From positions 1 through 35,186 of IMG/VR virus record IMGVR_UViG_3300034072_002232: 35,186 nt of DNA, one strand, 5' to 3'. Each line of letters opens with the position of its first letter. The first letter of the stretch is position 1. Origin of the DNA: a virus. The notes under the pieces are model-generated. The model was given only the letters and a program-made list of their open reading frames with translations, searched no databases and was not told the DNA's origin. Shown piece after piece: positions 1-35,186 of this stretch. The position numbers and the translations under genes were made by a program.

Positions 1-255
1 TTAGTGCGTTTCAAGCTTCATATAGACTTCTTCATCGGCGACCATATCTAATACTTTCTCGGTAAACGCCTCAGAACATTCGCTAGACCACTCAGCCTCT
101 TCAGTGAAGTCTCTGGTCAACATCGGCAAAAAGCTCATGTGCATGTATTGCCCATCGTCCATTTTAATCGCTTGCACCTGGTCTGGATGCTCGACCAAAT
201 CCCAGCTTTCAGGAATATCTAACTCCACTTGGATAGTGACTAATAATTTTCTCAT
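1..255 (-). CDS. Small acidic hypothetical protein
   Basis: Encodes 84 residues starting MRKLLVTIQV and ending in TAA at the window edge. I chose the ATG at 255 over an upstream in-frame ATG at 294 because AAGGAAA lies about six bases before it. The protein is acidic, with no membrane segment, signal peptide or cysteine pattern, and I do not recognise a family. It lies on the minus strand beyond the lysis cassette and is separated from it by plus-strand accessory genes, so it is probably a cargo gene rather than a structural gene. Function unknown. Confidence 0.6.
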   Translation of the reverse strand: MRKLLVTIQVELDIPESWDLVEHPDQVQAIKMDDGQYMHMSFLPMLTRDFTEEAEWSSECSEAFTEKVLDMVADEEVYMKLETH

Positions 256-682
256 GTTGTTTCCTTGTTTGGGTAAGGTTGAATGACTAGCCACTGCAGG
301 GATTGTTCAAGTTGATCAGCACAGGCTACTCATGTGATAACGCGTCACCTACAGATGATAATACTGCCTAGGCCGCAGCACAAACGCATTTAACCTCACG
401 GAAAAATCCCTGAGGTTTTTATGTACAAAGGCTATTAAGATAGCATCAAAAAAAACAATAAAGGAAGCACCTTGGTGCGACAGATGACGACATATTGCTT
501 TTCTAAATACTTTGAATTTAAAGCTAGAAATCACGTAAGTGATTTTTGGCGTCCCCACGGCGACGCGACACTATCCCCGCATGCATTTACTTTATTAAGC
601 GCCTACAATTGGCCGCGTAAGTTATCAGACTATCGAATTCGGATCAACAATAATCGGCTAAGTCCAAAACAGGAGAGAAAGC
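256..682. other. Gene-poor 427-base stretch with two hairpins
   Basis: I see no convincing gene here. It holds a terminator-like hairpin at 392-420 and a second perfect 7-bp hairpin at 528-545 (AAATCAC, loop GTAA, GTGATTT, then TT). It must contain the promoter for the plus-strand gene at 683 and possibly that of the minus-strand gene at 255, but I could not identify convincing -35/-10 pairs. An open frame from 472 (TTG start) overlaps the next gene by 50 bases and looks spurious. Confidence 0.5.
392..420 (+). terminator. Terminator-like hairpin in left intergenic region
   Basis: Perfect 7-bp stem AACCTCA (392-398) and TGAGGTT (411-417), with extra GGA/TCC pairing inside the loop, followed by a five-T run. 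Its orientation fits plus-strand transcription, although no plus-strand gene lies upstream in the window. It could end a transcript entering from the left or a short untranslated RNA. Confidence 0.5.
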
Positions 683-1330
683 ATGCAAGACTGGAGAACA
701 CCAGTAGGATATTTGAGGCGCCAATTAATTAACGCCAAAAAAGCCGGATTAAATCAGGTTGATATATCAGCACTCGAACATGCTATCAACGACATTGAAA
801 CAGACATGGCCATTCGAGATAAATATGAAATTCTCAATCAAACCAATAAAAACTGGATTGAAGAGTTTTCAACTGCCTATCAGAAAAGCCTAAACAATTA
901 TGCAGAGACGCTTGATAAACAGAGCGAGATACATAAAAAATATACGCAATTGATTATAAGCGCGGGCTACGCTGCTTATTTCGGCGTTTGGTCGATAGCA
1001 AAAGACATTATTGAAAAGTCTAATATTCATGCAATACACTTGGCAAAAATATCAGCCATATTTGTATTAATCTCGATTACTTCATTCATCATTCTTGAAG
1101 TCATAAGAATAGGTATTGACGGTTATAACGTAACAGTTAGAGCCGATATTTTATTTAAGGCCAAGCTGGAAGACTCAATGCTTATTTCAGAGCAAAAGTC
1201 TAGCGAACACCAGGCTTACCAGGCCTATGCAAATCTATTATTTAAAAAATTTTGGTCATGGTCCTATCCCACATCAATTATCTTTGGATTAAGTGGGATA
1301 GCTTTTCTAATTTACGCACTCAGCATTTAA
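683..1330 (+). CDS. Putative three-helix membrane protein, unknown function
   Basis: Encodes 215 residues. GGAGAG lies about seven bases before the ATG at 683. A mostly helical, charged N-terminal part (about residues 1-84) is followed by hydrophobic segments near residues 86-108, 124-148 and 196-214, so I predict an inner-membrane protein with three helices and a cytoplasmic coiled-coil-like head. The gene is AT-rich compared with the structural genes, stands alone on the plus strand, and ends immediately before the stop codon of the convergent methylase gene (TAA 1328-1330, TGA 1331-1333) with no spacer. That setting is typical of lysogenic cargo genes. Superinfection exclusion is possible but not shown by sequence. 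Confidence 0.65.
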   Translation: MQDWRTPVGYLRRQLINAKKAGLNQVDISALEHAINDIETDMAIRDKYEILNQTNKNWIEEFSTAYQKSLNNYAETLDKQSEIHKKYTQLIISAGYAAYFGVWSIAKDIIEKSNIHAIHLAKISAIFVLISITSFIILEVIRIGIDGYNVTVRADILFKAKLEDSMLISEQKSSEHQAYQAYANLLFKKFWSWSYPTSIIFGLSGIAFLIYALSI

Positions 1331-2125
1331 TCATCCAAAAAGACCAACATCGAGCTCGGCATCAAAGTTTGTGATAACTAGCTCCTTTGATGTTTCCGGC
1401 AGCCCTTTTTGCCGCAAAGAGTATTTGATATCGATATCCAGAAAATGCAGGCCGCCAAAGGCTTTGCGAATGTCTGGATGGTCGTTAATGCTCACCATTA
1501 TTTTTCCCTTAGCTGACTTCATAAGCGCAGACATGCGCTCATAGTTTCCAAAGTCAAAGGGCACGCCATAACCTTCGGTTTGCCAGTAAGGTGGATCACA
1601 ATAAAAGAAGGTCTCTGGCCGATCATAGCGCTCCATGCATTCATACCAGGGCAAGTTTTCGACATTGGTACCAGCGAGGCGTAAGTGCGCTGCAGAGAGT
1701 GTTTCCTCGATTCGGCACAAGTTGATCGGATTGCCGGTGGCGGCGGTACCATAATTCTGGCCAGCAACCTTTCCACCGAAAGCATGCTGCTGCAGGTAAT
1801 AGAATCTGGCCGCACGCTGGATATCGGTCAGGGTCTCAGGCCTGGTCATTTTGTGCCATTCAAATATCTGCCTTGAGCTGATCGCCCACTTAAACTGCCG
1901 GACAAACTCCTCGAGGTGATTTTGCACAACTCGATACAGTGTAATCAGATCACCATTGATATCGTTGAGAATCTCAACGTCTGACTGATATGGCTTTAAA
2001 AAATAGAGCGCTGCCCCGCCACAGAACACTTCAACATAGCAGGAATGATTGGGAAACAACGGGATCAGGCGATCGGCTAAACGACGTTTGCCGCCGATCC
2101 ATGGGACGATTGGTAGTGCTTGCAT
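1331..2125 (-). CDS. dam: DNA adenine methylase, D12 (Dam) class
   Basis: Encodes 264 residues, normal for the D12 class. It transfers a methyl group from S-adenosylmethionine to N6 of adenine. Motif X is WIGGK at residues 9-13, the SAM-binding motif I is the VEVFCGG segment at 31-37, and the catalytic motif IV DPPY is at 177-180, preceded by FFYC. All key elements are present, so it should be active. The recognition sequence cannot be read from the protein; GATC is only the common case. It may protect phage DNA from restriction or alter promoter and packaging-site methylation. It stands alone between two plus-strand membrane-protein genes, like an exchangeable module. AAGGA lies about ten bases upstream of the ATG. 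Confidence 0.93.
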   Translation of the reverse strand: MQALPIVPWIGGKRRLADRLIPLFPNHSCYVEVFCGGAALYFLKPYQSDVEILNDINGDLITLYRVVQNHLEEFVRQFKWAISSRQIFEWHKMTRPETLTDIQRAARFYYLQQHAFGGKVAGQNYGTAATGNPINLCRIEETLSAAHLRLAGTNVENLPWYECMERYDRPETFFYCDPPYWQTEGYGVPFDFGNYERMSALMKSAKGKIMVSINDHPDIRKAFGGLHFLDIDIKYSLRQKGLPETSKELVITNFDAELDVGLFG

Positions 2126-2163
2126 TATGAGCTAATCCTTTCACGATTTTAAACATTTGTGAT

Positions 2164-2281
2164 AGGCTTCACCCGCCGCGATCGTGGTGGGGTGGCCTTG
2201 GCTTGCTCACAAGGCTATAGCTTGTGGGTAAAGTGGCTGGATGGATGTTGGCGCATCCATTGAGTCGCCACTTCTTTTTTT
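2164..2281 (+). ncRNA. Candidate structured RNA: three hairpins, terminator
   Basis: Three consecutive foldable elements lie between the divergently transcribed methylase and the Abi-like gene. The first is an extended stem at 2164-2198 (CACCC and CC pairing with GG and GGGTG, with outer AGGC/GCCT support). The second is a CACAAG/CTTGTG hairpin at 2208-2226. The third, at 2231-2281, pairs AAGTGGC with GCCACTT and TGGATG with CATCCA, then runs into seven Ts. The T run fits plus-strand transcription. It could be a small RNA or a 5' leader attenuator of the gene starting at 2301. Seen: the pairing. Inferred: that it is transcribed. Confidence 0.4.
2231..2281 (+). terminator. Rho-independent-type terminator ahead of Abi-like gene
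   Basis: Stem AAGTGGC (2231-2237) and GCCACTT (2267-2273), with inner TGGATG (2238-2243) and CATCCA (2254-2259), followed by T7 at 2275-2281. It lies only 20 bases before the ATG at 2301, so any plus-strand transcript starting near the methylase promoter would meet it before the coding region. Confidence 0.6.
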
Positions 2282-2300
2282 CTGCTTGGAAAAAATTACT

Positions 2301-2792
2301 ATGAAACTTTTTTCTGAATACAAAACATGGATTTTGTTTTTTGTTTTAATTGCCGTTTACGCTATTTTTGCGTTTTTAATGTATTTAAATGCTTGGACTA
2401 GTGATGATAAGCTTGAGAAAATGGGCCAGTTTGGAGACAGCTTTGGACTTTTAACATCTCTTTTTAACGGACTTGCACTTTTTGCCCTTGCATTAACTGT
2501 TTCTTTACAGAAAAAGGAATTAACCTTGCAGAGGGAAGAATTATCAAAGAATACTGAGGCTCAAGAGACACAAGCAAAATTGCAGGCTCTAACTGCTATT
2601 TTGAATCAATACAACTATCAAATTAAATCTCTCGACAATAGTTTAAAGGACAGCAGTTTTGTGCCAGACGGCATATCTGAATCTCAAATTAGAGACGCCC
2701 TACAAGGTTTATATGACAAGAGATATAACACCGTTCAAGAAATTCAAAAAATTCTTAAAATGTCTGGGGTTGACCTAGAAACAGATCAGTAG
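2301..2792 (+). CDS. Membrane protein resembling putative phage abortive-infection proteins
   Basis: Encodes 163 residues. I start at the ATG at 2301 (MKLFSEYKTW) rather than at 2241, because the earlier start would run through the terminator hairpin and GGA lies about ten bases before 2301. Two hydrophobic helices (about residues 8-29 and 46-66) flank a GQFGDSFG motif, and a coiled coil of KKELTLQREEL type follows (about 70-100). This order, two helices around GQFGDxFG and then LQ(R/K)xEL heptads, is what I know from the N-terminal part of putative abortive-infection (putAbiC-type) membrane proteins; those often have a longer C-terminal part. Its end overlaps the convergent Rz end by seven bases. 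Probably cargo against other phages; not proven. Confidence 0.55.
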   Translation: MKLFSEYKTWILFFVLIAVYAIFAFLMYLNAWTSDDKLEKMGQFGDSFGLLTSLFNGLALFALALTVSLQKKELTLQREELSKNTEAQETQAKLQALTAILNQYNYQIKSLDNSLKDSSFVPDGISESQIRDALQGLYDKRYNTVQEIQKILKMSGVDLETDQ

Positions 2793-3322
2793 CCACACAC
2801 GCACATCTTGCCTTTAAAAGACTCCAAGCTATCAATAAGAGCGTTATGCCGAATGGCATTTTCGTTACATATCTGAAAATTCTCACTAGCATTTATTAAG
2901 ACTTGTTCGACGGTTGCAATTGCTGTTTGATTGCCGGGCTGAGTGGCACTAGTTTGCTCGGGCGCTGCAGTAGACCCTGATCGATGTTGATCGGCACCTG
3001 CAATGGCGCGGTTCCACAACTGCAAAGACTCAGCGTCAGCAAAACATACACGGTTGTCATTTTTATCATTAATACGCTCCCTAATGGTCCTATAAATAAT
3101 TTTGCTTTGAGCTTCGACTTTCTGCGCATTCTCAATAATCTTACCTTGATTAGCATCAATGCTCTGGCGCGTTTTTTCATCCTTGGTAATGCTACGGGTT
3201 AGGCCTGCGTCTTTTTTCCAGCCGTGTACGGTCCATCCAGCCAAAAAAAAGACCACACAAAGTGTGGCCAGCGCTATTAGTTTGGTTTGCCCGGAATAAG
3301 GCGGAAAAAGTTTATCGAGCAT
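2786..3322 (-). CDS. Rz-like inner-membrane spanin
   Basis: Encodes 178 residues from ATG 3322; GGGG lies about seven bases upstream, and the possible GTG four codons earlier is less likely. A single transmembrane helix at about residues 14-34 (N-in, C-out) is followed by a long charged helical periplasmic part, the layout of i-spanins. With Rz1 it would fuse inner and outer membranes in the last step of lysis. The C-terminal half is less typical, with a Ser/Thr/Gln-rich linker and four cysteines near the end, including CVC just before the C-terminus. It overlaps the lysozyme stop by 11 bases, suggesting translational coupling, and contains the whole Rz1 gene in another frame. Confidence 0.75.
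   Translation of the reverse strand: MLDKLFPPYSGQTKLIALATLCVVFFLAGWTVHGWKKDAGLTRSITKDEKTRQSIDANQGKIIENAQKVEAQSKIIYRTIRERINDKNDNRVCFADAESLQLWNRAIAGADQHRSGSTAAPEQTSATQPGNQTAIATVEQVLINASENFQICNENAIRHNALIDSLESFKGKMCVCGY
2896..3069 (-). CDS. Rz1-like outer-membrane spanin lipoprotein, nested in Rz
   Basis: Encodes 57 residues wholly within Rz in another reading frame. AGGGAG lies eight bases before the ATG at 3069, which decides the start. A short charged start, a hydrophobic signal segment (VYVLLTLSL) and a lipobox LCSC (or LSLC) predict a lipoprotein. The mature part is short and contains five prolines (APL, VPI, RPS, VPL, SPA), a hallmark of Rz1 o-spanins. Nested Rz/Rz1 pairs are known from lambda and many phages. 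The long open frame starting at 3180 has an unlikely N-terminus for an o-spanin. Confidence 0.75.
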   Translation of the reverse strand: MIKMTTVYVLLTLSLCSCGTAPLQVPINIDQGLLQRPSKLVPLSPAIKQQLQPSNKS

Positions 3323-3785
3323 TTTGCACCCCACTTAAACAAAGTTGCCTCTCAGCCTCGCGGCGTTTGGTTAAACCGGGCAACTCAACAAACAGCCCTG
3401 CAACCTTCGCTTTATTCCAGCGCGGCAATTGATTGCAGGCTGCAGCAATCTGGCCAGATTTTAGAAATCGTGCAGCCGTCGACTTTTGCGGGTTGCAAGC
3501 GATCGTGGGACCCATGTTGTAAACCGCGTCAGCAAAGGCGGCCAGTGGCCGCTCTGGTAGACCAGGCACACACCGGTCGACCTGGTCGATTGCAAGCAGC
3601 ATGCGCTTATCAAGCCGTGCCTTGCATTCCTCTAATGGGTAGTAATGATTTTTGACTACCTCATAGGTGTCCCCATAACAGGCAGTAAGAATGCCGCCCG
3701 GATCATAGTAGGCATAATGACGTAACCCCTCGGCAGGAATGGCCAGCGCCGTGGCCAGCGCTAAAACTCTAAGCCGCCTGCTCAT
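3312..3785 (-). CDS. Endolysin: GH24 lysozyme with signal-arrest-release-type N-terminus
   Basis: Encodes 157 residues. It hydrolyses the glycan strands of peptidoglycan. The catalytic triad E19-x8-D28-x5-T34 has the exact T4/P21 lysozyme spacing (EGLRHYAYYDPGG followed by ILTACYG). The first 18 residues are an Ala/Leu-rich weakly hydrophobic helix ending just before the catalytic Glu, as in SAR endolysins such as P21 R and P1 Lyz, which are exported by Sec and released on membrane depolarisation. That is an inference from the N-terminus. GGAGGGG lies seven bases before the ATG. It overlaps the holin end by 17 bases and the Rz start by 11. Confidence 0.9.
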   Translation of the reverse strand: MSRRLRVLALATALAIPAEGLRHYAYYDPGGILTACYGDTYEVVKNHYYPLEECKARLDKRMLLAIDQVDRCVPGLPERPLAAFADAVYNMGPTIACNPQKSTAARFLKSGQIAAACNQLPRWNKAKVAGLFVELPGLTKRREAERQLCLSGVQNAR

Positions 3786-4143
3786 CTTGCCGCCCCTCCA
3801 TCGCTGCCAGCTCGGGTGTTGCCTGGTAATATGGGACCTGGTTCAAACCCGCCCTCTCCATGAATGCAACGCGCTTCTGGATCTCGATCGTCTCAGCCAT
3901 TAACTTCTGCTCATTCGCTAAAGCAACCCGCTCTTCAGCCTGAATTTTCCTGGCCATCAACTTACTTTCACTACGGCGATACCACCAGCCAGACAGCGCG
4001 ACCAGTATCCCGATAATGGCCGCCCATTCAGCAATAGTAAAAACTGAGATGATGCTGGTAATGATGCTAAAAATTCCAGTTACAACAGCCGTGTAATCAG
4101 CCCCCTTGTGCGCCAATGCATCACTCGCCACTTGACCCTTCAT
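3769..4143 (-). CDS. Holin, class II with two membrane helices
   Basis: Encodes 124 residues from ATG 4143; two further ATGs immediately upstream (4146, 4149) are closer to the GAGGGG ribosome site and could give a dual start. Numbering from 4149, hydrophobic helices lie near residues 19-38 and 41-57, followed by a highly charged C-terminal tail (YRRSESKLMARKIQAEERVAL). The IAEWAAIIGIL segment and WYRR border look like HP1-type holins. It would time lysis by permeabilising or depolarising the inner membrane, which fits a SAR endolysin directly downstream. Tandem in-frame start codons are a known holin theme (lambda S105/S107). Confidence 0.75.
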   Translation of the reverse strand: MKGQVASDALAHKGADYTAVVTGIFSIITSIISVFTIAEWAAIIGILVALSGWWYRRSESKLMARKIQAEERVALANEQKLMAETIEIQKRVAFMERAGLNQVPYYQATPELAAMEGRQDEQAA

Positions 4144-4160
4144 CATCACCCCTCAAGACA

Positions 4161-4186
4161 TAAAAAAAGCCACCGTTCGGTGGCTC
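4161..4186 (-). terminator. Terminator between tail-fibre and lysis genes
   Basis: Strong 6-bp GC stem GCCACC/GGTGGC (4169-4174 and 4179-4184), extended by one A-T pair, with a seven-A run at 4162-4168 that becomes U7 in the minus-strand transcript. It would end the receptor-binding transcript before the holin unless read through, or insulate the lysis cassette. Confidence 0.85.
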
Positions 4187-4202
4187 ACTATTATTAAAAA
4201 GG

Positions 4203-4493
4203 CTACTCTGGCTGATCAGCCAGAGGCGTATACACAATACTGGCTGGCACTTCCACAGTAATGATGATGTCTTCAACTTCCGGCACCACAAACTCGGTTG
4301 TAAAAGTCTCTACAGACTTCACAGTCAATGTGTAAGTACCAGGAGCAAGATCAATGTTGCGCTGGCTGGCGCTGTTGAAGTACAGATGCTCTTTGACCTC
4401 AATTTCGTCACCCGAAGTAACAGTCAACACCGGATTCACGCTTGGGTCTTTGCCAGGCTGGATGTCAGTAAAAATCAATTCTAAAATATGCAT
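4203..4493 (-). CDS. Small protein downstream of tail fibre, unknown
   Basis: Encodes 96 residues starting MHILELIFTD; AAGGAGAAAGAT precedes the ATG at 4493, so I reject the longer open frame from 4535. It is acidic and Thr/Val-rich, with alternating hydrophobic residues (TYTLTVKSVETFTTEFVV) suggesting a beta-sandwich or Ig-like fold. No family recognised. It follows the large fibre gene by ten bases and ends before a strong terminator, so it is probably a fibre accessory or decoration subunit, but this rests on position alone. Confidence 0.65.
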   Translation of the reverse strand: MHILELIFTDIQPGKDPSVNPVLTVTSGDEIEVKEHLYFNSASQRNIDLAPGTYTLTVKSVETFTTEFVVPEVEDIIITVEVPASIVYTPLADQPE

Positions 4494-4503
4494 ATCTTTC
4501 TCC

Positions 4504-7023
4504 TTATTTCTGTGGACGTTTGATACCAAGTTCACGGGCTAACAACTCAAATGCGTCTTGGGCATCATGGATACTGCTATTTGTACCGTTCTTTTGAATC
4601 AGCCAGCGAGCACCAAGATAACCAACGCCATTAACAACAGTGGCTGAAGCGTTGGCGGTGAGTTTCTTCTGGACATTCGCGCATGCGATAGCGGTCGTCG
4701 GTGAGCGGTAACGAATCGCGCAAAGAAACGTCGTACCATCAGTGCCGCTATTTCCAGCTTGACGCAGTGCCAGACAAAGGCCGTCATCCTCTATTGAGAT
4801 TCGTGAGGTCGGCGTGTCATCAAACATAATTAACGAACTCCCAGCGGTTATTGAGGCGACCAATTGACGAGCGCGAGGATGTACTTTGAATTTGCCTGGC
4901 TGGCCGAACGGTTCCAGCAAACCAGCATAATTGAACAAGCGGTTAAACACCTTGCCCATCAGACTAGTCAGGAAGCCATTGAAGAGTTGGCGCCCGCCAT
5001 CATTCGCCCATACTGCCTGGTTATCTAGCGATGAAAATTCATCACTTGATGACGTGTTAGATGTGATGTCCAACAACACTGAGTTCTTGCCGTGCGCCGC
5101 CCATGTTTTAAATGGCTCAACATCCATAAGCGCCCAGAACTGGTCACGCCATCCTGTCCATGTTGTCTCTGTCCAGTTGCCACTATCGTTTCTTGATGGC
5201 GCGTAGAAGAATGAACTGCAATAGCGCTTAGCGGCCTCAAGACGAATGGTATGGTGTGGCGTTGCTACAGTAATGCCCGCTAACCAGCGCCAGAGTGCGT
5301 CATTATTAGCGCCACCACTAATTGATGGCAGACCATTAAGGCAACGTCTTACCAGGCCTGCTTGGCCGGAGTTGTCACTAATAATATCGACTGTGGTGTT
5401 GGTTGAGTTTGAAAGGTCGAATGGGCAGTCTGTGTCAGTCCAGCCCACTAAAGAATAAGGGCGCAAACCATACTGCGATGTTCCAGTCGGCACGCCATAC
5501 GTGTTTGTGAAGGCGCCATTAGTCGTAGGAGCGACAAAAGATGCTGGCACCTTGAATGTGTATGTGTTTGCGTCAATGACTGTATCGATTTCCCAATGTT
5601 TATTCCAGCCAGTAGCTTGGAATCCTACGTAAGTAAGCCAATGACCAGGGGAGCGACCATGTGCAGCATGCGTCACTGTCGCCACACCAGCATTGACCGC
5701 AATAGCGAAACCAGCAGGCATCCCCCAAAATTCAATCAACCCAAAATCGGCAATCGGAGTTACGCCACCGTTTGTTGGGTCAACAGCACAAGGCACAATG
5801 ATCTGATGCGAGCCACCAGCGAGAGACACTGATGCGTAAAGACCATTAATACTGGTTGCACCGCCTATACTAGCTCTTACCAGGGCCTTAACACCGACCG
5901 AGGATGCGAGACCATGACCAGGAATCCCCAGCGTCAATTGCCCGCCATTTGCAGCACTCCAAACAGCAGAAATGATTGCCCTGGACTGAGGCACCATGCG
6001 CATATTTTTGATCTGGTTCAGCGTCAGATTGTGAACCTGCATGGCCGCTTTATCTGTATTCGCAATCTGAATAAATAAACTACGATTGCCAGATTTGGAG
6101 TTAATCGCCCAATCGCCCACACCAACGCATGGAATTACGCCAGCACCAGATAATGCGATGAAAGCACCGGTGTCTGGAAGCCAGTCGAAATTCAGTTCAT
6201 CTGATTCTAGAATTTTTGGCCAGGCGCTTGGGATGGTACCTTCATTGGAGTTATTGAATTTAATGACGTGAACAATGCCAGAGTTTGGAGGGTACTCAAT
6301 CAGCATTTGCATCGTTCCACCGCTTGCATCTTGCTCATCGTGCGCAAAAGCGCCCATGAATATAGCCTTGATGCGCTTGATTGTCTTGCCCGATGTATTT
6401 ACCGTGTAATCAAAAGCAATCGCTTGGCCGCCCAGCTTGAACGCAGGGTAGCCGTTGTTTTGGTTAGTGAAGCCTCGCCAGGAAAGTTCGCCGATAATCT
6501 CTGGAAGATCCACAGATGGGATACCGCCCTCAATAGCTGATGGAGAGAGCTTTTCGCCATTAACCAAACTTTCCAATTTGTCGCGTAGACTTTCTGCAGG
6601 CTCATCACCTTCAGGCCCTCTGACATCAGTTGCCTGCGCGGCCAAAGCTACATAACCCGCTGGCCCGACATACATGCCAATAGCTGGCTTGTCGCCTGTA
6701 CCGCCTACCCAATCCACCACCTGTTTAACGCGGCGCTCACCATCAACAACAATGGCTTCGATCGCAGTCCAGGCATTTAAACCAGGACTACCAACCCCAG
6801 TCTCGCCACGGACATTCGTTGCATCATCCGGATCCGCAACCAAGCCAGCCTCGCCAACATACAGTCCGGTCGCAGGCTTTACGCCGCTGCCACCAGTAAA
6901 GTCGACTACCTGCTGCAGAATACGATCGCCAACTTCAACCAGAGCAAGTACAGGGGTCCAGCCACCAATACCAAAATCACCGCCTGCAGATAATGCTTCA
7001 CCTGTGCTAATTACAATAATCAT
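4504..7023 (-). CDS. Large tail fibre / receptor-binding protein
   Basis: Encodes 839 residues. The N-terminus carries two tandem copies of a module of about 55 residues (19-73 and 82-136, 63-residue period). Each has a W-T-x5-V core, a V-G-D/D-G-E turn, Q-V-V-D-F/W and GLYVG or GMYVG followed by A-T-x-V-R-G. A short RGPEGD linker follows at 135-140, and then a long Gly/Ser/Thr/Asn-rich beta-type region. The C-terminal third (about 700-839) looks like a separate globular receptor-binding or capping domain. No enzyme motif is evident. The start codon overlaps the stop of the preceding gene (ATGA, 7020-7023). It is the second of two fibre modules and the most likely host-range determinant. Confidence 0.7.
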   Translation of the reverse strand: MIIVISTGEALSAGGDFGIGGWTPVLALVEVGDRILQQVVDFTGGSGVKPATGLYVGEAGLVADPDDATNVRGETGVGSPGLNAWTAIEAIVVDGERRVKQVVDWVGGTGDKPAIGMYVGPAGYVALAAQATDVRGPEGDEPAESLRDKLESLVNGEKLSPSAIEGGIPSVDLPEIIGELSWRGFTNQNNGYPAFKLGGQAIAFDYTVNTSGKTIKRIKAIFMGAFAHDEQDASGGTMQMLIEYPPNSGIVHVIKFNNSNEGTIPSAWPKILESDELNFDWLPDTGAFIALSGAGVIPCVGVGDWAINSKSGNRSLFIQIANTDKAAMQVHNLTLNQIKNMRMVPQSRAIISAVWSAANGGQLTLGIPGHGLASSVGVKALVRASIGGATSINGLYASVSLAGGSHQIIVPCAVDPTNGGVTPIADFGLIEFWGMPAGFAIAVNAGVATVTHAAHGRSPGHWLTYVGFQATGWNKHWEIDTVIDANTYTFKVPASFVAPTTNGAFTNTYGVPTGTSQYGLRPYSLVGWTDTDCPFDLSNSTNTTVDIISDNSGQAGLVRRCLNGLPSISGGANNDALWRWLAGITVATPHHTIRLEAAKRYCSSFFYAPSRNDSGNWTETTWTGWRDQFWALMDVEPFKTWAAHGKNSVLLDITSNTSSSDEFSSLDNQAVWANDGGRQLFNGFLTSLMGKVFNRLFNYAGLLEPFGQPGKFKVHPRARQLVASITAGSSLIMFDDTPTSRISIEDDGLCLALRQAGNSGTDGTTFLCAIRYRSPTTAIACANVQKKLTANASATVVNGVGYLGARWLIQKNGTNSSIHDAQDAFELLARELGIKRPQK

Positions 7024-7349
7024 TTTGTCACCGTCTCAATCAAATTTACCTGGACTCGATCTGAGAAACGCACCTGCCCTCCCAGGGAGACTTTAAAATC
7101 CATGACCAAACCATTTTCTAATGGCCACGCTGATGTATCTGTCTGCAAGAAACCAACCACACCGCGAGGCGCGTCAATCACTTCAACCTCAAACGCATGC
7201 ACCAAGGCTTGACGCAAGGTGCGTAACTGGCACTTGATCTCATAGCCAGTAACATCCATAGGGGTGCAATCGTCATTTTGGAAAGATGCCCGGAAACCAA
7301 AGGTTTCGCCCTGGCGAATCTTGAGAACTGGCGGGTTGTGCCGATCCAT
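7020..7349 (-). CDS. Small beta-rich fibre-attachment-like protein
   Basis: Encodes 109 residues, with AGGAG about six bases before the ATG. The pattern IRQGETFGFRASFQNDDCTPMDVTG, then IKCQLR and later a VSL..GQVRFSDRVQVNLIE strand, resembles the N-terminal Ig-like domain seen in phage BppU-type baseplate proteins (R.GDT..F...V.D..G...DLTG...). That resemblance is by eye. It is translationally coupled to the large fibre (ATGA overlap) and follows a terminator, so the pair plus the 4203 gene form a discrete module. It may connect the large fibre to the baseplate. Confidence 0.5.
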   Translation of the reverse strand: MDRHNPPVLKIRQGETFGFRASFQNDDCTPMDVTGYEIKCQLRTLRQALVHAFEVEVIDAPRGVVGFLQTDTSAWPLENGLVMDFKVSLGGQVRFSDRVQVNLIETVTK

Positions 7350-7358
7350 GCGCGCTCC

Positions 7359-7388
7359 TAAAAAAAAGAAAAGCCACCCGAAGGCGGC
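7359..7388 (-). terminator. Terminator between the two tail-fibre modules
   Basis: In the minus-strand RNA, GCCGCC, a TTCG tetraloop and GGTGGC (one G-U pair) are followed by TTTTC and a T7 run (7373-7388 plus the A-rich 7359-7372). It separates the short-fibre/assembly pair from the 7349 gene and large fibre. Confidence 0.85.
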
Positions 7389-7409
7389 GAGAAGAATTGA
7401 CTTGCTGGA

Positions 7410-7985
7410 TTAACTTGGCCAGTCCAATGGGCCAAGCTCTATAAAAAGTTGTTCCAGCGTAGGGACTTCACGCGCCCCAGACTGGACATCATCAATAATC
7501 TGATACCCAATCGACCAATACTGGTCACGCTTGCCTTTCATGTACTGACCCTCCGCTGCAAACTTTGCGATGGCAGAATCAGCATATGTACAGCAGCTGA
7601 GACAATTATCGTAGCCACACTCCTGAGCAAAGATATCTAAGCGTTTCTGAATTTCCGTCTTAAATTGATTAATAAGAACCTGGTCTGAATTAGGGTCTGT
7701 CAGCAATGCCCCTTCAGGGAGCAGCTCCCCAATTTCAGTGATAATGTGTTTGCTGCCATCCACCAACCAGTAAAGAGTTCCAACAAAATATGGCTTGATT
7801 TCCCAATCAGTGCGATCGATATTGGCCACTGCAATTTCATTTTCTGCAGTTTGCGGCGGGGGCAATTCCATCGCCTCACCAGTCCATTGCCACGTCTCTT
7901 CATCTATAGAGGTTTTGTAGCATTCTTGCGGACCTATAAATGCGCCTGTGTTAGGGTCAAGGTTGTAAACGATCTTTGTTTCCAT
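7410..7985 (-). CDS. Tail fibre assembly chaperone-like protein
   Basis: Encodes 191 residues. The N-terminus, with its YNLDPNTGAFIGPQEC turn followed by ELPPPQT, a W-rich strand and YWLVDG, has the look of the small proteins encoded right after Mu/P2-type tail fibres and annotated as fibre assembly (Tfa/DUF4376-type). The C-terminal half is helical with a C-G-Y-D-N-C-L-S-C-C cluster near residues 123-132, a possible metal site. It lies eight bases after the collar-domain fibre gene and ends before a terminator, consistent with a fibre-plus-chaperone pair. It would help trimerise or attach the fibre; the exact role is inferred. Confidence 0.6.
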   Translation of the reverse strand: METKIVYNLDPNTGAFIGPQECYKTSIDEETWQWTGEAMELPPPQTAENEIAVANIDRTDWEIKPYFVGTLYWLVDGSKHIITEIGELLPEGALLTDPNSDQVLINQFKTEIQKRLDIFAQECGYDNCLSCCTYADSAIAKFAAEGQYMKGKRDQYWSIGYQIIDDVQSGAREVPTLEQLFIELGPLDWPS

Positions 7986-7993
7986 GATTTTTC

Positions 7994-8911
7994 CTAGAAT
8001 TTAACGGATGCAAGCAAAGCAACGTTACGCGGACGAGATACCCCGAAGGTAGATATGTTGCTGGATAAATAAAAATTTGTTCCACCTGGTGCGGTTCCGG
8101 AGCCGAAAGGATTTCCAGGATAATCTGTCACGACTGGGGCATCCAAACCGACATCAGCCCGATTGGTAGATGGCTGTTCAGGACATGCATTCGATATTAG
8201 ACCAGCTCCAGATACACCATCCATATCCCTTGCTTCAAGTGTACCGCGCTGATAAGAACCGAAAGCGCGGCCTATATCGATACCACGGGCGTCATCCCAA
8301 TATCTAGTAAATTCAGACCTAACGTCGAAAATTTTGAAAGTTGTTCCATCAGGGTTATCACATACAACGATGGAACCGGCCACCCAAACTCCTGAAGCCA
8401 CCATCAATCCATTGTGCATCGCCCATGCGCGTAAGGCTGCGTATGTAACTCTGCTGAGATTGGAGGTGCCTGATTTGACATATCCAGTACGCGGCGTTGG
8501 TTGCGTATCGGCTAAAATGCTGCCTATCAATACTGAAGCATATCCAGTGTAAGCAGCACCATTCGCCGTGAAAGCCTGCACAGTCATCAAGCTGTTAAAG
8601 CCGGCATGCCAAATCGGGCCAATGTCCGTGCCTGGCAATGGATCACCGGCAGCCAATTGTGTAATGTATTGATCGCTTAGGGCCGCCGCAATTTTAGCTT
8701 CAATCGCTGCTAATAATTGAGCATTATCTGAATCATCAAGCGCTATACCTTCTGATTCAATAACAGCCGCGATCTCTTCCTGCAAACCATTACAAAACGC
8801 GGCATCAAACTCCGTGGCAAGAATACCCAACGCTTTATTGCCATCTCTAAATCCGCGCTTCCCAGGACCATTGCCATCTGGCACGGCATTAGGGGTGTTT
8901 ATTCTATCCAT
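7994..8911 (-). CDS. Tail fibre / collar-domain protein of Mu type
   Basis: Encodes 305 residues from ATG 8911 (GGAG eight bases upstream; a TTG two codons earlier is less likely). The N-terminus MDRINTPNAV..GNGPGKRGFRDGNK and FDAAFCNGLQEEIAAVIE is typical of fibre proteins encoded right after Mu gp48. The C-terminus has the tail-collar pattern FKIFDVRSEFTRYWDDARGID..R.FGSYQ and ends RPRNVALLASVKF. It forms the short, collar-type fibre attached to the baseplate. The downstream gene is its probable assembly chaperone. Confidence 0.85.
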   Translation of the reverse strand: MDRINTPNAVPDGNGPGKRGFRDGNKALGILATEFDAAFCNGLQEEIAAVIESEGIALDDSDNAQLLAAIEAKIAAALSDQYITQLAAGDPLPGTDIGPIWHAGFNSLMTVQAFTANGAAYTGYASVLIGSILADTQPTPRTGYVKSGTSNLSRVTYAALRAWAMHNGLMVASGVWVAGSIVVCDNPDGTTFKIFDVRSEFTRYWDDARGIDIGRAFGSYQRGTLEARDMDGVSGAGLISNACPEQPSTNRADVGLDAPVVTDYPGNPFGSGTAPGGTNFYLSSNISTFGVSRPRNVALLASVKF

Positions 8912-8913
8912 CC

Positions 8914-9516
8914 TCAAATCTCCAATTCAGGGTATGCAAAAATCACAACTGTGTGTGCAGGCTTATAACGGTTGATGCGGCACTCAACCGCCTCATCTCC
9001 CCACTTTTGCAAGGGCACAGTGCAATCACTATTACAGTTGGCGTAGACAATACCGCCATCAGACGGCAGGTTTATCTGCCAAGTGAATTTATCGTCCTCA
9101 CTCCAAAGCGCATCATTGCAAGTGTCATTGCAAGTCATGGGGAGATACTCATCAATCGTGGCATCCGGATAACCCATACTTGCAGCCAGGTTGATAAAGT
9201 AAAGGCGGCTTTGATCACCTATCATCGTGATCTTTGTAGTCAATGCGATCTGGCGCTGCTCAATAGTCAGATCATCATCTGTGACACAAGGATCAGGTAA
9301 ACCAGCAACACGCTCCCAGTCGGGCAGAAGTTCGCGCGTGGTGCGTGGATCTGCCTCATCTACCAGGTCAACTACTCGCAAGTTGATTCTGGCCAGCTCA
9401 TCAGCAAAGTTTGCTAATTGCTCATACATGACCGTACCTGGTTCGCGTGGCCACGCTGGACCTTTAGGGAGTAGCACTAGAAGTTGCTGCAGGTTTTCTT
9501 CTGCAGTTACAGCCAT
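8914..9516 (-). CDS. Mu gp48-like tail protein (YmfQ/DUF2313)
   Basis: Encodes 200 residues. The N-terminal LLPKGPAWPREPGT and C-terminal KPAHTVVIFAY patterns are characteristic of the Mu gp48/YmfQ family, which lies at the baseplate periphery next to the fibre. Cysteines C129, C133 (CNDTC), C161, C165 (CNSDC) and C179 form two CxxxC pairs that could hold a metal or iron-sulphur centre. It overlaps gp47 by ten bases and its stop lies two bases before the ATG of the fibre gene, so the three are coupled. Confidence 0.88.
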   Translation of the reverse strand: MAVTAEENLQQLLVLLPKGPAWPREPGTVMYEQLANFADELARINLRVVDLVDEADPRTTRELLPDWERVAGLPDPCVTDDDLTIEQRQIALTTKITMIGDQSRLYFINLAASMGYPDATIDEYLPMTCNDTCNDALWSEDDKFTWQINLPSDGGIVYANCNSDCTVPLQKWGDEAVECRINRYKPAHTVVIFAYPELEI

Positions 9517-10577
9517 GTGATTACCCCCATGGTCAGGATTTTGCCGGTCGTGGTTGTGACATTCCCGGCAGGGACTGATAACACATGATCGTTTTCCCCT
9601 GCAGCCAGGGAGATAGCTTCACTAATATGGGTCCGTAACAGACCACCACCTGGCACCGCTTCACGCCTTATCAGATCTTCCAGCTCAGCAGTGATTGCCG
9701 CACGGATTGCTGTGCTATCTGGCGTGATAGATATTGTGAAGTTCAGTGGCTCCGGGATAGGCGCAAATACATTAAATTGTTTGACAGTGACCGGGCGTGT
9801 CGCATCCATGTATGCCTGCACCGTAGCTACCTCGCCAGCGTCTGGGATAGGATTTGCATCGTTATCACGCATAAAGCGGACTGTCACGCTCCCGGCACCT
9901 AGCTCTAAAGGATAAGCCCAGGCGCGGGTAACACCAGGCACCTCACGTGCCCATTCTTCGTAATCCTCTTTATCACCACCATGCGGAGGGGCCTGGATGC
10001 GACTAATCAAACGCGACCGCAGACTTGCATCATCTTCCTGATTAGAACCACCTGTGATGCCGTCAATGTCAACCGTCGCCGAACCAGATACACCAGGGAT
10101 GGTTTCTGTCAGCGTCAGCACCTCACCGGCAGCTAAATTACCTAAAGCGCCTTCATCATCAGCGATGCGACCAAGCATGCAACGCAATGCAACAACTGCA
10201 ACACCAGCTGCAACGGTCGCGTCTGCCTCAACACTGTATTCAATGCCAGCGCTGGAAATATAAATAGAACCGGCCGGGATGATAGAACCATCATCACCAG
10301 GCGCATTAGCATTGCCTGTCGCGGCCAAAGCTGCGATGCGTGGCTTTCTGAGCCATAGTGTCGCCCAGCGGTCCAGCCATTCAGCTTCTGCAGTGTCATA
10401 AATGACCTGGGCTGAAACAAACTGTATATGGCCATGCAGCTCATGCGATGCGCCTGAGATCTCGCGCGCATACACTTCAGCATCACTGCGTCGCATCTGA
10501 TCGACCGTCAGGCGGCTTTTAACACCCGCCAGCACGCGATTGAGGATGGTAGAGAGGGATGGGCGGTTAAATGGCAT
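9507..10577 (-). CDS. Baseplate J-like protein (Mu gp47)
   Basis: Encodes 356 residues, normal for the family. Recognisable features are an N-terminal helical part, the EWLDRWATLWLRKPRIAA element, the AATGNA..GDDGSIIPAGSIYIS strand region and the middle GITGGSNQEDDASLRSRLISR motif typical of baseplate J/gp47 proteins. It forms baseplate wedges together with gp46 and gp48. GGGAG precedes the ATG, which overlaps the end of gp46 by 11 bases. Confidence 0.93.
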   Translation of the reverse strand: MPFNRPSLSTILNRVLAGVKSRLTVDQMRRSDAEVYAREISGASHELHGHIQFVSAQVIYDTAEAEWLDRWATLWLRKPRIAALAATGNANAPGDDGSIIPAGSIYISSAGIEYSVEADATVAAGVAVVALRCMLGRIADDEGALGNLAAGEVLTLTETIPGVSGSATVDIDGITGGSNQEDDASLRSRLISRIQAPPHGGDKEDYEEWAREVPGVTRAWAYPLELGAGSVTVRFMRDNDANPIPDAGEVATVQAYMDATRPVTVKQFNVFAPIPEPLNFTISITPDSTAIRAAITAELEDLIRREAVPGGGLLRTHISEAISLAAGENDHVLSVPAGNVTTTTGKILTMGVITWL

Positions 10578-11004
10578 TCATGATCTCCCAGGCCTTCTCA
10601 AACGTTAATTCCACTGTGCCACCCCCTACCCTGTAAATCACACATCTCATCGCCATACCATCACGACCATAACGCTCCGTGAAAACTTCAACCTTCGTGG
10701 CAACGGCATCGTCAATCAACCACTGCAACGCCTCAGCGCCGTACTGCTTCGCCCGGATAAAAGTCTCAGGGATAATCTTTGCACGCGACAGCAACCACAG
10801 GCGGCTGCCGATCTTGTCGTTTACTTCCGGTGGCTCAGCAACATCACCCCACCACCCCATGCGCTCACCTTCGACAATGTCATCAGCATTGGCACGACGC
10901 CAGGTGAACAGGCTAATAATCACTGCGCGGATAAGCTGCTGCTCCTGAGTCAAGGCAGTACTCTCTACGCCGTTGACTTTCAGGATGTAATCAATATCAA
11001 GCAT
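10567..11004 (-). CDS. Mu gp46-like baseplate wedge protein
   Basis: Encodes 145 residues starting MLDIDYILKVNGVES; GGAAA lies just upstream, and the much longer open frame from 11112 runs antiparallel into the spike gene and is unlikely. Family features are an LTQEQQLIRAVIISLFTWRRA helix and the GWWGD motif, then LWLLSRAKI. This is the GP46/gpW-like wedge subunit family encoded between the spike and gp47 in Mu-type tails. The start overlaps the end of the gp45 gene by eight bases. Confidence 0.9.
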   Translation of the reverse strand: MLDIDYILKVNGVESTALTQEQQLIRAVIISLFTWRRANADDIVEGERMGWWGDVAEPPEVNDKIGSRLWLLSRAKIIPETFIRAKQYGAEALQWLIDDAVATKVEVFTERYGRDGMAMRCVIYRVGGGTVELTFEKAWEIMNAI

Positions 11005-11536
11005 TTGGAATTTCCGGAGGATTAATTGGATGGCTGGATCCAGGGGCAGCACCCACGGTGTAAGATTTAAGGCGGTCAGGCAGCCACATCTGGCCGTGAC
11101 CATTACATTCAATAATCAAACTCTCATCGCCATGGATACGGACATTTTTGCCGCGCAGATCGATATCCAACTCGGTAGCGATGCTGATACCGTCACGGGT
11201 TAAATGCACCACCTGGCCGAGATCGTCATATAAAGCGACCTCGCCTGACTTAAGTCCGGTTAAACGGTAGCGTTTGTCACCGACACAGATCACTGCACCA
11301 TGCGAGCGATCACCCATAAAAAACAACCCAATTCCTTCAGCACCAGGATGAGGATTGCTGGTGTATCCATACTGCTCAAAGTTCTCGAAGTCGGTTTTAC
11401 CTTCATCAGCCAGCGCGCCAATCTGTACACGTTGCGTTTTGGCGGCGCTACTGACGGCGCTGATCACCACTCGCACGATCATATTGTTGATGCGGCGCCT
11501 TAAAGGCGCCAACATCTTTTCAATCAATCGTTCCAT
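10997..11536 (-). CDS. Baseplate spike, Mu gp45 / P2 gpV family
   Basis: Encodes 179 residues. A helical N-terminus (about 1-30) is followed by an OB-fold-like region with the family motif EHYGYTSNP-like FEQYGYTSNPHPGAEGIGLFF at about 53-73, then GDRSHGAVI and the beta-helical repeat region (TRDGISI, ELDIDLRGKNVRIHGDESL). This trimeric spike punctures the outer membrane. The C-terminus ends in a proline-rich stretch without a clear HxH iron-binding motif. Confidence 0.9.
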   Translation of the reverse strand: MERLIEKMLAPLRRRINNMIVRVVISAVSSAAKTQRVQIGALADEGKTDFENFEQYGYTSNPHPGAEGIGLFFMGDRSHGAVICVGDKRYRLTGLKSGEVALYDDLGQVVHLTRDGISIATELDIDLRGKNVRIHGDESLIIECNGHGQMWLPDRLKSYTVGAAPGSSHPINPPEIPNA

Positions 11537-11539
11537 GTG

Positions 11540-12655
11540 TCATTTAACCTTTGTCGGGAAAGTCACCAGCGTGGCGTCTTTCAACCACTCCGCGCTATCG
11601 CTGCCTTTTTTCTTCTTTTTCTTCCTGGCTTCAGGGCTAGGAATATATCCAGCCAATGGGCCAACCTTCAGTGCTGCAACCGTGCCGCCTGCGCCTTTGC
11701 GATAAACCACCTCAGTGATCAATCGCTCATCGTCAAATCCGATGACAGGATCCACAACATGGACCAGCTGGTTAGGCAGCCATAACTGACCGTTTGATTG
11801 TCTCCAGCCTTGCACGGTATAAACAGCCTCCTGCGCCTTTGCCTGGCGATTCAATGCCTCAAACTTCACACGGTCGCTGCAGGTTTGCGTATCCACTTGG
11901 CCGGACTGGATGATGATCAACTTGCGATATCGACCAAGCGAACTATCCTTAATGCGCGCGACCGAGGTTGTGCTCCTGCTCGAATCGTCTGCATCATTGC
12001 CTGACTGCTGACCTTTGCATTCGTAGTCGCTGAAAACATCCTTATAGTCCAGGCCACAATCACCCGTGAGGATGTTGCCGCCTTTACCGAGACGCAATGC
12101 CGTAGCAGCCTTACCGCCGCTGCCTGGTTCAATCAGCACAACGTTACCTTCGCCATCGTCAGTCGATAGCAGCTGACGCAATGCCAGCAAACGGCCAGCA
12201 GATTCAAAGATTGTTTCACCAGGCTGTATCTGGTGATCCAGAATTGCAGCGCCTGTATCGACCTCGGCAATCACCTTGATGTTGTAAGGCTTTGCCAGAT
12301 CTGCCAGGATGCTTTCAACCTTACGGCGACGCCACTGACCTGCACCATACACAGCCGCACAGTCGACCAGGTCGCCGGTCAGGCTGCGACCGGCGATTGC
12401 CACCTGGATCTGCTCAGCGTCATAGCTGATCGGCGTCGCATCGATATAACCAGTCACCAGCTTGTCATTACCAATCCACAGCTCGCACTTATCCCCTGGG
12501 CGAACCATGCGTTCTATCCCGGTTGATATCGGGAACGTGCGAGTAATAGACAGGTTAAAATCCCGCGCCTGGCGTTCGATGCCCGCCGAGATTTCGATTT
12601 GTGTCCAGGCAGTGAAGTCGTAACCACCTACGCGAAGCGTGACTTCGTTGCTCAT
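11540..12655 (-). CDS. Baseplate hub protein (Mu gp44 / P2 gpD-like)
   Basis: Encodes 371 residues. Diagnostic segments are VTLRVGGYDFTAWTQIEIS at the start, the RPGDKCELWIGNDKLVTGYID motif at about 53-73, GRSLTGDLVDCAA at about 88-100 and a C-terminal RLITEVVYRKGAGGTVAALKVGP. The protein forms the central hub on which the spike sits. Near the C-terminus is a run of six lysines (about residues 347-352) before the last strand, possibly a DNA- or membrane-facing basic patch. Confidence 0.9.
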   Translation of the reverse strand: MSNEVTLRVGGYDFTAWTQIEISAGIERQARDFNLSITRTFPISTGIERMVRPGDKCELWIGNDKLVTGYIDATPISYDAEQIQVAIAGRSLTGDLVDCAAVYGAGQWRRRKVESILADLAKPYNIKVIAEVDTGAAILDHQIQPGETIFESAGRLLALRQLLSTDDGEGNVVLIEPGSGGKAATALRLGKGGNILTGDCGLDYKDVFSDYECKGQQSGNDADDSSRSTTSVARIKDSSLGRYRKLIIIQSGQVDTQTCSDRVKFEALNRQAKAQEAVYTVQGWRQSNGQLWLPNQLVHVVDPVIGFDDERLITEVVYRKGAGGTVAALKVGPLAGYIPSPEARKKKKKKGSDSAEWLKDATLVTFPTKVK

Positions 12656-13863
12656 GATGCCAACACCTTGATCGGCTCACTGGGGACAAAGCCAGGGTTG
12701 CGAATGCGATTGCGGGCGATGATCTCGCCCTCCCGTTCAACAGACTCATACAAGTCATAAGCCAGCACCAGGCCGGGCTGGACTTGCGTGGGCACAATCT
12801 CTTTCAGGCGCACAGCATCTTCCATACGCGTGCTCATATCTGTGTGCACGTTGGCGCGCAGATCTGTCAGCACTACATACAATTCATCATTGGCCAGCAG
12901 CATTTCATCATCAATAGCAGCGAGAGTTTCGCCACGCAGCTGAGCGGCATCGTCATACACTGGCAATGGCATCAGGGCCGTCATGCCGCCCACTTGCGTA
13001 ATGATCGCCGCACGCACCAGGTCATTCACCGCATCACGGTTATTCAGGATCCGTGTACGCACCGGCGTTAAAGTTCCGCTACGCTCTTCACGCTCAAATA
13101 AGCCTAAGGCGCGCAATGTGGTCAATGCACGATTTAAATTGAGTGAATCAGAAATACTGTAACCAGATACCAGAGAGTTTGACGTGGTGATCACCGCACC
13201 CACCTTCGAGAAAACCCCAAACAGGCGACGGCCAAGCTCAACAGGCGTGCTGACCACTTCACCAAGCGTGCCTTCCAGGGCACCAATCGGATTTTTTAAA
13301 ACGCCACCAACCTTACCAACTGCGCCTTCAATTTCAGTCACAGCACCTTCGGCATGACTGATTGCGTCCTCTACACCATAAGCTGGCAAGCCATCAACAT
13401 CGAACTCTTTTGCAAACTCTTCAATGGCAGTCTCTTCCAGCACTTCCACTGAAGAGATCGTTTGCGCACTGGTGGCAACGCGGGCTGTCGGGAATTTGGC
13501 TTCACCGGCTTGATCAAAAGTGATGTCAAAACGACACATGCCGCCTTCAGCATTGGTATGCACCACGCGGTATGAAGTGGCCACCATTTGCATCTGGTGC
13601 GTCCAGGGCAAAACCAGCTCAGCGCCGCCTTCTTTCTCGATCGCCTCCAACAGCGCATCACGCGCAGCCATGTATTCAGCGCCAATGACATAGGCTGAAA
13701 CATTCTTGCTGCGCGCTTTGAGTCCAGTGTCTTCAAAATACGGAGTATCGCGGAACGGGTACTCATGCTGCTGGCCACGACGGCCGCCAGACATTTCTTC
13801 GCTCTCAACTTCAAACGCAACACCCCGGAAGGATGCTGGTAATAAGTCATCCTTCCAGGCCAT
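12652..13863 (-). CDS. DNA circularisation / gp43-like tail protein
   Basis: Encodes 403 residues. The N-terminal domain (about 1-95) begins MAWKDDLLPASFRGVAFEVE and contains YPFRDTPYFEDTG and GAELVLPWT, the pattern of the DNA circulation N-terminal family (Mu gp43). The rest is helical. AGAGG lies just before the ATG and the stop overlaps the hub start by four bases (ATGA). In contractile phages this family lies between tape measure and hub and is taken to be a tail-hub component. Confidence 0.9.
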   Translation of the reverse strand: MAWKDDLLPASFRGVAFEVESEEMSGGRRGQQHEYPFRDTPYFEDTGLKARSKNVSAYVIGAEYMAARDALLEAIEKEGGAELVLPWTHQMQMVATSYRVVHTNAEGGMCRFDITFDQAGEAKFPTARVATSAQTISSVEVLEETAIEEFAKEFDVDGLPAYGVEDAISHAEGAVTEIEGAVGKVGGVLKNPIGALEGTLGEVVSTPVELGRRLFGVFSKVGAVITTSNSLVSGYSISDSLNLNRALTTLRALGLFEREERSGTLTPVRTRILNNRDAVNDLVRAAIITQVGGMTALMPLPVYDDAAQLRGETLAAIDDEMLLANDELYVVLTDLRANVHTDMSTRMEDAVRLKEIVPTQVQPGLVLAYDLYESVEREGEIIARNRIRNPGFVPSEPIKVLAS

Positions 13864-13873
13864 CTAATACCTC

Positions 13874-15454
13874 TTAACTATTTGCGACAAATGATCGATA
13901 TCCAACATCTGGATTAAATCCAAAGAAAGGACTGTCTGTTTTACCTGGTGACGCACGCATACCAGGCGGAGCATTCTCAAACTTCACAACCATCTCACCA
14001 GCCACTTGTGTTTTAGTAGCTGCGGTCAACCTTGCACCTGGCGATCTATCGGATGGCGTTCTTAACGGTGGCTTTGTTCCACCATCAGCATCAGGACCTG
14101 TAATTGCTTGGGTGAAGGTTCCGCCGAGACCACCAGCGAGTTTAAATAACTTATCCCAACCCTTTGACATCAACGTAATAGGATTCCAACTGACGAACTC
14201 CTTGAGATAACCCCACAAAGTTTCCGCACCCCCTTTAATACCAGACCAAAGATCGGTGAACCATTTCTTTATGGGATCCCAATTTTTATAAATCTCATAG
14301 GCAGCCCTAGCAATTAACCCTATGGCAATACCAATGGCCAGCATGATTGGATTAGCCACGGTTAATAACAAAAAGGCTTTTCCAAGGGAATATAGAACTG
14401 GAATTAAAGCAGCAACGGCAGAGCCAATTTGAATCAATGATGCAACGGGACCAGCCAACATAACTACACCCAGTGCTATCAAAATGGTTTTCAAACCACC
14501 CACCGCGCTTACAAAGTCTTTGATACCGACAACAACAGTCTTAATGCCTTCATACATCTGAGCCCAATCAACTTGGCTTACCCAGTCACTCAACTGTTTT
14601 ACAGCAATACTTAAATCATCAGATATCTGCTTTGCAAGCTTCCTGAATGTACCGTTCTGCTCCAAGCGATCAACGGTTGCCAACAAGCCTTTAAGGTTAT
14701 TTTTCAGTGTGTCGAAGATCCCGGCATCACCAATCCCTTTAATCAGCTTGGTGGCCTGGTCAGACATATTGGAAACCATGCCGGACCAGGTCCCAGATAA
14801 TTTATCCATGGCCCCACCATAGCGACGGTTCCAGATGCCGGTGATTGTGGCCTCGATCTGTTCTTTGCTATTAGCCTTTGCAGTGGCAACCATTGTCTTG
14901 CCGTTTTCTGTCCAGGAATAAACAATCTTATCGCCCTGCTTGCTGGCCTTGATACCAAACTCTTTTAAACGCTCGTTTTCGCCAGTCATTGCATCGGCTA
15001 AGGCTTCAACCCCTTGGATGACGTCTTTACCCATTGCCGCTGCAGCATCACCTACTGAAGCCAGCGATCCATTTGTTGGGTCAATGCCGTAGGCTTTCAG
15101 CTTAACGAATGACTCGGTTACCTGCTCCAACTCATACGGTGTCTTGATTGCAAAGTCCTGTATCCAAGCCATCGCTTTCTCAGCTTTTGCCGAACTGCCC
15201 TCAATAGTCTCCAGGATGGTTCGAAATTTCTCAAAGTCAGAACTGACATCAACGATTTTCTTTAAACTTACAAACAGACCGCCACCAATTGCAGCACCGG
15301 TTAGTCCAACACTCTTAAAAAGATTCGAGCCTGCACTAGAAATATCACCAAAAGATTTCTTAGTGATCTTGATGTTTTTTTGAATCCCGAACAGCGTCGG
15401 AGATAACTTATCTACTGCGGAAATGATTGCTTTAAGACCGAAGCTATTTGCCAT
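13874..15454 (-). CDS. Tail tape measure protein (Mu gp42-like)
   Basis: Encodes 526 residues. An N-terminal TP901-type region (DFEKFRTILETIEGSSAKAEKAMAWIQDFAIKTPYELEQVTESFVKL, described by its motifs near residues 73-117) is followed by helical segments and a long hydrophobic stretch near 315-390 that could insert in the host membrane. It sets tail length and is ejected before DNA. It is short for a contractile phage, consistent with a tail of somewhat under 100 nm by the usual rule of about 0.15 nm per residue. AGGAG precedes the ATG. The start overlaps the frameshifted chaperone stop by 11 bases. Confidence 0.93.
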   Translation of the reverse strand: MANSFGLKAIISAVDKLSPTLFGIQKNIKITKKSFGDISSAGSNLFKSVGLTGAAIGGGLFVSLKKIVDVSSDFEKFRTILETIEGSSAKAEKAMAWIQDFAIKTPYELEQVTESFVKLKAYGIDPTNGSLASVGDAAAAMGKDVIQGVEALADAMTGENERLKEFGIKASKQGDKIVYSWTENGKTMVATAKANSKEQIEATITGIWNRRYGGAMDKLSGTWSGMVSNMSDQATKLIKGIGDAGIFDTLKNNLKGLLATVDRLEQNGTFRKLAKQISDDLSIAVKQLSDWVSQVDWAQMYEGIKTVVVGIKDFVSAVGGLKTILIALGVVMLAGPVASLIQIGSAVAALIPVLYSLGKAFLLLTVANPIMLAIGIAIGLIARAAYEIYKNWDPIKKWFTDLWSGIKGGAETLWGYLKEFVSWNPITLMSKGWDKLFKLAGGLGGTFTQAITGPDADGGTKPPLRTPSDRSPGARLTAATKTQVAGEMVVKFENAPPGMRASPGKTDSPFFGFNPDVGYRSFVANS

Positions 15455-15910
15455 TTATTTTCTCCTGCTCTTCTGCAATGCGATTGGTGTGATCTATATA
15501 CAGCTCTATCCGTGATAGCGGCTTTGCAAACATCGCGTCAGGATCCGCCCCCCAGGCATATGCCAAGTCAAATATCAACTCTATGAACTTAAGTCTAATT
15601 CGCTCGTCGTCTCCGCTTCCTGGGTGGACTCCCCGAAAAAATCCATAATGATTCCACTCAATGCAGAAAGATCGCGCGGATTAATTTGCTTAGCGCTCTC
15701 ACGGGGGATAGCTGCTAAACGTGAAATGTACTGATACATAACACCCGTCCGGATCTCTACTCCCGTTTCCCCCGGACCCTTCATAATCATCAGGTAAGGG
15801 AAACCGACCTTTTCAATATCATCACCAGTCGGTTCGCGAAATGTAAGCTCAGTCACTTCTTTGCCGTGGGCTTTAATCGGCTTTGATAATGTGAAAATTG
15901 TTTCACTCAT
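15444..15910 (-). CDS. Extended tail assembly chaperone made by -1 frameshift
   Basis: The minus-strand heptamer T TTT TTC (15635-15641) lies in frame at codons 91-92 of the chaperone gene. After slipping one base back, the new frame stays open for 63 codons to TAG at 15444-15446, giving about 155 residues. The added tail contains DLAYAWGADPDAM and ends IAEEQEKINGK, like the second chaperone segment of Mu-type (gp41/gp41') and lambda G-GT systems, which recruits the tube protein to the tape measure. The extension has no good start of its own and ends inside the tape-measure start, as in known systems. Confidence 0.8.
15581..15910 (-). CDS. Tail assembly chaperone, unshifted product (Mu gp41-like)
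   Basis: Encodes 109 residues. The family pattern is an N-terminal TLSKPIKAHGKEVTELTFREPTGDDI segment, followed by a helical part with PRDLSALSGIIMDFFG, which is the tail-chaperone E/gp41 pattern seen in P2 and Mu-like phages. The zero-frame stop is TAG at 15581-15583. Its start overlaps the tube stop by one base (TAATG). It carries the slippery site described for the extended product. Confidence 0.88.
   Translation of the reverse strand: MSETIFTLSKPIKAHGKEVTELTFREPTGDDIEKVGFPYLMIMKGPGETGVEIRTGVMYQYISRLAAIPRESAKQINPRDLSALSGIIMDFFGESTQEAETTSELDLSS
15635..15641 (-). promoter_or_regulatory. Programmed -1 ribosomal frameshift site
   Basis: Reads TTTTTTC on the minus strand with codon phase T TTT TTC, verified by counting from the ATG at 15910 (TTC is codon 92). 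It fits X XXY YYZ. GGGGAG follows directly; I did not identify a definite pseudoknot. The downstream -1 frame has no stop for 63 codons. Confidence 0.85.
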
Positions 15911-16269
15911 TATTGGAACTCCCCATCACCCTCGAAGCGCATTTCAACAGTGCCGTCATCGTTGGCAACGTCGCTTTCATCCACCAGGTATGCATTAGAA
16001 AGGACATATGTCATGCCGTTAGCCAACTCGGCTGTGATTGTCATATCAGTGCCTTCAGTGACTTTCTCAACTGGAAAGTCAGCATCAAAGCCGAAAGAAC
16101 CAGAGATAAAGCCAGCCCGCAAGGTTTCTTTAAACCCGACAATCTTGGTCTGACCCAACACTGTTTCTCTAACCGTTTTGTTCAGCGGCACTTGCAAAGA
16201 CCCGGTGCATTCCAACTGCTCACCATCGATCTTGAAGTACACCACCCCGGCAACGCGTTTTGCAGCCAT
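15910..16269 (-). CDS. Tail tube protein (Mu gpM/gp40-like)
   Basis: Encodes 119 residues starting MAAKRVAGVVYFKIDGEQL; TTTGGAG precedes the ATG at 16269, so I reject the TTG-initiated longer frame. The pattern of a G-x-x-Y/F-x-x-x-DG start, SLQVPLNKTVRETVLG, GFKE and EMRFEG-type end is the Mu-type tube family. It polymerises into the inner tube beneath the sheath. It follows the sheath gene after a terminator-like hairpin. Confidence 0.92.
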   Translation of the reverse strand: MAAKRVAGVVYFKIDGEQLECTGSLQVPLNKTVRETVLGQTKIVGFKETLRAGFISGSFGFDADFPVEKVTEGTDMTITAELANGMTYVLSNAYLVDESDVANDDGTVEMRFEGDGEFQ

Positions 16270-16283
16270 ATGATTCTCCAAAT

Positions 16284-16308
16284 AGAAAAGCCCGCATATA
16301 GCGGGCTT
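16284..16308 (-). terminator. Hairpin terminator between sheath and tube genes
   Basis: Perfect stem GCCCGC/GCGGGC (16290-16295 and 16301-16306), extended by two A-T pairs, loop ATATA, followed on the minus strand by TTTT-C-TATTT. It lies in the 57-base gap between sheath and tube, where it could set the sheath-to-tube ratio by partial termination or protect the sheath mRNA 3' end. Confidence 0.75.
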
Positions 16309-16326
16309 GAATTAATTAAAACTTGA

Positions 16327-17817
16327 TTATTCCGAGTACTGTAAACGGAACTGAACCAGAACAGCAAAGATGCGCAATTGGTTAACCAGGTCGGGCGGGA
16401 ATAATACATCCAAGCGATTAGGATCATTCGCATTGCGCTGCACCACGAGATACTTGGCAAATAGCTTGGAGTTCTCAACAAGCCCCTCCAGCTCCATCGC
16501 TTTATACTCAGCGATAAACTCACCGCGTGCGACTTTTGGTGTAATGATTGCCTGGCCAGAGCCGAACACCGTACCATCATCAGCCAGCTTGTGGCGTGGA
16601 TATTTGGTTGTGATACGGTTGCGCATACGACGAACAACAGTTGTCAGCTGATGCATCGTTTCGCTGTCACGATAGCTTGGGTCTTTCTGACCAAAGCTAT
16701 TTCTTTGGTAAGTGGTGACAGCACGCTCGATCATTACGTTGCCGCCAGCATCGACGATGTTGGTTGCAATGCCTGCATTAAGCAGTGTTTCGCGCTCTGT
16801 CTTGATAAAGCGCTGACTTGCGGGCGCAGGCAAGATGCCTTGCAGCACACCAGTTTGTGTAGGGCGTGCCGGATCCGCTTTAATGAAAACCGCATTGCGG
16901 GCCCCATAAGCTGCAGCAAACTCCCACAGAGGACTTGGCACACCATTTTCAAAGCCTGCAATCGTATGGTGCTGGTCATTGCGCGTAACGCCAAAGTTTT
17001 GCAACCCAACCAACGTGTCGCGCTTGGCAGTATAAACATGGCCATAGATCTGTTTGCTGTAGCTCCAGCGGCCAGCGTTATCATTCATGAGCAGCTTCAG
17101 CGAGTCTAAGCTGGCAGCGTCTGAGAATGGATGGATGACGAAGTCAAACTCCTCATCACCCAGTGCAGCGATAGCAGCATCCAGGCTTGGCACCCCAGTG
17201 CCACCAGTTGGCTGAACAATGGCAGCGTTCATACCCGCTGGCGTAATTTCACCGCCAGCACTACCGCGATAATTAGATTGCAACTTCAGGTCATTACCCA
17301 CCAGGCCTTTATGGCGAAGTGTGACAGTCACAACTGCTGCAGCTGCAACGGCGGTCACCGGCAATTCAGTTTCGGCATTAATAGCTGCAGCCAATGCTGT
17401 TGCAAGTTGTGCTGGCGTTTGTGACACAGCCACGGCCATTTGAATGCGATCATCACCGATATACAAGTTATAAGTGCCCGCCTCAGTTGGCGAGCCACTA
17501 AAGGTCACAGTACCAGCTGCTGCAACACCAGCGCCAGGATCAGCGATGGGCAGACACCAAACCTCACCAATCAGATCATTCAGCCGCACAATCTTATGCA
17601 TACTGGTCAGCATTGAAGCCAGGCCAAACAATCCTTTTGCTTCGTCATTGCGGCTAACCAAGACAGGAACATCAGCTGGCGCAGTACCCGTAGCCAGTTT
17701 CTGACCAATCAACAGAATGCGCTGATTCTGCGTGAAGTAACCGGCCTGAGTGCTATCCATCTCAGCATAGAACAATGGCGTGAGAATGTTTTGCGGAACT
17801 GTATTAAATGAAATCAT
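16327..17817 (-). CDS. Contractile tail sheath protein (Mu gpL/gp39)
   Basis: Encodes 496 residues, normal for Mu gpL. Recognisable parts are an N-terminal ISFNTVPQNILTPLFYAEMDSTQA, an IGQK strand, an inserted domain with VTVTLRHKGLVGNDL, the HYT/NIADP-like mid region QHHTIAGFENGVPSPLWEFAAAYGA and the C-terminal DPNRLDVLFPPDLVNQLRIFAVLVQFRLQY. These are diagnostic of Mu-type sheaths. It establishes a myovirus morphology. The ATG overlaps the gp38 stop (ATGA). Confidence 0.96.
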   Translation of the reverse strand: MISFNTVPQNILTPLFYAEMDSTQAGYFTQNQRILLIGQKLATGTAPADVPVLVSRNDEAKGLFGLASMLTSMHKIVRLNDLIGEVWCLPIADPGAGVAAAGTVTFSGSPTEAGTYNLYIGDDRIQMAVAVSQTPAQLATALAAAINAETELPVTAVAAAAVVTVTLRHKGLVGNDLKLQSNYRGSAGGEITPAGMNAAIVQPTGGTGVPSLDAAIAALGDEEFDFVIHPFSDAASLDSLKLLMNDNAGRWSYSKQIYGHVYTAKRDTLVGLQNFGVTRNDQHHTIAGFENGVPSPLWEFAAAYGARNAVFIKADPARPTQTGVLQGILPAPASQRFIKTERETLLNAGIATNIVDAGGNVMIERAVTTYQRNSFGQKDPSYRDSETMHQLTTVVRRMRNRITTKYPRHKLADDGTVFGSGQAIITPKVARGEFIAEYKAMELEGLVENSKLFAKYLVVQRNANDPNRLDVLFPPDLVNQLRIFAVLVQFRLQYSE

Positions 17818-17984
17818 TTGCCACCGCCTTTTGTTTTGCTGGCTGGCTCTTCAACGGTAACGTCTTCATCGTTTACGCGTCTCAGCCAATATTGTGATTT
17901 TTCAACCTCGCGGCCTTCAGGCGGCAGGTAGTCGTGAGCGACCGGATCAGGCACTTGCCTGTCAGGCTTTGGTATAACAAACAT
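17814..17984 (-). CDS. Mu gp38-like small tail protein (DUF2635)
   Basis: Encodes 56 residues, starting MFVIPKPDRQ and ending TKGGGK. AGGAG lies about eight bases before the ATG. The core V.DP...YLPPEGREVEKSQYWLRR matches the DUF2635 pattern of a proline-rich start, LP.EG..V and YW.RR. It lies exactly where Mu-type tails place gp38, between the terminator protein and the sheath. It ends in an ATGA overlap with the sheath. Function in tail assembly is unknown. Confidence 0.88.
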   Translation of the reverse strand: MFVIPKPDRQVPDPVAHDYLPPEGREVEKSQYWLRRVNDEDVTVEEPASKTKGGGK

Positions 17985-17986
17985 AA

Positions 17987-18589
17987 TTAAGTCTCCTGGG
18001 ATTGTGAGAGGACTAGTTCAGCATGGACTTCGATTCGGTTATCAGGACCGATTGAAACAAGATTGGGATCGTATGGATCTATAGCGTCCAACTTAATCCC
18101 CATTCTTTTAAACTCAGGGAGCGCAGCGTTATAGACTGCCTGCCAAGTGTCAGCCTCCTGGAATACAGTGCTGGCACTAAACTCAAACTGGTAATACAAA
18201 TGCGCCCGGTTAACACTTAACAGCGAGCCACCTTCATACTGAATGCGGTCATGCTCTTCATCTGGCGACCAGGCAAGAATTGCTCTGAATAATTCTTTGC
18301 GGATATGATTGCGAACAACGGCAATCGATGTCTGGCCACGCTCATCAACCTTGTTGTTAAACACAACAATGATGCCAAACATATCGCGCACTTCTTGCTT
18401 GTAGCCGTTGGAGCTTGTTTGATCACCTGGCTCATCATCCAGAGGCACCACGTAAGCACTAGGAAACTCCATGCTTTGAGTCTCTTCCAATAAGGCAAAC
18501 TCTGCAGCACCAGCAAAGCGCCTATTCGGAGCCGCACCAAAGCTCGGGCATCTCACTTTGAGCGCCTCAATAATATTGGTCAGATCCAT
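17987..18589 (-). CDS. Tail terminator-like protein (Mu gp37)
   Basis: Encodes 200 residues. The N-terminal IIEALKVRCPSFGAAPNRRFAGAAEFALL and AYVVPLDDEPGDQ segments and the FGIIVVFNNKVDERGQ strand are the Mu gp37 pattern, a protein that caps the tail and joins it to the neck. AAGGAAG precedes the ATG, which is one base after the stop of the previous gene. It ends two bases before the gp38 start. Confidence 0.85.
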   Translation of the reverse strand: MDLTNIIEALKVRCPSFGAAPNRRFAGAAEFALLEETQSMEFPSAYVVPLDDEPGDQTSSNGYKQEVRDMFGIIVVFNNKVDERGQTSIAVVRNHIRKELFRAILAWSPDEEHDRIQYEGGSLLSVNRAHLYYQFEFSASTVFQEADTWQAVYNAALPEFKRMGIKLDAIDPYDPNLVSIGPDNRIEVHAELVLSQSQET

Positions 18590-18590
18590 A

Positions 18591-19022
18591 TTACTTCCTT
18601 GGGATGAGTGCGTTTTCTAAAGCGCTCGCTAATATCTTCCGCGTTTGTGATCGACGCATCTCAAGTGCATCGACCATGTAATTACTACGCGGCTTTAAAT
18701 TAATTTTTTCACTACCGTAATGTAGAAAGGCAGGATAAAAATCCTTACCCATCGCCGGAATCTTTTCAGGTGACACACGGACAAGAAATCCAGGGCGAGA
18801 TACTTTTACTTTGATGGATCTTGCCAGCACACCAGTGCTACGGCTTGGCGCTTGCCCAGGCTTAGAAACACCACCACGACGGGAAACCAGCTTGCGAGCA
18901 ACCTTTTGCACATCACGACCAAGTCCCCGCATCGTCTTGCGGATCTTGACCTTGTCAAAATCGATGCGGCTATAACCTTCCCAGCCGACATTGACCTCAG
19001 CCCAACTACCCGCCTTCGCCAT
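18591..19022 (-). CDS. HK97 gp10-like head-tail / tail completion protein
   Basis: Encodes 143 residues from ATG 19022 (GGAGG six bases upstream; a GTG one codon earlier is unlikely). It is basic, with R-x-G-V-S-K-P-G-Q-A-P-S-R-S-TG-V-L-A-R-S-I at about 49-70 and GKDFYPAFLHYGSEK at about 91-105, the pattern of the HK97 gp10 family of head-to-tail completion proteins. It overlaps the adaptor gene by 17 bases. Position between adaptor and tail terminator supports the role. Confidence 0.8.
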   Translation of the reverse strand: MAKAGSWAEVNVGWEGYSRIDFDKVKIRKTMRGLGRDVQKVARKLVSRRGGVSKPGQAPSRSTGVLARSIKVKVSRPGFLVRVSPEKIPAMGKDFYPAFLHYGSEKINLKPRSNYMVDALEMRRSQTRKILASALENALIPRK

Positions 19023-19386
19023 CACATGCCTCCAGGGCGTACAGCAGTTCAGTTTGTATCAATAAATTGTGGCGTTCATTAATCAACTCATCGCAACGCT
19101 TCACACGGTAGCGATACCAAATGCCATCAGACTTGCATTCAATAACATGGTCGCCACCAATTGCATGCCTGGATATTCCAGCGCAAGCGTGCACTCGCAC
19201 TTTAAAACTATGTGTCACAGAGTCTGCAATCTGCATACTTCCAAAAAATAAAGCATTACCAACCGGGACCATTTCAGCCCATGTATCGGCCACTCGATCA
19301 TAAGCGTCAATCTGGCCACCACCCATAGTTGGCTGCCCATGGCGTTTTTTGATGAGTATCCGATCTCTATAGACTCCTGACTGCAT
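19006..19386 (-). CDS. Head-tail adaptor (SPP1 gp16-like)
   Basis: Encodes 126 residues starting MQSGVYRDRILIKKR; AGG lies six bases before the ATG at 19386, which overlaps the upstream stop by one base (TGATG), so the longer frame from 19416 is rejected. The layout of a short RDRI strand, DAYDRVADTWAEMVPV, the VTHSFKVRVHACAGI region and late strands fits head-closure proteins, where R...I......G.....W......A.V.P..G is the familiar pattern. It would seal the connector before tail joining. Confidence 0.75.
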   Translation of the reverse strand: MQSGVYRDRILIKKRHGQPTMGGGQIDAYDRVADTWAEMVPVGNALFFGSMQIADSVTHSFKVRVHACAGISRHAIGGDHVIECKSDGIWYRYRVKRCDELINERHNLLIQTELLYALEACDGEGG

Positions 19387-19862
19387 CAAACACCTATCCT
19401 TACTCTGTAAGGCCACAGCAAAGAGGATGCCCCCATTTTTAATTCAGTCACGATTGATCCTGTGATATTTTCAGATCTATTCTCAAACAGATGGTCAAGC
19501 TGCAACAGAATTGCCGCCTTAACATCATCCGGAGCAACCATGCCCCACAGAACTTGATTGCAGGACTGCAAAGCGACATCTCTAACACGGCATGCCAGGG
19601 TGATCGCAGCAGCCTGCTCGGTCATATCTTCAATATCATTAGCAGCCAAAACAGCAGCAGCATAAGCCTCATGTGCTTCTCGTACTTTGACCGGATGCGC
19701 AGCATGCGCAGCAGTTAGATCAGCTTCACTTGCATAAAAGTTACGCTGACAAAAATTCTGAGAAGCAGCCTCAGCTGCTAGCAAATAAGGCAAGACTTGG
19801 GACGGAGGATAATCAGACGGCAATCGTAGGTGATCAAATGCCTCAGTAAGCTTAATTAACAT
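19386..19862 (-). CDS. Head-tail connector (HK97 gp6-like)
   Basis: Encodes 158 residues. LRLPSDYPPSQVLPYLLAAEAASQNFCQRNFYAS at the start and VKAAILLQLDHLFENRSE in the second half match the gp6 connector family, whose ring attaches below the portal. The middle (about 48-90) is Ala-rich and helical, an insertion relative to the shortest members. AAGGG lies six bases before the ATG. The stop overlaps the adaptor ATG. Confidence 0.85.
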   Translation of the reverse strand: MLIKLTEAFDHLRLPSDYPPSQVLPYLLAAEAASQNFCQRNFYASEADLTAAHAAHPVKVREAHEAYAAAVLAANDIEDMTEQAAAITLACRVRDVALQSCNQVLWGMVAPDDVKAAILLQLDHLFENRSENITGSIVTELKMGASSLLWPYRVRIGV

Positions 19863-19891
19863 TCCTAGCCCTTTGGTTGTATTTCGCCAGG

Positions 19892-20149
19892 CTATTGCCC
19901 GCTATTACCATTTCCCAATAAAGATTTAACACTGGCCACTAAACCACTGGCCGCCGTCTTAGCTTTATTCTGTGCAGACGTCTGGACTTTTTTGTCTCTA
20001 TCTTCAGGCGCTGACTTTTGCTCAGCGAGCTTCACAAGATTATGCTTCTCAAGTTCTTGCGCGACAGACAATGGAAGATTGAATACATCGCCGCGCTTGG
20101 CGTTAATTGAGTCATGCGAGAAACTATCCAATGCTTTTACTTTTGGCAT
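19892..20149 (-). CDS. Small phage protein between capsid and connector
   Basis: Encodes 85 residues starting MPKVKALDSFSHDS; GAGGGGAATAGAA precedes the ATG at 20149. The N-terminal K.K.L.SF.H....KRGDVF.LP...A..L...LVKL pattern is common in small proteins next to HK97-type capsid genes; the fold is small and SH3-like by appearance. The C-terminal part is Lys/Ala/Ser-rich and probably disordered. Role unknown; a capsid decoration or head-completion role is only positional inference. Confidence 0.65.
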   Translation of the reverse strand: MPKVKALDSFSHDSINAKRGDVFNLPLSVAQELEKHNLVKLAEQKSAPEDRDKKVQTSAQNKAKTAASGLVASVKSLLGNGNSGQ

Positions 20150-20164
20150 TTCTATTCCCCTCGC

Positions 20165-20193
20165 AAAGGCCCATTGAAAAATCACAATGGGCC
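20165..20193 (-). terminator. Hairpin directly downstream of capsid gene
   Basis: Nine-bp perfect stem GGCCCATTG/CAATGGGCC (20168-20176 and 20185-20193) in the gap between the capsid stop and the next gene, followed on the minus strand by only TTT. It may be a weak terminator or an mRNA-stabilising or processing hairpin. Confidence 0.5.
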
Positions 20194-20212
20194 CCGCTTT
20201 GAAGTTGATTGA

Positions 20213-21532
20213 TTAAGCTGGGGTGATATCGCCTTTAACGAAAGCTTCCGGACGATACACAGCCAATGCCAGACGCTCTTCAGCACGGATGGTGATCATG
20301 TTTTTGATGAAGTCATCTTCGTTCTGTGTCGCAATCACGATATTGGCTTGCTCACGGTCAAACACTTGAGCACCTTGCTGGAAAGCACCTACCAGGAAGG
20401 TATCCACAGTCATACCCTGGGTTGTGACAACTGGGCGGCCCCACAAGCCAGGCGCTGCAAGGCTCTGTGGATTGGCAAAAACATAAGCACCAGTAGTATC
20501 TTTTGTGAGCTCGATTGCAGCCCAATCAGAAGGGTGCAAGACAATGCCAGTTGAGGGGAACTCAGCCAGCTCTGCCTGCAACAACGCCAGGCGCAACACA
20601 TCGATCCGGTTAGGGGTAGCGATTGCAATGGGAGCGGCATAGGCTGTTGCTTGAGTGTAAATACCGTTCAGGTTATTACCTACCCCACTGCCTTTCAGCA
20701 ACTGAGTGTCTTCAACTAATTTCAAGCCGTAGAATAAACGACCATCGATATAGGACATCAACTGCGAAAAATCATCCAGGATCTGCTTAGACGCTTTCAA
20801 GTAATGCGCCAACGTAATGACGTTGGCATTCATCAAATCAAAAGTAATATCAGACTGCCCTTTAGCCGCACCTTCTGCTTGCGGAGCCGCATTATTTGTA
20901 AACAGAGTTTCCTTCAAATATTGCACGGCATTTGAACCAGTCGTGCCTGGAGTGATCAGGTCGCGCACAGTCAGGCGACGTTCTGGCAAACCAATAATGC
21001 CAGGCAGGCGATCTGGCTCGACACCATCACCGGCACTGGCTGCCAGGCTGGTGATTGCCTTCACACCAAAGCTGACGCTATGGTTACGGGTATCGCCTTT
21101 CGCTTTGTAGTCTTTGAATTGATCAGACTCTACAAATTGCTGCCCCATGGATTTGCGCTCTGCTTCATCTGAGCCACCAGTGGATTTATCCAACTTCTGC
21201 TCAGCTTCTTGCAACCTGGCTTGCAGTTCACCTTGTTTAACCAGCAGTTCATCGACTTTGGCTTTTGTTTCAGCTGATAATTCACCGGCTTTTTTTGCTT
21301 CAGCTAAGGCGGATTCACCAGCAGACTTGATGTCATCACCAATACGCTTCAACTCTTTCTGAACCAGCTCCATAGTTTGTTCAGCTGGAGGGGTGTCCCA
21401 CAACAACATACCAGTGTTGGTCATATAGGCGAGCGCACGATCACCAAGACGCTGTTTGAAATTTGCCAGATCGGTGAATAAAAATAAGACTGGCAGCAGC
21501 AATACTACCGACGTGAGGATCAATGTTTTCAT
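20213..21532 (-). CDS. HK97-type major capsid protein with hydrophobic N-terminal extension
   Basis: Encodes 439 residues. From residue 54 (MELVQKELKRIGDDI) it is a standard HK97-type precursor: a coiled-coil delta scaffold domain (54-125) and then the capsid fold (LPGIIGLPERRLTVRDLI near 175-195, later GRPVVTTQGM and ERLALAVYRPEAFVKG near the end). The prohead protease upstream would remove the scaffold. Residues 1-53 are unusual: an N-terminal 20-residue hydrophobic helix (ILTSVVLLLPVLFLF) plus a charged linker. AAGGAA sits about six bases before the ATG at 21532, whereas no ribosome site precedes codon 54, so the sequence favours translation of the extension. Confidence 0.92.
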   Translation of the reverse strand: MKTLILTSVVLLLPVLFLFTDLANFKQRLGDRALAYMTNTGMLLWDTPPAEQTMELVQKELKRIGDDIKSAGESALAEAKKAGELSAETKAKVDELLVKQGELQARLQEAEQKLDKSTGGSDEAERKSMGQQFVESDQFKDYKAKGDTRNHSVSFGVKAITSLAASAGDGVEPDRLPGIIGLPERRLTVRDLITPGTTGSNAVQYLKETLFTNNAAPQAEGAAKGQSDITFDLMNANVITLAHYLKASKQILDDFSQLMSYIDGRLFYGLKLVEDTQLLKGSGVGNNLNGIYTQATAYAAPIAIATPNRIDVLRLALLQAELAEFPSTGIVLHPSDWAAIELTKDTTGAYVFANPQSLAAPGLWGRPVVTTQGMTVDTFLVGAFQQGAQVFDREQANIVIATQNEDDFIKNMITIRAEERLALAVYRPEAFVKGDITPA

Positions 21533-21545
21533 TTTATTTCCTTAA

Positions 21546-21569
21546 ATAAAAAAACCCGCAATAGCGGGC
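21546..21569 (-). terminator. Terminator between protease and capsid
   Basis: On the minus strand, GCCCGC, loop TATT and GCGGGT (one G-U pair) are followed by a seven-T run. It lies 14 bases before the capsid start. Either capsid has its own promoter, or readthrough sets the ratio of capsid to upstream head proteins. Confidence 0.8.
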
Positions 21570-21592
21570 TTGGTTGATACAAATTGAAAGTT

Positions 21593-22255
21593 TTAAACTG
21601 TGAAGTCTTGCAATGCTTTTAATACCTGGCTGGAGTTGCCTTCAGCCTCACGCTGAACAAGCAGTTTACTCAAGCCATTTCCAGCGATTGCCTTAGCTTG
21701 AGATCGAGAGAACCCTGCCTCACACAGGTAATCCTCAAAGTCTTTTAATGTCGGCAGGCCGCCACCTGCCAATTTGGATTTCACCTCATCAATCAACGCG
21801 TCCTGGTTTGCTGGGAAAGTGACAATACTGATTTCAACCAGATCCAGCTTTTGCAAAGTGCGGATGCGATCTTTTTCATTCCAGGAGTCTTCCAATACGT
21901 AATACCCAATCGACAGCCCTTTAACAACACGGCGCTTCATTAAAGCGTAAGCTTCATTTGCACGGGGTATTTCATTCTTCAGCAGGAACCCTTCCACCTT
22001 CAGCCCATGGTTATCCTCTTCCAATAAATCATAACCACCTATTGGCTGACTACTGGAATGCTGCCATAAGGCAGGCAGCGGGTCCCCTGACGCCTTGATC
22101 GCTTTCAAACTTTCCTTAAATGCGCCTGGAGCAACAATTTCACGGTAAGAATCCAGGACATTAAACACCGATCCATAACCAGTAAAAGTGCCATCATCAT
22201 TGACGACATCGGCCTTGAAGCCAATTTGCTTATGTTTGAGTTGCATTAAACTCAT
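21593..22255 (-). CDS. HK97-family prohead protease (S78)
   Basis: Encodes 220 residues from ATG 22255 (GGGGAA upstream; a GTG one codon earlier overlaps the portal stop). It is a serine protease of the herpesvirus-assemblin-like fold. Likely catalytic residues are His66 (LWQHSS) and Ser115 (KGLSIGY), with E141 in LDLVEIS as the usual third position; GYGSVFNVLD and AFKESL at the start are also family hallmarks. It cleaves the capsid delta domain during maturation. The last 65 residues are probably a self-cleaved tail. Confidence 0.94.
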   Translation of the reverse strand: MSLMQLKHKQIGFKADVVNDDGTFTGYGSVFNVLDSYREIVAPGAFKESLKAIKASGDPLPALWQHSSSQPIGGYDLLEEDNHGLKVEGFLLKNEIPRANEAYALMKRRVVKGLSIGYYVLEDSWNEKDRIRTLQKLDLVEISIVTFPANQDALIDEVKSKLAGGGLPTLKDFEDYLCEAGFSRSQAKAIAGNGLSKLLVQREAEGNSSQVLKALQDFTV

Positions 22256-22257
22256 CA

Positions 22258-23562
22258 CTATTCCCCACTAGATCCATTATTAAGGAAGTTTCGTAACGCT
22301 TCTGCTGCGGCCTGATCATTAATGTTCATACCTAACATATCAATCGGCAACAAAGCAGACTGCACAGTTAGCACCGCAGCATTACCGCCCATAGCTGGCA
22401 GATTCTCTTTACGACGACAATCATCTCGTGTGTAGATGCCATTTTGAGTCATGCTAGAATAGAAGGCTGCACGGGCAGCACTGTCGCCACGCAATAAACC
22501 TTCGATGGCAAACTCTGCAGACAGGGTGCGTTTCTCTGCAAGTGTAAATAAATCTTTCTTAATCGACTGCTCAATTCTCACTGCCCAAGGACGCAAGGTA
22601 AATGTCAGGAAGGCAATCATCATCTGCTCGATGCTTGTACCCCATTGCGTAGTCCCTTGCTTGTGGCCTACTAGTGATGGATCAACACGGAACCAGCGAC
22701 AAATCTCTTCGACATTAAAGCTTCGTGACGCCAATAGTTCAGCGTCTTCTGGATTCATGGACAACTGCTGGAAACCTGCCCCCTTTTCCATCACCATCAC
22801 ACCACCAGTAGCACTTACTTTCGCAACGTGGTTACGAATAGATTCACGCTGCTCATCCTTCAATACGTTATCTATCAAAACAAGCCCTGGAGAACGCAAA
22901 GCATTTTTGAACGTGTCTGCGCTAGCTTCGTCCGCGGCCATTGCCGCACCAAATACATTGGCACCAACCTGAATGGGGGTTAATCCATTAAGACCATCTA
23001 CAGTAAATGCGGGTGTGTGCCACATCCTGGAAGCAGGGATCACACGTGTGACCCCTGTTTTTGGATCGGCATAACGATACTCATACTCACCATTTGCCAA
23101 TAACCGCCTAGTTACTCGCCCTGGCACTAAGTAAACCAATGAGGTAATGGTATTGCCACTCATCATTTTCTCTACATAAGTGCGGCCCCATAACAATAAA
23201 CTGGCAACATAAGCCTGCCAAAATACAGCTGCCGTCATATCGGCATTAGGCTGATGGTGTAACAGGTAATAAAGCTGATGATCTTTTAACGCAGCTTTGG
23301 ATCCATCTGGCAAATTCTTATCCACACTGACTGGCAATGTTGACAATGTCTCAGAGATCAAACGGACGCATGACCAGACCGTGCTTAATTGCAAAGCACC
23401 ATTTATGGTCACATTCTTGCCGCTAAAATTATTGCCGCCAAACCACCGAGACCAGAAATCCCCATCAGTCAGCTTGATAGATTCACTATTGATGGCCACC
23501 GCGTTTTTAACAGACAACCCAGCAAGCCCTTTGGTAAATACCTCCAACAATGAGTTAGCCAC
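22258..23562 (-). CDS. HK97-family portal protein
   Basis: Encodes 434 residues. It starts with GTG at 23562, with GGGGG seven bases upstream. Family features are LSTVWSCVRLISETLSTLP near 57-75, YYLLHHQPN, a QAYVASLLLWGRTYVEK segment, a MWHTPAF strand and EEICRWFRVDPSLVGH near 286-301, with EQMMIAFLTFTLRPWAVRIEQ after it. It forms the dodecameric DNA entry ring. It overlaps the small membrane-protein gene upstream by eight bases and ends three bases before the protease ATG. Confidence 0.95.
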   Translation of the reverse strand: MANSLLEVFTKGLAGLSVKNAVAINSESIKLTDGDFWSRWFGGNNFSGKNVTINGALQLSTVWSCVRLISETLSTLPVSVDKNLPDGSKAALKDHQLYYLLHHQPNADMTAAVFWQAYVASLLLWGRTYVEKMMSGNTITSLVYLVPGRVTRRLLANGEYEYRYADPKTGVTRVIPASRMWHTPAFTVDGLNGLTPIQVGANVFGAAMAADEASADTFKNALRSPGLVLIDNVLKDEQRESIRNHVAKVSATGGVMVMEKGAGFQQLSMNPEDAELLASRSFNVEEICRWFRVDPSLVGHKQGTTQWGTSIEQMMIAFLTFTLRPWAVRIEQSIKKDLFTLAEKRTLSAEFAIEGLLRGDSAARAAFYSSMTQNGIYTRDDCRRKENLPAMGGNAAVLTVQSALLPIDMLGMNINDQAAAEALRNFLNNGSSGE

Positions 23563-23728
23563 GAGCGATCCCCCTGAAAAGAATCCAGGTGATCATGAAG
23601 CATGGCAGCGATGCAGCTACCAGCGCCCAGCCCAAGCCAGCCAATACATTTATACCTACCAATGCAAATGCCCAGCCCAATACAAATCCAGTGATGGCCA
23701 GCATCAAAGGTAAAGATATTGATTGCAT
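23555..23728 (-). CDS. 57-residue two-helix membrane protein
   Basis: Starts MQSISLPLML and ends FRGIARG. It has two hydrophobic helices (about 7-26 and 29-51) with almost no charged residues until the end. The gene fits precisely between terminase (ATG only five bases after the terminase stop) and portal (eight-base overlap with the portal GTG), so it is part of the operon. The start has a GTGAGTTAATACTT leader without a clear AGGAG; translation may be coupled to terminase termination. Short membrane proteins occur at this spot in some HK97-type phages, but I know no function. Confidence 0.6.
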   Translation of the reverse strand: MQSISLPLMLAITGFVLGWAFALVGINVLAGLGWALVAASLPCFMITWILFRGIARG

Positions 23729-23733
23729 AAGTA

Positions 23734-25452
23734 TTAACTCACTATGATTGGATTACTCAGAAAGTCATCCAAATTGTCAGACACTGCTGCACCTAGCATG
23801 GCGCGGCTATGGGCATTAATTAACGCAGCTGCCGGGTCGATCTTTCTATCCGGACTTGGCTTACGCGGAAAAATGTTTTCATTGCGATCAGGCTTCACTT
23901 CCACATTACTCATGGCCCAAACAAACACCGGGTTACCATCATGGTGAAACTGGCCCGCATCAATTAGAGCCTGGATGTCTTTCATGGGCTCACTGAGATG
24001 GCTGACTCGTTGCGGGATATCAACTACTACAACCCCTTCTGCTTCAAGGTTTGCTCCAAGCTGCTGGCCACCCCAGGGATCCTTGGTGACTTCTTCCAAC
24101 TGCAAGTGCGCAGTATCTGAAAGCAACTCCTCCTGGATTAACTCCAAGTCAATCATATTGCCATCAGTAGCGATCAGATATCCTTGCGCTACCCAGCCAC
24201 GGTAGTTAGCCTTTTCAGGTTTATCAACCATGGCTTGAGGGACATAGTTACGACTGATCACGTAGTAATGTTTTTTGCCGTCAATTTCGCGGACAAATTC
24301 AAGCACGCGTGATGCCAAATCCTGCTTACTTGCCAGGTCGAGCCCCGCGTAACAAGGGTCATCCAAAAACTGTTCAAGCGTTAAAGTAGGATCAGCACAA
24401 CGCTGCAAATTCTCAAGATTGATCCAGGGAGAGGCACTGGCCACCCAAACATTTAAATGTTTGGTCTTAAACACCGATTGCTTGCGAGGATCAGCCAACG
24501 CGTCACGCAGTGCGTTAAGCAAATAATCTGTGTTAACTGAAACACCAAAGTTAGGATTAGCCTTCCTTAGCGCCTCTTCTGAGGCCCAATCATCCTCTGG
24601 ATCGATACCAAAGATGATGCCAAAGCGCTCATCATTTTGAATGACGCCTTCCAGAATACTTTGCAGTTGCTGCTGGTGTTCGTAACAAGGCCCGCCGATG
24701 TTTACACCGGCAGTGGTAATCACTAGCAATAATGGTTGTGACCTAGCACCCATACCTGTCTTGCCAGTCTCATACATCTCATCGCTTGCATGTTCGTGGT
24801 ATTCATCAACGATCCAGCAACTGGGCGATGCTCCGTCACCAGGCTTACCAATCACCGGCTCAAACTTGGAGTTTGTATCCAGGATAGCCAGATTGCTCTT
24901 CTGAGGTATCACTCCATAGTGAGACCTGAACGCAACAAGCATTTCAGCCATTAACCTGGCAGGCTTAAAAACCTCCATCGCCTGCTTAAGGCTAGTCGCG
25001 CCACTGTAAACTTCGGCACCATACTCACCATCAGCGGCGAACATATACAGTCCGATGACAGCAGCAATAACGGATTTACCGTTTTTGCGCGGCACGAACA
25101 AGTCGGCAAACGTAAATCGGCGCTTCCCGGTCGTGCTATTAATCCACCCGAAGATGGATACCAGGATGAAAATCTGCCAAGCCTTTAGGACAATTAGCTC
25201 ACCGCGTGCAGCCCAGTCACCCTTAATATGCGGCATCATTTCTGCGAAGCGGCAAACGCGCTGCGCAGGGAAATACTTCTTGCCCTGGGTATCTGTCAAC
25301 TCAGGATTAAATTGATACTTCCAACCTTGGCTGGCTTTTTCCAGGTCACTCAGATGACGTTGGCACGCCAGTTTATGCAACCTACAAGCTGGGATTTTTC
25401 CATCTACAACGTCCTGCGCATACTGCGTAGCGATCGCTGCAAAATCTTTCAT
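23734..25452 (-). CDS. Terminase large subunit (HK97-type)
   Basis: Encodes 572 residues, the usual length. The ATPase has Walker A PRKNGKS at 121-127, Walker B WIVDE at 213-217 and coupling motif TTAG at 246-249. The nuclease domain begins with the first catalytic Asp in AGLDLASKQD (D372), and VDIPQRVSHLSEPMKDIQALI lies later near the second acidic cluster. It cuts concatemeric DNA and drives packaging through the portal. The ATG overlaps the small terminase stop (ATGA). Confidence 0.96.
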   Translation of the reverse strand: MKDFAAIATQYAQDVVDGKIPACRLHKLACQRHLSDLEKASQGWKYQFNPELTDTQGKKYFPAQRVCRFAEMMPHIKGDWAARGELIVLKAWQIFILVSIFGWINSTTGKRRFTFADLFVPRKNGKSVIAAVIGLYMFAADGEYGAEVYSGATSLKQAMEVFKPARLMAEMLVAFRSHYGVIPQKSNLAILDTNSKFEPVIGKPGDGASPSCWIVDEYHEHASDEMYETGKTGMGARSQPLLLVITTAGVNIGGPCYEHQQQLQSILEGVIQNDERFGIIFGIDPEDDWASEEALRKANPNFGVSVNTDYLLNALRDALADPRKQSVFKTKHLNVWVASASPWINLENLQRCADPTLTLEQFLDDPCYAGLDLASKQDLASRVLEFVREIDGKKHYYVISRNYVPQAMVDKPEKANYRGWVAQGYLIATDGNMIDLELIQEELLSDTAHLQLEEVTKDPWGGQQLGANLEAEGVVVVDIPQRVSHLSEPMKDIQALIDAGQFHHDGNPVFVWAMSNVEVKPDRNENIFPRKPSPDRKIDPAAALINAHSRAMLGAAVSDNLDDFLSNPIIVS

Positions 25453-26018
25453 AGACTTCCGAATCCGCCCGCCTGCTGCTCATCGTCGTCATCGCCTTCA
25501 TCAGCGCCGAACAGATTCCCCTGCAGATGATTACTTGGCGTTACGCGACTGCGCGCACTTGGTGCCATACCAAAGTTTTGTAGAAACTTATCAACGTTGT
25601 GCCTGGCCTTGTTGGCAATAACCCAGTACGGCGAATAAATAACATTGCCATTACTGGTCATTTCAGTCATGCCATCAGGGCCTTCATAGAACTCCCCGCG
25701 ACCAGCGGCCTCGGCTTCCTTCTGTTGATAGTGATCCATCCGGCGTTTAAGCGCCTTCTCCGCCCAAACCAACTCGGCCCAGCTCTGTAAATACAGGCAC
25801 AGCGCAGCCCGATCTATCTTGGATATCAGTCCATACCGCACCAATTCAGGCGCAATCCGTCGATATTCTTTCTTTGCTTCCGGCAAAAGATGTGGCGGTA
25901 AGCCTGGTAATTCAATCTCCGGTTGGAGATCATCCATCAATTTACCGACAGATAACTTGCTCGGGTTACCGCGCAGAAGGTGTACGTTAGCCGGTAGTTT
26001 CTTTGGGCCTGGTTTCAC
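25449..26018 (-). CDS. Terminase small subunit, P27 family
   Basis: Encodes 189 residues from GTG 26018, with AAAGG five bases upstream. The N-terminal RG.P.K.PA...LLRGNPSK-type start (GPKKLPANVHLLRGNPSK), PGLPPHLLPEAKKEYRRIAPEL and IDRAALCLYLQSWAEL are the P27-family pattern. It recognises the packaging site and positions the large subunit. The C-terminus is acidic (EGDDDDEQ). Confidence 0.92.
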   Translation of the reverse strand: MKPGPKKLPANVHLLRGNPSKLSVGKLMDDLQPEIELPGLPPHLLPEAKKEYRRIAPELVRYGLISKIDRAALCLYLQSWAELVWAEKALKRRMDHYQQKEAEAAGRGEFYEGPDGMTEMTSNGNVIYSPYWVIANKARHNVDKFLQNFGMAPSARSRVTPSNHLQGNLFGADEGDDDDEQQAGGFGSL

Positions 26019-26082
26019 AGCGACCTTTCCCCGGCCTGGGGAGCATTTCTCATACAGAAATTAATCGGGAGCGGAAAACAGA

Positions 26083-26109
26083 AAGGCCAGACAATGACTG
26101 TCTGGCCTT
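26083..26109 (-). terminator. 11-bp hairpin upstream of small terminase
   Basis: Perfect inverted repeat of 11 bp (26083-26093 and 26099-26109, core GGCCAGACA/TGTCTGGCC) with a five-base loop. On the minus strand it is followed by CTGTTTTCC, a weak T tract. It lies 65 bases before the small terminase GTG, so it may be a terminator overcome by the late antiterminator or a structured leader. Confidence 0.55.
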
Positions 26110-26236
26110 CTGCCAACACGTCCCAGCTCGGCTCGGGATGTATTCAATCTAATGCGGGGTTCATGACTACCCAGGGCGGGGATACCCCCCCCTCCCCTGT
26201 AACTCCCGCACGTAAAAATTTGACTTGGCACACGGT
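26110..26236. other. Non-coding gap between HNH and terminase: candidate cos region
   Basis: No open frame fits here. The stretch contains a GC-rich block with a run of eight C (26185-26192) beside GGGCGGGG. In HK97-type phages the cohesive-end site lies next to the small terminase gene and an HNH nuclease is encoded beside it; both neighbours are present. I cannot identify the exact nick positions, so this is context-based. Confidence 0.3.
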
Positions 26237-26686
26237 CTAGAAGCGAGACGAGCCAGACTTTTGACCCACCCCCCGGTTGCCGAAGCCACCGTCTTCACGG
26301 GCGGTTTTTGCGTTGTGACAAGGTGCAGACATTGCACACCAGTTGTCACTATCCCAAAACAAAGCCTTTGCTCTTTCAATTCGCTCCTGATCACCACTCT
26401 TCAGTGCTTCACTCAACCGATGTGGAATGCGGTGATCAACAACCTCGGCAGCCATCAGCCGCAGCTTGCCAGCTTGACAATCAACACACTCACAAAGCGG
26501 ATGTGATCTTAAGTAACCCTGGCTAGCCTTTTGCCACCGATAACCATAACCACGCTGAGTAGATGACTCACGCTTTTCATTAATGAATTGCTTCTGCTGC
26601 CTGGTATGCGCCTCGCAATAAGCGCCGCCTCTCACTAACGATCGGCATCCAGCATGTGCGCATGGCTTGAGTGGTTGGCTTGGCAT
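26237..26686 (-). CDS. HNH endonuclease associated with packaging
   Basis: Encodes 149 residues starting MPSQPLKPCAHAGCR. An N-terminal zinc-knuckle-like set (C9, C14, C24, H27) precedes the HNH core EVVDHRIPH at 81-89 and the closing NWCAMSAPCHNAKT at 115-128. HNH proteins beside terminases, such as HK97 gp74, help terminase cleave at cos. The ATG at 26686 directly follows the U tract of a terminator hairpin and has no visible ribosome site, which is odd; the TTG seven codons upstream lies within the hairpin. Confidence 0.88.
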   Translation of the reverse strand: MPSQPLKPCAHAGCRSLVRGGAYCEAHTRQQKQFINEKRESSTQRGYGYRWQKASQGYLRSHPLCECVDCQAGKLRLMAAEVVDHRIPHRLSEALKSGDQERIERAKALFWDSDNWCAMSAPCHNAKTAREDGGFGNRGVGQKSGSSRF

Positions 26687-26692
26687 AGACAA

Positions 26693-26724
26693 TAAAAAAG
26701 CCCGCAAGGATTAACCTGACGGGC
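26693..26724 (-). terminator. Terminator immediately before HNH start
   Basis: On the minus strand GCCCG (complement of 26720-26724) pairs with CGGGC (26700-26704), with AGG/CCT inside, followed by TTTTTT. The HNH start codon lies only a few bases past the T run. Confidence 0.8.
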
Positions 26725-26765
26725 ATTTTGGACGGAATCGTACAACTTGGCACAAATTATAGAAT

Positions 26766-27173
26766 TCACTGCAACGAGACGTCAAGCACTTTTTTTTTAC
26801 CAACATCCTGAACAGGCAGTGGAATGTCCGCAGCAAGGTCATTCAAGTAACCCAAGATGTCACGCTTTGCCGCCGATATCCGGTTGTAAAATGTCCTCTC
26901 AGAGCAAAAGCACTCAACACACTTCTGCTTAACCGTTGATGTCCGGCAAAACATTTGAAGTAATGCCTCGCGCCGTTCAGCTACCAAAGCCATGACACAC
27001 TTCTCAACCTCATAAGCCTGGTCATTCATTTCAGGAGTCCATGCACCGAATGACCCTGCTGCACCCAATCTTGAAAAGGATGTTTGCCTCGGGTAGCCAA
27101 GGCCAGAATCTTCACGACGTGCACGCCAATCAGCCCACTGCACCAATCTGAAATCAATATATGTCGTTAACAT
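26766..27173 (-). CDS. Q-like late antitermination / sigma-region-4-like regulator
   Basis: Encodes 135 residues; AAGGAG lies six bases before the ATG. An N-terminal LVQWADWRARREDSGLGYP segment resembles the W-x-x-W-x-R start of Phage_antitermQ-type proteins. The C-terminal half (about 58-115) looks like a sigma-70 region 4 helix-turn-helix: EALLQMFCRTSTVKQKCVECFCSERTFYNRISAAKRDILGYL. It is the last gene before HNH and terminase, where lambda-type phages carry Q. It would switch on the late operon by letting polymerase pass the hairpins found downstream. Assignment is by eye. A RusA-type resolvase would have conserved acidic residues not seen here. Confidence 0.55.
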   Translation of the reverse strand: MLTTYIDFRLVQWADWRARREDSGLGYPRQTSFSRLGAAGSFGAWTPEMNDQAYEVEKCVMALVAERREALLQMFCRTSTVKQKCVECFCSERTFYNRISAAKRDILGYLNDLAADIPLPVQDVGKKKVLDVSLQ

Positions 27174-27176
27174 TCC

Positions 27177-27383
27177 CTACTCCTTCAACTTGTAAAACTT
27201 GCAATTGGGGCCAACGTTTGGCACCCGCTTATGAAAACTAATCGCCTTGTCGTTACTACACCACCAACGGCTCAATGAACTCACACAATGATCACAGGCC
27301 CGGCAACCCAATTGATGAAGCTGATCATTGGCTACAATCTCAGCAGGATCCTGCCGATAATATCTAGCAGGTAAATCAGCCAT
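27177..27383 (-). CDS. Cys-rich small protein, possible zinc binder
   Basis: Encodes 68 residues starting MADLPARYYRQDPAEI; GGGAG six bases before the ATG at 27383 favours this start over 27416, and it overlaps the upstream stop by eight bases. Cysteines in C-R-A-C-D-H-C, WWC and NCKFY suggest a small zinc-binding module. Similar Cys-rich proteins of 60-80 residues are common in phage replication regions and have no assigned role. Its stop lies three bases before the Q-like gene. Confidence 0.6.
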   Translation of the reverse strand: MADLPARYYRQDPAEIVANDQLHQLGCRACDHCVSSLSRWWCSNDKAISFHKRVPNVGPNCKFYKLKE

Positions 27384-27801
27384 GCCCAGCTCCCGCGTTA
27401 AACTTGTAATTGCCATCACTTCTAGGCTCCAGAAACACAAAACCCTTAGCACGAAGATGCTCAATGACTAAATCATCACTCTCGCTATATTCGCCAGCCA
27501 TAAACACACGGCATCCAAAGAAATCTACCCCGTACAATTCCGCCAACTTCGGCGCGGTCAAATAGTGGCGCTCACCATCCAAACGGCTAACCACATACCC
27601 AGGGAAAAGAACGTACTTGCATTTGCTTCGCTTCAACGGATATGGGCTAACCGCCACCAACGGCTCAATACTGGCCGAAGTACGTGTGCTGAACTCCTGA
27701 TCACCCTCAGTCGCTTGGATCAACTTAACCCCATTGCCGAAAACACCCCTTAATTCGTCGGCCAACTTCACAGCTTCCGGAAAATCCTCTCTAAACCCCA
27801 T
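27376..27801 (-). CDS. Conserved-looking phage protein, unknown function
   Basis: Encodes 141 residues starting MGFREDFPEAVKLA; GGAGG lies nine bases before the ATG at 27801, so the longer frame from 27843 is unlikely. A central HYLTAPKLAELYGVDFFGCRVF segment and a C-terminal DDLVIEHLRAKGFVFLEPR segment look like a small mixed alpha/beta fold. No catalytic motif is seen. It is the first gene downstream of the iteron region, whose nearest arm ends 32 bases before its start, so its expression may be coupled to that region. Confidence 0.6.
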   Translation of the reverse strand: MGFREDFPEAVKLADELRGVFGNGVKLIQATEGDQEFSTRTSASIEPLVAVSPYPLKRSKCKYVLFPGYVVSRLDGERHYLTAPKLAELYGVDFFGCRVFMAGEYSESDDLVIEHLRAKGFVFLEPRSDGNYKFNAGAGHG

Positions 27802-27832
27802 AACAAAAAACCTCCGAATGGCTAGAAATAAA

Positions 27833-28002
27833 GCTCCGTCCAATTAGTCCAATACGTCCAATCAAAAAATATAAATTACACACACATGCGCGCGCGTATG
27901 TGTGTGGGCGGGTGAGTTGCCTGTGTGGACTGACTGGACTAATTGGACGGAGCCAGTGTTTATGCGGACTTTCAAAAATCCACCTATTGGACGCAACTGG
28001 AC
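27833..28002. repeat. TGGAC iteron array with 19-bp inverted repeat: candidate replication origin
   Basis: A perfect 19-bp inverted repeat (GCTCCGTCCAATTAGTCCA at 27833-27851; its complement at 27935-27953) lies around a spacer of 83 bases. Each side holds three copies of GTCCA/TGGAC with 9-base period: 27838, 27847, 27856 in one orientation and 27926, 27935, 27944 in the other. Two further TGGAC copies start at 27988 and 27998. Iterons beside a TOPRIM primase-helicase gene, in the only sizeable non-coding gap of the replication region, suggest the phage origin. An operator for the adjacent operon is the main alternative. Confidence 0.65.
27877..27906. other. 30-bp alternating pyrimidine-purine tract, Z-DNA or cruciform prone
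   Basis: Thirty consecutive bases alternate pyrimidine and purine: a CA run, a central GC run of about nine bases, then a TG run. The tract is nearly self-complementary and sits at the symmetry centre of the inverted iteron array. Just left of it (27864-27877) is an A/T-rich stretch. Such sequences melt, extrude or adopt Z-DNA under supercoiling, which fits an unwinding element. Structure is inferred, not shown. Confidence 0.6.
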
Positions 28003-28064
28003 GAAACGCTTGCTTTTCGGGCGCTGAATCACCCATCTCTGCTTGCGCTTGCTGCTGCGATAAT

Positions 28065-30596
28065 TTAGAAGGGGATCTCATCTTCTTCAGTCCAATCACC
28101 CTTCAGTTCAATTTTTACAGCTGGCGCTTTGCCAGCTACCTGCACCCAATCATCAGGACGGTTGTAATACCTAATCCGCTTTTTGGATGGATTCTCTTTG
28201 TCGTCTGGCCGGGATTGCTTCCAGCCGAGCCTGTTCATGATCTTGCCAACCTGTATCGCATTGGCCTGAGTTTGCTTACCAGGCTCAATCTTCAGGCAGT
28301 CACTCAATACACTGGCAACACTTACACGGGCGAAAGTCTCAGACCATAACCACTCTGATATTCTTGATTCCCATGGATCATCGTATTCACGCAGGTTCTG
28401 CTCTGGCGCAAACAATCCAGTCTGTTCCTCTGCAGTTGGGTGATACCTGTCACCCCGCTCAAAACACATAAGCGCCTCAGCAAACAACTGCTCCCTGGCA
28501 GCGGCCAACCCTTCCAGGTCAATATCGCTAACCTCTTCAGTTTTAAGCGGCCAGAAGCGGCTGTTACCAGTCTTGTCTCGTAGATACGTGTCCTCATTGG
28601 TCGTACCAAAGAAAACCGTTCTACGCGGCCAGTCACGCGCATACTTATCAAATGGAGAGCGATATCGATCGATAGCGCTGGAGAGATACGCCTTAATAAT
28701 CGGCGCTTCCTGGTTATTGAAAGAACCCAGCTCCGCAATCTCATGCAGCCAGGTGCCCTGGATGTTAATAAAACCATCCTTGCCGCGCAGGTCTAGCGGC
28801 GAATCGCTAAACCACTTACCCGCCAGAATCCGCGCAATGCTCGATTTACCACGCAGCTGAACACCCTCAAACACTGGCATGGCGCGCATAATGCAACCAG
28901 GCTTAAACGCTCGCGCAATCATCGATATCAAAAAATACCGACCGACTAGCGTAGTGTATTTCCCAGCACGAATGCCGCAATACTTAGTCAGCCATTCATC
29001 AATGCGCGATGTGCCGTCCCATTCAAGACTACTCAGCCAGTCAGTCAGCGGATCAAATGCATTCCGTGAAGCCATCAGCTTCACTGCCTGGTTAATCGTG
29101 TCTACGCTTCGCACCGTGAAGCCATGATAGGTTGATAACCACAGGCTCAGCTCCAGGTTGTCGCCATCGCCCCATTCAACTATTGATTCGTCATGGTGCA
29201 TATCCCATGGCGCTGCGCGTCGCTTGATGATCCTTAGCGAAAACTTATCAAAAGCCACCACGCCAGCCAGGTCAGGGTGATAATTCAGAAAAGCAAACAC
29301 ATTCTCGCGGGTGTCAGCGATCTTGCCTTTTTCATATCGAAGATGATCAGACCAATCCCCCGATCCCTCTGCGTTAGCGGGTTTAGCGGTAGATTTGCTT
29401 TTTGACTTCTTCGGCAAAGAAGCGGACGAAGATGCAGACGCAGAAGTGTCTGTTTGCGTGTTTTCAGGAGCTGGCGTGTAGTCGCGTGTCTTTAATATGA
29501 AGTCTCGCAGGCGCTCTAATTCCCAGCCTTCGGCAATCGCGTCAGCAATATCCCATCCACTCTCCACAGAACCAGGGGCAGGCAAATCAACGATACGGAA
29601 TTTAGTTTCCGGATCCAGCTCGATAAGCTTTTCTTTAATAGCCAGCATGGCCTTAACGCCTGGCTGCTCAATTTCTGGCAATAGCGGCTTACTATCAGGA
29701 TCAACACCCTGCTCCACCTCTTTTTTGCTGGTAGGCTCTCTTTGCCCATCACAATCTGGCCAGGCAATAATATTGCGACCGGCTAACGGCGAAAAATCAA
29801 CCTTATCAATCGCCCCAGTACCACCAGACCAGGTCACAATCGCGCACTTTGTGAGTAGCTTCAAAGGCGCATCTGCACACTTTTCACCCTCGACCAAAAG
29901 CACCCAAGCTTCAGGATTGGCAGCAAGCCTGTCCAGGCCATAAAGCGGCCTTTCGCCCGCCTTCCATTGCATCCAGCGCCATTCAGCTTTGCCTGTTTTC
30001 CGACTTTTTGCCCATACCAGCGGCAAAGTCTCTTTGCCACCATCCGAGGTGACAAATCTATAAACAAACCCGAGCCGCTCTCCCTTCGGGCCTTTGTAGG
30101 GATAGACGGTTTGAGGTTTACCACGCTTAATATGCGCGACTGGAGGCGCTTCTGCATTTGCTGGCGCCGCAAACATCGGCTCCCACTCAGGAGGCTCTTT
30201 TGGCTTAGCTTCTTTGATTGCTGCAGGGTCTACAATTTGAGCTTTACGCTCTCTTTGTGTGCCAGAATCACGACGGCAACCTTCTGGCAAAATGAATCCA
30301 ATCTGGTCAGCCACTTCCATAGCGGCTTCTGGCATTTGTATGCCTTCGAGGTAAGCATAAAGTGCAATCAGATCTACAAACGGCTCACCGGCACCAAAAT
30401 CAGAACCATGCCCATTAATCAGATTTATGCTGAGTGATGGCTTTTTATCTGAACGCAACGGGTTGCTCACCAGATATTCTTGCTTTGCACTGCCTGTATA
30501 TTTACCGCCTGGCAGCCATCGTTCCAAGAGCGTTTCAGCACACCTTAATGCTTGTGCAGCAATTTCTTTATACGGGATGGGGGTGAGTTTCGCCAC
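28065..30596 (-). CDS. Replicative primase-helicase: TOPRIM plus VirE/VapE-like ATPase
   Basis: Encodes 843 residues from GTG 30596, coupled to the cII-like stop (TAGTG). The N-terminal domain (about 15-105) looks like a primase DNA-binding domain (NPLRSDKKPSLSI, GEPFVDLIALYAYLEG) but lacks the usual zinc-ligand cysteines. TOPRIM: VEGEK 235-239 and DCD 281-283. A Ser/Lys-rich linker at 383-412 separates this from an ATPase domain with a P-loop FEGVQLRGKSS (576-586), Walker B HEIAEL (618-623) and the FFGTTNED motif (662-669), as in VirE/VapE-type helicases. The P4 alpha-type combination suggests origin recognition, unwinding and priming in one chain, next to the iteron array. Confidence 0.9.
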   Translation of the reverse strand: MAKLTPIPYKEIAAQALRCAETLLERWLPGGKYTGSAKQEYLVSNPLRSDKKPSLSINLINGHGSDFGAGEPFVDLIALYAYLEGIQMPEAAMEVADQIGFILPEGCRRDSGTQRERKAQIVDPAAIKEAKPKEPPEWEPMFAAPANAEAPPVAHIKRGKPQTVYPYKGPKGERLGFVYRFVTSDGGKETLPLVWAKSRKTGKAEWRWMQWKAGERPLYGLDRLAANPEAWVLLVEGEKCADAPLKLLTKCAIVTWSGGTGAIDKVDFSPLAGRNIIAWPDCDGQREPTSKKEVEQGVDPDSKPLLPEIEQPGVKAMLAIKEKLIELDPETKFRIVDLPAPGSVESGWDIADAIAEGWELERLRDFILKTRDYTPAPENTQTDTSASASSSASLPKKSKSKSTAKPANAEGSGDWSDHLRYEKGKIADTRENVFAFLNYHPDLAGVVAFDKFSLRIIKRRAAPWDMHHDESIVEWGDGDNLELSLWLSTYHGFTVRSVDTINQAVKLMASRNAFDPLTDWLSSLEWDGTSRIDEWLTKYCGIRAGKYTTLVGRYFLISMIARAFKPGCIMRAMPVFEGVQLRGKSSIARILAGKWFSDSPLDLRGKDGFINIQGTWLHEIAELGSFNNQEAPIIKAYLSSAIDRYRSPFDKYARDWPRRTVFFGTTNEDTYLRDKTGNSRFWPLKTEEVSDIDLEGLAAAREQLFAEALMCFERGDRYHPTAEEQTGLFAPEQNLREYDDPWESRISEWLWSETFARVSVASVLSDCLKIEPGKQTQANAIQVGKIMNRLGWKQSRPDDKENPSKKRIRYYNRPDDWVQVAGKAPAVKIELKGDWTEEDEIPF

Positions 30597-31054
30597 TACT
30601 TAACACCCGCCTCAACGATTGCTTTGGCGCGGGCCACTGACGCAACCACATCATCAAAACCCTTGGCGATTTTCTTAAACTCTCTACGGCAAATTCGTCT
30701 ATCGCTATAAGCAAACTGATATTGAGCGCAGGCCTCACCCAACTCGCGGGTAATATCCATAAACGCCTCAGATACCTCAGCGCCAGATTCAGAAATTGCA
30801 GGCATGACAAACACCACTGCATTTGCCTTTGCAGCATAAAATTGAGCAACAGGGAGGTGAAGGTTAAGGCTTCTGATAATGGCCTCAATCTGAGGCTCAT
30901 TAAGTTGGTCATCGGCATAATATGGGTTGAGCTTATTATTAAGAACCTGCTCGCTCATCTTCTTCTCGCGCGTGCTGTTGATTTCAGCCAACGCGATCTG
31001 CAACCCGTGCGGGGTGTTTGCAACCAGTGCCTGTAATAATGCAGTCAATTCCAC
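30596..31054 (-). CDS. CII-family phage regulatory protein
   Basis: Encodes 152 residues from GTG 31054, with GGGAGG six bases upstream; an ATG at 30958 (codon 33) is the alternative start. The pattern of an N-terminal helix-turn-helix (LLQALVANTPHGLQIALAEINSTREK), VLNNKLNP, LNEPQIEAIIRSL and a helical C-terminus matches the Phage_CII (P2 CII/CP76-like) family by eye. It lies directly after the cro-tRNA unit and its terminator and before the replication gene, the same place as lambda cII. It probably promotes lysogeny by activating repressor or integrase promoters; the binding sites are not identified. Confidence 0.7.
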   Translation of the reverse strand: MELTALLQALVANTPHGLQIALAEINSTREKKMSEQVLNNKLNPYYADDQLNEPQIEAIIRSLNLHLPVAQFYAAKANAVVFVMPAISESGAEVSEAFMDITRELGEACAQYQFAYSDRRICRREFKKIAKGFDDVVASVARAKAIVEAGVK

Positions 31055-31115
31055 ATGTGCCTCCCAAAAATTACACGTTCTTATTCTTTGAAAAATCCAA
31101 CACAATCACTCCATC

Positions 31116-31153
31116 AAAAAAATACCGCCCAAAGCCAAAAGGCTAAGGGCGGT
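31116..31153 (-). terminator. Terminator after cro-tRNA, tR1-like
   Basis: Seven-bp outer stem ACCGCCC/GGGCGGT (31124-31130 and 31147-31153) and inner GCC/GGC around an AAAA loop, followed on the minus strand by TATTTTTTT. It lies between the tRNA and the cII-like gene, like lambda tR1 between cro and cII, so expression of cII and replication genes would need readthrough. Confidence 0.85.
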
Positions 31154-31243
31154 GAATGGAGGATATGTATGCAAACAAATCAAACTTCGATCTGCTTACG
31201 CGGCATGCTTCGAGTGCACAGGCCATGCCAGACCTGTTTCGGG

Positions 31244-31316
31244 TTGCGCGGGCTGGAGTCGAACCAGCGACAGGTGGATTATGAGTCCACTGCTCTGCCA
31301 TCTGAGCTACCGCGCC
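31244..31316 (-). tRNA. tRNA with CAU anticodon (Met or Ile2)
   Basis: A full 73-nt cloverleaf: acceptor GGCGCGG/CCGCGCA, D-stem GCTC/GAGC, anticodon stem GTGGA/TCCAC with loop CTCATAA, five-base variable loop, T-stem GCTGG/CCAGC with loop TTCGACT, and discriminator A. The CCA end is not encoded (ACCC follows). Pair 1-72 is a G-A mismatch, leaving six acceptor pairs. The D-stem is of elongator type, so it is not an initiator. CAU could mean Met, or Ile2 after lysidine modification; the T-arm resembles E. coli Ile2. It starts six bases after the cro stop, so it is probably cut from the cro transcript. Confidence 0.88.
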
Positions 31317-31322
31317 AAACAT

Positions 31323-31595
31323 TTAAGCCACCTGCTTTCGCAAGTGTTCAGGCAAACCATCAGTTTCATGCGGATATAAGTCAGGCCTCAGCTGATGAGG
31401 CGTGATTTTCCACTGACTAACACGCCCAGCAGGAATCACATGCTCAGCAGGAATACCGTCTTTTGTCTTGTTTACCCATTTCCACACGTGAGATTGGGTA
31501 ATTGCAATTTTCGGTTTTTCGTCAGCGTTCAATGCATCTGCCAGCCCTTTCTGGCTGCCGAATATGTCAATTAACTGCTCAAGAGGAGTTTTCAT
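31323..31595 (-). CDS. cro: Cro-like repressor (YdaS/Cro superfamily)
   Basis: Encodes 90 residues. The helix-turn-helix part FGSQKGLADALN (12-23), ITQSHVWKWVNK (32-43) and the following GIPAEHVIPAGRVS and ITPHQLRPDLYP segments are the YdaS-like Cro pattern. Divergent to the cI-like gene across the operators, as cro is. The predicted start point of its promoter falls at or within a base or two of the ATG, and no ribosome site is visible, so the message is probably leaderless. The tRNA follows directly. Confidence 0.85.
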   Translation of the reverse strand: MKTPLEQLIDIFGSQKGLADALNADEKPKIAITQSHVWKWVNKTKDGIPAEHVIPAGRVSQWKITPHQLRPDLYPHETDGLPEHLRKQVA

Positions 31596-31601
31596 GACCG
31601 A

Positions 31602-31631
31602 ATCATATAACCGCGGTTATATTAATGTCAA
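31602..31631 (-). promoter_or_regulatory. Early leftward promoter (PR-like) for cro operon
   Basis: Minus-strand -35 TTGACA (complement of 31626-31631), 18-base spacer containing the 31605-31622 palindrome, and -10 TATGAT (complement of 31602-31607). Expected start about 31595, the A of the cro ATG. The neighbouring operator at 31633-31642 abuts the -35. A nearly identical promoter lies at 32634-32663 in the opposite direction. Confidence 0.75.
31605..31622. promoter_or_regulatory. Operator O1 in cro promoter spacer
   Basis: Perfect 18-bp palindrome ATATAACCGCGGTTATAT, centred between the -35 and -10 of the cro promoter. It shares the AACC-N2-GGTT core with four other sites; centre 24 bp from O2. 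Confidence 0.8.
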
Positions 31632-31632
31632 T

Positions 31633-31642
31633 AACCATGGTT
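31633..31642. promoter_or_regulatory. Operator O2 between divergent immunity promoters
   Basis: Perfect palindrome AACCATGGTT, centred 24 bp from both O1 and O3. It lies directly upstream of the cro -35 on one side and of the proposed cI promoter -35 (31645-31650) on the other, the position from which lambda repressor at OR2 activates PRM. Confidence 0.8.
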
Positions 31643-31644
31643 GT

Positions 31645-31673
31645 TTTACTTTTAAAAACCATGGTTGTATTTT
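31645..31673 (+). promoter_or_regulatory. Candidate repressor maintenance promoter (PRM-like)
   Basis: -35 TTTACT (31645-31650), 17-base spacer, -10 TATTTT (31668-31673). Each matches the consensus at four of six positions, as expected for an activator-dependent promoter. Expected start is close to 31680, the cI ATG. O3 lies in the spacer and O2 just upstream. Confidence 0.5.
31657..31666. promoter_or_regulatory. Operator O3 upstream of cI-like gene
   Basis: Perfect palindrome AACCATGGTT, 24 bp from O2 and ending 13 bases before the cI ATG, inside the spacer of the proposed cI promoter. Occupancy here should repress the repressor gene, as at lambda OR3. Confidence 0.75.
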
Positions 31674-31679
31674 CCAAAA

Positions 31680-32039
31680 ATGAATTTCAACGAACGCTTA
31701 AAGTGGGCTCGGGAAGAAGCTGGCTTTACCCAAAAGCAGCTAGTCGACCTACTCCCCAAAAAACCTGACGGCAAGGCCATGATGTCGCAAGCAAACCTGG
31801 CCAAAATGGAAAAAAACGATAAAACTGTTGGCTCAAACTACTCATATTTCATTGCTATAGCCTGTGGGATAAGTCCCAATTGGCTGATTAACGAATCCGG
31901 TGATCCGAAAGGAATAACTGTGAATTACAAAGGGGATGAGCCGGAATATGAAGTACTAACTTTAATGCAAGCAATGGATGAAAAAACCAAAAAGCGAGCC
32001 GTGAGATTACTAAGTACACTTACTGATCCCAATGAGTAA
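31680..32039 (+). CDS. CI-like repressor, short helix-turn-helix form without S24 domain
   Basis: Encodes 119 residues starting MNFNERLKWAREEAGF. The XRE-type helix-turn-helix covers about 5-48 (GFTQKQLVDLL, MMSQANLAKMEKN) and continues with FIAIACGISPNWLI, usual for phage repressors. A LexA/S24 autoprotease domain is absent, so RecA-stimulated self-cleavage is not expected; induction must work otherwise. The longer frame from TTG 31665 overlaps O3. No ribosome site precedes the ATG and the proposed promoter starts at the ATG, suggesting a leaderless message as for lambda cI from PRM. Overlaps the next gene by eight bases. Confidence 0.85.
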   Translation: MNFNERLKWAREEAGFTQKQLVDLLPKKPDGKAMMSQANLAKMEKNDKTVGSNYSYFIAIACGISPNWLINESGDPKGITVNYKGDEPEYEVLTLMQAMDEKTKKRAVRLLSTLTDPNE

Positions 32040-32502
32040 CATAATCACCTTCCTCCTACTGATAACAGCCATCTCGATAGGGATCAGCCATCTATTAAAG
32101 TTAATTAAAACAAGACTGAACATAGTGTTTCATCATGGGATACCGGTAAATCTATTAACTGTACATCACTGGACAGAACCCATAGAAAAGTGCCTGGATT
32201 TAGAAGTTGTTGGTGAATCCAACTACCAGTTGGATATAGGCAAGATAATCAATTCAGCCAATTTAATGGCCTATTTAATTCCTGAAAATAATAACCCTTA
32301 CGATAAAAATGCTGTACGCATTGAAATTAACCACCTAATAGTCGGCTACCTTGACAGAGATGATGCTATTCAATTTCGAAAATTATTAAAGAAGAGAAAT
32401 CTGGCCGACAACATAACATCCTGCAAAGCATCAATTACCGGCGGACATAAAAAGAATGAGGTGACACTCGACTACGGAATTGAATTAGATCTATCCTCTT
32501 AA
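32032..32502 (+). CDS. Membrane-anchored HIRAN-domain protein
   Basis: Encodes 156 residues. A hydrophobic helix at about 4-24 is followed by a basic stretch and a HIRAN-like core: LEVVGESNYQ (57-66), YLIPENNNPYDKNAVRIEI (81-99) and HLIVGYLDRDDA (101-112). The E-x-x-NPYD-x-NAVRI-x-I and VGYL-x-R pattern is the HIRAN signature. HIRAN domains in SWI/SNF-type helicases bind DNA 3' ends. Here it is alone with a membrane anchor, translationally coupled to the repressor (overlap of eight bases), so it should be made in the lysogen. A role in exclusion or DNA-end sensing is speculation. Confidence 0.75.
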   Translation: MSNIITFLLLITAISIGISHLLKLIKTRLNIVFHHGIPVNLLTVHHWTEPIEKCLDLEVVGESNYQLDIGKIINSANLMAYLIPENNNPYDKNAVRIEINHLIVGYLDRDDAIQFRKLLKKRNLADNITSCKASITGGHKKNEVTLDYGIELDLSS

Positions 32503-32543
32503 GCTAAATAATTCATATAGATTTAATATTGAAATTAAAAAAG

Positions 32544-32568
32544 AACCCGCCAAATGGCGGGTTTTTTT
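32544..32568 (+). terminator. Terminator of repressor-HIRAN operon
   Basis: Eight-bp perfect stem AACCCGCC/GGCGGGTT (32544-32551 and 32556-32563), AAAT loop and T7 (32562-32568). A strong Rho-independent terminator that insulates the lysogenic operon from the rightward early operon. Confidence 0.93.
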
Positions 32569-32622
32569 GTTGAAAAAACCAAAATTAACTAGTGTTTTTT
32601 CAAATATACCAGTAAATAATAT

Positions 32623-32632
32623 AACCATGGTT
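32623..32632. promoter_or_regulatory. Operator O4 upstream of rightward early promoter
   Basis: Perfect palindrome AACCATGGTT directly before the TTGACA at 32634. Same context as O2 relative to the cro promoter, and 24 bp from O5. Confidence 0.8.
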
Positions 32633-32633
32633 G

Positions 32634-32663
32634 TTGACATTAAAATAACCTTGGTTATATTAT
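32634..32663 (+). promoter_or_regulatory. Rightward early promoter (PL-like)
   Basis: -35 TTGACA (32634-32639) and -10 TATTAT (32658-32663) with an 18-base spacer, or TATATT (32656-32661) with 16. Operators O4 and O5 overlap it. The arrangement of palindrome, TTGACA and second palindrome in the spacer copies the cro promoter almost base for base, so both are controlled by the same repressors. Confidence 0.8.
32647..32656. promoter_or_regulatory. Operator O5 in rightward early promoter spacer
   Basis: AACCTTGGTT with flanking ATAACC/GGTTAT arms; a palindrome except for the central two bases. Centre 24 bp from O4 and between -35 and -10. Confidence 0.75.
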
Positions 32664-32693
32664 GCAGCCATATTCACTTACTGGAGTGTGAAA

Positions 32694-33005
32694 ATGGCGG
32701 CAGCAAGAAAGGATTGGATTCACGACGACAGCATGGATCAACGCTTTGTTGACCAATGGAATCAGGCTGCTTTACCAATTCGCGCAAAGCTTCTAAAAAA
32801 CGCAACGCGCGACCCCTACCTTAAACATCTCTCGTGGGACGCTCTTCCAGAGCTGGTTCGTGCGGATGTTATTTACGCCATCCAGCGCCAAGGAAAAGAA
32901 GACCAGCAGTTTGATGCAGCAGTTAAAGCAGAAGCTGCCAAACGCCATGCACAACACCACACTATTGCCGCCAATGATCCACGCTTGTGGTGGAACAAGG
33001 ACTGA
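32694..33005 (+). CDS. First gene of rightward early operon, unknown
   Basis: Encodes 103 residues; GGAG lies about eight bases before the ATG at 32694, better than the GTG at 32688. It is hydrophilic and helical (DWIHDDSMDQRFVDQWNQAALPIRAKLL, then ADVIYAIQRQGKEDQQFDAAVKAEAAKRHAQHH) and ends DPRLWWNKD. No family recognised. As first gene behind the PL-like promoter it holds the place of early regulators such as lambda N, but it lacks an arginine-rich N-terminus, so an N-like function is not supported. Confidence 0.65.
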   Translation: MAAARKDWIHDDSMDQRFVDQWNQAALPIRAKLLKNATRDPYLKHLSWDALPELVRADVIYAIQRQGKEDQQFDAAVKAEAAKRHAQHHTIAANDPRLWWNKD

Positions 33006-33008
33006 GCC

Positions 33009-33269
33009 ATGTGCGTACAAGCCATTAAAACCAAAATCGGCAAGGCAGCGTTTCGCGTGTCTTGCTTCATTCATTACAGCCTGACCGACAAAGCACACGT
33101 CGCACATACAGGCACATTCTCGATTTTCACCCCCGAGTTTCAGACAGAAATCGAATTTGATTTAAATGCAGACGACACCCGCAATCTGATTGCAGCACTT
33201 CAGACGCATTTAAAAACCATCCAGCAAGCTCAGGCCGAGCTCGCAACCTCTCAGACGCAAGCCGCATAA
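33009..33269 (+). CDS. Small early protein, unknown
   Basis: Encodes 86 residues starting MCVQAIKTKIGKAAFRV, three bases after the previous stop, with only GAG near the ATG, so coupling is likely. Beta-rich first half (SFSIFTPEFQTEIEFDLNADDTR by its strand pattern) and a helical Gln/Ala-rich C-terminus. No family recognised. Confidence 0.6.
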   Translation: MCVQAIKTKIGKAAFRVSCFIHYSLTDKAHVAHTGTFSIFTPEFQTEIEFDLNADDTRNLIAALQTHLKTIQQAQAELATSQTQAA

Positions 33270-33278
33270 GGAGCCGCT

Positions 33279-33593
33279 ATGTGTAATCGCCATGAATTAA
33301 CTGCTTTGCACCCGAATGAAACTGTCCAGACGTCTGCACTGGAGATTCAGCCTGATCCAGAAATCAGCGGCATGATCATTAGCCGACGTGAAAAAGTGAA
33401 GAAACCATCTGGCAATCAAGAAGTGCTAGACACCTCCGACCCGCTACCCCTTCACGACTTCGGGCCGTTCGCCGGTGTATTTACGGCCATTGCCCTTACA
33501 GCTGCTGGCGTCGGCATCGTCCTGGGCATCATGAGCCTGATCGACTGGATCCGCTTTGACCTCTATCTGCTTCCGCTGGGTGTGACATGGTAG
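33279..33593 (+). CDS. Small early protein with one or two membrane helices
   Basis: Encodes 104 residues; AAGGAG lies five bases before the ATG. A polar N-terminal part (about 1-60) is followed by a strong hydrophobic segment near 65-88 (AGVFTAIALTAAGVGIVLGIMSLI) and a short C-terminal hydrophobic end. Predicted inner-membrane early protein. No family recognised. Confidence 0.6.
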   Translation: MCNRHELTALHPNETVQTSALEIQPDPEISGMIISRREKVKKPSGNQEVLDTSDPLPLHDFGPFAGVFTAIALTAAGVGIVLGIMSLIDWIRFDLYLLPLGVTW

Positions 33594-33703
33594 AGCTGCT
33601 GCTTCATATCGTCTTTTGCATCCTCCGTCTGCTGGTTGCCGTGTGGCTCTACCTCATAACCCGCTACAGCTGGCGTTTGTCCTGGCAGCAGGCGGCGAGG
33701 TAA
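33587..33703 (+). CDS. 38-residue membrane peptide
   Basis: Starts MVELLLHIVFCILRLLV and ends WQQAAR. The ATG overlaps the end of the preceding gene (ATGGTAG, seven bases) and the stop lies three bases before the next gene. One hydrophobic helix (about 3-25) with a basic tail. Its tight fit between neighbours and the presence of a helix support a real gene, but there is no strong ribosome site. Confidence 0.45.
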   Translation: MVELLLHIVFCILRLLVAVWLYLITRYSWRLSWQQAAR

Positions 33704-33706
33704 GCA

Positions 33707-33940
33707 ATGACTTACGAAGCATGGCGTATTACCTACCAATCGAGCGAACAGGCCGCACGGGCTGCTTACGCCCAAATTATCCAGCTTAGCAACGCGGCAA
33801 ACGAGCTGGCATTGGCCTTAGAAGCCTTAGTAGATAAAGACCTGACAAGCGTGGATCGTGAAATCGTTGCAGGAATTGAAGCGGAAGACGTTTTGAAGGC
33901 TCGCAGCGTACTTGCGGACTATAGAGCAGGGAGAAAATGA
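33707..33940 (+). CDS. Small helical early protein, phage type
   Basis: Encodes 77 residues, starting MTYEAWRITYQSSEQAARAAY; GAGG lies six to seven bases before the ATG. The start pattern is familiar from small phage proteins of unknown function. The rest is helical and acidic (LALALEALVDKDLTSVDREIVAG). Overlaps the next gene by four bases (ATGA). Confidence 0.65.
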   Translation: MTYEAWRITYQSSEQAARAAYAQIIQLSNAANELALALEALVDKDLTSVDREIVAGIEAEDVLKARSVLADYRAGRK

Positions 33941-34335
33941 GCATGAATCAACATACACAAGAGCCTTGGGAGGCCTTCAGCCATTGTCCAGGACAATGCT
34001 GCTGGGAGCTTCGACGGGTTGGCACTGACTCACCATTTGATCAAATCAGCAATCCAGAAATGAGTGAGCAAGATGCCAAGCGGATTGCCGCTTGCGTCAA
34101 CGCTTGCGAAGGGTTGAGCAATGAGGATCTCATTAAAAATGGATTCAAAGGATCAGTCGGCCATATCTTAACCAGCCAATTATCGGCAGAGAGTCTTAAT
34201 ACCGATCTGGTCTGCGCACTCTACAAAGTGCTGCCATTCATTGAAGACGCCGAAGACAACCCTGTTTATAAGCCTGGCATTGCCGCCGACCTGGTCAAGC
34301 AATTAAAAGCGCTAATAAAGCGCGCCGAGGGGTAA
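33937..34335 (+). CDS. Conserved phage early protein, unknown
   Basis: Encodes 132 residues; GGGAG precedes the ATG. The DAKRIAACVNACEGLSNEDL element (about residues 46-65) is a very common signature of small early proteins in temperate phages, usually preceded by HTPGPW-like sequence, here HTQEPW. The C-terminal part contains ALYKVLPFIEDAED and AADLVKQLKALI. No function has been assigned to such proteins that I know of. Confidence 0.7.
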   Translation: MSMNQHTQEPWEAFSHCPGQCCWELRRVGTDSPFDQISNPEMSEQDAKRIAACVNACEGLSNEDLIKNGFKGSVGHILTSQLSAESLNTDLVCALYKVLPFIEDAEDNPVYKPGIAADLVKQLKALIKRAEG

Positions 34336-34338
34336 ACC

Positions 34339-34455
34339 ATGCAACGCCACGAACAGCGCCAGGATAACTACGACATCAACCAATTCAACCGCAAGGGCTA
34401 TATCTGCCTGATATCGATTGCCCTCGCCCTGCTTATATCAGGAGCATTTCAATGA
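34339..34455 (+). CDS. 38-residue membrane peptide before PP-loop gene
   Basis: Starts MQRHEQRQDNYDINQFNRKG and ends LLISGAFQ. A good GAGGGG lies about six bases before the ATG, and the stop overlaps the next ATG by four bases (ATGA), so it is well supported as a translated gene. Polar N-terminus and one hydrophobic helix (about 21-37). Function unknown. Confidence 0.6.
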   Translation: MQRHEQRQDNYDINQFNRKGYICLISIALALLISGAFQ

Positions 34456-35186
34456 AAGAGCATATTGAGGCTGGCGCATTGTTCGTGGCCAATCACTCTG
34501 GTGGTAAGGATAGTCAGTGTCTGCTTATCAAGCTACTAGAGGTCGTGCCGCGCAAACAGATTGTCGTTATCCATGCATCACTTGGTGAAGTTGAATGGCC
34601 TGGAGCGCTTGAGCTCGCCCGCGATCAAGCAGCAGATGCTGAGCTGCCTTTCATTGTCGCCAAAGCATCCAAAACCATGTTTGAGATGGTCGAGCGGAGA
34701 TTTGAATCGCGTCCGGAGGTTCCTAGTTGGCCGTCTGCGTCAACACGGCAATGCACCAGCGACCTTAAGCGTGGCCCGATCCAACGCGAGGTCAGGGCTT
34801 ATGCTAAGGCAAATGGCTTCGACACGATTATCAATTGCCTTGGTTTGAGAGCTGCCGAATCTCCAGGCCGCTCGAAGCGTGAGCCATTCAGCCGCATGGG
34901 CATCAGCAACTCTGTGCTGACCTGGTACGAGTGGCTTCCTATCCATGGCCTGTCAAAAGATGAGGTTTTCACCACCATCCGCGATTCAGGGCAAGAACCT
35001 CACTATGCCTACGGACTAGGCAATGATCGCTTGAGCTGTGTTTTCTGCCTCTATGGAAGTAAAGGTGATATCCAAAACGGCGGCAGGCACCTACCTAGAC
35101 TTCTTGAGAAGTATGACGCGATTGAAAAACGCACCGGATACACCATGCATATAAGCAGAATTCCGATTATGGAGATTGCCGCATGA
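34452..35186 (+). CDS. PP-loop ATPase of PAPS reductase / DndC-like family
   Basis: Encodes 244 residues, complete to TGA at the window edge. PP-loop SGGKDS at 16-21 binds ATP; HASLGEVEWP (41-50) corresponds to the strand after the loop. TRQCTSDLKRGP (98-109), LRAAES (132-137) and C196-x2-C199 in RLSCVFCLYGS complete the pattern. The ECGLH motif of true PAPS reductases is absent, so sulphate assimilation is unlikely. Its CxxC is reminiscent of iron-sulphur-bearing DndC-like proteins, which suggests adenylation-type or sulphur-transfer chemistry on nucleic acid. No other dnd gene is seen. Common as an orphan in phage early operons. Confidence 0.85.
   Translation: MKEHIEAGALFVANHSGGKDSQCLLIKLLEVVPRKQIVVIHASLGEVEWPGALELARDQAADAELPFIVAKASKTMFEMVERRFESRPEVPSWPSASTRQCTSDLKRGPIQREVRAYAKANGFDTIINCLGLRAAESPGRSKREPFSRMGISNSVLTWYEWLPIHGLSKDEVFTTIRDSGQEPHYAYGLGNDRLSCVFCLYGSKGDIQNGGRHLPRLLEKYDAIEKRTGYTMHISRIPIMEIAA

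Follow-up and report, generated by a model that had tools for sequence, protein, structure and literature searches.

In SaPIs, two sets of iterons flank an AT-rich melting region. The alpha protein of phage P4, a fused primase-helicase initiator, reads short iterons, and the P4 origin consists of two separated sites, ori and crr. At the SV40 T-antigen and papillomavirus E1 origins, short sites that face each other load two ring helicases. As described in PMC7581432, the C-terminal domain of the SaPI Rep helicases recognizes iteron origins that immediately follow the helicase gene, the AAGTG iterons of the putative SCCmec Cch2 origin are bound by the isolated C-terminal domain, and the DNA-binding domain of T-antigen and E1 is N-terminal.

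We analyzed a 35-kb IMG/VR virus record (35,186 nt; this whole stretch is referred to below as the window) that carries an iteron array at positions 27833 to 28002. Judging from its predicted genes, which include those for a CII-like activator, a terminase, a portal, a major head protein, and a tail sheath, the source appears to be a temperate phage with a contractile tail. The immunity region includes a good tRNA-Met (CAT) gene (31241 to 31317), situated between the CII-like and Cro/YdaS-like genes. One end of the contig carries a D12-class adenine methyltransferase gene (1331 to 2125), and the opposite end carries a gene for a PAPS-reductase-like protein (34452 to 35186). We consider it highly probable, with both replication and binding being inferred, that the array is the replication origin of this phage, where VapE C-terminal domains sit on facing iterons and two helicases are loaded around the core.

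The array was originally predicted to lie in noncoding DNA behind the primase-helicase gene, and it does occupy a 263-bp noncoding gap 3' of this VapE-type gene, between the primase stop (28065, minus strand) and the ATG of the next gene (27801) (Table 1). Overlapping ORFs at 27900 to 28349 (plus strand) and 27791 to 28099 (minus strand) had no Pfam match. Each element described in the original prediction was located: a perfect 19-bp inverted repeat (27833 to 27851 and 27935 to 27953), three TGGAC copies per arm at 9-base spacing and facing opposite ways, two additional copies outside the arms, and a central alternating tract of 30 nt. When the arms are widened to 28 nt, 25 of the 28 positions pair; all three mismatches sit in the spacer between iterons (ATAC versus GTCA), and none falls in the GTCCA cores. 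The predicted symmetry holds for the arms, which are mirror images, but not for the outer copies. These are 10 bp apart and occur only on the side of the primase, and the array as a whole is therefore not fully symmetrical.

Compared with dinucleotide shuffles, the arms had a z score of 6.9 (for the alternating run, see Table 1), and the runner-up strictly alternating run in the window is 13 nt long. TGGAC or GTCCA occurs 50 times in the 35 kb; 8 of these copies are within the array, and every other 200 bp contains at most 3. All four of the window's TGGAC pairs with 9-bp spacing fall in the array, where 0.07 would be expected. No match to the DnaA box TTWTNCACA, expected at a DnaA-dependent iteron plasmid origin, was found within 4 kb of the array. 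The GC skew, which had been suggested as a check, was computed and has no switch at the array, but it is uninformative there because most genes run one way, masking any switch.

Table 1. Positions of the array elements and the adjoining genes in the window
Feature	Positions	Strand	Details
Distal iteron array	27833–27860	-	GTCCA at 27838, 27847, 27856; 9-bp spacing
Primase-side iteron array and arm end	27926–27953	+	TGGAC at 27926, 27935, 27944
Two outer TGGAC copies, primase side	27988–28002	+	Starts at 27988 and 27998
Alternating pyrimidine-purine core, strict, 30 nt	27877–27906		z of 8.1 versus shuffles
AT-rich stretch, about 18 bp, between core and distal array	27861–27880		From sequence; possible melting start
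Next gene, phrog_7644, unknown function	27376–27801	-	ATG at 27801 behind GGAGG; far limit of the noncoding region
VapE-type (PF05272) primase-helicase, 843 aa, proposed initiator	28065–30596	-	Pfam, PHROGs, AlphaFold model
Segment coding for C-terminal winged-helix-like domain (residues about 741 to 812)	28161–28376	-	Proposed iteron reader
SSB-like acidic tip EEDEIPF, primase C terminus	28068–28088	-	PF ending common among relatives

The protein encoded next to the array matched Pfam PF05272 with an E value of 1.4e-64 (218 bits; cutoff, 25) and was assigned by PHROGs as a DNA helicase/primase. In its Walker A motif, GK[ST], G583 and K584 are invariant and S585 is nearly so. An AlphaFold model of residues 404 to 843 (pLDDT, 90.6) matched PriRep1, solved on double-stranded DNA (7pds), with a Z of 34.6 over 400 residues (model residues 10 to 420), a match that takes in both the helicase and the C-terminal domain. 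The SaPI5 primase-helicase (7ola/7om0) matched with a Z of about 13, and the helicase domain resembles that of E1 (2v9p; Z, 11.2). The C-terminal domain of the model has the winged-helix order of helix-strand-helix-helix-strand-strand; Foldseek with this domain alone returned merely weak winged-helix matches. A C-terminal PF was present in 31 of 71 nonredundant VapE primases versus 6 of 1280 other long ORFs, and 28 of the 31 have at least two acidic residues just ahead of it. Through this SSB-like tip, the primase may attract those replication proteins of the host that interact with the SSB tail.

A single-query search with the window's primase found no close relatives in viral contigs and one in genome contigs, and a nucleotide search of phages with the window gave no match. 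Since the single query yielded almost nothing, an alignment was required. We gathered relatives with an alignment of six VapE primases, which returned many divergent matches, and a second alignment added more. The resulting set of 62 protein-led relatives, nonredundant at 80% identity, was compared with 1112 control windows. Of the 62 relatives, 32 had facing arms (at least 17/20) no more than 500 bp 3' of the primase, versus 16 of the 1112 controls, and alternating runs of at least 20 nt were found 3' of the primase in 23 relatives versus 10 controls. In the relatives, the alternating tract is usually between the facing arms, and this holds for almost every strong case. The iterons themselves differ in sequence (GTCCAACC, CCTAACCT, GTCCCACT, TTCCATACC, GGTCACCCC, TTCTACACG, TGTTTCCG, and TGTAGCCGA) and, in some relatives, are unequal in number on the two sides. 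Aligning relatives had been proposed as a check, and it bore out the design, facing iterons 3' of the primase, but not the exact TGGAC repeats. That the array is an origin read by the neighboring primase-helicase gains support from this anatomy, which recurs 3' of VapE in dozens of divergent phages and in some plasmids; origin activity is strongly supported by such comparison, with no experiment behind it.

The layout was also seen in Enterococcus phiFL4A and Corynebacterium Lederberg, as well as in the DNA 3' of VapE in APSE-2 (2560 to 2707), where facing GTAACAACC iterons flank a TATATATA tract. The putative origin annotated in the APSE-2 record lies elsewhere, upstream of a Cro-like gene. 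Pseudomonas-type phages (L007, L056, L381, L062, L072, and L088) have the same module one small gene farther downstream, and arrays in a betaproteobacterial clade (L030 to L050) are looser, with wider spacing. L055 to L088 had at first appeared to be a negative group, but in most of the members inspected the module is present, displaced by one gene. No facing iterons were found 3' of VapE in Bacteroides phage EMB1. The noncoding DNA 3' of its VapE gene has a 100-bp direct repeat (86%; 2827 to 2926 and 3183 to 3282), which is perhaps a different origin design. In a betaproteobacterial MAG (L008; 5853 to 8275), a frameshift near the 3' end splits the VapE primase frame.

The association was also recovered without the use of any protein. 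Viral contigs were scanned for facing GTCCA/TGGAC pairs, which gave at least 119 loci. Among the matches listed, 25 of 119 facing pairs were located 3' of a VapE primase and at most 500 bp away, versus 2 of 111 for the outward-facing control. Nearly all of the VapE-associated loci were 112 to 141 bp past the primase stop. Approximately 90 of the 119 loci listed had no VapE primase, which is in line with the background count of the control.

Across 40 phages, iteron similarity followed similarity of the C-terminal domain after correction for the helicase domain (partial r, 0.36; permutation P = 0.0005), and in the opposite comparison, with the C-terminal domain held constant, the helicase domain gave only a weak value (0.08; P = 0.08). 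We propose, without binding data, that the C-terminal domain of the primase is the putative iteron reader; the iterons' tracking of this domain supports the original suggestion that the primase-helicase reads the array. The correlation may partly be physical linkage, since the coding end of the C-terminal domain adjoins the array.

Facing iterons 3' of VapE are also present in small VapE plasmids. The Gluconobacter plasmid pGO128 (4.3 kb) encodes VapE as its sole recognizable helicase, with resolvase and HTH proteins adjoining, and has 3' of VapE an AT-rich core enclosed by facing GTGCTG/AGCAC repeats. Klebsiella, Roseomonas, and Komagataeibacter plasmids have facing iterons at the same position. 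The plasmid evidence is strong but not conclusive, since an HTH_36 protein encoded by pGO128 could also have a role in its replication.

The window's core is an alternating CA/CG tract, rich in Z-prone steps. Cores in mid- and high-GC phages are mostly CG/CA steps, those in APSE-2 and Enterococcus phiFL4A are TATA-type alternations, and in some plasmids the core is merely AT-rich. The core had also been predicted to be cruciform-prone, and this found no support: the relatives' tracts are no more self-complementary than shuffles that preserve purines and pyrimidines (mean z, -0.09; standard error, 0.22), and a cruciform or hairpin was accordingly rejected as the purpose of the core. Because the cores form hairpins no more than the shuffles do, the alternation itself seems to be kept, not a cruciform or terminator. 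A fixed order of alternating tract and then AT-rich stretch was frequent but not significant (P = 0.18) and was rejected. The array could be an origin as proposed whose core consists of weakly stacked, easily melted pyrimidine-purine steps, without left-handed DNA, and we see this as evenly balanced. The alternating TATATATA-type cores of the low-GC relatives APSE-2 and phiFL4A and the AT-rich plasmid cores suit melting over Z-DNA, whereas the CG/CA tracts of mid- and high-GC phages resist melting more than the neighboring AT-rich stretches. Any role of Z-DNA is inferred. It is possible, though rather doubtful, that in VapE-type phages across bacterial groups the iterons diverge with the C-terminal domain and the alternating core is held because a B-to-Z transition driven by supercoiling, or pyrimidine-purine unwinding, lets two facing helicases load.

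These results bear on two explanations that do not involve an origin. The inverted repeat could be a long RNA hairpin that ends the primase transcript, as a terminator or 3' stabilizer; folding of the transcript reaches -99.4 kcal/mol (z, -6.95), and terminator-like matches on the strand of the primase fall within the core. However, the spaced direct repeats in the arms would be superfluous for a hairpin, the mismatches are in spacers and not in iterons, and the lack of excess hairpin formation in the relatives' cores and their sometimes unequal iteron numbers do not fit either. Rfam matched nothing in the window except the tRNA, and we regard the RNA explanation as very improbable. We give equally little credence to the array being a partition or incompatibility site (parS-like) or the operator of a regulator. 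Iteron arrays do serve partition and copy control too, and CII- and Cro-like regulators are encoded near the array, but no partition genes were recognized among the window proteins scanned and no sigma-70-like promoter was found in 27500 to 28300. Moreover, the array accompanies VapE despite differing neighbor genes, and its iterons vary with the VapE C-terminal domain.

For the preferred reading, a replication origin, we infer the following steps. The VapE-type primase-helicase from the adjoining gene would bind the facing TGGAC iterons via its C-terminal winged-helix domain, and the two oppositely oriented arrays would set two ring helicases face to face around the core. The core, composed of the pyrimidine-purine tract and the short AT-rich stretch, would absorb supercoiling or open easily. 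The rings could then pass onto the single strands and depart in both directions, with the same protein making primers and the host polymerase copying. Bidirectional helicase loading is plausible and, like the opening of the core, is inferred.

The comparison provides a rule for finding origins in a large group of temperate phages and in VapE plasmids, namely, to look 3' of VapE for facing iterons of 8 to 12 bp around an alternating tract. It also supplies many natural initiator-iteron pairs for deciphering the code of iteron recognition, along with a tractable case for testing whether Z-prone DNA can act as an origin opening element. The comparison further supports the view that proteins named VapE ("virulence-associated protein E") initiate replication.

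In the open literature, we did not find phage iterons described together with Z-DNA, alternating tracts, or VapE, and an earlier description is not excluded; neither the alternating core nor its occurrence across autonomous phages appears to have been described in the searchable literature. The original prediction knew of no described phage origin of this design. This stands for the alternating core, which is apparently undescribed, but SaPI origins likewise place short iterons immediately 3' of the gene for the initiator (PMC7581432), and the design is therefore not wholly unprecedented. A SaPI-type origin has two facing iteron sets around a core, has its iterons adjoining the 3' end of the initiator gene, and has an AT-rich core. 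The array meets the first of these, it and its relatives meet the second, and the array does not meet the third; the plasmid relatives do have AT-rich cores. The array further differs from SaPI origins in its long alternating pyrimidine-purine core (mostly CG/CA in Proteobacterial phages), in its different iterons, and in belonging to a whole autonomous phage and not to a satellite. The putative SCCmec Cch2 origin shares with the array 5-nt iterons 3' of a gene of the primase-helicase family, but it has three direct iterons only, inverted repeats are dispensable for binding, and an alternating core is not reported in the portion of the source available (PMC7581432). Unlike the P4 origin, the array is one compact symmetrical site, and the SV40 and papillomavirus systems are unrelated to that of this phage beyond the helicase core. 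The best reading is that this is an origin of the SaPI kind, marked by iterons that face each other 3' of the gene for an initiator helicase, with a core that is an alternating tract and not AT-rich DNA alone.
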